A DNA stretch of 42,488 nucleotides, from positions 1-42,488 of the IMG/VR virus record IMGVR_UViG_3300006802_000183. The stretch is one strand, 5' to 3'. The notes under the pieces were generated by a model. It did not search any database. It was not told the origin of the DNA and saw only the letters and a list, made by a program, of their open reading frames with translations. The stretch comes from a virus. Position numbers and translations under genes: made by a program. Positions 1 to 42,488 of the stretch are shown piece after piece. The stretch's first letter is position 1; the number at the start of each line of letters is the position of its first letter.

Positions 1-927
1 AGTTACAGAAGGAGTCGGAGTTACTGAACTTGTCGGAGTATTACTTGGCGTCGGAGTAACAGTACTTGTTGGAGTATTACTTGGAGTATTACTTGGTGTT
101 GCAGTTACAGAAGGAGTTGGAGTAACAGAACTTGTTGGAGTATTACTTGGTGTAGCCGTTACTGATGGAGTCGGAGTAACCGAACTTGTTGGTGTGTTAC
201 TTGGAGTTGCCGTTACTGACGGAGTCGGAGTTACTGAACTTGTTGGTGTGTTGCTTGGAGTACTTGTAACCGTTGGTGTTACAGTACTTGTCGGAGTATT
301 AGTTGGAGTGTTACTTGGTGTTGGTGTTGGTGAAGCACCTGGAGTTAATGAAGGAGTCGGTGTTACACTACTTGTTGGTGTATTACTTGGAGTTGCGGTA
401 ACTGACGGAGTCGGAGTAACTGAACTTGTCGGAGTATTACTTGGAGTTGCAGTAACTGATGGTGTCGGTGTTACACTACTTGTTGGTGTATTACTTGGAG
501 TTGCGGTAACTGACGGAGTTGGTGTAACAGAACTTGTCGGAGTATTACTTGGTGTACTTGTCGGAGTCGGAGTAACAGAACTTGTTGGTGTATTACTTGG
601 AGTACTTGTAACAGTTGGTGTTACAGTACTTGTAGGTGTTGGAGTAGTACCAGGACTCAATGATGGAGTCGGAGTAACAGAACTTGTTGGCGTGTTACTT
701 GGAGTACTTGTAACCGTTGGTGTTACAGTACTTGTAGGTGTACTCGTTGGAGTATTTGTTGGTGTACTCGTTGGTGTGCTCGATGGAGTGTTATTTGGTG
801 TTTGAGTAGGAGTATTACTTGGTGTCGCGGTTGGCGTTGCGGTAATTGTTGGTGTAACACTAATCGTTGGGGTAATACTCGGAGTCGGAGTATTTGTTGG
901 TGTGTTAGTAGGTGTTGGTGTTGGAGT
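1..927 (-). repeat. 54-nt tandem coding repeat (Thr/Pro stalk)
   Basis: This stretch encodes residues 187 onward of the partial gene. The clearest period is 54 nt (18 residues, TPSNTPTSSVTPTPSVTA). Six units are identical at protein level, in two blocks of three, separated by a variant block marked by PGASP; another variant block carries PGTTP. The units differ from one another mostly at third codon positions (Pro as CCA, CCG or CCT; Thr as ACT, ACA, ACG or ACC). There is no spacer/repeat alternation as in CRISPR. Confidence 0.9.
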
Positions 928-1485
928 AACATCAACAAAATTACATATATAAATGTGTGGTGGTGTTGTAATAACACCAGTGTTACCACTAATATAAAAA
1001 TCAGTATTTGTACATGTTTCATTTAATAAATTATAATCGGTAGATGCTGTTAAAACTAAACTACCAGTTGTAGAGCCACTTGCTATTGGAATTGCTGGAT
1101 AAAATACTACAGGACTACCTGAAGTAACACCTAAAGTATTTTTAAAATTAACGGTAATATTTTCAGTGGCAGCCTCACTAGAAACAACACTATATGTTGA
1201 TTTAACACTACCAGGTGTTGTGGTGATTGTTATAACATATGAACTATATGCAATAACTTTATGACTAACCAATAAGTCATTACAACCATCTTGAGTATTT
1301 ACAACATTTAATGTATATTCTGTTCCAAAAGTAGACCCAGGTACTGTTATAACAACACCAGCAATCATTTGGTCTCTTGTTTGATTCGTCTTTATTGGAC
1401 TAGTTGTCGAAGTTGAACCTGTATATATATCAAACGGACCTATTGCATTAGAATCTAATGTAAGCCTTACTATAAATTGCGCCAT
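1..1485 (-). CDS. Thr/Pro-repeat tail-fibre-like protein, C-terminus beyond window
   Basis: An open frame starts at the ATG at 1485 and has no stop before the window edge, so only the first 495 residues are visible. Residues 1-186 form a beta-rich, Cys-poor head that starts MAQFIVRLTLDS; its first ~75 residues resemble the neighbouring 76-residue protein (an S-x-PY/PF-x-LY/IY motif and a late D-x-C). From residue 187 the chain is almost only Thr, Pro, Ser, Asn and Val, in imperfect 18-residue units of the type SNTPTSSVTPTPSVTATP. Such a chain is expected to be an extended, rigid stalk. Its position at the end of a baseplate/fibre cluster, behind a SprB-like fibre gene, suggests a tail fibre or virion-surface appendage. 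The ATG follows a TATTTAT box by 15 nt. Function beyond 'stalked surface protein' is inference; the receptor-binding end, if there is one, lies outside the window. Confidence 0.8.
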   Translation of the reverse strand, partial: MAQFIVRLTLDSNAIGPFDIYTGSTSTTSPIKTNQTRDQMIAGVVITVPGSTFGTEYTLNVVNTQDGCNDLLVSHKVIAYSSYVITITTTPGSVKSTYSVVSSEAATENITVNFKNTLGVTSGSPVVFYPAIPIASGSTTGSLVLTASTDYNLLNETCTNTDFYISGNTGVITTPPHIYICNFVDVTPTPTPTNTPTNTPTPSITPTISVTPTITATPTATPSNTPTQTPNNTPSSTPTSTPTNTPTSTPTSTVTPTVTSTPSNTPTSSVTPTPSLSPGTTPTPTSTVTPTVTSTPSNTPTSSVTPTPTSTPSNTPTSSVTPTPSVTATPSNTPTSSVTPTPSVTATPSNTPTSSVTPTPSVTATPSNTPTSSVTPTPSLTPGASPTPTPSNTPTNTPTSTVTPTVTSTPSNTPTSSVTPTPSVTATPSNTPTSSVTPTPSVTATPSNTPTSSVTPTPSVTATPSNTPSNTPTSTVTPTPSNTPTSSVTPTPSVT

Positions 1486-1500
1486 CTACTTTTTTTAATA

Positions 1501-1507
1501 ATAAATA
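1501..1507 (-). promoter_or_regulatory. TATTTAT box before the Thr/Pro-repeat gene
   Basis: On the coding strand the leader reads AACTATTTATTATTAAAAAA, and the box ends 15 nt before the ATG at 1485. The same box at nearly the same distance precedes four other genes in this window that follow a gap. It is a candidate phage late promoter; no -35 element is evident. Confidence 0.4.
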
Positions 1508-1554
1508 GTTTATCAAACAAAAATATCCTGATAAATTTGTGAGATTTTTATTAA

Positions 1555-1785
1555 TTAGGCAGACTGACAAGGAAGGATTTCAAAATATTCGCAATTGTTA
1601 CTATCAATAATCTTTAACATGACTGATGGTGCTCCATCAAAAAAACTAGATAAACTATAATCTTGAGGTAATAATAATGGACTTGTCGCCATAACAGAAC
1701 AATTATTTCCGTTTGCATCACAAACATATAAAGTATATGGTGATGTAGCACCACTTACCGAACTTAATGTAATTTTAGAAGCCAT
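1555..1785 (-). CDS. Small beta-domain protein, fibre-associated (76 aa)
   Basis: The ATG at 1785 overlaps the stop of the upstream fibre gene in a TAATG junction, so translation is probably coupled. The protein has four cysteines (in the segments YVCDANGNNC, NNCEYF and LPCQSA), no signal peptide and no membrane segment. The pattern S-PY-LY-C...LP...L-K-I-D-x-x-x-C resembles the first ~75 residues of the next gene and, more loosely, one SprB-like module of the preceding fibre. It may be a free-standing single fibre module, a fibre tip or a chaperone. I do not recognise a named family; the role rests on context only. Confidence 0.7.
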   Translation of the reverse strand: MASKITLSSVSGATSPYTLYVCDANGNNCSVMATSPLLLPQDYSLSSFFDGAPSVMLKIIDSNNCEYFEILPCQSA

Positions 1786-4094
1786 TAACTAACACAATTT
1801 GCATCATAATTTATTTGTAATTCAATTTTAATGACCGCACCTTTTAATGGGTCATTATTACCACTACAATCTGAGTTTATAATAATCTGATTATTTAATA
1901 AATCTATAGTAACACTACCAACTTCAGGAATTGTATTTAATATTCCCTCTACTGTAGATATCCATTCACTATCAGTTGGAACAGAATTCAATGTTGTTGC
2001 AGTATAAAATGGAACTGTTGCTCCACTTACCCAACCTGTTGAACCTGTAATTGATACCACCGCATTAAATACAGCTTCATTTAAAACGCAATTTGTATTT
2101 CCTGATGTAACATCTAAAAATCCTTCATTTAACATTTTTCTCATACTTCTTTTTGTATTTGTTGTGGTTGTAAACAATTGTTCACAAACACCAACAACAC
2201 TATAAGCAGTCACTGTAGCTGAATTACATATTATGGTGATATACTTAGTCTTTTCACAGCCATCACTATCCGTTACTGTTACACTATAAGTATCTCCTGA
2301 TAAATTTGAAATTGTGGAATTTGTATTACCGTTACTCCATAAATAAGTAAAAGGTGGGTTACCATTAGTTACCACAACTTCGGCTGAACCGTCATTTCCA
2401 TAAACACAATTGGTTCCAAAAAGTGAAAAATCAATTAAACCTCCACCTGTAATATTAAATGTTTTAGTAACACTACAATTATCATTGTCTGTTACTGTAA
2501 CTGTGTAAATACCTGAACTTAAATTTTCAAATGTATATGCACTAAATGGTAAATCTAAATATTGTTGTCCATCACTTAAAACATAATCCAATGGTGATGC
2601 GTATCCTGAACCTACCTCAACTAAAACTGCTCCATTATTATTACCACAAGTAGAACCAGTAAGTGTTGTTGAAACATTAAATTTATTTTGAGAAGTAATA
2701 GTTTTAGTTGTTGTATAAAGACAATTTGAGCCTGTTCCTGAAATAGATATCAAATATGTATCATTTGATAAATTTATAAATGAGGCAGATTGAGATGTTG
2801 TAACTTGGGTTTGTTGAAAACCTGTTGTTGTACCAGTTATTGAATAAATATAATTGTTTGATAATGTACCTGCTATAATAATATTAATCTCACCGTTTGT
2901 ATTACTACAATTTGAATTAACTACAGATAAACTAACAACATCAAAACCTCCTGGTGCTGTTAAAGTACCTATAAATGTTGCCTTACACAAATCATTATCC
3001 GTAACACTTAAACTATATGCACCACTACTTAAATTTGTCAACGTAAATGTTCTAGAATTACTAAATTCTTGTTGACCAGTACTACCTGAATAATAGAATG
3101 GAAGAGTTCCACCCGTTATTGTGAAAGTTAATGAACCATTAGATGTAAAACAATCTGGAGTTACAGCAGTTAATGAACCAAGACCCAACGCATCTGTTAA
3201 AGATATTGTTTGGGATTTTGTTCGTACACATCCTAATGAATCTGTAACAGTAACTGTATATGTTCCAACAGTTAAACCTGTTATTGTATTTCCTGTTTCA
3301 CCATTATTCCACAAATAAGTATACGGTCCTTGTCCTGTTAATCCCGTTACAGATAGTTTACCTTGATTTTGAACACAGTTGGATGCGTTAACAACCCAAA
3401 AACCATAATCTAATTGTGTTGATGCTGAAATTAAAAATGTTTCAGTTTGAGCTGTTGCACCACCTGAATCTGTAATATACGCATGATACAATCCACTTGG
3501 GAAATTTGTAAATTGCCAAGGGAAAAAGTTTGCACTAGCACCCTGATAAAAAGTATTTCCACTATAAATTTTAATATCATATGGTGCTGTTGTTGAACTT
3601 CCACTTATAAAAAATTCTCCATTATCCTCTCCACATGTTGTACCCACAATTCCTAAAGCTTCAGCACAAAAACAATCACTTACAGTAATATTAACATATA
3701 GTTCTTGGTTATTTGGTGATGTAGAGTCTGATAGTAACCATGTATAGTTTCCACCACTCATTGAAGTAAATTCAAATGGTCCATTGCTTGACGCACCATT
3801 CAATGAGCTATTACCTGGAACAACATTCAATAAAGAATAAGGTGCAACCCCACCTGATGGTTGTATACTTACGGCACCATTACCAATATTCTCACAAACA
3901 CCTGTTATTGAAAAAGTGGCATCCAATGGAGCACAATCAGGAACACAAGATGATGAAGTAACATCAATACCCGAATAATAATAACTTGTATCAAGACAAA
4001 TACTAAAGCCAGCATTATACCCTGACTGTAATACTCCACAACAATCAGTGTAAGTCCAAGTAGTTCCGGTGGTTATTGCTGAAAAACAAGCCAT
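1785..4094 (-). CDS. SprB-repeat tail fibre / adhesin-like protein (769 aa)
   Basis: The protein consists of about seven beta modules of 70-80 residues (roughly residues 60-640), then a distinct C-terminal domain of about 115 residues. Two modules carry the full SprB-repeat signature: TYLWNNGETGNTITGL then GTYTVTVTDSLGC, and TYLWSNGNTNSTISNL then TYSVTVTDSDGC. The others keep the Cys...NG...PY/PF...L-S-x-G-x-Y...V-T-D core. SprB is the mobile cell-surface adhesin of gliding Bacteroidota. In a phage baseplate operon the likely role is a fibre that binds the host surface. The start is placed at ATG 4094, giving MACFSAITTG; a TTG three codons upstream is possible but the ATG forms the TAATG junction used by its neighbours. 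The C-terminal domain is shared with the upstream 987-residue protein, suggesting a common docking or trimerisation module. About one module in three has lost the WxxG element. Confidence 0.85.
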   Translation of the reverse strand: MACFSAITTGTTWTYTDCCGVLQSGYNAGFSICLDTSYYYSGIDVTSSSCVPDCAPLDATFSITGVCENIGNGAVSIQPSGGVAPYSLLNVVPGNSSLNGASSNGPFEFTSMSGGNYTWLLSDSTSPNNQELYVNITVSDCFCAEALGIVGTTCGEDNGEFFISGSSTTAPYDIKIYSGNTFYQGASANFFPWQFTNFPSGLYHAYITDSGGATAQTETFLISASTQLDYGFWVVNASNCVQNQGKLSVTGLTGQGPYTYLWNNGETGNTITGLTVGTYTVTVTDSLGCVRTKSQTISLTDALGLGSLTAVTPDCFTSNGSLTFTITGGTLPFYYSGSTGQQEFSNSRTFTLTNLSSGAYSLSVTDNDLCKATFIGTLTAPGGFDVVSLSVVNSNCSNTNGEINIIIAGTLSNNYIYSITGTTTGFQQTQVTTSQSASFINLSNDTYLISISGTGSNCLYTTTKTITSQNKFNVSTTLTGSTCGNNNGAVLVEVGSGYASPLDYVLSDGQQYLDLPFSAYTFENLSSGIYTVTVTDNDNCSVTKTFNITGGGLIDFSLFGTNCVYGNDGSAEVVVTNGNPPFTYLWSNGNTNSTISNLSGDTYSVTVTDSDGCEKTKYITIICNSATVTAYSVVGVCEQLFTTTTNTKRSMRKMLNEGFLDVTSGNTNCVLNEAVFNAVVSITGSTGWVSGATVPFYTATTLNSVPTDSEWISTVEGILNTIPEVGSVTIDLLNNQIIINSDCSGNNDPLKGAVIKIELQINYDANCVS

Positions 4095-7057
4095 TATTGA
4101 CAATTAATTGTTATATTAATACCCGTATTTAAGTATAGTGTTTTATTTGTAAAGTCATCATAACATGATGAGTTTGCCACAGTAATAGTATTACCATTTA
4201 TAAAATAAGTAAGTCCATACTGATATAAGTACTGAAGTTTATTATTTAAGGCTATTATCCAATCTGAATTTGTAGGTACGTCATTACCTCCATAACCCGT
4301 ATAAAATTTTTGTTGAACAAGTATTGTATTATCTAATCTTAAATCAACATACCATTCACTAACTATTGAATTAGTATCACAAACACTATATGAAGATGTT
4401 ACTTGTGAAACTGTATCTGACAACATCTGTTGAAAACTACTTGCCGTTGATGTTGATGACGATTCAATCCAGGGGTATATACCACATTGAATTGTTTGGT
4501 CTATACAATCATATCCCATTATCTGTCCTTCAAATGTACATGGAACACAAGGAATCGGTACAATCTCACAACCCCTCTGTCTTCTCCATACCACCTTCTG
4601 TCTATGGAAAACAGAGTTTTCCATTTTTTGTCCACCCATCCAAATTGTTGATGCCGGTAACAGTTGTTGGACCATTCTAATCCAATAATCACCCATACCC
4701 AAAGTGTAATCAATCATTTTTTGATATGTGTATTGATTAGATGGGACATTAATTGCTTGTTCTGAATTTAAATAATCCCAATAAATTTTTTGTAGTGTTG
4801 GGTATCCTCCTCCTTTACCATCGTCAATTGTTTGACGATTTCTAACATTAATCATGTTATTATAGAATGTTTGAGCAAATTCAAAAAATGTCTTTTGTTT
4901 TGGTTTGGGGTCAATGACCGTCCAATCAATGCCACCTGGTGAAGGATATGGTGAAGTTAAGCCTGAGTTTGGTATTGGATAGTTGTATTTTACAGACATA
5001 TTCCATACATCATATTCAAGTCCTTGACCCATATTCATATACAGGTCAATATTTTTGGCGTTCAATACTAATTTTTCATTTGAAACTCTATAGTATGCAT
5101 TAAAACCGTCCGAACTATTCCTTAATCCTAAATTTGTATTAGACCAAGATTTTTTATTATCATATTCTCTTGTTAATCCAAACCCTAAATTCAAATAAGG
5201 AAGATTTCTAAACCTATCAAAATATTGTTGTCCGTAGGTAAATGGTTCTAATATTGTTTGTGAATCTGGATTTGTTCCAGTATATTTTGTAGCATTTACT
5301 TTATTTATTGCCGGTGACCTATGTTCCGGTGTTGATGTATACCAACCCGCACCTTTTTCAAAAAAGAATGTAGAGTTGTTTGTTGGTGCCACAGGATATC
5401 CTTCATTGTCAACCGGAAAATCTTGTCTTCTTAATCCTGTATTAATTACTACAGAATCAGTGGTAAACCCTGTATATACTACACCTTTTATTTTAAATGT
5501 ATTATTACTATCAAATGTTGGTGTTTCGTCATTGTATGTACCACCAGATATTTGACTATATTTTTGATTAAATTGGTCCATGTTAATTGGACCGTCAGCT
5601 AAATAAATAATTTCATTAAAATCTATCAAAGCTTCGGGTGCACCAACTGACCTTAATACCCATTCAATAGCTTCTCTTTTACCCTTACTTTTAAAAAGAT
5701 ATGCTGAATTTAAAATTAAGTTTCTATAAAATTGATAGTTAAGTTCATTTGGTGTTTTATCTCTTGTTTGACCAGGATAAATAGATTGATTTTTTGTACC
5801 AAAAACAGATTGTAAAAAGTCATCATTTGTAACAGGTGATATATTAGTCTGCCACCCTAATGTTAATGCTAGATTATATAACAATTGTGAGGGTATATCA
5901 TTTTGTGGAACATAATGTACTGAAGTAATATAAGCTAATGCATCGATGAACTTTTTTGTTTCATCAAAACTTCTACCATATATCTGTAATACTTTTTCAA
6001 CCTTATGGTCCTCAGTATCAAATTCATGAAATGATGCTGTAGTTAAAAATCTACTAATAAGATTTGTTTTAAACCCATCTAAATCTTCCGCAATTAAATT
6101 AAGATTATTTAAATACGTTTCAAATTTATTTGTTCTAATATCTATATTCCATAAACCATCTAAATTCCATGTAACACTTTTATTTAATATTTGATACCTA
6201 CCATTATCATCCGCCACAGGAACTTGGAATATTGCCGTAAATTTTGGTTTAACTAATCTATTCAATAAGAAATCTTCAACCTCATCAAATGGGTCTTGAA
6301 AAGATTTTTCAGTTTCAAATCCATTAGGTTTAATAACAATACTTTCTAAACTTGTTGATTGTCCCGAAAATGGATTACCAATTACAACAAATGTAACAGT
6401 ACCAGCTGATAATTTAACAGATGGTGTAAAATCATAAACAAGATATTCTGTTTCTAAATTACTAACATAGATTGAATACTTACCATAATTTAAAGTTAAA
6501 TTTCTTAATGGACTTACTTCAAAAGGTCTTACCGATATATTTCTTGTTGCGTTTTGAGAATAGTCAATATCAAATGGATTTTTGAATCGAGTTACGTCAA
6601 TAGTTAGTGTTGTTAAATTTTCTTGTGAATCATAGGAAATATTATATGCAGTATTTCCTGTTGTATAATCATAATATGTTTTATCAATCTGAATCGCTGC
6701 AGGAAAATAATTAATTATTTTTGTAACTGAAGCACTAAATCTTTTTTGTAATGAACCGTATAATGTAAAATTAGTGACTTGACTTATATCATAATTTGGA
6801 TAAACTCTATAATTTTTTGCAATTATTGTTTTAGACTCTAATAAGTTACTAATTTGTAAATCTTCTAAACTGATTGGGTCTGAAAAAACACCAGTACTAA
6901 ATGTCCTATTAACTTTTTGAACAACTGAAGTACTAAATTCAAAGTTGCCTTGAGTCAATCCCCCTCCATCAACAATTTGTAATCCTACAATGTTGTCAGA
7001 AAAGGTTCCACTACCATTACCTGGTGCGGGAGGATATCTGTACTTATTACTTGCCAT
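4094..7057 (-). CDS. Baseplate wedge protein, gp7/gpI-like (987 aa)
   Basis: This is a large baseplate protein, of a size like T4 gp7 (about 1030 aa). The middle (about residues 330-480) has the pattern of P2 gpI-type tail protein I: an L-x-x-L-A-x-x-L-G-W segment followed by RNLILNSAYLFKSKGKREA and then VLRSVG, matching the conserved 'rR.li..a..l...KG...ai...l...G' block. The C-terminal part has a Cys-rich stretch (CEIVPIPCVPC and later CIDQTIQC) and then a final domain of about 115 residues that is also found at the C-terminus of the next gene product (V-P-T-N/D-S-D/E-W-I signature). It starts at ATG 7057 in a TAATG overlap. Likely role: wedge component joining the gp6 ring to peripheral fibres. 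The gp7/gpI assignment is by motif and order, not by full alignment. Confidence 0.7.
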   Translation of the reverse strand: MASNKYRYPPAPGNGSGTFSDNIVGLQIVDGGGLTQGNFEFSTSVVQKVNRTFSTGVFSDPISLEDLQISNLLESKTIIAKNYRVYPNYDISQVTNFTLYGSLQKRFSASVTKIINYFPAAIQIDKTYYDYTTGNTAYNISYDSQENLTTLTIDVTRFKNPFDIDYSQNATRNISVRPFEVSPLRNLTLNYGKYSIYVSNLETEYLVYDFTPSVKLSAGTVTFVVIGNPFSGQSTSLESIVIKPNGFETEKSFQDPFDEVEDFLLNRLVKPKFTAIFQVPVADDNGRYQILNKSVTWNLDGLWNIDIRTNKFETYLNNLNLIAEDLDGFKTNLISRFLTTASFHEFDTEDHKVEKVLQIYGRSFDETKKFIDALAYITSVHYVPQNDIPSQLLYNLALTLGWQTNISPVTNDDFLQSVFGTKNQSIYPGQTRDKTPNELNYQFYRNLILNSAYLFKSKGKREAIEWVLRSVGAPEALIDFNEIIYLADGPINMDQFNQKYSQISGGTYNDETPTFDSNNTFKIKGVVYTGFTTDSVVINTGLRRQDFPVDNEGYPVAPTNNSTFFFEKGAGWYTSTPEHRSPAINKVNATKYTGTNPDSQTILEPFTYGQQYFDRFRNLPYLNLGFGLTREYDNKKSWSNTNLGLRNSSDGFNAYYRVSNEKLVLNAKNIDLYMNMGQGLEYDVWNMSVKYNYPIPNSGLTSPYPSPGGIDWTVIDPKPKQKTFFEFAQTFYNNMINVRNRQTIDDGKGGGYPTLQKIYWDYLNSEQAINVPSNQYTYQKMIDYTLGMGDYWIRMVQQLLPASTIWMGGQKMENSVFHRQKVVWRRQRGCEIVPIPCVPCTFEGQIMGYDCIDQTIQCGIYPWIESSSTSTASSFQQMLSDTVSQVTSSYSVCDTNSIVSEWYVDLRLDNTILVQQKFYTGYGGNDVPTNSDWIIALNNKLQYLYQYGLTYFINGNTITVANSSCYDDFTNKTLYLNTGINITINCQ

Positions 7058-7965
7058 TAACTAACTACGTTTGTAAAGTTTTTACTAAAATCAATATTAT
7101 CTCCTCTGTCTTGACGAACCTCAAACAATAAGTTGTTAAACTCATCTCTAATTTCAAACAAGTTGTATTGTTTATAGATATTATTTTGAGTATCATAGAT
7201 TGTGTAGATACCATCTTCAATACTTTTAGTCTGATTACCGTAAAGAGCAATTCCAAGAGTATCCAAGTCGTAATTAGCAACTTGTATATCCAATGTCATT
7301 GGATTAAAGAATGTATTTGTTACTATTATATTTTGATTTGGTTGACCAATATATGGTGTTGCCGATGGTTTGTTAGTTGGTGCACTTGTTGGAGAAACCG
7401 TACAGAATATTAAATCACTACCGCTATCAACATATCTATATCTTATAGCTTTTTGTGATGTGTTAACTAAATTAGTAACAACAGGCTCACAAAAGAAAGA
7501 TGACGTAATGATACGATAGAAATTTGGAACTTTTGTTCCATCAGAATTTAAATATTCAACACGAAAACCAACAAGACCTTGATTTACAAAACGGTTTCTA
7601 TAACCCTGTGGAACATTATTTAAATCTATTATAATACCTTTAACATTTGGTAGGGATGCTAACACACCACAATCTGTGATGGTAGTTCTAATTTGTGCAG
7701 GTCTAATATATAGTGTATATATGCCAAGTTGATTGAATTCAGTTGCTGGTAGTTTTAAATTATATAACCCACCCAATATTTCCACATTTGCATTCCCACC
7801 TGTTTGATTGTTGTTGAAGTAGGGAGTTAAAATACTGGCCGCATCTAATTTCCTTAAAATAAAATTCTCTGTTACGTCTCTTGACGGTGTGTAATTAAGA
7901 ATAATTTCCACATCTTCAGGAGACATGTCTGCTGGTCTTGTTGTTCCGTATGTTCCTAACGCCAT
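7057..7965 (-). CDS. Baseplate-associated structural protein (302 aa), unnamed
   Basis: I do not recognise the family. The protein is Asn- and Ile-rich with predicted beta structure, no signal peptide and no membrane segment. It starts MALGTYGTTRPADMSPED, carries a short Thr/Pro/Ser linker (SPTSAPTNKPSATP, about residues 193-206) that looks like a miniature of the stalk in the last gene, and ends with a compact domain containing YDTQNNIYKQYNLFEIRDE. It sits between the PKD-containing protein and the gp7/gpI-like protein. It starts one base after the upstream stop region and ends in a TAATG overlap with the wedge gene. A wedge or fibre-connector role is inferred from position. Confidence 0.7.
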   Translation of the reverse strand: MALGTYGTTRPADMSPEDVEIILNYTPSRDVTENFILRKLDAASILTPYFNNNQTGGNANVEILGGLYNLKLPATEFNQLGIYTLYIRPAQIRTTITDCGVLASLPNVKGIIIDLNNVPQGYRNRFVNQGLVGFRVEYLNSDGTKVPNFYRIITSSFFCEPVVTNLVNTSQKAIRYRYVDSGSDLIFCTVSPTSAPTNKPSATPYIGQPNQNIIVTNTFFNPMTLDIQVANYDLDTLGIALYGNQTKSIEDGIYTIYDTQNNIYKQYNLFEIRDEFNNLLFEVRQDRGDNIDFSKNFTNVVS

Positions 7966-7966
7966 T

Positions 7967-9040
7967 TTATTGTTCGTTTATGTTGTAGAAACCATATCCA
8001 TAACGAATAAGGTCTCCGATGTTATCGACTTCTCCAAGTCTCTGTAATCCTTCAAATGCTGAATTCTTACCTCTTTCAATAAATATTTCAGATTGAATTT
8101 CCGGTTGCATTACAACATCTAATAAATTTTCTTCTTTAGCTAATGGTACCGCAACTAAGTCATTCGATGTAAATCCTGATGAATTAAACAAAAATAATGT
8201 CCTTCCATTTGGATAATCATAATATGTAATACCATTAATAGTATATGATGTGTATGTTGTATCAATAGTTAAAACCCTTCCGTATTCTTCTCCATCTTTG
8301 TATATGGTGACAGCCGGGTCATAAGATATTTTTCCATATGTTTTTAAATCTAATAATTTAGATTTTGTAAAACCTGTAACCAAATAAGGTACAGATACAT
8401 AATTTGAACTCACTTGAGCCGCAACATTATTCTCTGCATCTCCACTGAATAAAAAAGCATATGTTGTCGGAGTCCCACTCCAATTACCTCCTTGAGATTG
8501 AAATGTTATAACTCCATCGTCATTTGTTACTGTCGCACCTGTCATAGGTAACGATATTGGTTTATTAATATTAATAATTCCCCAGGGGTTTGTCTGTGTT
8601 AATCTTATAGTATAGTTAGATGGTGTTAAAGGATAGTTGTGTGTTATACTACTCAAAGGAAAAACTTCATCATTAGAACCATCTCCCCAATTTACTTTAT
8701 ATGATGCAAATTGATTTAATCCAATAAATTGTTCTGATGTATTATAGACAGTTATATTATATTTGTTTGCCGTAGTAGCCGAAAAAAGAAAATTAGTTAT
8801 GGTATTATATTGAACCATTAGTCCATCAAAAGGACTGTAATATCCTAAATCATTAAAACTTTCTGTAAACAAAATTGGCATTGTTAGTCCTGTTAAAAGA
8901 CTACTACCACCAGTACCTCCGCTGAGTATTTCTGTCATTGCAGAATATACACCAAAAGTATTTCCACTATATGTAACAGTAGAAATGTCGGTTTTTAATA
9001 CCTCAGGAGAAATTCTATAATTATACTGAATACTATTCAT
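7967..9040 (-). CDS. PKD-domain baseplate protein (357 aa)
   Basis: The middle of the protein (about residues 112-155) has a PKD-type immunoglobulin-like signature: YKVNWGDGSNDEV followed by THNYPLTPSNYTIRLT, that is WGDGS ... H-x-Y ... Y-x-I-x-L. PKD domains are common in surface proteins of Bacteroidota and in some phage structural proteins and mediate protein or glycan contacts. The C-terminal ~45 residues (FIERGKNSAFEGLQRLGEVD, then a YGYGFYN motif) are charged and distinct, and may be the baseplate-anchoring part. The ATG at 9040 overlaps the previous stop (TAATG). A structural role at the baseplate is inferred from the gene cluster. Confidence 0.75.
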   Translation of the reverse strand: MNSIQYNYRISPEVLKTDISTVTYSGNTFGVYSAMTEILSGGTGGSSLLTGLTMPILFTESFNDLGYYSPFDGLMVQYNTITNFLFSATTANKYNITVYNTSEQFIGLNQFASYKVNWGDGSNDEVFPLSSITHNYPLTPSNYTIRLTQTNPWGIININKPISLPMTGATVTNDDGVITFQSQGGNWSGTPTTYAFLFSGDAENNVAAQVSSNYVSVPYLVTGFTKSKLLDLKTYGKISYDPAVTIYKDGEEYGRVLTIDTTYTSYTINGITYYDYPNGRTLFLFNSSGFTSNDLVAVPLAKEENLLDVVMQPEIQSEIFIERGKNSAFEGLQRLGEVDNIGDLIRYGYGFYNINEQ

Positions 9041-9867
9041 TATGGGTTAACATATTCGTACCATGTTATGGGGTTTGTAGTTGTCCCGACCCTTGTTAGA
9101 TTCCCTAAGGGGTCTTCTCTATATATTTTATATTCGTAATTTTCATAATCTAAACTACACTTATAATAAAATTTATAATCTTTATTAAAATTAAATTTAT
9201 CTGTAAATGTTCCTTGACATTCATTTGTTAATCTAATGAATTCTCCTTCTTTAGCATTAAAGAATTTTGCACTCATATAAAATTCAGATAAATCCAAATA
9301 ATCCGTATTTTTTAACCAATAAATAAAAAAACCTTCTTTATCCCCAATATAATCTAAAATGTATTGTGGTTTTTTAATATTAACGGTAGTTAATTTGTTG
9401 ATTGTTCCGATTTGAGAAACTTCTGTTAATCCTTCTTGTGTAGGTATTACAATTGTAAAATAGTTTTTTTGACTTTCGCTAGATTTAGTATCATAAAAAT
9501 CTAACTTAAAAAAACTATTCTTAAATGAATTTGCATAATAATAAACCTCATCAGATGTAAACCCTTGAGCCAAGTATGAATTTGCCCATAGGTCACAATT
9601 TGTGGTTGCCGTTACACTTATATTACTATTATAAAAATAAAATAAGTAATTAATACTCGTATTGACTGTTGAGCCGTCCCAAAAAGAATGTGGAAATCTT
9701 GTAACTTCAAAATCTTGAACAGGGTTTATAACCTGATTAATTGCGTAATCTTCATATTCAACAAACCCTTGTTCTTTACCCAAATTATCAAAATCAAGTT
9801 GAATGGGTATATTAATCTGTTGATTATTAGGAGATATGATTAAACGGTAATTATTCACAATTGTCAA
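9040..9867 (-). CDS. Structural protein of baseplate cluster (275 aa), non-ATG start
   Basis: I do not recognise the family. The protein is rich in Tyr, Phe and Asn with no Cys cluster, no signal peptide and no membrane helix; it begins near NNYRLIISPNNQQINIP. No ATG exists before residue ~190, so the gene must start at TTG (9867) or GTG (9858). Both overlap the end of the upstream gene (stop at 9851), by 17 or 8 nt. It ends in a TAATG junction with the PKD-protein gene, so it is tied into the same translational chain. A virion structural role is inferred from the cluster. Confidence 0.7.
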   Translation of the reverse strand: MTIVNNYRLIISPNNQQINIPIQLDFDNLGKEQGFVEYEDYAINQVINPVQDFEVTRFPHSFWDGSTVNTSINYLFYFYNSNISVTATTNCDLWANSYLAQGFTSDEVYYYANSFKNSFFKLDFYDTKSSESQKNYFTIVIPTQEGLTEVSQIGTINKLTTVNIKKPQYILDYIGDKEGFFIYWLKNTDYLDLSEFYMSAKFFNAKEGEFIRLTNECQGTFTDKFNFNKDYKFYYKCSLDYENYEYKIYREDPLGNLTRVGTTTNPITWYEYVNP

Positions 9868-11560
9868 TTATTGGTTGTTTTATGTCTTGATAATAAATAC
9901 CCTCCGTATTTCTTAATATAGGTGTTTGTAAGAAAAGTATCTGTTTAAATGGATAATGAGAATTATTAATAAATGGATTGTCAATACCAATACCATTACC
10001 ATCTATAAATCCATATGAATATAAATCTCTCCATCTCCACAATCTGTCATTTTGTGAATAATATGAATACTCAGGTATTCCAATTACTTCGTTCCTATTT
10101 CCGGTTTCAATATAATCTGAAAACGCTCTAATTGGGACATCGTAATGTGTTTTATAAGCATATCCTGATGGTTGTTCCAATGATGAATTATTTTGAAACA
10201 ATAAAGGATTAAAGCTATATTTGTGATATAGTGGTGATATCATTGTTTCTTTTTGTTCATAATCATTCCATTCACATATATCACCTTTTATTATATGACC
10301 ATTAGTTAAAGTTTTATTATAATAAAAAGTATTAGTACCAATAGTATAACTACCGACAGGTATATTATCTTTGTTACTTAACAAATTGTGGTTCCACCAC
10401 GTATCTTCATTAATATTATCAAAATTAAATTCCCACCCAATATCAATCGCACTAGTGTCAGAATTAGGATTATATGGTCTATTAAACCAACCCATATATC
10501 CTTTATTAATAATAGTAAGATATAAATTAGTTATTGGTTTATTATTATTGTCTTTAAGACCTGTAATGTCAATGTCCCTATCAAATGAAAAAGTAAAAAC
10601 TTGATTTCCTTGTTTGTAAGAAATTCTTTGGACATTATTTGGTGTTAATCCACTATATTCAAGTTGTCTTCTTGTAGTAAATGATGTGTTTTCAAAACCT
10701 CCTTTTACTAAATCAAGCTCTTCACCATCAGTTAATAATTTGTGTAATCTAACATAATATTTAGAAGTGGTTTCTCCACTATTTTTTATATCTATAATTC
10801 TTTTAAATGTTCCAACAGTATCATCTTGAAAATTTGATGCACCATATCCAATATTATAAATTGAAAATACTTTTAAATCAGAATTATAATATTCATCGCC
10901 AATTGAAAACACAGTAAAAGTATCTATACCATTAATTGAGAAATTTAATTTTACATATTCCCCTATAGATAAATTATGATTTAAAGCACAATAAAAAGTT
11001 ATTAACGGCTTACCATTAAAAAATCTATTTTTAATCACAAAAGGAATACCATCTGATATTGTTGTTTCTCCTACTGAAATTCCAAATCTTGAATTTGTAT
11101 AAGATATTTTTTGTTGTGTGTCACTACTAAATGGATATGTTACATACATATTCCAATTGTATGTTGAAGCACTTTTAGGTACGTAAGTAGTATGTCCACT
11201 AATACCTTCTTCTCTAACAAAAGTAAATTCTTTATATTGTGGATATCCTTGCCATACTCCATTTACAACAGAAGATTCGGAATTTAAATAATACAAATCA
11301 TTAAGAAATGGAGTATATGTTGTTCTACCACTAACACTGTTATTTATAATATTTGTAATTTTACCTGAAATTCTTATAATATTACTAGCCTGTCTCTCTT
11401 CATCAAACCTTTGAGCTAAGTTTAATAAAACAGTTCTATCTCCTTGAGTATAGTTTTTTTGAGACGACTCAAACGGGACTTGTAAAAACAAATCTTTATC
11501 TGAATTTCCTTTAAATCTTTTAGACCCAGGTATGTATATTATTTCATTCTCGTTCCCCAT
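9851..11560 (-). CDS. Virion structural protein of baseplate cluster (569 aa), unnamed
   Basis: I do not recognise the family. The protein starts MGNENEIIYIPGSKRFKG and is rich in Tyr, Asn, Ser and Ile, with the composition of beta-sandwich or beta-helix virion proteins. Tryptophans cluster near residues 380-392 (DIGWEFNF, DTWWNH) and about 500 (LWRWRDLYSYG). No catalytic motif, signal peptide or membrane helix is visible. The ATG at 11560 shares its A with the stop codon of the upstream 1566-residue gene (TAATG). Its place between a giant baseplate protein and the wedge genes suggests a peripheral baseplate component. Confidence 0.7.
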   Translation of the reverse strand: MGNENEIIYIPGSKRFKGNSDKDLFLQVPFESSQKNYTQGDRTVLLNLAQRFDEERQASNIIRISGKITNIINNSVSGRTTYTPFLNDLYYLNSESSVVNGVWQGYPQYKEFTFVREEGISGHTTYVPKSASTYNWNMYVTYPFSSDTQQKISYTNSRFGISVGETTISDGIPFVIKNRFFNGKPLITFYCALNHNLSIGEYVKLNFSINGIDTFTVFSIGDEYYNSDLKVFSIYNIGYGASNFQDDTVGTFKRIIDIKNSGETTSKYYVRLHKLLTDGEELDLVKGGFENTSFTTRRQLEYSGLTPNNVQRISYKQGNQVFTFSFDRDIDITGLKDNNNKPITNLYLTIINKGYMGWFNRPYNPNSDTSAIDIGWEFNFDNINEDTWWNHNLLSNKDNIPVGSYTIGTNTFYYNKTLTNGHIIKGDICEWNDYEQKETMISPLYHKYSFNPLLFQNNSSLEQPSGYAYKTHYDVPIRAFSDYIETGNRNEVIGIPEYSYYSQNDRLWRWRDLYSYGFIDGNGIGIDNPFINNSHYPFKQILFLQTPILRNTEGIYYQDIKQPIIDNCE

Positions 11561-14500
11561 TAAATAATATATTTAGAAATAAACCTGTTCATGGCTGAAT
11601 TGCCTCTTCTAAGACCAAAATAAAAATGATAAGGAGCACCAACTAAGTAATATATATTTTGACCGCTTGGCCAATTTTCATTTAATGCACCTGAGGGGTA
11701 TTCATTATATATGTAACCTAAATTCTTATCATTATAGATATTGGTATCAAATTTAAAATAAGGCGAAGTGTCAAAATCTAAGTTTTGATATTTTGAAGAT
11801 TGTATGGGTAAATTTGTATTCCAATTATTATCTTCATTACCAAATATACTTGTTGTCGAATCTGATTGCCATCTATAAAATGGAATTGTTTGAGTCTTTG
11901 GGTAACCAAAATAAGTGTACGGTGTTGTACCAGGACTCAATAATTGTCTTAATTCTCTATTACTATCGAAAAATATACCTAAAACCGGTCCATTTGATTT
12001 ATTATCTTGTCCAACATAAATTTTATCATCAGTATAATTTGTACCTAAAAATGGGACTACACCAAATTCAGAATTAATACTAAATAGTTGAGCAACATCG
12101 CCATCTACTCTATCTCCACTTCTACTAAACAACGCATTTATCGATGCATTTCCAGAATTAGTTAGTCTACCTAACCAACTGGAATTTGAAAGTCTAGAAA
12201 TTATAAACATGTTTACAATTTCACTTGTGTCACTATATGATGTAGATTTTAATGTGTCAACCAAATATCCTTCAAAATTTGGGTCAAAACATATTTGTTT
12301 TGTAAATTGGTCTTTTGGTCCTAAATCCATTATTGTAGTTGGGAACCATAAATTTCTATCATTAACCGCAGTGTAAGGTATATTAAGAATTGGCAACAAA
12401 TATTTAGTTTGTCCAACAAATACACCATTTTGATATTTTGTTGATTTATAATAAAAATTATTAGAATCGGTATTAAAATAAATTGGTCCTTCACCCGATG
12501 TAATTAAATTTTCAGGGTTACCACAATACGTATAATGGTCAACTTCATTATTACTATTATATACCGCACCTTTATCAAAAGATGGCATATATAATGTACC
12601 ATTAACCCAATTATTTTGGAACATTTGGGCTAATGCACCATTACAAATTGCCGCCATCATTCTATATCTACTATACCATTCAAAGAAAAGTGTTATATCT
12701 CTTGGTAAACTAATATATGGTATTTTTACTAATCTATAACAACCGTTTATTACATCCTTATTCCCTAAAATATCTTCATTTTTATTTTCATCAATTGTTA
12801 AATTTTTACCATAACCCTCATAAGCACTCAACCTAACCATACCATCACAAGACATAGAGGTAATGACATTATTATATGATGAAGACGTACTACCCGTAAA
12901 ATCTTGCGAACCAGTTATATCATTATTTGTTTGAATTGGTAGTATTGGTGCATATGAAACACCCGATTCATTAACGGTATAAATTGCAAATTTTTGGTTT
13001 TGATGTAATAAGAAACTTGAACCATAATAATTTTCAGTTTGGTCCGATGTAGGTAATCTATCACTTCTGAAAACTATTCTATTACTATTATTAATATTTA
13101 TTCCATTTGAACCATTAAATACTGTTGTACCGTTATATAAAACAGGACTATAAATTCTACCTTTTTTATTTTTAGCATACCCATCTATTGATATTAATGA
13201 CGCCCCCTCAATATAACTTTGTTCAATAAAATAGTTAGTACCGTTTGGTATGTCTGAGCTTTTAGCTACTGAACCATTTGGTGGATTTTGTGTATACATT
13301 CTTGGTCTTTCAGTGTCATTTGGTACTGCAAGCCAATTTTGTTTAGTTCTATCCAAATCTGAATATCTAAGTAATTCTTTACTATAGAATGAAATAAATT
13401 TGCCACTATTTGGTGTAAATGTAAAAGATGGATGAAATAAAGTATTATTACTATTATCTGTAACATTGTGAGTTTCAGGTGTTAACCAACTACTTCTCCA
13501 TGAGCCAGAACTTGATGTTTGTTGCATTGGAATATTCAAATAATATTCTCCTTCTATTTTTACATTTCCAAACTTTTGTCCGCAGAGTACAGATAAATCA
13601 TATTCAATATTTTGTTTTTTAGTATATGGGTCAACACCTCTTGTAAGTAATATTATATCGTAGTCCAAATAGTCGGGTATTGTCCACAAAGGTTTAAAAG
13701 GTCCATATGTTGTATTAGAAATTGTACCACTATTATAAATTATAGTTTGTTGATATCCATAAGTTGCGTTTCTAATAAGACTGTATATATTCTCACCTAT
13801 TAATGTTTTCCACTCTGATACTGTTGAACCTGTTATTATTTGAAAATATTCAACTCCCGATTTAAATTTATAATAATTTTCTGAGCTGTCGTTTGCTAAA
13901 ATTTTTAAATTAACCGCATTATTATATGTGCCATTTGGTCTTAGATTTGGAACTGTTACATTTACTAAATTATTTGCATTATATTTTGAAGTTCCTGTCA
14001 ATGCGTTATTGCCAAATTGATTTGTTGTTAACCCTGTTAAGTTTTTGTCTTCTATTTTTGTAATATCACTAAAGGTTATCAAATTACCAGTTCCAAATGT
14101 ATTAAAACTACCAGGGTCACAAAGTAAAATCATTACATTATCATATAAAGGGTCTGAAACATCAACGGTATTAGTTCCTGGTATTTTATTCTTTACCGTT
14201 GTTTTTATCATATTTGCCTCAAGCGGAGAACCACCTAAATTTTGTGCCCATGAAAATGTTTGTGAATTAAAATATCTTTGTCGTTGATTAATTAAATTTA
14301 ATTTATGTGCTAATGTTGGTCCTTTAGATACTCCCCAATTACCTGTACCAAAATTAAAATATGGAACTCTTTGCAAATTACCATCTCCAATACCCGATTC
14401 ATTTCCTGATAATAACCATCTTAAGCTTTTATTGAAATCTTCATTATTTGCCGGTGCAAAATTAGAGAAAAATCCTCTATCATTAATATTTGCTAATATT

Positions 14501-16260
14501 GATTGATTTTTCCCTAACTGTGAATTAGTACCATCCGTAGGTTCATTATATGTTTCAGTACAATTACAATTTTCACAATCCGGATATGATATCATTGGAA
14601 GATTTAAAGTGGGCATTGATATTGGTTCACCTAAATTAACTTTAAACCAACTAAATATTTTTTTAATCGTATTTACAACTCCAATTATGACACGCATCAT
14701 TCCAAATACATTATGCATCACAAATAATAATGGAATAAAACTAGCCCTAACAATATACATTATTATATCAAGAAGGAATATTCCCCCCGAATTTTGTTCT
14801 CCATCATTAACAGGAAACTTATTTACACTATTCTTACAAAGACTGTCATCAATATTTTTAATACCAATATGCCTCTTATCCCCAAAACCAAATTTAAAAC
14901 GGTCTATGTGTGAAGAGATGGTATAAACTTTATTATAATGAAATTCATAAAAACGGTCTTCACAGTTAATTGCCTCGTCAACCATTTGCTGACCTAATGT
15001 TGTCAAAAAACCAAATGTGTTTCTATCTCCATAATCATTCCAATCTAATGAAAATGCATATGATGCATTTATGTCAACATTTGTTCCAACATATTCTTTA
15101 ATATTAGGAACTAGATAATTGGCTCTTTGTACTTCATTGGTTAAACCACCCTCATTTTGCCACTTAATTTTAAATCTATACTTTGATTTTGTTGGAATAC
15201 CAACTGAGGGGTCATTAGATAAAACTTGCTCACCAAATTCATTTGTAACAACGTAGTCAAGATTCATTGGAAGTTCAACTAACCATGCACCTTCTGGGTC
15301 TATAACATTTCCGCCATTTTCTAATTTATATTCTTCTAGTACTGGTCTACCATCAACATCAACCCCTATTGTTTGTCTTATACTTAATATTTGTCCCGGA
15401 CCTGTTGTTAATTCGCATAATCTTCCAATATTATTTTTCAGATTACATCTCTCTCTAATTGCATCTTCTTCGGGTGTTGAAATAATTGAACCCATAAAAA
15501 CGGAATGTGGTTGAATTGATATTCCAAAATCTCTTAAATCAAAGTCTACTCTTGTTATACCAATAGTGCATAAATCTTCTTGTCCCCAAAAAGATGCAAC
15601 ATCAACATCTTTTACAGAATTAACTATTTGTGGTAATGTTGCTAAATCTGTTGATGCTCTAAAACTTTGACCTGCTACTTGAGTTTCAGTTGCCATTCCC
15701 ATTCTTATCAAATCTGATGGTCTTAATGAAAAACAACCCATATCAGAAAGGTCTAAATCCATGACAATTTTTTGTATTCCTAATGGAACACCTATAATCA
15801 TAAAATCACCAGACTCATTTGTTTTAACAGTATATTTGTAATACTTCTCATATATTTCTAAAACTTCTTGTCTAGTTAAAACATCATTTTCAGTTGGAAA
15901 AGTACCCGTTGGTGTATGTCCTTGATAAGTTTGTTCATAGGGTAATAAGTTATAACGATAACCGTCTTCATTTTTTTGTCCTAAATTTCTATATGGATAA
16001 AGGGTAGATATTATTGGGTCATCTATATCTAAATCATCTAATGGTACAAATATTGAAATCTTAGCATTTGGTATTCCATATCCACCATTTGTTATTACCC
16101 TACCAACTACGACCCCGTAATCAGCACAAAAACGGCTATATACATCTTCTTGTCTTAATTTTAAAGACAAAATTTCAAGGAAGTCAAAATCTTGATTAAT
16201 CTCAACTCTAATGTTTTTATCAACACCGGGTTGTGTTCTTATTCTATAGGACTTGGGCAT
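11560..16260 (-). CDS. Giant baseplate protein with TTR-like domain and hydrophobic segment (1566 aa)
   Basis: The N-terminal part (about residues 45-175) resembles a carboxypeptidase-regulatory/transthyretin-like beta-sandwich: VVVGRVITNGGYGIPNAKIS ... TNESGDFMIIGVPLGIQKI, split by an insertion of about 65 residues. Residues ~491-539 are strongly hydrophobic (FLLDIIMYIV, IPLLFVMHNVFGMM, VIIGVV), long enough for one or two membrane-spanning helices, and are followed by a cysteine cluster C562-x2-C565-x-C567. The remaining thousand residues are Asn/Ser/Tyr-rich with no motif I recognise. The gene follows gp25 and gp6 and begins a new cluster with its own TATTTAT box 14 nt before the ATG. Expected to be a large baseplate or tail component; the hydrophobic part might insert in the host envelope, which is speculation. 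Confidence 0.75.
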   Translation of the reverse strand: MPKSYRIRTQPGVDKNIRVEINQDFDFLEILSLKLRQEDVYSRFCADYGVVVGRVITNGGYGIPNAKISIFVPLDDLDIDDPIISTLYPYRNLGQKNEDGYRYNLLPYEQTYQGHTPTGTFPTENDVLTRQEVLEIYEKYYKYTVKTNESGDFMIIGVPLGIQKIVMDLDLSDMGCFSLRPSDLIRMGMATETQVAGQSFRASTDLATLPQIVNSVKDVDVASFWGQEDLCTIGITRVDFDLRDFGISIQPHSVFMGSIISTPEEDAIRERCNLKNNIGRLCELTTGPGQILSIRQTIGVDVDGRPVLEEYKLENGGNVIDPEGAWLVELPMNLDYVVTNEFGEQVLSNDPSVGIPTKSKYRFKIKWQNEGGLTNEVQRANYLVPNIKEYVGTNVDINASYAFSLDWNDYGDRNTFGFLTTLGQQMVDEAINCEDRFYEFHYNKVYTISSHIDRFKFGFGDKRHIGIKNIDDSLCKNSVNKFPVNDGEQNSGGIFLLDIIMYIVRASFIPLLFVMHNVFGMMRVIIGVVNTIKKIFSWFKVNLGEPISMPTLNLPMISYPDCENCNCTETYNEPTDGTNSQLGKNQSILANINDRGFFSNFAPANNEDFNKSLRWLLSGNESGIGDGNLQRVPYFNFGTGNWGVSKGPTLAHKLNLINQRQRYFNSQTFSWAQNLGGSPLEANMIKTTVKNKIPGTNTVDVSDPLYDNVMILLCDPGSFNTFGTGNLITFSDITKIEDKNLTGLTTNQFGNNALTGTSKYNANNLVNVTVPNLRPNGTYNNAVNLKILANDSSENYYKFKSGVEYFQIITGSTVSEWKTLIGENIYSLIRNATYGYQQTIIYNSGTISNTTYGPFKPLWTIPDYLDYDIILLTRGVDPYTKKQNIEYDLSVLCGQKFGNVKIEGEYYLNIPMQQTSSSGSWRSSWLTPETHNVTDNSNNTLFHPSFTFTPNSGKFISFYSKELLRYSDLDRTKQNWLAVPNDTERPRMYTQNPPNGSVAKSSDIPNGTNYFIEQSYIEGASLISIDGYAKNKKGRIYSPVLYNGTTVFNGSNGININNSNRIVFRSDRLPTSDQTENYYGSSFLLHQNQKFAIYTVNESGVSYAPILPIQTNNDITGSQDFTGSTSSSYNNVITSMSCDGMVRLSAYEGYGKNLTIDENKNEDILGNKDVINGCYRLVKIPYISLPRDITLFFEWYSRYRMMAAICNGALAQMFQNNWVNGTLYMPSFDKGAVYNSNNEVDHYTYCGNPENLITSGEGPIYFNTDSNNFYYKSTKYQNGVFVGQTKYLLPILNIPYTAVNDRNLWFPTTIMDLGPKDQFTKQICFDPNFEGYLVDTLKSTSYSDTSEIVNMFIISRLSNSSWLGRLTNSGNASINALFSRSGDRVDGDVAQLFSINSEFGVVPFLGTNYTDDKIYVGQDNKSNGPVLGIFFDSNRELRQLLSPGTTPYTYFGYPKTQTIPFYRWQSDSTTSIFGNEDNNWNTNLPIQSSKYQNLDFDTSPYFKFDTNIYNDKNLGYIYNEYPSGALNENWPSGQNIYYLVGAPYHFYFGLRRGNSAMNRFISKYII

Positions 16261-16274
16261 ATTTTACTTTTAAG

Positions 16275-16281
16275 ATAAATA
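16275..16281 (-). promoter_or_regulatory. TATTTAT box before the 1566-residue gene
   Basis: The coding strand reads AACTATTTATCTTAAAAG, with the box ending 14 nt before the ATG at 16260, inside the 72-nt gap after gp6. It is one of five boxes with the same spacing. Confidence 0.45.
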
Positions 16282-16332
16282 GTTATTTATCCAATTTTAA
16301 AAATAAAACTTAATCTTGGTATGTAAACTATC

Positions 16333-18171
16333 TTAAGAGAATGATATATTCTTAAGGTCTTTAACTCTAACTTTAATATTCTTATTTGGGAATCTAATTT
16401 GATAAATTTGATTTGGTTCCGCAAATATTGTATCATCAATCAATTCAATTTGTTTTGTGGCCTCGTTTGAATATTTTTGTGATGTTTGAGATGACGAATA
16501 TTCTCCACCTGTTTTATTAAAAATAGCAATATCTGATAAAGAAATAACACCTGAAATATTTTGAATAATTCTTCTAACTTCAGATACATTTAAGTTTTGT
16601 CCTAGCTCTCGGTTAAATGAACTCATATATTGAGTTAATTGATTTATTATTTCAGTAATTACTTGTCCCTGATTTTGTACTGAATCAAATACAACCGATA
16701 AATCAAACTCTAAATCAATTACTTGCGCACTTCCTATTTCTACATAGTCATTAATCATTCTATAGTTAGATAAATAAGTTGCTACATTATTTTTTAATGT
16801 GTTAGAAAGAACTTCAGTTAATTGTCCATTAGAATCATAAGATAACATTTGAACAATAATTTTATTATTATTTTCTGTAATACTTACTTTAGCGGGTGCA
16901 CCGAATTTACCAGGCATCAAACTAATTAATGACTGATAGTCGTTAATAGTTACCGCTCTGTTTTGTGCTGAAAAGTTAAAACCAACCATATTTCTAACTT
17001 CTTCTGTTGTTGGTTGATTTGCCCCACCAACAGCCGCTGTGACATTATTAACTGTAAGTGAGTTTATGACAATTTGATTAATGTTATTGGATGGTCCATT
17101 TACAGAAAAATTAACACTACCTAATTGTGTTATACTATTTACACCAATATTGGATGCGGTTCCACCACCAATTCTATATTGTATAAATAAAGTTGTATTG
17201 GCCTTAACTGTTAATCCCAATCCAATATTATTTTGATAATCTTGAATTCTTAAAGGAACTCCTGTTCTTGCAAATTGAGCTAATTGTTCATCCGGTGTTG
17301 TTGTACCCCCACCAAAAGTTAATTTTATAAATCCTTCAGGTGTGTATTCAGTAATAAATCTATTTTCTGTTTGTAACCATCTACCAACTTTAACTCCTGT
17401 TGAATCCGCAGGTTTTGTTGGGTCTTCAATGAACACTTTATTTTGTGCCAAAGCACTAACTTCATACCATTTATTAGGAGAACTAATAAACTCATTGTAC
17501 GTAGGTGTGGCTTGATAATTTGTTCCGTCTTTTTGTATAACTGCAGTTACTCCCAATACATTTCTTTCAGGAAGAAAAATTTCATAAAATGGTATAACAT
17601 CATTTGGATTTATAATTTGTTTAAAGACTTTAGTTATACCGTTAACTACTGTTTCTCTTTTAGTTATTGTATAATTAATTAATCGGTTATTTGAATCAAA
17701 ATTTGGAATTTTTATTCTATTGGGAAATCCTGCGTTGTTATATGGTGATGCAAAATCTATATCATATACATTTTCAAATGTTTGTCCCGCTCCTACAACT
17801 TGAGAACCCGCTCTCAAAATACCCAAATATCTAGCGTCTTCTTTATCTCCATAAGCCGGAACAGTAATTGAAAAATCAACCATTGAAACTGATGGCCTGT
17901 ATCCCGGAATTTTTAAACCATATGTTCTTGCTATATTATAGACTGAAGAACGTTGTTGTGCATATTGTAATACAGTTTCTTGAATACTTCTATCTATATG
18001 ATAATGTAAATTATCCCCAATCGCAGCATTTAAATCCATAAAAACGGAAAACACCGAGGCATCATTAAAGTTGTCAATAAGTTCAGGGTAATATTGACGA
18101 GTATAATTAACGAGGTCTTGTCTTAATCCTTCAAAATCTCTTTCTGTATAGGATATTTTCTTATTTGCCAT
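16333..18171 (-). CDS. 6: Baseplate wedge protein gp6-like (baseplate J family)
   Basis: At 612 residues this is close to T4 gp6 (about 660). The N-terminus, with YTERDFEGLRQDLVNYTRQY then DNFNDASVFSVFMDLNAAIG and a DNLHYHIDR motif, is the typical start of gp6/baseplate-J proteins. The middle holds the beta domain with Gly-rich turns (KLTFGGGTTTPDE), and the C-terminal half the conserved AVTINDYQSLI and PGKFGAPAKV region found in gp6 and P2 gpJ. gp6 forms the inner wedge ring that encircles the hub and changes shape when the tail contracts. It lies directly downstream of gp25 (6 nt gap), as expected for the gp25-gp6 core bundle of contractile systems. The ATG at 18171 is preceded by A/T-rich sequence without a Shine-Dalgarno. 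Confidence 0.92.
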   Translation of the reverse strand: MANKKISYTERDFEGLRQDLVNYTRQYYPELIDNFNDASVFSVFMDLNAAIGDNLHYHIDRSIQETVLQYAQQRSSVYNIARTYGLKIPGYRPSVSMVDFSITVPAYGDKEDARYLGILRAGSQVVGAGQTFENVYDIDFASPYNNAGFPNRIKIPNFDSNNRLINYTITKRETVVNGITKVFKQIINPNDVIPFYEIFLPERNVLGVTAVIQKDGTNYQATPTYNEFISSPNKWYEVSALAQNKVFIEDPTKPADSTGVKVGRWLQTENRFITEYTPEGFIKLTFGGGTTTPDEQLAQFARTGVPLRIQDYQNNIGLGLTVKANTTLFIQYRIGGGTASNIGVNSITQLGSVNFSVNGPSNNINQIVINSLTVNNVTAAVGGANQPTTEEVRNMVGFNFSAQNRAVTINDYQSLISLMPGKFGAPAKVSITENNNKIIVQMLSYDSNGQLTEVLSNTLKNNVATYLSNYRMINDYVEIGSAQVIDLEFDLSVVFDSVQNQGQVITEIINQLTQYMSSFNRELGQNLNVSEVRRIIQNISGVISLSDIAIFNKTGGEYSSSQTSQKYSNEATKQIELIDDTIFAEPNQIYQIRFPNKNIKVRVKDLKNISFS

Positions 18172-18177
18172 ATACTA

Positions 18178-18639
18178 TTAAATATTGATTATTATGAAAT
18201 CTTTAGTTTCAAATGCTTTATTATCCGCACTATAGTCTATTCTTAATTTTGCTGTATACTCTTCTGTTCCTTTTCCTGGTATTCTGTAAACTAAACCACC
18301 TAATTTTTCATAATTTAATTCTCCTTGAGCTTCTAAATCGTCCAAATATGGTGTTAAGGTAATATCTTTAATAGTAAGATTTGGAATGTATTTATCTACC
18401 GCTTCTCTGATATCTGATTTTATAGCCTCAAATGTTGGTCCATCCATAGGTTCAAATATGAACTCATAGATTCTTGTTCCAAAATCAGGTAAAAAATACC
18501 TACTACCTTTTCTTGTTAATATTAAATGTAAAAGGTCAGTCCTTATCTCCTCTATACTACTTTGTGAGAGGGATAAGTATTTTCCTTGTAAACTATCTCT
18601 AAAAGGAAAATTAACACCATATGTAAAACCATCAGCCAT
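18178..18639 (-). CDS. 25: Baseplate wedge protein gp25 (GPW/gp25 family)
   Basis: The 153-residue protein has the gp25 signature: an N-terminal FPFRD, a helix ending in IRTDLLHLILTRKGSRYF, then LPDFGTRIYEFIFEP and a region ending in DKYIPNLTIKDI. T4 gp25 is 132 residues. gp25 is a small wedge protein that nucleates sheath assembly at the baseplate and packs with gp6 and gp7. Databases often call this family 'lysozyme-like', but no muramidase catalytic site is visible. It is the first gene after the nrdA terminator and precedes gp6 by 6 nt. An ATATATTTATGAATA sequence abuts the ATG at 18639. Confidence 0.95.
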   Translation of the reverse strand: MADGFTYGVNFPFRDSLQGKYLSLSQSSIEEIRTDLLHLILTRKGSRYFLPDFGTRIYEFIFEPMDGPTFEAIKSDIREAVDKYIPNLTIKDITLTPYLDDLEAQGELNYEKLGGLVYRIPGKGTEEYTAKLRIDYSADNKAFETKDFIIINI

Positions 18640-18670
18640 TATTCATAAATATATTAGTATAGTAATTTAT

Positions 18671-18698
18671 AAAAAAAAGAGGACCGTAGTCCTCTTTT
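18671..18698 (-). terminator. Rho-independent terminator after nrdA
   Basis: A perfect 10-bp stem (AAAAGAGGAC / GTCCTCTTTT, 18675-18698) closes a C(UACG)G tetraloop on the minus-strand RNA and is followed by four more U residues. It lies 28 nt past the nrdA stop and 36 nt before gp25, separating the DNA-metabolism operon from the baseplate operon. Confidence 0.9.
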
Positions 18699-18725
18699 AT
18701 ATTCATTTATTGTTAAAAATAACAT

Positions 18726-20432
18726 TTATCCCTCACAAGAAGTACAAACTAAATCATTAAGATTAAGTTTTTTTCTTGCAAATGCTTGTGCCGAATTCAT
18801 TGAGTGTTGATAATACAATGTCTTTACTCCCATTTTCCACGCATCTATCAATAGTTTATTAACATCTTTAGTTGGCATATCTGGTGATACCATTAAGTTT
18901 AAAGATTGAGCTTGGTCAATATAATCTTGTCTAACCGCCGCCATATTAATAATTGATGATTGGTTAATTTCTGCAAATGTCCTAAAAACTTCTTTCTGTT
19001 CATTTGTAAGAAACTCTAAGTGTTGAACTGAACCATCGTGTTTTTTAATACTATCCCATGTAGTTTTAGTATCTTTTTTAATTTCAGATAATAAATTTTT
19101 TAACACAGGATTTTTAATTGTAACTTTTAATTTAGCAACGTCTTTAACATAACAGTTTGACCAAATTGGTTCAATAGATTGTGATACTTGACCTAAAATA
19201 AATGCTGATGATGTCGTTGGTGCTATGGCATTAAGAGTAACATTTCTACGTCCATAACCAACCAAAGTTTCAGGTTCACCAAACATATCAGCCAAATTTG
19301 CAGAGGCTTGATATGATTTATCTTTAATTAATTTAAACACCTCAACATTTAATCTTGCAGATTCTCTACTATCAAAAGGAAGATTCTTTGATTGTAACAA
19401 TGAATGCCATCCTAAAACACCGAGTCCTAATGCTCGTTGACGTTTAGCGAAGTTATAAGCTTTTTCTAAATAGAAAAAAGCCCTTTTACCTTCAATTGTT
19501 CCGTTGTCTCTAATATTTTCAATTTTTGTAATAAATTCAGAAACTACCGCATCTAAGAAATAAACCATAATTTCAACAGCATCGGTATCTTTCCATTCAT
19601 CATAATGCAATAAATTCATAGATGAAAGAACACAAACAAATGATTCTTCTTCAGAATTATGAAGAGCAATTTCAGAACAAAGATTTGAGTTGTAAATTTT
19701 CATACCCTTATCACGATAAACTTCGGGTGCTTTATTGTTCATTGTATCGGTAAACATGATATATGGATAACCTATTTCACCTCTTCTTTGAATAACTTTA
19801 GCCCAAACTGCTCTTTTCTTTTTATCACCATCAATCATTTCGTTCATAAATTCATCGGTAACCGTTACCGCATGTGTTAAATCTTGAATTGGTGCACCTT
19901 CAGTACCAATTTCCAAAAACTCCATAATGTCTGGATGCTCTACAGGAAGATACGGTGAAAATCTACCTCTACGTGTTGAACCTTGCGATATATTATCCAC
20001 AACACTTTGGAATAAATTCATAAAGTGTACTGAACCAGGTGCGTGTCCGTTATCTGTAATTTCAGCACCTCTACCTCTAATATTACCAAAGTAACCTGAT
20101 GTTCCTCCACCCATCTTACTCATTTCACCGACTTCGGCTTGAGTATATAAGATTGATTCAATATTGTCACCAATATTTGAACCAAAACAACTAACAGGTA
20201 ATCCTCTTTTTTTACCAAAGTTTGCCCACACTGGAGATGATAATGAATACCATCCACGACCCATGTAGTCATAAAATTTATTCGCAAATCCTTCAATACC
20301 TAAAAGTTTTTCTGCGTGTTCTGCAACAGTTCTAATTCTTTCTAATGGTTCTTCCCCTTCGCTCAAATATCCTCTACGAAGGAATGTGATGGATTCATCA
20401 TTAATCCAATCAAATGCTTCTCTATTATTCAT
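18726..20432 (-). CDS. nrdA: Ribonucleotide reductase class I, large subunit (no ATP-cone)
   Basis: This is the catalytic subunit that reduces ribonucleotides to deoxyribonucleotides. Visible residues: C82 (LPVSCFGS) and C267 (FVCVLSSMNL) as the redox pair, N250-L-C252-x-E254 (NLCSEIAL) with the thiyl-radical Cys, Y540-Y541 (TLYYQHS) for radical transfer, and a C-terminal C563-x2-C566 (VCTSCEG) for re-reduction by thioredoxin/glutaredoxin. At 568 residues it is about 190 shorter than E. coli NrdA (761): the N-terminal ATP-cone is missing and the chain begins directly with the catalytic domain. The cone is on NrdB instead. It follows nrdB by 15 nt and ends the operon before a strong terminator. 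Intact, no intein or intron. Confidence 0.97.
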   Translation of the reverse strand: MNNREAFDWINDESITFLRRGYLSEGEEPLERIRTVAEHAEKLLGIEGFANKFYDYMGRGWYSLSSPVWANFGKKRGLPVSCFGSNIGDNIESILYTQAEVGEMSKMGGGTSGYFGNIRGRGAEITDNGHAPGSVHFMNLFQSVVDNISQGSTRRGRFSPYLPVEHPDIMEFLEIGTEGAPIQDLTHAVTVTDEFMNEMIDGDKKKRAVWAKVIQRRGEIGYPYIMFTDTMNNKAPEVYRDKGMKIYNSNLCSEIALHNSEEESFVCVLSSMNLLHYDEWKDTDAVEIMVYFLDAVVSEFITKIENIRDNGTIEGKRAFFYLEKAYNFAKRQRALGLGVLGWHSLLQSKNLPFDSRESARLNVEVFKLIKDKSYQASANLADMFGEPETLVGYGRRNVTLNAIAPTTSSAFILGQVSQSIEPIWSNCYVKDVAKLKVTIKNPVLKNLLSEIKKDTKTTWDSIKKHDGSVQHLEFLTNEQKEVFRTFAEINQSSIINMAAVRQDYIDQAQSLNLMVSPDMPTKDVNKLLIDAWKMGVKTLYYQHSMNSAQAFARKKLNLNDLVCTSCEG

Positions 20433-20447
20433 ATTTTAATCTTATAT

Positions 20448-21734
20448 TTAGAATAAATCATTTAATGTTATTGATTTACTTTTTTTACTGTAATTGATGC
20501 TTCTCTTATTGAAAAAGTCAGTATGTTTTGTTGTTAAGATTTCATCATCAAACCACTCTGTTGTTTCCAATAATTTTTGGTCAACATGGAAAATACTATC
20601 AATGCCAATAGAATTTAAAGATACATTAAAACGGTGTTTAATAAACTCTAAAGTTTGAGATTTAGTTAAGAAATCTAAATCACCTTCTTCAAAAATCCAA
20701 TCAACAATGTCGGACTCTGCACTGAATGCTTCCATAGTCGCATCAATCAAGTCTTCGATTAATTCAGGTGTCCACCAAGATGGATTTTCCTTCTTAATCA
20801 AATTAACTAAATCAAATCCAAACTCTGCGTGAATATTCTCCTCTTTAGATGTTGCCTCAACCGCATTACTCATACCTTTTAACATGTTTTTGTGTTTGTT
20901 AAATGACATAATAACCAAGAATTGTGAAAACAATGAAACGTTTTCCACAAACATTGAGAACAATACTATTGATTCGAAATAATCTTTGTTTTCTACAGAT
21001 TTTGAACTAAAAATTGATTTTTCCAAATACTTGATTCTTCTTCTGATTGCAGGAACTTGAAGTAGACTTTCAAATTCACTGTTCAATCCAAGAACCTGAA
21101 TAAGGTTTGAATACGCGTCTGCGTGTCTGACCTCTGATTCTGCAAATGTTGCTCCAACATTTCCAATTTCAGGTTTTGGCATTCTCTTGTAGATGTCCCC
21201 CCAAAATGTTTTTACTGCAATTTCAATTTGTGAAATTGCCAACATTGCCCTTTGAACAGCCGTTCTTTCAGGACCTGTTAAGTGTACTTTAAAATCTTGA
21301 ATATCTGATGTAAAATTAAACTCAGTGTGTACCCAATATGAATGTCTAATTGCATCCACATATTCCACTAACTCAGGATATTCATAAGGTTTTAAATTTA
21401 CTCTTTTGGTAAAAATATTTGGTTGGTGTGTTGAACGGTAAATAATATATTCTCTTGCAACATCATTGAGTCCATTGTCCATTAATTTATTTTCTACTGT
21501 CTCATGGATTTCATCAACGTGTGGAACTCTGTCTTTGTCATCTCTGAAAAGACTTTTCCTTGTTAATCTTGCAATTTTTTCAGCCATTTCTACATCAACA
21601 ACATTGATGCTTTCCATAGCTTTAATTACCGCATTTTTTATTTTGTCTTCTTGAAATAAAACTTTTTCTCCCTTTCTTTTTATTACAAAGCGAGCATCTC
21701 TATCTTCTATTGTTATATCACTATTCATTTCCAT
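20448..21734 (-). CDS. nrdB: Ribonucleotide reductase class I, small subunit with N-terminal ATP-cone
   Basis: This is the radical-generating subunit. Numbering from ATG 21734 (428 aa), residues ~14-104 form an ATP-cone: FVIKRKGEKVLFQEDKIKNA ... VPHVDEIHETVENKL ... AREYIIYR. The ferritin-like domain follows with metal ligands E171, E201, H204 (SEVRH), E264 (FVENV), E299 and H302 (EENIH), and the radical tyrosine Y208 (HADAY, H+4), so it is Tyr-radical type. The C-terminus ends in LNDLF, the likely NrdA-docking tail. A TTG at 21770 would add 12 residues inside the helicase gene; the ATG at 21734, just 4 nt past the helicase stop, is preferred (a second ATG is at 21728). Family knowledge: ATP-cones on NrdB, as in Leeuwenhoekiella, control oligomerisation of the NrdB subunit by ATP/dATP. 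Confidence 0.96.
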   Translation of the reverse strand: MEMNSDITIEDRDARFVIKRKGEKVLFQEDKIKNAVIKAMESINVVDVEMAEKIARLTRKSLFRDDKDRVPHVDEIHETVENKLMDNGLNDVAREYIIYRSTHQPNIFTKRVNLKPYEYPELVEYVDAIRHSYWVHTEFNFTSDIQDFKVHLTGPERTAVQRAMLAISQIEIAVKTFWGDIYKRMPKPEIGNVGATFAESEVRHADAYSNLIQVLGLNSEFESLLQVPAIRRRIKYLEKSIFSSKSVENKDYFESIVLFSMFVENVSLFSQFLVIMSFNKHKNMLKGMSNAVEATSKEENIHAEFGFDLVNLIKKENPSWWTPELIEDLIDATMEAFSAESDIVDWIFEEGDLDFLTKSQTLEFIKHRFNVSLNSIGIDSIFHVDQKLLETTEWFDDEILTTKHTDFFNKRSINYSKKSKSITLNDLF

Positions 21735-21738
21735 ATTT

Positions 21739-23115
21739 TTATAATTGATTTTCTTTTTTACGTTTATCAAGCAATTCCTTGATTCTAAGTTTATTTCTTT
21801 CTTCTTTTTGTTCTTCTAATCCTAAGAACGTAACACTTTGTTCAGTGTCTATTTGAAGTAATTCATTATCAAATTTACAATTTTCAAATACAATTCCGTC
21901 TTTACCAATACGAGATTTTGTAATTGCAATTGTCGCCAGGTTCATTTCTTTTTGTTGTAAAGATTTTGCAACAGTTATAATAACGTGACCAACTTGTGCT
22001 TTTTTAATTGAACCACCCATTTGGTCTGTTGTAACAACGTCTGAAGATATTGAAGAACGGTTACCTTGTGTTGCGGTCCAACCAGCCAAATCAAGTTCAT
22101 GACACATAGCCTCAAAAGACCTCATTACAGAACCTTCACTCTTCCATTCATCACCCAAGTTTTTATCAGGCATAATACAATCAATATAATCTAAAACAAC
22201 CATATCAATTTTATTACCCTCAGCAACCATTTTACGAATTTGATTTTTAACTTGATTCATAGTTAAAGTGTCGGAAGGTAATTTTTTCAATGTTAACTTA
22301 TTTGGTGTATTATCTTGAATAGACTTAACTTTATCCATAACCTCGTCTTTATGTAAAGACAGGTTGTCAGGTGCAATACCTGTCCAAAGTGTAAAGTGTT
22401 TTCTTTGAATAATCTTAGGATTATCCTCAAAAAATATCTGAAGTACATTATATCCAAGATTAAATCCATGATTGGCAATCTTTGTTAAAACGGTTGTTTT
22501 ACCCACACCTGTTGGTGCCAATATAACACCAATCTCACCCTTAGCCAATCCACCTTTTAAACAGTTATCAATACCAGGAATTCCAATGGGTATTGGGTGT
22601 CTAAAATCATCCTGTAATACTTGGTCCAAATTTGAAAATACATCATCAATTCCTTGATTTAATTCTCCCACTTGTAAAGCTTCTCTAACCATTTCTTCAA
22701 GTTTGTCATAACTCTCAAAATCACCTTTATCAATGATTTTTTGAGCCTTACCCATAACCTTCTGTAATTCTTGTTGTTTACAGAACTTTAATGACTTTTC
22801 TTGTACAAACTGATGACCCTGAAAAGGAGCCTCTTTTACCTGTGACACCATGTCCAGAACCATTTTCTGAGCCATAGGTGATGAAATTTCACTCTTGGTT
22901 AATTGTTCTAACGTATCAAATGTAGGTGCATGTTCATACTTAACATAATACTCCTTAATCATTTGCATAATCAAACGAAAATATTGATTGTCAAAGTATT
23001 TCGGGTCCAAGACATCTACAATGGAATTTGCAAATTCTTTATATAAAATAATATTGTTTAATAATTGTATTTGAAATGTGTTTCCTAGATATCCAAAATT
23101 CTTTTCGTCTGACAT
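21739..23115 (-). CDS. 41: Replicative DNA helicase, DnaB/gp41 family
   Basis: The 458-residue protein has an N-terminal helical domain (residues ~1-150) and a RecA-like motor: Walker A APTGVGKTT (200-208), a glutamate in IFFEDNP (~230), Walker B MVVLDYID (305-312), a Q in TATQGNR (~350) and a basic element TKSRIGKDG (arginine finger region, ~399-407). Size and layout fit T4 gp41 (475 aa), the hexameric 5'-3' fork helicase. It lies downstream of uvsX and the nuclease, and immediately upstream of nrdB, so fork progression and dNTP supply are co-expressed. No primase gene is in this window. A CATATTTATTAAAA sequence lies about 32 nt upstream of the ATG. Confidence 0.93.
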   Translation of the reverse strand: MSDEKNFGYLGNTFQIQLLNNIILYKEFANSIVDVLDPKYFDNQYFRLIMQMIKEYYVKYEHAPTFDTLEQLTKSEISSPMAQKMVLDMVSQVKEAPFQGHQFVQEKSLKFCKQQELQKVMGKAQKIIDKGDFESYDKLEEMVREALQVGELNQGIDDVFSNLDQVLQDDFRHPIPIGIPGIDNCLKGGLAKGEIGVILAPTGVGKTTVLTKIANHGFNLGYNVLQIFFEDNPKIIQRKHFTLWTGIAPDNLSLHKDEVMDKVKSIQDNTPNKLTLKKLPSDTLTMNQVKNQIRKMVAEGNKIDMVVLDYIDCIMPDKNLGDEWKSEGSVMRSFEAMCHELDLAGWTATQGNRSSISSDVVTTDQMGGSIKKAQVGHVIITVAKSLQQKEMNLATIAITKSRIGKDGIVFENCKFDNELLQIDTEQSVTFLGLEEQKEERNKLRIKELLDKRKKENQL

Positions 23116-23157
23116 AATTTTCTATTAAATTTAATGTGTGAGTTTTAATAAATATGG

Positions 23158-23610
23158 TTAAATTAACGAATAACCCAAGTACTTGTGTGTTAAATTTTCG
23201 CTTGAAAAAATGTCAGTCAACATACGAAGTATGTTTTTTAGTCTTGGGCGTATGTCTACGGTATATCTTACCTTCGGAGGGTATGGTTTAGCATCCCAAG
23301 CGGACTGACAAATTGTCTCATCTCCAACCTTAATAGTCATTGTAAATTGCTCAGGACCATCAGTATTTGAAGTATTTAGAATCTCTTCATCAACGATAAT
23401 TTGTTCATAATTTTCCAATAAATAATAACAAGATTTATTTGTTAAATCTTTTTTAATGTCATCAATGATATCATGAATTGTATCAATCATTTCTAAACTT
23501 TTCTTAACTTTAGGATTGTATCCTCGAACGTTAAAATAACGTTGGACAACAATGTTCTCATTTAAAGTCAATAAGAACTCCATCTTTACTGCATCATTTT
23601 GCTCTTTCAT
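23158..23610 (-). CDS. Conserved-looking unknown in replication operon (150 aa)
   Basis: I do not recognise a named function. The protein begins near MEFLLTLNENIVVQRYFNVR, has a helical middle (SLEMIDTIHDIIDDIKKDL), and a C-terminal half with KPYPPKVRYTVDIRPRLKN. It contains three cysteines but no metal motif, no membrane segment and no nuclease signature. It lies between the RNase H/FEN nuclease (4 nt upstream) and the replicative helicase (42 nt downstream), so a replication-accessory role, such as helicase loading or nuclease modulation, is possible but not shown by sequence. Confidence 0.8.
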   Translation of the reverse strand: MKEQNDAVKMEFLLTLNENIVVQRYFNVRGYNPKVKKSLEMIDTIHDIIDDIKKDLTNKSCYYLLENYEQIIVDEEILNTSNTDGPEQFTMTIKVGDETICQSAWDAKPYPPKVRYTVDIRPRLKNILRMLTDIFSSENLTHKYLGYSLI

Positions 23611-23614
23611 AATT

Positions 23615-24622
23615 TTAATTTTTGTTATTAAATCTTCTTTTTTCTTTTCTTGTAAGTTTCATAAAGGGTTGTAGGAACTCAACCCAAGCATTATCTTTTT
23701 TTGGTAGGTATTTAAAAAGCCCATCTTCCATCATGTACTTTATTAGATTTTTGTACCCCCTACCTTCAGGGTCTAATTCTTCACGGTAATATAAATCTAT
23801 CTCTTCTTTTCCTTCATCACTAATTAATGGGTTTGACAAATCTACAATTCTTTTGTTTACATCTAAAATTTCTTTTCCGTATGTACCATTTTTGGTAGTA
23901 CCATCAATAAGATTTTTTAAAGTTTTATTCTTTGTTTCTTCTTTAACTAATTCTTCAGCGTGGGTTAAAATATCATCAATAGAAGTGGGAGTGTCAACTA
24001 TCTCAGGAAAGAATTTTAAAACTGTTTTTTCACCCAACCTCAATACACCATCAATGTTATCTGACTTATCACCTGTTAAAGTTTTAAGGGTGACAACATT
24101 CTCAGGTATAACCTCAATGTAGTCAAATTTAATCTTATCCCCCTTTTTAAAGTATTCTCTTTTTAGGGGTGAATAGATTTGAACTTGGTCAGATATTAAT
24201 TGTGTTAAATCTTTATCTGATGAAAAAATAGTTTTGTGTTCGTCTTGAGATATTAGACAGTAATAAGAAATTGCGTCATCTGATTCACACCCATCAAGTC
24301 TTACTTGACGAATGAACATTTCCTCTAAATAAAGACACACACGTGACTTCTGGTGATAGAACGATTGTTTCTTTATCTCGTTCATCGTTTCACGTCTATT
24401 CTCTTTGTATTGGGGATATAAAGCACGTCTTTGGGTGGCATTATTATTACCATCCCAAAAGACTATAACTTTATCGTAATTGTGTTCTTCTAAGAACTTT
24501 TTAAGTACGTTGATGAAGTGGTAAATTCCACCTATATGGTTTCCTTCATGATAGTAATCTCTAACACCATGAAAACCAATTTTAAATAAGTTGTCACCAT
24601 CAACTAATAGTGTCTTTACCAC
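23615..24622 (-). CDS. rnh: RNase H / 5'-3' exonuclease, FEN-like
   Basis: The 335-residue protein has the PIN/FEN catalytic acidic set: D8 and D10 (LLVDGDNL), D57 (VFWDG), E113, D115 and D116 (GCESDDAI), D136 and D138 (SSDKDLTQL), and D185 and D188 (TGDKSDNIDGV), the last followed by the helix-hairpin-helix region. The conserved arch residues YKENR are also present (about 72-76). It resembles T4 RNase H (305 aa), which removes Okazaki primers, and T5 exonuclease. The start codon is GTG at 24622, 11 nt after uvsX; no better ATG exists upstream of the active-site strand. The adjacent gp32-like gene is a known functional partner of RNase H in T4. Confidence 0.92.
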   Translation of the reverse strand: MVKTLLVDGDNLFKIGFHGVRDYYHEGNHIGGIYHFINVLKKFLEEHNYDKVIVFWDGNNNATQRRALYPQYKENRRETMNEIKKQSFYHQKSRVCLYLEEMFIRQVRLDGCESDDAISYYCLISQDEHKTIFSSDKDLTQLISDQVQIYSPLKREYFKKGDKIKFDYIEVIPENVVTLKTLTGDKSDNIDGVLRLGEKTVLKFFPEIVDTPTSIDDILTHAEELVKEETKNKTLKNLIDGTTKNGTYGKEILDVNKRIVDLSNPLISDEGKEEIDLYYREELDPEGRGYKNLIKYMMEDGLFKYLPKKDNAWVEFLQPFMKLTRKEKRRFNNKN

Positions 24623-24633
24623 AAACTTTTATT

Positions 24634-25638
24634 TTAAAGGTCCAACGTTTCTTCTTCCAACTTAAATTCACCACCTGTTCCAATGATGTCTTTCCAATAA
24701 TCTGATTGTTCAGCCTTATAAGACTCAATAGATTTTTTTTCTTCTGCTGGGTCTTTACCCGCCAAGAATCCATGTGCTGTTACCAAAATTTTACCATCTT
24801 CATATCCCAATCCGTTGATGTGGTTTTTTAGGACTGAAATTTTAGTTCTAGTTGCAAACTTAACTTTTCTTTTGTCTTTGACTGCAGAAATCTTTGTGGT
24901 TCCAGCACCTTTCTGATTACCAAATAAAAATACTAAAGATGAGTTTAGCCAAATTGCCTCACCACCTTTTGCTTTAATCTTTGGTTGTCCAAATGGATTG
25001 TCAGGTAACTCAACCCACGGCTGATTTACAATAACTAATGAGTTTTCATATTTTGATTCAGATTTTCTTGAACCTGAAATACGTTGGTTGATACCCATTC
25101 CAATTTTGTCTGCAAGAACTGCGGCATTATGTTGTTTACCACCCTTACCTTCAAATGTCATCTTACAAGGAACAGAACCGACAGAATCCCACAAAAATAA
25201 TAAATCATATTCAATCTCACCTTTTTCTTGTGCATCTAATAACTCATTAATATAATCAGTAATTTGTTCAATATATTCAAAGTTATTATTAAACAAGAAA
25301 AAACCGTCCCAATCAAGTTCTCCTGTTTCTTCATCCACAACTTCTTCACATTGAAATCCCATTAATTTTGCGTGTTCAAAAGACCATTTTTGTTCGGTAA
25401 TAATAAAAACAGGAAGAATTTCTTTCTTTTGAGCATCTACCGCTGTCTTAACTAATGCAGTAGTCTTACCCGTGTCTGAGTGACCTAAAAACATATTTAA
25501 ATGTCCCATAGCAGGACCTGGTACTCCAACAGCATCTAAGAAATCTTCACCTAAATCAAAAAACCTTTGTGGTTTAAATTTTGCTGATGTTGAGAATTTC
25601 TTTTTAATACTACCAAAATCTTTTTTCTTGATTGCCAT
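24634..25638 (-). CDS. uvsX: RecA-like recombinase UvsX
   Basis: This 334-residue recombinase has Walker A GHSDTGKTT (52-60), a catalytic-glutamate position in TEQKW (E82), Walker B DLLFLWDSVGSVP (about 145-157), and an L2-region glutamine in IVNQPW (Q206), with the lysine/glycine-rich loop AKGGEAIWL after it. Length is like T4 UvsX (391) without its longer C-terminus. The acidic tail ends in LEEETLDL. UvsX carries out strand exchange in recombination-dependent replication. It follows gp32 with a 59-nt gap that contains a terminator-like hairpin, so its expression is probably lower than that of gp32. Confidence 0.93.
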   Translation of the reverse strand: MAIKKKDFGSIKKKFSTSAKFKPQRFFDLGEDFLDAVGVPGPAMGHLNMFLGHSDTGKTTALVKTAVDAQKKEILPVFIITEQKWSFEHAKLMGFQCEEVVDEETGELDWDGFFLFNNNFEYIEQITDYINELLDAQEKGEIEYDLLFLWDSVGSVPCKMTFEGKGGKQHNAAVLADKIGMGINQRISGSRKSESKYENSLVIVNQPWVELPDNPFGQPKIKAKGGEAIWLNSSLVFLFGNQKGAGTTKISAVKDKRKVKFATRTKISVLKNHINGLGYEDGKILVTAHGFLAGKDPAEEKKSIESYKAEQSDYWKDIIGTGGEFKLEEETLDL

Positions 25639-25658
25639 AATTTTTTTAAATAATAAAA

Positions 25659-25685
25659 GATGGTGCAGACAATGCCTGCACCATC
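25659..25685 (-). terminator. Intra-operon terminator between gp32 and uvsX
   Basis: A perfect 10-bp stem (GATGGTGCAG / CTGCACCATC) with a 7-nt loop is followed on the minus strand by TTTTATTATTT. The U-tract is interrupted, so partial read-through into uvsX is expected. It begins 12 nt after the gp32 stop. Confidence 0.8.
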
Positions 25686-25697
25686 AGATTAATTTTT

Positions 25698-26540
25698 TTA
25701 GAAAGGAAGGTCCTCGTCAACTTCCATGTCCGCCTGAGGGTCTTGTGATTTTGAATTAGAACCACCAATAGTAAGTTCAACATCGTCACCATAAACATAT
25801 TTTTTAGCTTCACTATCCCAAACAGGTGTTTCTCCTCTTGAAACCGCCTCCAAATATTCAACTGGTTTTTTTGAATATACATCAGCCCATGTCAACTCAT
25901 CTTCCATCCATTCTTTCATGATTGAAGCATCTTCATGTAGTGGTGATGGGTCGTCATACATAATAGTTTGTGTGATTGTATACTCTTTACCCGCAGGAGT
26001 CTTAGCTTTAGTCAACTCAATAATCAAGTCACGACCTTTTTGTGGGTCAGTAACATCACCCTTTTGTTTCCAAATAGGAATGATTTTATCAAGAATACCT
26101 TCTTGTTTGTAGTTGTCTTTAAATCTCCAAAACTTAACACCATCTTCTTCTCTGTCACGGTCAACAACTTTTACAATGTAAAATTTACGTGAACGATACT
26201 GACGTGCCAATTCCTTATCGGAAGCTTTACCTGTTGAAACGAGTTCTTCATAAACTTCATTTAATGGTGAACGCTCTCCGTCATTTTTTCCTGGGTCATA
26301 CAATTTAACCCACTGACCATTCACTTGAAGCTCGTGGTACCAAACTTCTTTAAATGGTGAAGAACCATCAGGTGTTGGAAGAATACGAACTCTTCTTTGT
26401 CCTGTCTTTTCATTTTTTTGAAGAATAGTAGTAAAATACTTCTTCATTCTTTCGTCTTGCGACATCCCTGTACCACCACCAACTGTTGTGGTGTTTTTCT
26501 CGTACTGTGCGAGAACTGCATCTAAACTCGAATTACTCAT
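25698..26540 (-). CDS. 32: Single-stranded DNA-binding protein, gp32-like, with SSB-type C-terminal tip
   Basis: The 280-residue protein has the gp32 order: a short N-terminal arm (LDAVLAQYEKN), then an OB-like core rich in aromatic and basic residues (RRVRILPTPDG, EVWYHELQVNGQWVKLYDP, YRSRKFYIVKVVDR, KFWRFKDNY), and an acidic tail after residue ~260. T4 gp32 is 301 residues and has a Cys/His zinc site in its core; this protein contains no cysteine at all, so the zinc site is absent. The final residues, DEDLPF, look like the bacterial SSB tip DDDIPF. It is the first gene of the replication operon, with a good promoter ~47 nt upstream of ATG 26540 and a hairpin terminator directly downstream, fitting the high expression needed for coating ssDNA. 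Confidence 0.9.
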   Translation of the reverse strand: MSNSSLDAVLAQYEKNTTTVGGGTGMSQDERMKKYFTTILQKNEKTGQRRVRILPTPDGSSPFKEVWYHELQVNGQWVKLYDPGKNDGERSPLNEVYEELVSTGKASDKELARQYRSRKFYIVKVVDRDREEDGVKFWRFKDNYKQEGILDKIIPIWKQKGDVTDPQKGRDLIIELTKAKTPAGKEYTITQTIMYDDPSPLHEDASIMKEWMEDELTWADVYSKKPVEYLEAVSRGETPVWDSEAKKYVYGDDVELTIGGSNSKSQDPQADMEVDEDLPF

Positions 26541-26586
26541 TTTTTTGTTTTTTTTAATGTTAATTGTTTATCTCTTTTATCTACAT

Positions 26587-26617
26587 CAATTATAATCACT
26601 AGTCTTAATAAGTCAAA
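26587..26617 (-). promoter_or_regulatory. Housekeeping-type promoter of gp32-nrdA operon
   Basis: On the minus strand TTTG (26617-26614) is separated by 19 nt from TATAATTG (26594-26587), which matches the Bacteroidota pattern TTTG-N19-TAnnTTTG except for one base. The same bases also read TTGACT-N16-TATAAT, an E. coli sigma-70 form. The expected start site is near 26580, giving a ~40-nt A-rich leader before ATG 26540. It lies directly after the upstream terminator. Confidence 0.75.
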
Positions 26618-26627
26618 CTATGAAAAC

Positions 26628-26655
26628 AAAAAAAGACCACCGAAGCGGTCTTTTT
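26628..26655 (-). terminator. Rho-independent terminator with UUCG loop before gp32
   Basis: On the minus strand AAAAAGACC-GC-UUCG-GU-GGUCUUUUU forms an 11-bp stem (one G-U pair) capped by a C(UUCG)G tetraloop, followed by further U residues. It lies 22 nt after the stop of the 217-residue gene and just upstream of the gp32 promoter. Confidence 0.9.
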
Positions 26656-26677
26656 GGTAAAAATATTTTTTTAAGTT

Positions 26678-27331
26678 TTAGAACTTATTTTGGTCTTGTT
26701 CAAACTTGTTAAACGTATTTTTGATTTCACTAGGTGAATAATTTTCAACTTCGTCCGTAGTTAAAATATACTCATTTTTTCCTGTTTTTTCAAGTTCGTC
26801 TTGTTTGTCTACAAAAAAATCAGTCAATTTTTGATTGTATGGGTATGAATCTAAACTTCTTAATTGTAATTTCTCTTCAGGAGTTTTTTGTCTATACTTT
26901 TCAATTTTATTTTCAATATCATTAATTTTATTGAAAATTGCATCCATAGCTGAAAGTTTTTCCTCTAAATCTCCAAGTTTTGAAAACATAGTATCCATAA
27001 ATTCTGTTTGTTTGGATTGAATGTCTTTTTGAGATGTAACTAAATCTGTAATATCTATTTCTTCTGTTCCACTATCTTCTGTTGGTTCTGTACTTGTAAC
27101 ATCTGTCTGAATGTCTCCTTCAGTATCGTCAACAACTTCAACATCTGGGTCATTAGCAACATCAACAGGTTCAGGGATAGAATCTACTGCTGTATCTGTT
27201 GTATCTTCAGGAGCCGCTGCGTCTGTAGGTGCTGTAGTGTCAGTTTCAGCAGCGTCAAATTGTTCAGAAATATACCTATTTATTGTATTATATTTCTCAA
27301 TTTCTTTTATAATTTTTTTATCAATACTCAT
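26678..27331 (-). CDS. Acidic coiled-coil protein (217 aa), unknown
   Basis: I do not recognise the family. After a short basic N-terminus (MSIDKKIIKEIEKYNTINRY) comes a low-complexity acidic linker (residues ~25-95) of Asp, Thr, Glu, Pro and Ala, then a probable coiled coil (~97-150: QSKQTEFMDTMFSKLGDLEE, NKINDIENKIEKY) and a charged C-terminal region. No membrane segment or catalytic motif is seen. It follows a 74-residue unknown gene by 12 nt and is ended by a strong terminator, so it belongs to the transcript before the replication operon. It could be a scaffold/core-like or adaptor protein; this is inference from composition alone. Confidence 0.8.
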   Translation of the reverse strand: MSIDKKIIKEIEKYNTINRYISEQFDAAETDTTAPTDAAAPEDTTDTAVDSIPEPVDVANDPDVEVVDDTEGDIQTDVTSTEPTEDSGTEEIDITDLVTSQKDIQSKQTEFMDTMFSKLGDLEEKLSAMDAIFNKINDIENKIEKYRQKTPEEKLQLRSLDSYPYNQKLTDFFVDKQDELEKTGKNEYILTTDEVENYSPSEIKNTFNKFEQDQNKF

Positions 27332-27343
27332 ATTGTTATTTTT

Positions 27344-27568
27344 TTAACCGTTCAATAAGGATTTAACTCCTTGAGGTGTTTCCACTTTTAATGTTCTATT
27401 GATTTTCATGGTATTATCTACTCTTTCAATAAGACCGTCTCTCATTCTAACAGTATAACAATCACCAGTATCTAAATCACATACTTCTTTAAACCCGTTT
27501 CCCGAATCACGTTCAGTAATTCTTGTGTCTTTCATTAAGTAATTGTCTAATAGATTTTTGATATCCAT
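27344..27568 (-). CDS. Small unknown protein (74 aa)
   Basis: The gene starts at ATG 27568, 13 nt after a TATTTAT box, and ends 12 nt before the 217-residue gene, with which it probably forms a two-gene unit. The protein is mixed-charge with two cysteines (EVCDLDTGDCYTVRMRDGL) in a short beta-hairpin-like segment and no membrane helix. I do not recognise it. The promoter-like box and terminator on either side of the pair argue that it is a real gene. Confidence 0.7.
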   Translation of the reverse strand: MDIKNLLDNYLMKDTRITERDSGNGFKEVCDLDTGDCYTVRMRDGLIERVDNTMKINRTLKVETPQGVKSLLNG

Positions 27569-27581
27569 AACTTTTTTATTA

Positions 27582-27588
27582 ATAAATA
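27582..27588 (-). promoter_or_regulatory. TATTTAT box before the 74-residue gene
   Basis: The coding strand reads CGTATATTTATTAATAAAAA, with the box ending 13 nt before ATG 27568, in the 45-nt gap after the giant hub-like gene. It shares spacing and an A-rich follow-on with four other boxes. Confidence 0.45.
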
Positions 27589-27613
27589 TACGAAAAAGTT
27601 AATTTTTCCATAA

Positions 27614-30600
27614 TTAGAGTATTTTAATTGATGCACTAAACATTTTTTCATAAATTTTATCAAATGTTTGTTGTGATATTGTATTGTTTGAAATATTTTC
27701 GTCTGTAGTTGTCTTAATATTATTGGCAGTATTTCCAATTCCATAATTGTTCGCCCACGTTGATAGATAAAGATATGTTAATGCTTTAGCCGTTTTTTCA
27801 TCATTTGTTGTTGATGTCACATCCAACCTAATTAGGTTCTCAATTATAGAAACATAATTAACATATACTTCAATAAAGAAATTAACTGAGTTTTTAAAAT
27901 CTTCAAAAGTAAATATTGGTTTTGATAAATTGTTTTTATTAACACAAACTTGACCTGACGTAAATCCTGTTAAATTAGCCCATAAATCAGTATTTGATGA
28001 GATACCATATAAATTATTATTAACACAATCTAAAGAACCTATACCACTATTGATATATGTTGCACTTCCAAGAGCAAATATTCTAAGATATTCATTATAG
28101 TTGATAATACTATTTAAATAATTTATGACATCATTAACAGGAATTCGTGTATTTATAAAGTCAACAAACTCTAATGATGGGTAGAAAGTAGTATCATTAC
28201 AATTTTCACTTTCGCTCGGGGTTAAAGGATTTGTTGTAACACTATTATTTTCTTGATTTGTACTATTTTCACTTCGTGGTTGTCCCTTCTTTTTTCTATA
28301 CACTTCTTCATATTTCTTTAAGAGACTTTTATTTACACTTGTTACCAATTTATCAATAGATGGGAATGCAAATATTGGTTGTCTTACACCTTCAAATGTT
28401 GTTTCAAAACCATTGATGGTGATATCATGATTCACATTAGTAATAAAGTATGGACCATAAAACATTGGTACGTGTCTTAAATTAAAATACATAGTGGGTT
28501 GAATCATCATATTACCCATAGAACTAACTGAACATGTATAGCTTCTTGTTCTATATATATTGTACAATGATGTTGTTTGTTGAGCAACTTTATCCCCAGC
28601 AGCTTGGTTAGCCATATCACTTAACACTTGGAATGTTTCCGAAGTATTTTTGTACTGGTTTTGGTCTAAAGAAATTGATTTGAATATATTCTGATTTCTA
28701 ATACCAAAATCTAAATTAAATCCTACCACTTTATTTGATTTACTCCAATCTGTTTTATTAGATTGGTTTTCGAGTAATGGATTGTTACTACCTCTTCTTA
28801 AATCAAATATATCATTTTTAAATCTAGAGGTCTTATTTTCTTTCATATCTAAATGCTCCGATGGTTTACCAACATACATACAAAGGAATTTTGGTTTAGA
28901 ATCTTGATAATCTACAGATAAAAATGTACCAAAAGCTGAATTAGCAATGTCAGGGTTAAATGTTGGCGTTCCATTTTTAGACGTATCCTGTATTCCATAA
29001 AAATTTATGTATGAGGGTAGAGCCATAAAAATAAAATTATTTTGTGAAAGAATATACCCAATTAAACTCATAAGAGAAAAACTTGAGACTTTACCTTTTA
29101 AATATGATTTTAATGAAATAATATCTATCATAAAACTATCACCAATATCTCTATTTGCCCTATCTAAAAATAAAAAGTCTTCAAATAATGTTCTTGTTTT
29201 AAAATTACCACCCGCTATCCATTTGTCATTTAAATTTTTTAATGTTGTATAAACTTCAAGTTTTGGTTGTTCCCCATCAATTACACTTAAAGTAGAATTA
29301 GATTCAGATATGGTATATGTTGGTAACTTAACTCTTAATTGTAAAAGTGTTCCATTTAATATATTTTCTCTAAAACTTTGTTGTGCATTTAACAAATTTT
29401 GAATGGTGGTTTTAAATTGTGATGAGCTTACAGTTGTTGTTGAATCAACGTTTTGAGTCGCATAAATTTTAATTATTTGTGATAAACTTTTTATATTTTC
29501 TACCGTAAATTCAATATTATTTTCAATAAAGAAATCTGTTATAAATGAACCATTATTTGTGTATGTAAATCCACTAAGGGTTGAAAATCCAACATATGTT
29601 TGTAATGCCTTCCACTCATCCGGAAATGCTTGTTGACTTACAGAAAGTGGTGTTAATTCTGAATCTCCAGGTAATGTACCCGGAATGTAATTACCAAAAA
29701 TAATTGGTTCTTTTGTTATTGTTCCCGCAAACGAACCAAAAATTCTTCTATTATATTTTGAAGGGTTTCCAAGCTTTAAAACTATATCATAATTTAAAAA
29801 GTCTTTAATTGAAGAAACTACACTATTCATTTGTAAAGACGCTAACTTAAAGCTGTCTTTTTCTGGATTGTTTGTTTTTGTAAAATCACCACTAATACAC
29901 AGTATATCAGACATTAGATATTGTATATTTCTATATCTTCTATTGGTTGCATTTACTAAATTAAAAAAAGTACTATTACTTGACTCACCATCCATCAAGT
30001 TAATACCATCATTAGAATTTTTACAGAAATTTAAAAATTCAGTTTCAAAGATATCCAAAGTCTCTTTATCGAAGATTGAGAATATTTCTTCAATATTTGA
30101 ATATTGATTATCACTTTCTAAACTAAATGAGTTTTGTTTACTGTCACCTGTGTATATTTGTTTTAAATATTCATTATATTCAGGTTTTCTTATTAAATTG
30201 TTATTGTAGTAACCATAGTTTGGTGACAACCATAAAGACCTAACCGAACCGTTATAAATTGATGTATTACCTGTAAACTCTTGTGTCATATTGTTTAACG
30301 AGTTAGTACATTCAAACTTACTTTGATTAAATGGTAAAAATCCACAAGATGGATACATGAGAATTTTTTTATCTTCTATTGTGGTATTTTGAATATCAGG
30401 ATTGGATTGTAAATCCATATACTGAAAATAGTTATTTAAATAAAAACTCCTAAGAGGGTTATTACTGTCAAATCCAAAACCAAAATTTATTTGTGATGAA
30501 TTTAATTTTCCAATATATAAATTTTTACTACTTGCGGTAGTTAAATCAATGTTAGATAGGTTTGGAAAAAGTTCCTGACCTGTAAAGAAATTATACGTAT

Positions 30601-33600
30601 CATTTATTATTTTTGGGTATATACCAACATTCATTGTTGATTGTTGAATAATCAATGGATTTACATACGTTTGATTTATTTGTTGTACTACAGAAGACGT
30701 TCCACCCGTGTAATTAATATAATCATAAGTTTTTGTTGATAAACCATTTACAGGGTCATATCCATCCGCATAATCATAATCTTTCCACACATTATCCAAT
30801 ATATCTACACCTGTTTCAATATAGGTCTTATATCTGTGCCATATTGAACCGTATTTAATTATCCACGCATATGGTACTTTATGTACCGCAGAAAATTTAT
30901 TCATTACCGACCACACATAATCCAACTCTGTTTCAACATCATCATCATTAAATGATTTAAATTTTTCTCTAAGAGTTGCTAATGGTAACGAATTAATTAA
31001 AAGATATCCTAAAGATTTTGCAGGTACATTAGCACTATAATTAGTAACAGCCTCACTAATTGCATTTGCAAAATATGGAGTATTAAGTAATGATGTTGTT
31101 TGAACTTCAGTAATACCTGAAGTACCATATTCATTTCCATAATTTACAAAAGATTCAGTAATCCAAAGATTTTCATAATTTTTATCATTATAGAATTTTT
31201 TAGCACCTTCTCTAGTTATTTGACTTAAGCCAACCGTTGTTGAGCCACCCTCCGCAAAATTATTAAAATTAAGAATATTTTGTGTAGACCCTTCACCAGT
31301 ATTACCCCTCCAATATGTTGAAGTAAATAGTGTTTTGTCATATACATTATCATTTCTTTCAAATGAAGCTATTGTTTTTTTCTCCTCATTAAAAACTAAT
31401 GTTTTTGTCGTATTATTTGAGTCAAACACACTATTAATTGTTTTTCCATTGGCTAAGTTTGTTCTTTCCCATTCTAAGCTAACAAAAGGATATGTATCAA
31501 AAGTTGTGAATTCATTAGATGTAGTTTTTGATAAATAACTTTTGATACTTTCTGTTGATGATGAACCATTAGTAACTTCTGGTGAATCTTCAAAAACAGT
31601 TATATCGTATATTTTTACGGGACTACTTGTTAAATCTATAATACTTGGTGTTACAAAATTTCCTTTTGAGAACTCAATCCAATCATCTGATTGTCCTCTA
31701 TCAGATTGTTGTTCAATATTTCTTAAAAACGTTTGATATGTAAATGCCGTATTTTTTAATACGTTATTTAATGATGGACTATCTTTAACCGACTCAAATA
31801 CATTATGAAATTCAAAATCACTAATTAACTCATATACCGAATCTAAATTACTTGATGGTCTAAATAATTTTGTATAATCCGAAGCAAGCATAGCTCGTTC
31901 AAACATTTCATATAAGAAATTAGTTTCTGTTTTGTCTTGATAGGGTTGTATTTTATTTGGAAATTCAATAGCACTTACTCCAATAAATTCTGTTTCAATT
32001 GCAGGATTTGACAATCCTCTTGGGTTTTCTGGAATGTCTTTTTGAACTGACCCTTTAAGATATTCTTCAACAAATTGTATTTCAGGCCAAACATCATATA
32101 AATATCCTTTTGTCTTTGACATGGATTTTGGGTCTCCTGGATATTTTACAACATAACTAGAATTACCATCTTTATCCAATTCAGTTTCAAAATATTGTGG
32201 CCACGGATAAACAATATTATCTTCAGTTAATTTACCATCAACAGTTACTTTTTGTACAGAATCTTTTGTGTCTGTACCAAAATTTTTATCAGGGTCAATT
32301 ATGGATGTTAATCTTATTGGATTTGTTCTTTGGTCGTATGCCGCTTTATGAGTATTATCCATCAATCTTAAGAACGCATCTGCATTTGCACATATAACAC
32401 CCAAAGTATTTCTAATTGTAGGATTAAACCCTAATCCACCTTCGGCCGCTGGTCTAGTTATTTTTTTTGCTAATGTCTTTGATATTGAAGTTTCAATATT
32501 TTGTTCTTCTCTATTGAATTGTCTTTCCATAACATCAAGTGACCACAAGAATGTATTGATTGGGAAATTTGAATCGTCAAAAGTGTCACCAAAAACATAA
32601 TAAGGTTGATTTTCATTAACTAAGTTACCATTAATAAGGACCTGCACTTGTAAAAGTAATTCAGTTTTTAAATTGGCAGTAAATGTTATTAATTCTTCTT
32701 CACTTGGTTGTCTATTTTTTCTAATAATAAAAGTTTTTTCATAATCAATTTTATTCTCATCGATTGTTTTTTTGATTTTGTCTTTATTTACTATAAAATT
32801 AATTTGACTATTAACCGTTTCTAATCTGCCCGTATCAAAATTTTCAAGAGTATAACTTCCATTAGTACCAAAAGTTTTATTTTTATTTAAAATTTCTTGA
32901 TATTTTTTAATAATTTCTTCTAATTTTGTGTTAGCCTTTTGTGTTTTTTCACTACTTTCTCGAATATCTTTTTTAAGTGGATAATAAATATATCCGCTAC
33001 CTTTAGTTTTTGATTCAACAATTGGGAGGGACCCATCGATATAATCATTATAAAAAGCACCTGTTGTACTTGAAAATATTTCTTTTCTAAATAATCCAAG
33101 TTGTTCTCTATATTCTTTAATGTCATTTAGAACTTCAAGTTCTTGAGGTCCAAATTGTTCATTTATATATCTTTCTAACGATTCAAGTCTATATAAAAAT
33201 TCACTAAGTGTTAATTCTTCAAAATTTTTAGCTAATAAACCTTTAGCTTTATATTGACTATATACTTCACTTAAAATCTGTCTTCCTTTTGTTGTATTTT
33301 GTACACTAACTGCAGTTGTAGATGAAACGTTTGCTGACTGTGCTTCTTGTTGTTGTGCACTAGTGGCTGTACTGTCCTCACTTTTAGTTATTTGTTTTGT
33401 ATACATTCGAGGACCAGTAAACAAATGTTGTACAACTATATCTTCTAAAATTGCAGATGTTCTTCCAATAAATTCAGTTGTAATTTTATAGTTGCCGTCG
33501 CTTGGGTCAAATCTTGCATTAAATTTTTTTAACATTAACTCATACCTAACAGCCTTACCATAATAACCTTTTACTGTCAAATAAAATATTGGATATGGTA

Positions 33601-34168
33601 ATTGAAAAAATGCAGAATATGGTGATAAATCTCCTTGCTCAAAGAGTGTTCTACCTTGAACGTCAACCATTTCAATGGTAACTTGTGGTATATATGCCGG
33701 GTTGTTTTGTATTTTAATATTTACAATACCAAGTCCTTGTGTGTCTTGAACATTAATACTTCTTCTTACTAATTTTTGATTTGGTTGTTGTCCAACCAAA
33801 TATTCTTGTATTTGATTTATACCTTTACCTTCGGTCGAACCTTTTCCCGTTTGTTGGTCTGACCAACTCGTATCCAATGCTAATTTACCTCTTGGATTTA
33901 AAAAATTAATTTCTTGTAGTCCGGGTTCTCCTAATGATGCAACTGATGTGTTTATAACAGAATCATCTAAATCACTTCCGACAGCAAGTTTGGTTCTTGG
34001 TAAAACTTTGGCTTCTAAATTAGCATAAAAAATTAAATTTTCATGTTCAACTAATCTTTCTTCAACTTCACCATTAGGCAAAACAACTTTGTTTGGGTCA
34101 ACCAAAATAATATTCTCATAGTCATTTTCAACATAAATGTTTTTCGATTGTCTGTTATTACCTGCCAT
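27614..34168 (-). CDS. Giant baseplate hub-like protein (2184 aa)
   Basis: This is the largest gene in the window. The N-terminal ~250 residues have a beta-rich tail-tube/hub-like region (PQVTIEMVDVQGRTLFEQGD ... YPIFYLTVKGYYGKAVRYEL ... NYKITTEFIGRT). Near the C-terminus (about 1875-1932) a motif resembling the last hub domain of gp27/gpD-type proteins appears: SSMGNMMIQPTMYF then FYGPYFITNVNHDI and GFETTFEGVRQPI, that is 'G-x-P...PG...G-x-Y-x-V-x-x-V-x-H-x-I'. Between them lie some 1600 residues, Asn/Ser/Thr-rich, with helical stretches near 300-480. T4 gp27 is 391 residues, so this would be a hub with very large insertions. No lysozyme domain (as in gp5) is recognised. It overlaps the LysM-like gene by 11 nt, placing it at the tube/hub junction. 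The hub call is inference. Confidence 0.6.
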   Translation of the reverse strand: MAGNNRQSKNIYVENDYENIILVDPNKVVLPNGEVEERLVEHENLIFYANLEAKVLPRTKLAVGSDLDDSVINTSVASLGEPGLQEINFLNPRGKLALDTSWSDQQTGKGSTEGKGINQIQEYLVGQQPNQKLVRRSINVQDTQGLGIVNIKIQNNPAYIPQVTIEMVDVQGRTLFEQGDLSPYSAFFQLPYPIFYLTVKGYYGKAVRYELMLKKFNARFDPSDGNYKITTEFIGRTSAILEDIVVQHLFTGPRMYTKQITKSEDSTATSAQQQEAQSANVSSTTAVSVQNTTKGRQILSEVYSQYKAKGLLAKNFEELTLSEFLYRLESLERYINEQFGPQELEVLNDIKEYREQLGLFRKEIFSSTTGAFYNDYIDGSLPIVESKTKGSGYIYYPLKKDIRESSEKTQKANTKLEEIIKKYQEILNKNKTFGTNGSYTLENFDTGRLETVNSQINFIVNKDKIKKTIDENKIDYEKTFIIRKNRQPSEEELITFTANLKTELLLQVQVLINGNLVNENQPYYVFGDTFDDSNFPINTFLWSLDVMERQFNREEQNIETSISKTLAKKITRPAAEGGLGFNPTIRNTLGVICANADAFLRLMDNTHKAAYDQRTNPIRLTSIIDPDKNFGTDTKDSVQKVTVDGKLTEDNIVYPWPQYFETELDKDGNSSYVVKYPGDPKSMSKTKGYLYDVWPEIQFVEEYLKGSVQKDIPENPRGLSNPAIETEFIGVSAIEFPNKIQPYQDKTETNFLYEMFERAMLASDYTKLFRPSSNLDSVYELISDFEFHNVFESVKDSPSLNNVLKNTAFTYQTFLRNIEQQSDRGQSDDWIEFSKGNFVTPSIIDLTSSPVKIYDITVFEDSPEVTNGSSSTESIKSYLSKTTSNEFTTFDTYPFVSLEWERTNLANGKTINSVFDSNNTTKTLVFNEEKKTIASFERNDNVYDKTLFTSTYWRGNTGEGSTQNILNFNNFAEGGSTTVGLSQITREGAKKFYNDKNYENLWITESFVNYGNEYGTSGITEVQTTSLLNTPYFANAISEAVTNYSANVPAKSLGYLLINSLPLATLREKFKSFNDDDVETELDYVWSVMNKFSAVHKVPYAWIIKYGSIWHRYKTYIETGVDILDNVWKDYDYADGYDPVNGLSTKTYDYINYTGGTSSVVQQINQTYVNPLIIQQSTMNVGIYPKIINDTYNFFTGQELFPNLSNIDLTTASSKNLYIGKLNSSQINFGFGFDSNNPLRSFYLNNYFQYMDLQSNPDIQNTTIEDKKILMYPSCGFLPFNQSKFECTNSLNNMTQEFTGNTSIYNGSVRSLWLSPNYGYYNNNLIRKPEYNEYLKQIYTGDSKQNSFSLESDNQYSNIEEIFSIFDKETLDIFETEFLNFCKNSNDGINLMDGESSNSTFFNLVNATNRRYRNIQYLMSDILCISGDFTKTNNPEKDSFKLASLQMNSVVSSIKDFLNYDIVLKLGNPSKYNRRIFGSFAGTITKEPIIFGNYIPGTLPGDSELTPLSVSQQAFPDEWKALQTYVGFSTLSGFTYTNNGSFITDFFIENNIEFTVENIKSLSQIIKIYATQNVDSTTTVSSSQFKTTIQNLLNAQQSFRENILNGTLLQLRVKLPTYTISESNSTLSVIDGEQPKLEVYTTLKNLNDKWIAGGNFKTRTLFEDFLFLDRANRDIGDSFMIDIISLKSYLKGKVSSFSLMSLIGYILSQNNFIFMALPSYINFYGIQDTSKNGTPTFNPDIANSAFGTFLSVDYQDSKPKFLCMYVGKPSEHLDMKENKTSRFKNDIFDLRRGSNNPLLENQSNKTDWSKSNKVVGFNLDFGIRNQNIFKSISLDQNQYKNTSETFQVLSDMANQAAGDKVAQQTTSLYNIYRTRSYTCSVSSMGNMMIQPTMYFNLRHVPMFYGPYFITNVNHDITINGFETTFEGVRQPIFAFPSIDKLVTSVNKSLLKKYEEVYRKKKGQPRSENSTNQENNSVTTNPLTPSESENCNDTTFYPSLEFVDFINTRIPVNDVINYLNSIINYNEYLRIFALGSATYINSGIGSLDCVNNNLYGISSNTDLWANLTGFTSGQVCVNKNNLSKPIFTFEDFKNSVNFFIEVYVNYVSIIENLIRLDVTSTTNDEKTAKALTYLYLSTWANNYGIGNTANNIKTTTDENISNNTISQQTFDKIYEKMFSASIKIL

Positions 34169-34475
34169 AATATAAGAAATGATTATCTAATGCCGTTTTA
34201 TAGTCTTGTAAAGAAGTTATTAACGGATATGGAATAATCAAGGTTGTTGAGTCAGGTATGTTTGTTTCTAATCCACCAAAATTTGGATTGGCAACCATAA
34301 TTAACCATCCAAAATATGGAGTAGAATAAATTTCTTGTGAGATTTTATCTAATCTACTTTTACCAACTCGATAAATATATTTTTTATCCGTTGGTTTAGA
34401 CGGTATTCTAACATATGGAACAACAGTTTGTTCTCCGTTAATTAAAAAATCTTTATATCTATTATAATACTGCAT
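34158..34475 (-). CDS. LysM-like baseplate protein, gp53/gpX type (105 aa)
   Basis: The core resembles a LysM fold used in contractile-tail baseplates: YRVGKSRLDKISQEIYSTPY, then WLIMVANPN, then IPDSTTLIIPYP, corresponding to 'V-x-x-G-D-T-L-x-x-I-A-x-x-Y-G...W-x-x-I-x-x-A-N...I-x-x-G-x-x-L-x-I-P'. T4 gp53 (196 aa) and P2 gpX (67 aa) contain such folds and link wedge or tube pieces. It is TAATG-coupled to the 1668-residue gene upstream and overlaps the hub-like gene by 11 nt. Assignment to gp53 rather than another LysM component is tentative. Confidence 0.75.
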   Translation of the reverse strand: MQYYNRYKDFLINGEQTVVPYVRIPSKPTDKKYIYRVGKSRLDKISQEIYSTPYFGWLIMVANPNFGGLETNIPDSTTLIIPYPLITSLQDYKTALDNHFLYYGR

Positions 34476-37400
34476 TAGTTCAATTGTTTTTGATAATTAA
34501 ATGTGGTTTCATCACCAGCATTTTGTGTACTATATAGCTTATTTCTTAAAATATCAGATAAATTACTATCTTCAATATTTGCAAATGTGAACTCTCTTTG
34601 TTTGTCTTGGTCGTATGGTAAATATTGTCCATACTTTTGATTAAAATATGTATCTTTAAATATTTTAAATGCTTTTTCAGATTCAATATATGCCGAGTCG
34701 TAATAAATTTTTAATTCAGTTAAAACTTCATTTAACTCTTCCGTAAATCTACCTTTTTGTGAATTATCATCAAACTTCATATTTGATATTATTTCATCTC
34801 TAAATCCATTTTTATCATCTTTTATTCTTTTACCCATAAACGTATATAAACTAACTTCTGCCGGTGTATTAATTCTTTTTTCGTTTGATGTCTTTCTAAA
34901 TCTTCCTTTTGGTTTGAGTGTTGTATTATCAGGATATACACTATATGTAAAATCAGAATTCCATTGATTTTCATTATTTGTCATAAGATAATATTCAACA
35001 AATTTATTTATCAATTCAGTCATGTCTACACCTATTGTATTAAAATCATTTGATAATTCTTCTAATGTATTTGCAGGTACCGGCTCTGAAGAAGGGTCAA
35101 CATTAGTTGTACCACTAATACTAAAAATAACCGTACTTCCTTGAGTTGTTTGATATCCGTCTGAACCTGTATTTGTTCCCAAAGATTCGGTTGTTACAAA
35201 ATTTAATTTATCAATGTCAAATATTAATGTTGATTCATCTGTAGTGATTGTTTGATTTGTTGTCTCCATATTCAAACCATACTCAGTTTGATGTTCTGTC
35301 ATTATTTTAATAAGTGATTTCTTATAACTTTCTTCTAAAGAATTTTTAAACCTACCAAAATTACCATATTCAATTAATGGTGATGTCCCATTATTAACAG
35401 CATCAACACAATAATTATAAGTTTGGTCTACTTTTTCTTGAATATAGGTACTCTTACCAAATAAATTAGCATTTCCACCGTTAAGAGCACCAATTATATA
35501 ATTTCTGTCTTTTACAAATAATTTTAAACCACCATACAAGTAATTTTTATTAATTTCTTCAAGACTAGATAATACGGTATTTGCATATGATTTATTATGT
35601 GCTGTAATATCTCTCATTATTTGTTTATAATCTGAAGTACCAGATATTGCACCAGTCTCAGTAACAGTTACTTGAGTTTGTATATTACCTATGGTTACTC
35701 CTCCCAATCTTTGATTTTCTATTGTTTGTCTTGGGTCTGTATTTCCGTTTAGTAATTGTATTCCTTCTAAAACTTGAGCGTCAAATTGTGATGCAGAATC
35801 ATCTGTGATGTCCGCTCTGTCATCATACATTTCAGTGTTTGCATAATAATTAAATGTAAGTGCGTTTTGTAATTTAGCCACAGGCTCTTTTAACCCTTCA
35901 CCACCAATAAAATTAAACGACATACTAATATCTGCAATCATTGGCTGAATACCAATACCTTCAGGATTTAAATCTAATATTAATGGTTCATATCTAATGT
36001 TTAAAGAATTAATTACAATTTTGGTATGATAAAAATCACCAACTCTCAAAATACAAACTGGTGGTGCACCAAATGCGGTATTAAATGCATCATTATAAAC
36101 TTTAGTTATTCTTCCTGTAGAATCTTTTTGTATTGTTGGTATAGTATCACCAGGTCTCATACATTGTTGTAAAAATGTAAGTCTACCATTTAATCCTTCA
36201 GGTGTTATAGAATGGAATGATGGTTGAAAATACTTAAATTTTTCTTGTATACTTTCATAAACAACAGGGCTATCTTCTTGCATCATTTGAAAATAGTTAC
36301 ACTCACTTAGTGTTCTTCTTAATATTCGTTTAGCTATATCTTGTCTTACTTTTGATTCTTGTGTTGTTACTGTTGTTGTATTTTTAATAAATGACGTTTC
36401 TTGAGTAACTCCATTATTATCTGTTGTTATTTCTGTTTGTTCTTTTTCTTCTGCAGGTGTTGGTTCGGGTAATGTTTCGCTTGTTACCGTAATACTAGCC
36501 CTTCTACATGCCATTGCCGGTTGTGAATATACAGCATCCGTACCTGTTTTTGGTACTTGAGGACAATCAACTGTTTGACTATTAATATCTGTAACAGTTC
36601 CACTTTCTCCTAACGGTTTATCTGTAATAATTAATTTACCCGTACCTCCATCAGGAAAATAATCACCTATCTTTCCACCTCCCTCTATAGTTTGAACTTT
36701 TAACCAATTTTTAATTGAACTTATTCTTCTTGAAGATAATGCCAGGTTATACTGACGACCTGCACTTGGAGATGCAGTTCCTTGAAATAATATATTTACG
36801 GTATTACCTTGCTTTAATGATTTTCCAAGTTTAGCAACAAATTCTTTATTTACGTCATAAGATTCTGTTATTACATTAAAGAAAGATTCCATTTGTTGTT
36901 TTTTTGTGGGGTCTCCCTGTGTTGCAATAATTGTTGTTTTATTTGATATGTATGCCTGATAGTTATCTTGGAACGATTCGTCAGTTGTTGTTGTGGTATC
37001 ATTACTAGGTCCAGGTACATCATTATCAAAATAAAATATTAGAGGTTTACTTTTATCTAAATATTCATTGAGATTTTTAGTATTGTCAGCTTCGGGCGGT
37101 GCAATCGTTGGTACTTCTTGTGGTGTTTCTGATACTAAAATTTCATAGTCCTCGACCGTTGTTACTTTATTTACTAACTCGTAAATATCAGATAAAGAAA
37201 ACTGAGGATATTTTGCAACCAAATCATATATGTCATAATTTAAACATCCAGCAATAAATGAGTCAACTATAGCATTTACTTGTTCCCCATTTTGACCTTT
37301 TAATTCTCTGTCAATAATTAAATTCATAATTGATGGATGGTCAACGATAATTTTCCAAGATAAATTACCCATACGAGTTGTATTATTGTACGTGTAAATT

Positions 37401-39481
37401 GGTTCAGGTCGACCTAAAAATTCGTTCGGTGTCCATCTTGCACTAATATTTTCATCTACTCTTAAATCATATGGCGGAAACCACATTATTCTACCACCAT
37501 TAGGACCTTTCTCACAATTAGCCAAATCTTCATATGTATATCCAGGTCTACTAGATGTTCTCCACGCTAAATTTTCAAGAGAAAACATGTATTTTTTTGG
37601 TCCATCATTTGAATAGTCGTTACCTAACATATTTGTTGTGTCTTTACCATTCATTGGAGCTATATTCAAATTATATGTTTTATCAAGAACTGAATATGTA
37701 AATTTTCTAATATTACCATTTTTTTTCTGTAAATCTCCCATATTAAAAAATGGAGTATCTTTTGTAAACACACGACAATATTCATACCCTTCAGAGTAAC
37801 TATTTTCTGAAGAATATCTTACAACTCTTGAACCCTTACTCATTAACTTATAACCATCTGAGAATTTTTTACTTACTTGGTTTATTGCATTACCAGCGTG
37901 TTCAAGTTTTTTATCACTTTTATCAGCCGCATCGACAAGTTTTTGAGTGTTATCTAATATTGAACCAGGTTTGTATTCATAAATTGAATTGTTACTTGTC
38001 TTTGAACCAAAAGTACTTTTAGTTGCCGTCCATGAACTATCTGTAGGTTGAGGTGGGTTATCATTAGTAGGTCCTGGTCTTTTGCCGTATCCTCCTTCAC
38101 TGGAATTACTTGACCATACAAATCCTCCGTTTATACCTCCTGTATCATATGTTGATTTTGTATTTAATCCAAAATTAAAATTATTTTGTGAACCTTCATA
38201 TTCTTTACCTAATTCACCATAACCATAAACGGGTGATTGTGTAAGATACCCATATTTGTCAGTTGGCATAGCATCGGCAGGAAAAACAATATCAGCAGGT
38301 TCAGATGTTCTTTTACCAATATAATAATTTCCTTGTGGTGCAAGATTTAAATCATTTATAAAATTAAGTCTATAGTCTGGTGCATACTCATTAAATCTTA
38401 AATTATAAAATAATGAAGATGATTGACCTTGACCAGTGTTTGCTAAAAATATGTCCGATGATGTTCTATTGTCAGGTAAATTAAGTTTTTCAACTGTTCT
38501 TTGTACTATACCTAACCCTAACGCTCCCGCAACTCTTCCAACACTATTAATAGCTTGGTTTACATAACTTGCTCTTTGAACTTGATTTAAAAAACTTCTT
38601 CTTTGTGGTAATGGAAAATAATTACCAGGAATCCATGAATATGGTGCAGTAATACCTGCAACCCTAGAAACAAAATCAAGTCCTTTTCCTATTACTGAAT
38701 CTGGAACTGATATACTCCAATTTGGTTCAATGATTGGTATTCTACCTGCTGCAACAGCAACAGCCTTAAATGGGTCGTTTACCGCATCTAATATATTTGC
38801 TCTTCCAACAGTATACTGATACGCATTACCTTCAGTTCTTGTTACCCAATCTCTTTGTAAAAGTTTAGCTCCAATCTGCATCAAATCAGAATCTTCGGTT
38901 AACCTTCCATCTGAACCCTGTGGGTCGTCAGATATTAATATTTGGTATGGTGAATACGTAGAAGCTATAAATTTATAATACGTATCTCTAATTGGGTTGG
39001 TGTTAAGAACATAATCAATTGGGCTACCTGCAACTAAATTTAATGATATGACCGGTGAAGATTTAACATCGTCAACCTGTAATGGTGGACCCCAACCTGT
39101 TTGTGGTGCAAATTCATTTTTAATTAAACTATCTTTTTGTGATTGTGGTGTTGTTTTTGAAGGTTCTGAAGCATAATAATCATACTCACCTAAATTAGAT
39201 TGTGTTCCTTTATCATCATTAATATCAACTATATCTCCATAACCATCAAATCCATTTTCAGGACCATACGGATTTTTAACATATAATTTTTTTTCTTGTG
39301 CGTCTCCGATGTCTACTAAAGATGGTGTATCATAAACCGCCAAGTCATTTATTACCAAATCACCTGTTGCTGGTTGTGAATTTGGTGTAAATGCACCAGG
39401 ATAAGTGTAAGGTTGTAGATTCCTTATAAGTAACTTTTTTCTAAAGTTTTCGGTTGAACTAAATGATAACGGACTTGGCAT
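34475..39481 (-). CDS. Tail/baseplate protein with embedded OmpA-like domain (1668 aa)
   Basis: The protein sits between tape measure and LysM/hub genes. Residues ~812-1000 form an OmpA-C-like domain: LIFYFDND, then NILFQGTASPSAGRQYNLAL followed by SSRRISSIKNWL, then PLGES and finally ACRRASITV, matching in order the F-D, 'G-x-x-D...YN-x-x-LS-x-x-R-A-x-x-V...L', G-E-S and R-R-V-x-I blocks. The peptidoglycan-contacting Asp of the G-x-T-D motif is Ser here, while the LS-x-x-R arginine is kept. About 1170-1250 is a block (SLNIRYEPLILDLNPEGIGI, then DISMSFNFIGGEG, LQNALTFNYYANTE) resembling tube-initiator proteins of contractile systems (gp48/gp54 role), which is an inference. The first 300 residues have no family I know; a Pro/Gly-rich linker lies near 460-500. 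It starts at ATG 39481, 15 nt after a TATTTAT box. Confidence 0.65.
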   Translation of the reverse strand: MPSPLSFSSTENFRKKLLIRNLQPYTYPGAFTPNSQPATGDLVINDLAVYDTPSLVDIGDAQEKKLYVKNPYGPENGFDGYGDIVDINDDKGTQSNLGEYDYYASEPSKTTPQSQKDSLIKNEFAPQTGWGPPLQVDDVKSSPVISLNLVAGSPIDYVLNTNPIRDTYYKFIASTYSPYQILISDDPQGSDGRLTEDSDLMQIGAKLLQRDWVTRTEGNAYQYTVGRANILDAVNDPFKAVAVAAGRIPIIEPNWSISVPDSVIGKGLDFVSRVAGITAPYSWIPGNYFPLPQRRSFLNQVQRASYVNQAINSVGRVAGALGLGIVQRTVEKLNLPDNRTSSDIFLANTGQGQSSSLFYNLRFNEYAPDYRLNFINDLNLAPQGNYYIGKRTSEPADIVFPADAMPTDKYGYLTQSPVYGYGELGKEYEGSQNNFNFGLNTKSTYDTGGINGGFVWSSNSSEGGYGKRPGPTNDNPPQPTDSSWTATKSTFGSKTSNNSIYEYKPGSILDNTQKLVDAADKSDKKLEHAGNAINQVSKKFSDGYKLMSKGSRVVRYSSENSYSEGYEYCRVFTKDTPFFNMGDLQKKNGNIRKFTYSVLDKTYNLNIAPMNGKDTTNMLGNDYSNDGPKKYMFSLENLAWRTSSRPGYTYEDLANCEKGPNGGRIMWFPPYDLRVDENISARWTPNEFLGRPEPIYTYNNTTRMGNLSWKIIVDHPSIMNLIIDRELKGQNGEQVNAIVDSFIAGCLNYDIYDLVAKYPQFSLSDIYELVNKVTTVEDYEILVSETPQEVPTIAPPEADNTKNLNEYLDKSKPLIFYFDNDVPGPSNDTTTTTDESFQDNYQAYISNKTTIIATQGDPTKKQQMESFFNVITESYDVNKEFVAKLGKSLKQGNTVNILFQGTASPSAGRQYNLALSSRRISSIKNWLKVQTIEGGGKIGDYFPDGGTGKLIITDKPLGESGTVTDINSQTVDCPQVPKTGTDAVYSQPAMACRRASITVTSETLPEPTPAEEKEQTEITTDNNGVTQETSFIKNTTTVTTQESKVRQDIAKRILRRTLSECNYFQMMQEDSPVVYESIQEKFKYFQPSFHSITPEGLNGRLTFLQQCMRPGDTIPTIQKDSTGRITKVYNDAFNTAFGAPPVCILRVGDFYHTKIVINSLNIRYEPLILDLNPEGIGIQPMIADISMSFNFIGGEGLKEPVAKLQNALTFNYYANTEMYDDRADITDDSASQFDAQVLEGIQLLNGNTDPRQTIENQRLGGVTIGNIQTQVTVTETGAISGTSDYKQIMRDITAHNKSYANTVLSSLEEINKNYLYGGLKLFVKDRNYIIGALNGGNANLFGKSTYIQEKVDQTYNYCVDAVNNGTSPLIEYGNFGRFKNSLEESYKKSLIKIMTEHQTEYGLNMETTNQTITTDESTLIFDIDKLNFVTTESLGTNTGSDGYQTTQGSTVIFSISGTTNVDPSSEPVPANTLEELSNDFNTIGVDMTELINKFVEYYLMTNNENQWNSDFTYSVYPDNTTLKPKGRFRKTSNEKRINTPAEVSLYTFMGKRIKDDKNGFRDEIISNMKFDDNSQKGRFTEELNEVLTELKIYYDSAYIESEKAFKIFKDTYFNQKYGQYLPYDQDKQREFTFANIEDSNLSDILRNKLYSTQNAGDETTFNYQKQLN

Positions 39482-39496
39482 CTATTCTTTTATTAG

Positions 39497-39503
39497 ATAA
39501 ATA
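39497..39503 (-). promoter_or_regulatory. TATTTAT box before the OmpA-domain tail gene
   Basis: The coding strand reads CAATCTATTTATCTAATAAA, with the box ending 15 nt before ATG 39481. The flanks TCTATT and AATAGA form a 6-bp inverted repeat around it. Confidence 0.45.
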
Positions 39504-39521
39504 GATTGTTAATGTTTTTTT

Positions 39522-41453
39522 TTAACCAACAAAACCTGCCGTTGTATTACCTAATGGACTACCTATACCCGCTAAAACTTGTTTTCTAACGGCAGCAGTA
39601 AATTCATTACTCTTCATTAAATCTGCAAATTGTTGATTATTAACACCCGAAACGTTTATTTTAACTTCCAATGGACTAAAATTAATATTTTTTGAATCAT
39701 TCGTTGCCATATTTTTGTCAGGAAATGTTCCACCAATAATTGTATCTAAATCATTAATCTTAAATGTATCTGCACCAACACTAAGCATTCTTTGGCCACC
39801 CGGAAATGAAACAAAGTCGTCACCCACACCCTCACTACCTCCCGTTGGTCCTGGTGATGTACCTCCTCCTCCACCCCCACGAGGTATAACGTTAAAGAAT
39901 TCGACAGCACTTTGCATACTAACTGTTAAATTTTCTAAAGAATCTTTAAATTGGTTAACAGGGTCATCAAGATTTAATTGATTACTCATAGCACCAGGTA
40001 ATCTTTCTGTTAGTTGTGTTATAGCAGCAGTAAATTGTGTAACCGAATTACCTAAATCTGTTACAAAACTTGCTGAACCGGTTATAAAACTTGTCACAGA
40101 TTTTTTAAATTCACCTTGAGTTACAAACTGTTCTATAGTTTGAGTTGTTTGTTCACCTGTCGATTTAGCAACTGCCCTCATTAATGATTCTAAATCTTCA
40201 CCCGTACTACCTTCTTCAGCAGATAAATAACCACCAGCTAATAATCCCGCCGATTTTATATCTCTTAGTACTACTAACTGTTGGTCTTGAATACTAAGTG
40301 ATTTTGCGGCAATTTCTTTTTCGGTTAGTTGTTGGGTTTCATTTTGTTTTTCAATTGCATCATATAATTTCTTCTGTTGTGATTCAGTTAAATTAGTAAA
40401 ATCTTCAATACTACCCTCAAAACCAGGTAATTTTAATTTTATCTCACCATTTTTACCAATTTCACCAAGATTAGCAACTAGTTGTTTTTGTTCTTCGTTT
40501 AGACCTGTAAAGTCTAAGGCTTCCATTACTCTCTGTTCTTTTGCTGCTTTTACTGCGGTGTTCGCTAAATCTTCATAAGACATACCCAATGCATCTGCTT
40601 GAGCTCTTAATCGTCTCATTTCCACACCACTGAGTTTAAACTCACCCGTTTCTTCATTAAACATTACTGCAGATTTTGCGGTATCAATAATAGCATTTTG
40701 AAGTCCCTCCATGTCATTTTCTGCCATGTACATTAACTTAAATGGGTCACCTAATGCACCAATTTCACCACCTAATGTTTGGAAACTTGCTGCTAATTCG
40801 ATAGCCTTTTCGGGATTTAATAACTCTCCAGCTAACGAGGTAACTTTGTCAAAATTAATACGAAGAGCCTGAGCTCTTGCGACCATTCTACCTAGTCCTT
40901 CTACTCCATCTTGGAATCCGTATGAATTAACTAACTTAATGTTTTCACCAACACTTTTTAGGAATGTATTAACATTTAAACCATAACCTCTCGCGGTTTT
41001 TGTTAGTCCTTCAATACTCTCAATAGCCGCATCTGTTCCTCTACCTAAATCTTGGAACCCTGTAACCATTTTACCAATTTCTTCCGCAGTAAGATTTGTA
41101 GTTCTTTGTATTGTAACTAAACTTTCTAATTGTTCATTAGTTAAAAAAACGTTTCTTTGTAATGAAGTAGCAATTGCTTTGTATATATTGATGTTATCTT
41201 CTAAAGTAGCACCAATGGCAATTGTATTCTTATAAGATTCTGCAGTAGTTTTTTGTATTAAATCAGATGCCGCACCTATTTGACCAAAAATAGTCCTCGA
41301 GGTTTGTGTTGCAGCATTTTCAAGTTCTTTTAACCCTTTTATAAAATTTTCAGGATTGATTGCTTCAGCAGCCGCTTTACCTGCTCTTTTTATAAAACTA
41401 CCTTCACCACTACCTGGTTCAAAACTACTTGTTGTTTCTTCAGCAAAAAACAT
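39522..41453 (-). CDS. Tail tape-measure protein (643 aa)
   Basis: The protein is long, helical and Ala/Gln/Glu/Leu-rich, as tape measures are. It has a domain (~60-330) typical of the tape-measure core: NIYKAIATSLQRNVFLTNEQ, TNLTAEEIGKMVTGFQDLGR, GRMVARAQALRINFDKV and EMRRLRAQADALGMSYEDL. A Gly/Pro linker (RGGGGGGTSPGP, about residue 525) leads to a C-terminal ~100-residue beta-containing part (SPLEVKINVSGVNNQQFADL). T4 gp29 has 590 residues; at ~1.5 angstrom per helical residue 643 residues would fit a tail of roughly 95 nm (family rule of thumb). No transmembrane segment or peptidase motif is visible. It follows the small gene of the gp26/gp51 pair as in other T4-like tail clusters and has its own TATTTAT box. 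Confidence 0.85.
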   Translation of the reverse strand: MFFAEETTSSFEPGSGEGSFIKRAGKAAAEAINPENFIKGLKELENAATQTSRTIFGQIGAASDLIQKTTAESYKNTIAIGATLEDNINIYKAIATSLQRNVFLTNEQLESLVTIQRTTNLTAEEIGKMVTGFQDLGRGTDAAIESIEGLTKTARGYGLNVNTFLKSVGENIKLVNSYGFQDGVEGLGRMVARAQALRINFDKVTSLAGELLNPEKAIELAASFQTLGGEIGALGDPFKLMYMAENDMEGLQNAIIDTAKSAVMFNEETGEFKLSGVEMRRLRAQADALGMSYEDLANTAVKAAKEQRVMEALDFTGLNEEQKQLVANLGEIGKNGEIKLKLPGFEGSIEDFTNLTESQQKKLYDAIEKQNETQQLTEKEIAAKSLSIQDQQLVVLRDIKSAGLLAGGYLSAEEGSTGEDLESLMRAVAKSTGEQTTQTIEQFVTQGEFKKSVTSFITGSASFVTDLGNSVTQFTAAITQLTERLPGAMSNQLNLDDPVNQFKDSLENLTVSMQSAVEFFNVIPRGGGGGGTSPGPTGGSEGVGDDFVSFPGGQRMLSVGADTFKINDLDTIIGGTFPDKNMATNDSKNINFSPLEVKINVSGVNNQQFADLMKSNEFTAAVRKQVLAGIGSPLGNTTAGFVG

Positions 41454-41478
41454 AATCTATTTTTATGATAAATAGATT
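41454..41478. repeat. Inverted repeat filling the gap before the tape-measure gene
   Basis: AATCTATTT (41454-41462) and AAATAGATT (41470-41478) form a perfect 9-bp inverted repeat with a 7-nt loop. It covers the whole intergenic space, overlaps the stop codon of the small upstream gene and contains the TATTTAT box. It could be an operator or an RNA hairpin next to the start codon. Confidence 0.7.
41468..41474 (-). promoter_or_regulatory. TATTTAT box before the tape-measure gene
   Basis: The coding strand reads AATCTATTTATCATAAAAAT, the box ending 14 nt before ATG 41453, within a 9-bp inverted repeat. Confidence 0.45.
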
Positions 41479-41689
41479 ATTGTTTATTTTTTTGTTTTTC
41501 AATCATTTCATTTTTCTTATCAAATTCTTCAACTAGTTTACTTATAAAATATTTTCGTTCAAAAACAGGCATAATTAGAATATCCGAATAAGAAAAATTC
41601 GCATGTCTACATAAATAATAAATTTCGTTTAATTGATTTTTTTTATAATCAGAAGAAAGGTCGAAAAAACTCTGCCCCGAAAGTGACAT
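41477..41689 (-). CDS. Small tail-assembly protein (70 aa), overlaps gp26-like gene
   Basis: ATG 41689 is chosen over a TTG two codons upstream. The gene overlaps the end of the preceding hub gene by 41 nt in another frame. The protein carries CRHANFSYSDILIMPVFERK then YFISKL and a Lys/Glu-rich tail (EEFDKKNEMIEKQKNKQ); the 'YSD-x-x-x-MP-x-x-E-R-x-x-F' pattern is familiar from small genes next to tape-measure genes of T4-like phages and related tails. A tape-measure chaperone or hub-assembly role is likely from position; it is not proven by a catalytic or structural motif. Confidence 0.75.
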   Translation of the reverse strand: MSLSGQSFFDLSSDYKKNQLNEIYYLCRHANFSYSDILIMPVFERKYFISKLVEEFDKKNEMIEKQKNKQ

Positions 41690-42404
41690 TAACAAACACT
41701 TTTTCTCCTGACGGGGCTATAATTTCTCTTCTTAAATCAAGTTTTGGTTCAGCTAATCTAAGTTGTTGTCTGATATATTTTGAATCTGCAATTGGCATTT
41801 GACTGATAAACACAGAAATGTTTTGTTTATTATCATCACCATCTAAAGTTATAATTTGTTTTTCCAATCTTTTTGTAGCTATTGGTGCAACCATACCCTG
41901 AGGATATTGTGATACCAATTTGTCAATCTCTTCTTGTTCACCAATATTTAATAATCTACATTCGACCACTTTCCCTGATGTGGGTAAAGTTAATCCAATC
42001 AAACCTTTTTCATTTGTTTGTAATTCAGGCTCGATAAAATTAATTTCATCTAAACTTATAATAGTTTCAAAAGTTTTTTGTGTTATAGGGTCTGTTGTAA
42101 CAACTTTATAATCAGAACCAAAAGCTGTGTTTCTTAAGAACAACAATATGGCTTGAACATCACCGTCAATCAATTCATTGACATTAAAATTTGGTTCATA
42201 AATTTTTTGTTTTAACAATGTTTTAATTACCCCCTCTGATTGAACTATATTAGGTGACATTAAAATGTTCTCGTCATTAGCAGTTAAATAACCAACCTTA
42301 ATAGACGATTTTTTGTTTTTATAAAACTTTCCTTTAGAAGGTAATGAAACCACATCATGTGGTAAGTTCATATCCATTTGACCGTATTGTGCTGCTGTAT
42401 CCAT
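41649..42404 (-). CDS. Baseplate hub protein, T4 gp26/gp51 family
   Basis: The 251-residue protein shows the T4 baseplate family pattern: VVSLPSKGKFYKNKKSSIKV, then LTANDENILMSP, a helix VIKTLLKQKIYEPNFN, INELIDGDVQ-like ELIDGDVQAILLFLRNTAFG, and a C-terminal end FGAEFFRPFF. Members (T4 gp26, 208 aa; gp51, 249 aa) take part in assembling the central baseplate hub. It is the first gene in the window and is followed by the small overlapping gene and tape measure, the usual tail order. Its start, ATG 42404, lies just 11 nt beyond the U-tract of a hairpin, so its own promoter position is unclear. I cannot separate gp26 from gp51 by eye. Confidence 0.85.
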   Translation of the reverse strand: MDTAAQYGQMDMNLPHDVVSLPSKGKFYKNKKSSIKVGYLTANDENILMSPNIVQSEGVIKTLLKQKIYEPNFNVNELIDGDVQAILLFLRNTAFGSDYKVVTTDPITQKTFETIISLDEINFIEPELQTNEKGLIGLTLPTSGKVVECRLLNIGEQEEIDKLVSQYPQGMVAPIATKRLEKQIITLDGDDNKQNISVFISQMPIADSKYIRQQLRLAEPKLDLRREIIAPSGEKVFVNVTFGAEFFRPFF

Positions 42405-42414
42405 ATTATTTTAA

Positions 42415-42445
42415 ATAAAAAAACCATAGGGTTTCCCCTATGGTT
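42415..42445 (-). terminator. Rho-independent terminator with GAAA loop before the hub gene
   Basis: On the minus strand AACCATAGGG and CCCTATGGTT form a perfect 10-bp stem closed by a GAAA tetraloop (hairpin 42422-42445), followed by TTTTTTTATTT. It would end transcripts arriving from the gene to the right of the window. It lies only about 11 nt before the hub gene start. Confidence 0.9.
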
Positions 42446-42488
42446 AAATATAACAAAATACTTTTTTTCGTAAATATTAAATTAGTAA

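Follow-up and report, generated by a model that had tools for sequence, protein, structure and literature searches.

The window, a virus record of 42,488 bases, encodes on its minus strand a putative SprB-array fibre protein of 769 amino acids (1785-4094; residue 1 at 4094, stop codon at 1785-1787). Its ATG start codon (4094) overlaps the stop codon of the preceding gene (4094-7057, minus strand), an arrangement common in phage operons. The preceding gene encodes a conserved protein of 987 amino acids, which we call a putative baseplate-to-fibre connector. On the other side of the array gene lies a minus-strand gene for a Thr/Pro-rich stalk protein (1-1485) that is cut by the contig end. The earlier note had placed the array in a baseplate operon, and this placement is borne out by genes for a gp6-like baseplate wedge protein (Baseplate_J; 16333-18171, minus strand; Pfam and PHROGs), a gp25-like baseplate wedge protein (18178-18639, minus strand; PHROGs) and a hub-like gene (41649-42404). 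Together with these genes, synteny across the related loci shows that the tail-operon position of the array gene is conserved, and it points to a baseplate-proximal position of the fibre. Genes for the large and small subunits of ribonucleotide reductase (18726-21770) adjoin the baseplate wedge genes.

Modules, caps and predicted fold

The repeats that the earlier note had recognized in the open reading frame at 1785-4094 were recovered in the profile search it had proposed: the Pfam profile PF13573 (SprB) matched the 769-aa protein in 5 stretches with 52.9 bits (E 2.9e-14; curated cut-off 28 bits). In a single-repeat search of the window with this profile, the repeat of module M7 (2322-2411) alone reached 37.2 bits and exceeded the cut-off; further single repeats were found at 3294-3380, 3072-3164 and 3834-3887, and 14 control genomes gave 0 matches in the same search. 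PHROGs assigned no family to the array protein. Structure prediction, which had likewise been suggested as a check, agreed with the earlier count of about seven modules. AlphaFold, based on the 8-sequence alignment A1, predicted seven beta-sandwich modules, preceded by a beta cap at the N-terminus and followed by an alpha/beta cap at the C-terminus (mean pLDDT 80). The pTM of this model is 0.30, which is normal for a flexible chain, and the relative positions of the modules carry no meaning.

On the minus strand, an N-terminal Cys-rich beta cap with a phage-only profile (residues 1-54, TYTDCCGV..., 3933-4094) is followed by the diverged, SprB-like module M1 (residues 55-144, 3663-3932), the diverged module M2 (residues 145-231, 3402-3662), which is the weakest on the SprB-type profile, module M3 with the canonical SprB motif PYTYLWNNG...GTYTVTVTDSLGC (residues 232-301, 3192-3401), the SprB-like module M4 (residues 302-383, 2946-3191), the diverged modules M5 (residues 384-471, 2682-2945) and M6 (residues 472-552, 2439-2681), and module M7 with the canonical motif PFTYLWSNG...TYSVTVTDSDGC and the best Pfam match (residues 553-624, 2223-2438). 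The earlier note had described the motif PYTYLW-NG...TYTVTVTDSxGC for the modules in general. This holds for M3 and M7, the only two in which the motif is clean, and not for M1, M2 and M4-M6, which are diverged and reach on average 14-37 bits compared with 92-93 bits for M3 and M7 on a profile that was itself built from M3 and M7.

The phage-only C-terminal alpha/beta cap (residues 625-769, 1788-2222, minus strand) has a paralogue in the upstream 987-aa protein, whose homologous C-terminal domain spans residues 859-986 (4100-4483, minus strand). The relationship was detected by phmmer (9e-6) and by hhalign (96.9%, E 1.7e-10, versus 0.2% for a control region), and the order of helices and strands is identical in the models of both domains. 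The 987-aa protein as a whole had no match in Pfam, PHROGs or PDB sequences and no significant fold match, and its model is poor (pLDDT 60). Because it has neither a recognizable family nor a good model, its baseplate role is assigned from position. A relationship to P2 gpI (Tail_P2_I), considered because of a helical stretch and the place before the fibre gene, was rejected, as these searches gave no match and the model is too poor.

Among solved structures, the best Foldseek matches for the array were fragments of GhpA (grappling hook protein A) from the Bacteroidota member Aureispira sp. CCB-QB, with E-values down to 6e-21 over 783 columns, followed by numerous eukaryotic tandem-Ig proteins. 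The predicted fold agrees with the earlier note in that the modules are Ig-like and closest to a Bacteroidota surface appendage. Over the entire array GhpA gives the best match among solved folds, but GhpA forms an appendage on the cell surface, is several thousand residues long and is 15-18% identical to the array. The PDB chain with the best sequence-profile match was RemZ from Flavobacterium johnsoniae (E 5e-4; profile positions 72-421 against chain positions 223-609), a type A substrate of the T9SS whose similarity to the array is weak. RemZ is a homologue of the gliding adhesin RemA, and only the C-terminal domain of RemZ is well resolved (PMC10994853). Weak sequence-profile matches were also obtained with Ig domains of T5-type decoration and neck-whisker proteins.

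Relatives in phages and cells

Viral loci were taken from two viral-contig scans, one with the 987-aa protein and one with alignment A1 as query (at least 463 relatives). Several loci represented one contig counted twice, and duplicates and incomplete copies were removed before cores were counted. Among the matches listed, 65 distinct viral cores including that of the window remained, each accompanied by the 987-aa protein; as the relatives were found with patterns from the core itself, this set is biased towards conserved copies. The records of several relatives are 210-300 kb long. In alignment A1, the cores are 38-73% identical to the window protein. The 65 distinct cores among the matches listed have seven modules of near-constant lengths and no hypervariable module; pairwise identity averages 39-56% for the individual modules and 57% for the 987-aa protein. 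In 28 diverse cores, the best match of 195 of the 196 modules was another phage's module of the same position, and not a module from a cell or from another position. The relative closeness of cellular modules and other-position phage modules was set aside because it is confounded by database size. Whole-core dN/dS ratios of close pairs were 0.04-0.2, with ratios at dS above about 1 excluded as near saturation. Positional orthology and these ratios argue for one old array whose order has been kept under purifying selection. Conservation of the block as a unit in so many distinct sequences, with dN/dS well below 1, places the array described in the earlier note beyond chance.

Among the matches listed, profile matches were obtained for the N cap in 75 viral loci, for the C cap in 95, a count that may take in the connector's own C-terminus, and for the connector in 99; in part of the loci L094-L107 the N cap has no detectable profile match. 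With the exception of L021, where one gene stands between the two, every array locus of the phage group has the 987-aa protein directly upstream of the array gene, at a distance of -12 to +79 bp. The core forms a separate gene in some of the phages and lies inside open reading frames of up to 2944 amino acids in others.

The best viral structure match was A0A6J5LD72 from an uncultured Caudovirales phage (BFVD/UniProt; 714 aa, E 1e-57, 32% identity over 726 columns), which means that the array family is already present in databases under the automatic name 'SprB repeat'. The protein is shorter than the window protein and, judging from its length, perhaps lacks the N cap; it probably belongs to the same phage family as the cores of L094-L103 (705-710 aa). 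No description of the array family was found in the open-access literature searched.

None of the cultured phages in the searched collection carries the array gene. The nearest cultured relative by RecA is the Flavobacterium phage vB_FspM_immuto (Immutovirus, 44%), and immuto phages are also among the best matches of the gp6-like protein (27%), next to an uncultured phage and a Microcystis phage. The SprB array was not found in immuto by tblastn, and the annotated tail fibre and spike genes of immuto encode different proteins. Given these cultured relatives and the relatives of the array, the sequences suggest that the host is probably a member of the Bacteroidota; a Bacteroidota promoter motif was not enriched in the window (3 occurrences versus 2.3 expected).

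A genome scan gave 79 cellular loci, all from Bacteroidota except one labelled Chlorobiota, which match mainly residues 40-640, corresponding to the array. The profiles of the N cap, the C cap and the connector matched 0 of these 79 loci. Of 59 cellular open reading frames with an intact C-terminus, nearly all end in a T9SS sorting domain (31 match type B and 26-29 type A). In the array protein, a T9SS sorting domain is absent from the C-terminus, the sole match being below threshold and located in M6 (residues 522-544); its start MACFSAITTGTTWTYTDCCG... shows no signal peptide on inspection, and MACFSAITTGTTWTYTDCCGV has, by the same judgement, neither a basic n-region nor a hydrophobic core. 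The phage form therefore retains the repeats but appears to lack the export system. Cellular PF13573 proteins are T9SS-exported and have arrays of variable length, whereas the window protein has exactly seven modules, phage caps and no export signal. The modules are members of a Bacteroidota adhesin-repeat family, and this SprB-repeat family is generic among T9SS-secreted proteins rather than specific to SprB. The earlier proposal of host-adhesin building blocks accordingly needs to be qualified: the nearest cellular relatives are indeed almost only Bacteroidota proteins, but the family is not that of SprB in particular and the array is old and fixed. A recent transfer from a host adhesin was rejected, since the best cellular segments are 26-36% identical to the window array compared with 38-73% among phages. 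Judged by its distribution, the array was likely derived from a Bacteroidota protein.

Probable role of the array in a phage fibre

We consider it likely that the array is the structural shaft of a baseplate-attached fibre in a T4-related phage and that specificity resides elsewhere. Both the positional orthology and the purifying selection argue for a structural segment of a fibre. Neighbouring fibre parts are joined to the array in some relatives: a stalk/tip domain is fused to it in L009/L092 and L089 and encoded by an adjoining gene in other relatives, and von Willebrand factor A (VWA) domains are fused to the array protein in L009, L011, L014, L083 and L089. The orthologue of the window stalk protein in L005 ends in the tip domain, which was identified with a profile iterated from three sequences. 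These fusions point to a single fibre made up of array, stalk and tip. We know of no virion proteomics or imaging for this phage group.

According to this proposal, the seven Ig-like SprB-family modules would form a beads-on-a-string shaft between the N cap and a C-terminal assembly domain that is common to the array protein and the preceding connector. A Bacteroidota adhesin-type repeat protein would have given rise to the array long ago; its export signals would then have disappeared, phage caps would have been added, and the array would have stayed a fixed seven-module unit. Host specificity would more likely be located in the variable Thr/Pro-rich stalk, the tip and the VWA-type parts, which are encoded downstream or fused.

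Less probable, but worth considering, is that the array itself is an adsorption device whose Ig/SprB modules bind host-surface or algal/mucus glycans in the manner of lectins and bring the phage near its host. The repeat family is that of Bacteroidota surface proteins, and VWA, which is fused to the array in some relatives, is a common adhesion fold. However, a hypervariable or shuffled region, as would mark a receptor-binding tip, was absent from the modules, which have near-constant lengths and positional orthologues; a Pfam search detected no carbohydrate-binding family in the array, and the variation between phages sits in the fused and neighbouring regions instead. The fixed architecture may be compatible with binding of a conserved ligand. 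Precedents in phages are the gut-phage Ig-like adhesins (PMC13370021) and the BACON tandem repeats, which occur on tail proteins of crAss-like phages (PMC6949934). The occurrence of tandem Ig-like repeats of Bacteroidota type on phage tail proteins is thus already known from BACON. Like the window array, BACON arrays are Bacteroidota-associated Ig-like tandem repeats in tail-associated phage proteins, but BACON is another domain family, and its lineages have duplicated or exchanged domains while the window array is fixed.

Readings that involve the motility or surface apparatus of the host appear very unlikely. In one, the fibre would act as the virus's equivalent of a surface appendage of Bacteroidota: its SprB/GhpA-type array would attach to adhesin filaments that belong to this repeat family and that the host exports by its T9SS, and the phage would dock on the gliding or grappling machinery, or travel with it, before injection; we give this little credence. 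Hardly more can be said for an array that mimics or binds a mobile gliding adhesin of the SprB/RemA type, with the phage riding on or attaching to the T9SS-driven adhesin track. Membership in the SprB family and RemZ as the best PDB sequence match agree with it, and the gliding machinery has been proposed as a phage receptor in Flavobacterium, according to PMC7345892, which cites Nelson 2008. The repeat family is, however, generic among T9SS substrates, no single host adhesin shows recent similarity to the array, and no feature of homotypic binding is evident. The suggestion in the earlier note that the array binds the polysaccharides or partners of the host adhesin, or SprB itself, therefore finds no support in an array with positional matches for nearly all modules, no hypervariable module and no secretion signal. 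It is also unlikely, in view of the viral context, that the array protein is a mobile cell-surface protein supporting gliding.

Generic Ig-like convergence, in which the SprB score would reflect common beta-sandwich motifs with no tie to Bacteroidota adhesins, is similarly improbable. The eukaryotic tandem-Ig proteins returned by Foldseek and the weak matches to T5-type decoration and neck-whisker Ig domains would fit it, but multi-module tblastn matches to Bacteroidota proteins reached E-values down to 3e-49, calculated relative to the candidate stretches only, and the Pfam score of M7 alone and the unmatched control genomes also speak against it. Least probable of all is a non-virion protein that is exported by the infected host as a phage-encoded surface or secreted protein, which would resemble the exported cellular relatives and a protein of the huge phage LR756502 with a signal-peptide-like N-terminus and CHU_C, but conflicts with the lack of both export signals in the window protein, with the locking of its gene to the baseplate operon and with the domain it has in common with the connector.

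If the array is the shaft of the fibre, it would be a common and recognizable fibre component of a large group of uncultured T4-related phages that has no isolate in the searched phage collection. An adhesin-repeat fold would have been taken over as fixed virion architecture, in parallel to the BACON arrays of crAss-like phages. Connector and array can serve as a marker for finding such phages, and a search for host-range determinants should turn to the variable stalk, tip and VWA parts that adjoin the array.

Stalks, tips and associated genes

Thr/Pro-rich, low-complexity stalk proteins with TPTPS-type repeats are encoded in the window (1-1485, minus strand) and at L005:12622-15024 and L021:18601-20784. 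Their N-terminal and tip domains are conserved and their length varies between phages. The fibre open reading frames of L009, L011 and L014 (2340-2944 aa) contain one to three VWA domains, some of them with a DxSxS motif. Downstream of the array, amid Thr/Pro-rich fibre genes, a gene for a GlcNAc-type glycosyltransferase of family PF11397 was found (L034:12904-14106, E 7e-68), and the motif is present in 39 viral loci among the matches listed. It is possible that this enzyme provides phage-encoded glycosylation of the stalk.

The 642-kb uncultured huge phage LR756502.1 carries a 1670-aa open reading frame (L025:7319-12331) with 13 SprB repeats (E 6e-95), a PKD domain and, as type IX secretion signal, CHU_C. 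It has a signal-peptide-like N-terminus and adjoins phage-type topoisomerase II genes. The idea that it is a phage-borne relative of the fibre was rejected, because it has the form of a host-type exported protein with CHU_C, without either cap and without the connector; it looks like a candidate for a phage-carried, T9SS-exported adhesin of host type in a possibly chimeric assembly.

The 270-kb relative G014 encodes a 1401-aa protein that consists largely of a GSSGTSGSSG repeat with non-repetitive ends (L026:755-4960). The same phage encodes a second SprB-bearing protein of 904 amino acids (L027:13799-16513), which has a segment starting with FVFYDGTSL in common with the giant fibre of L011.
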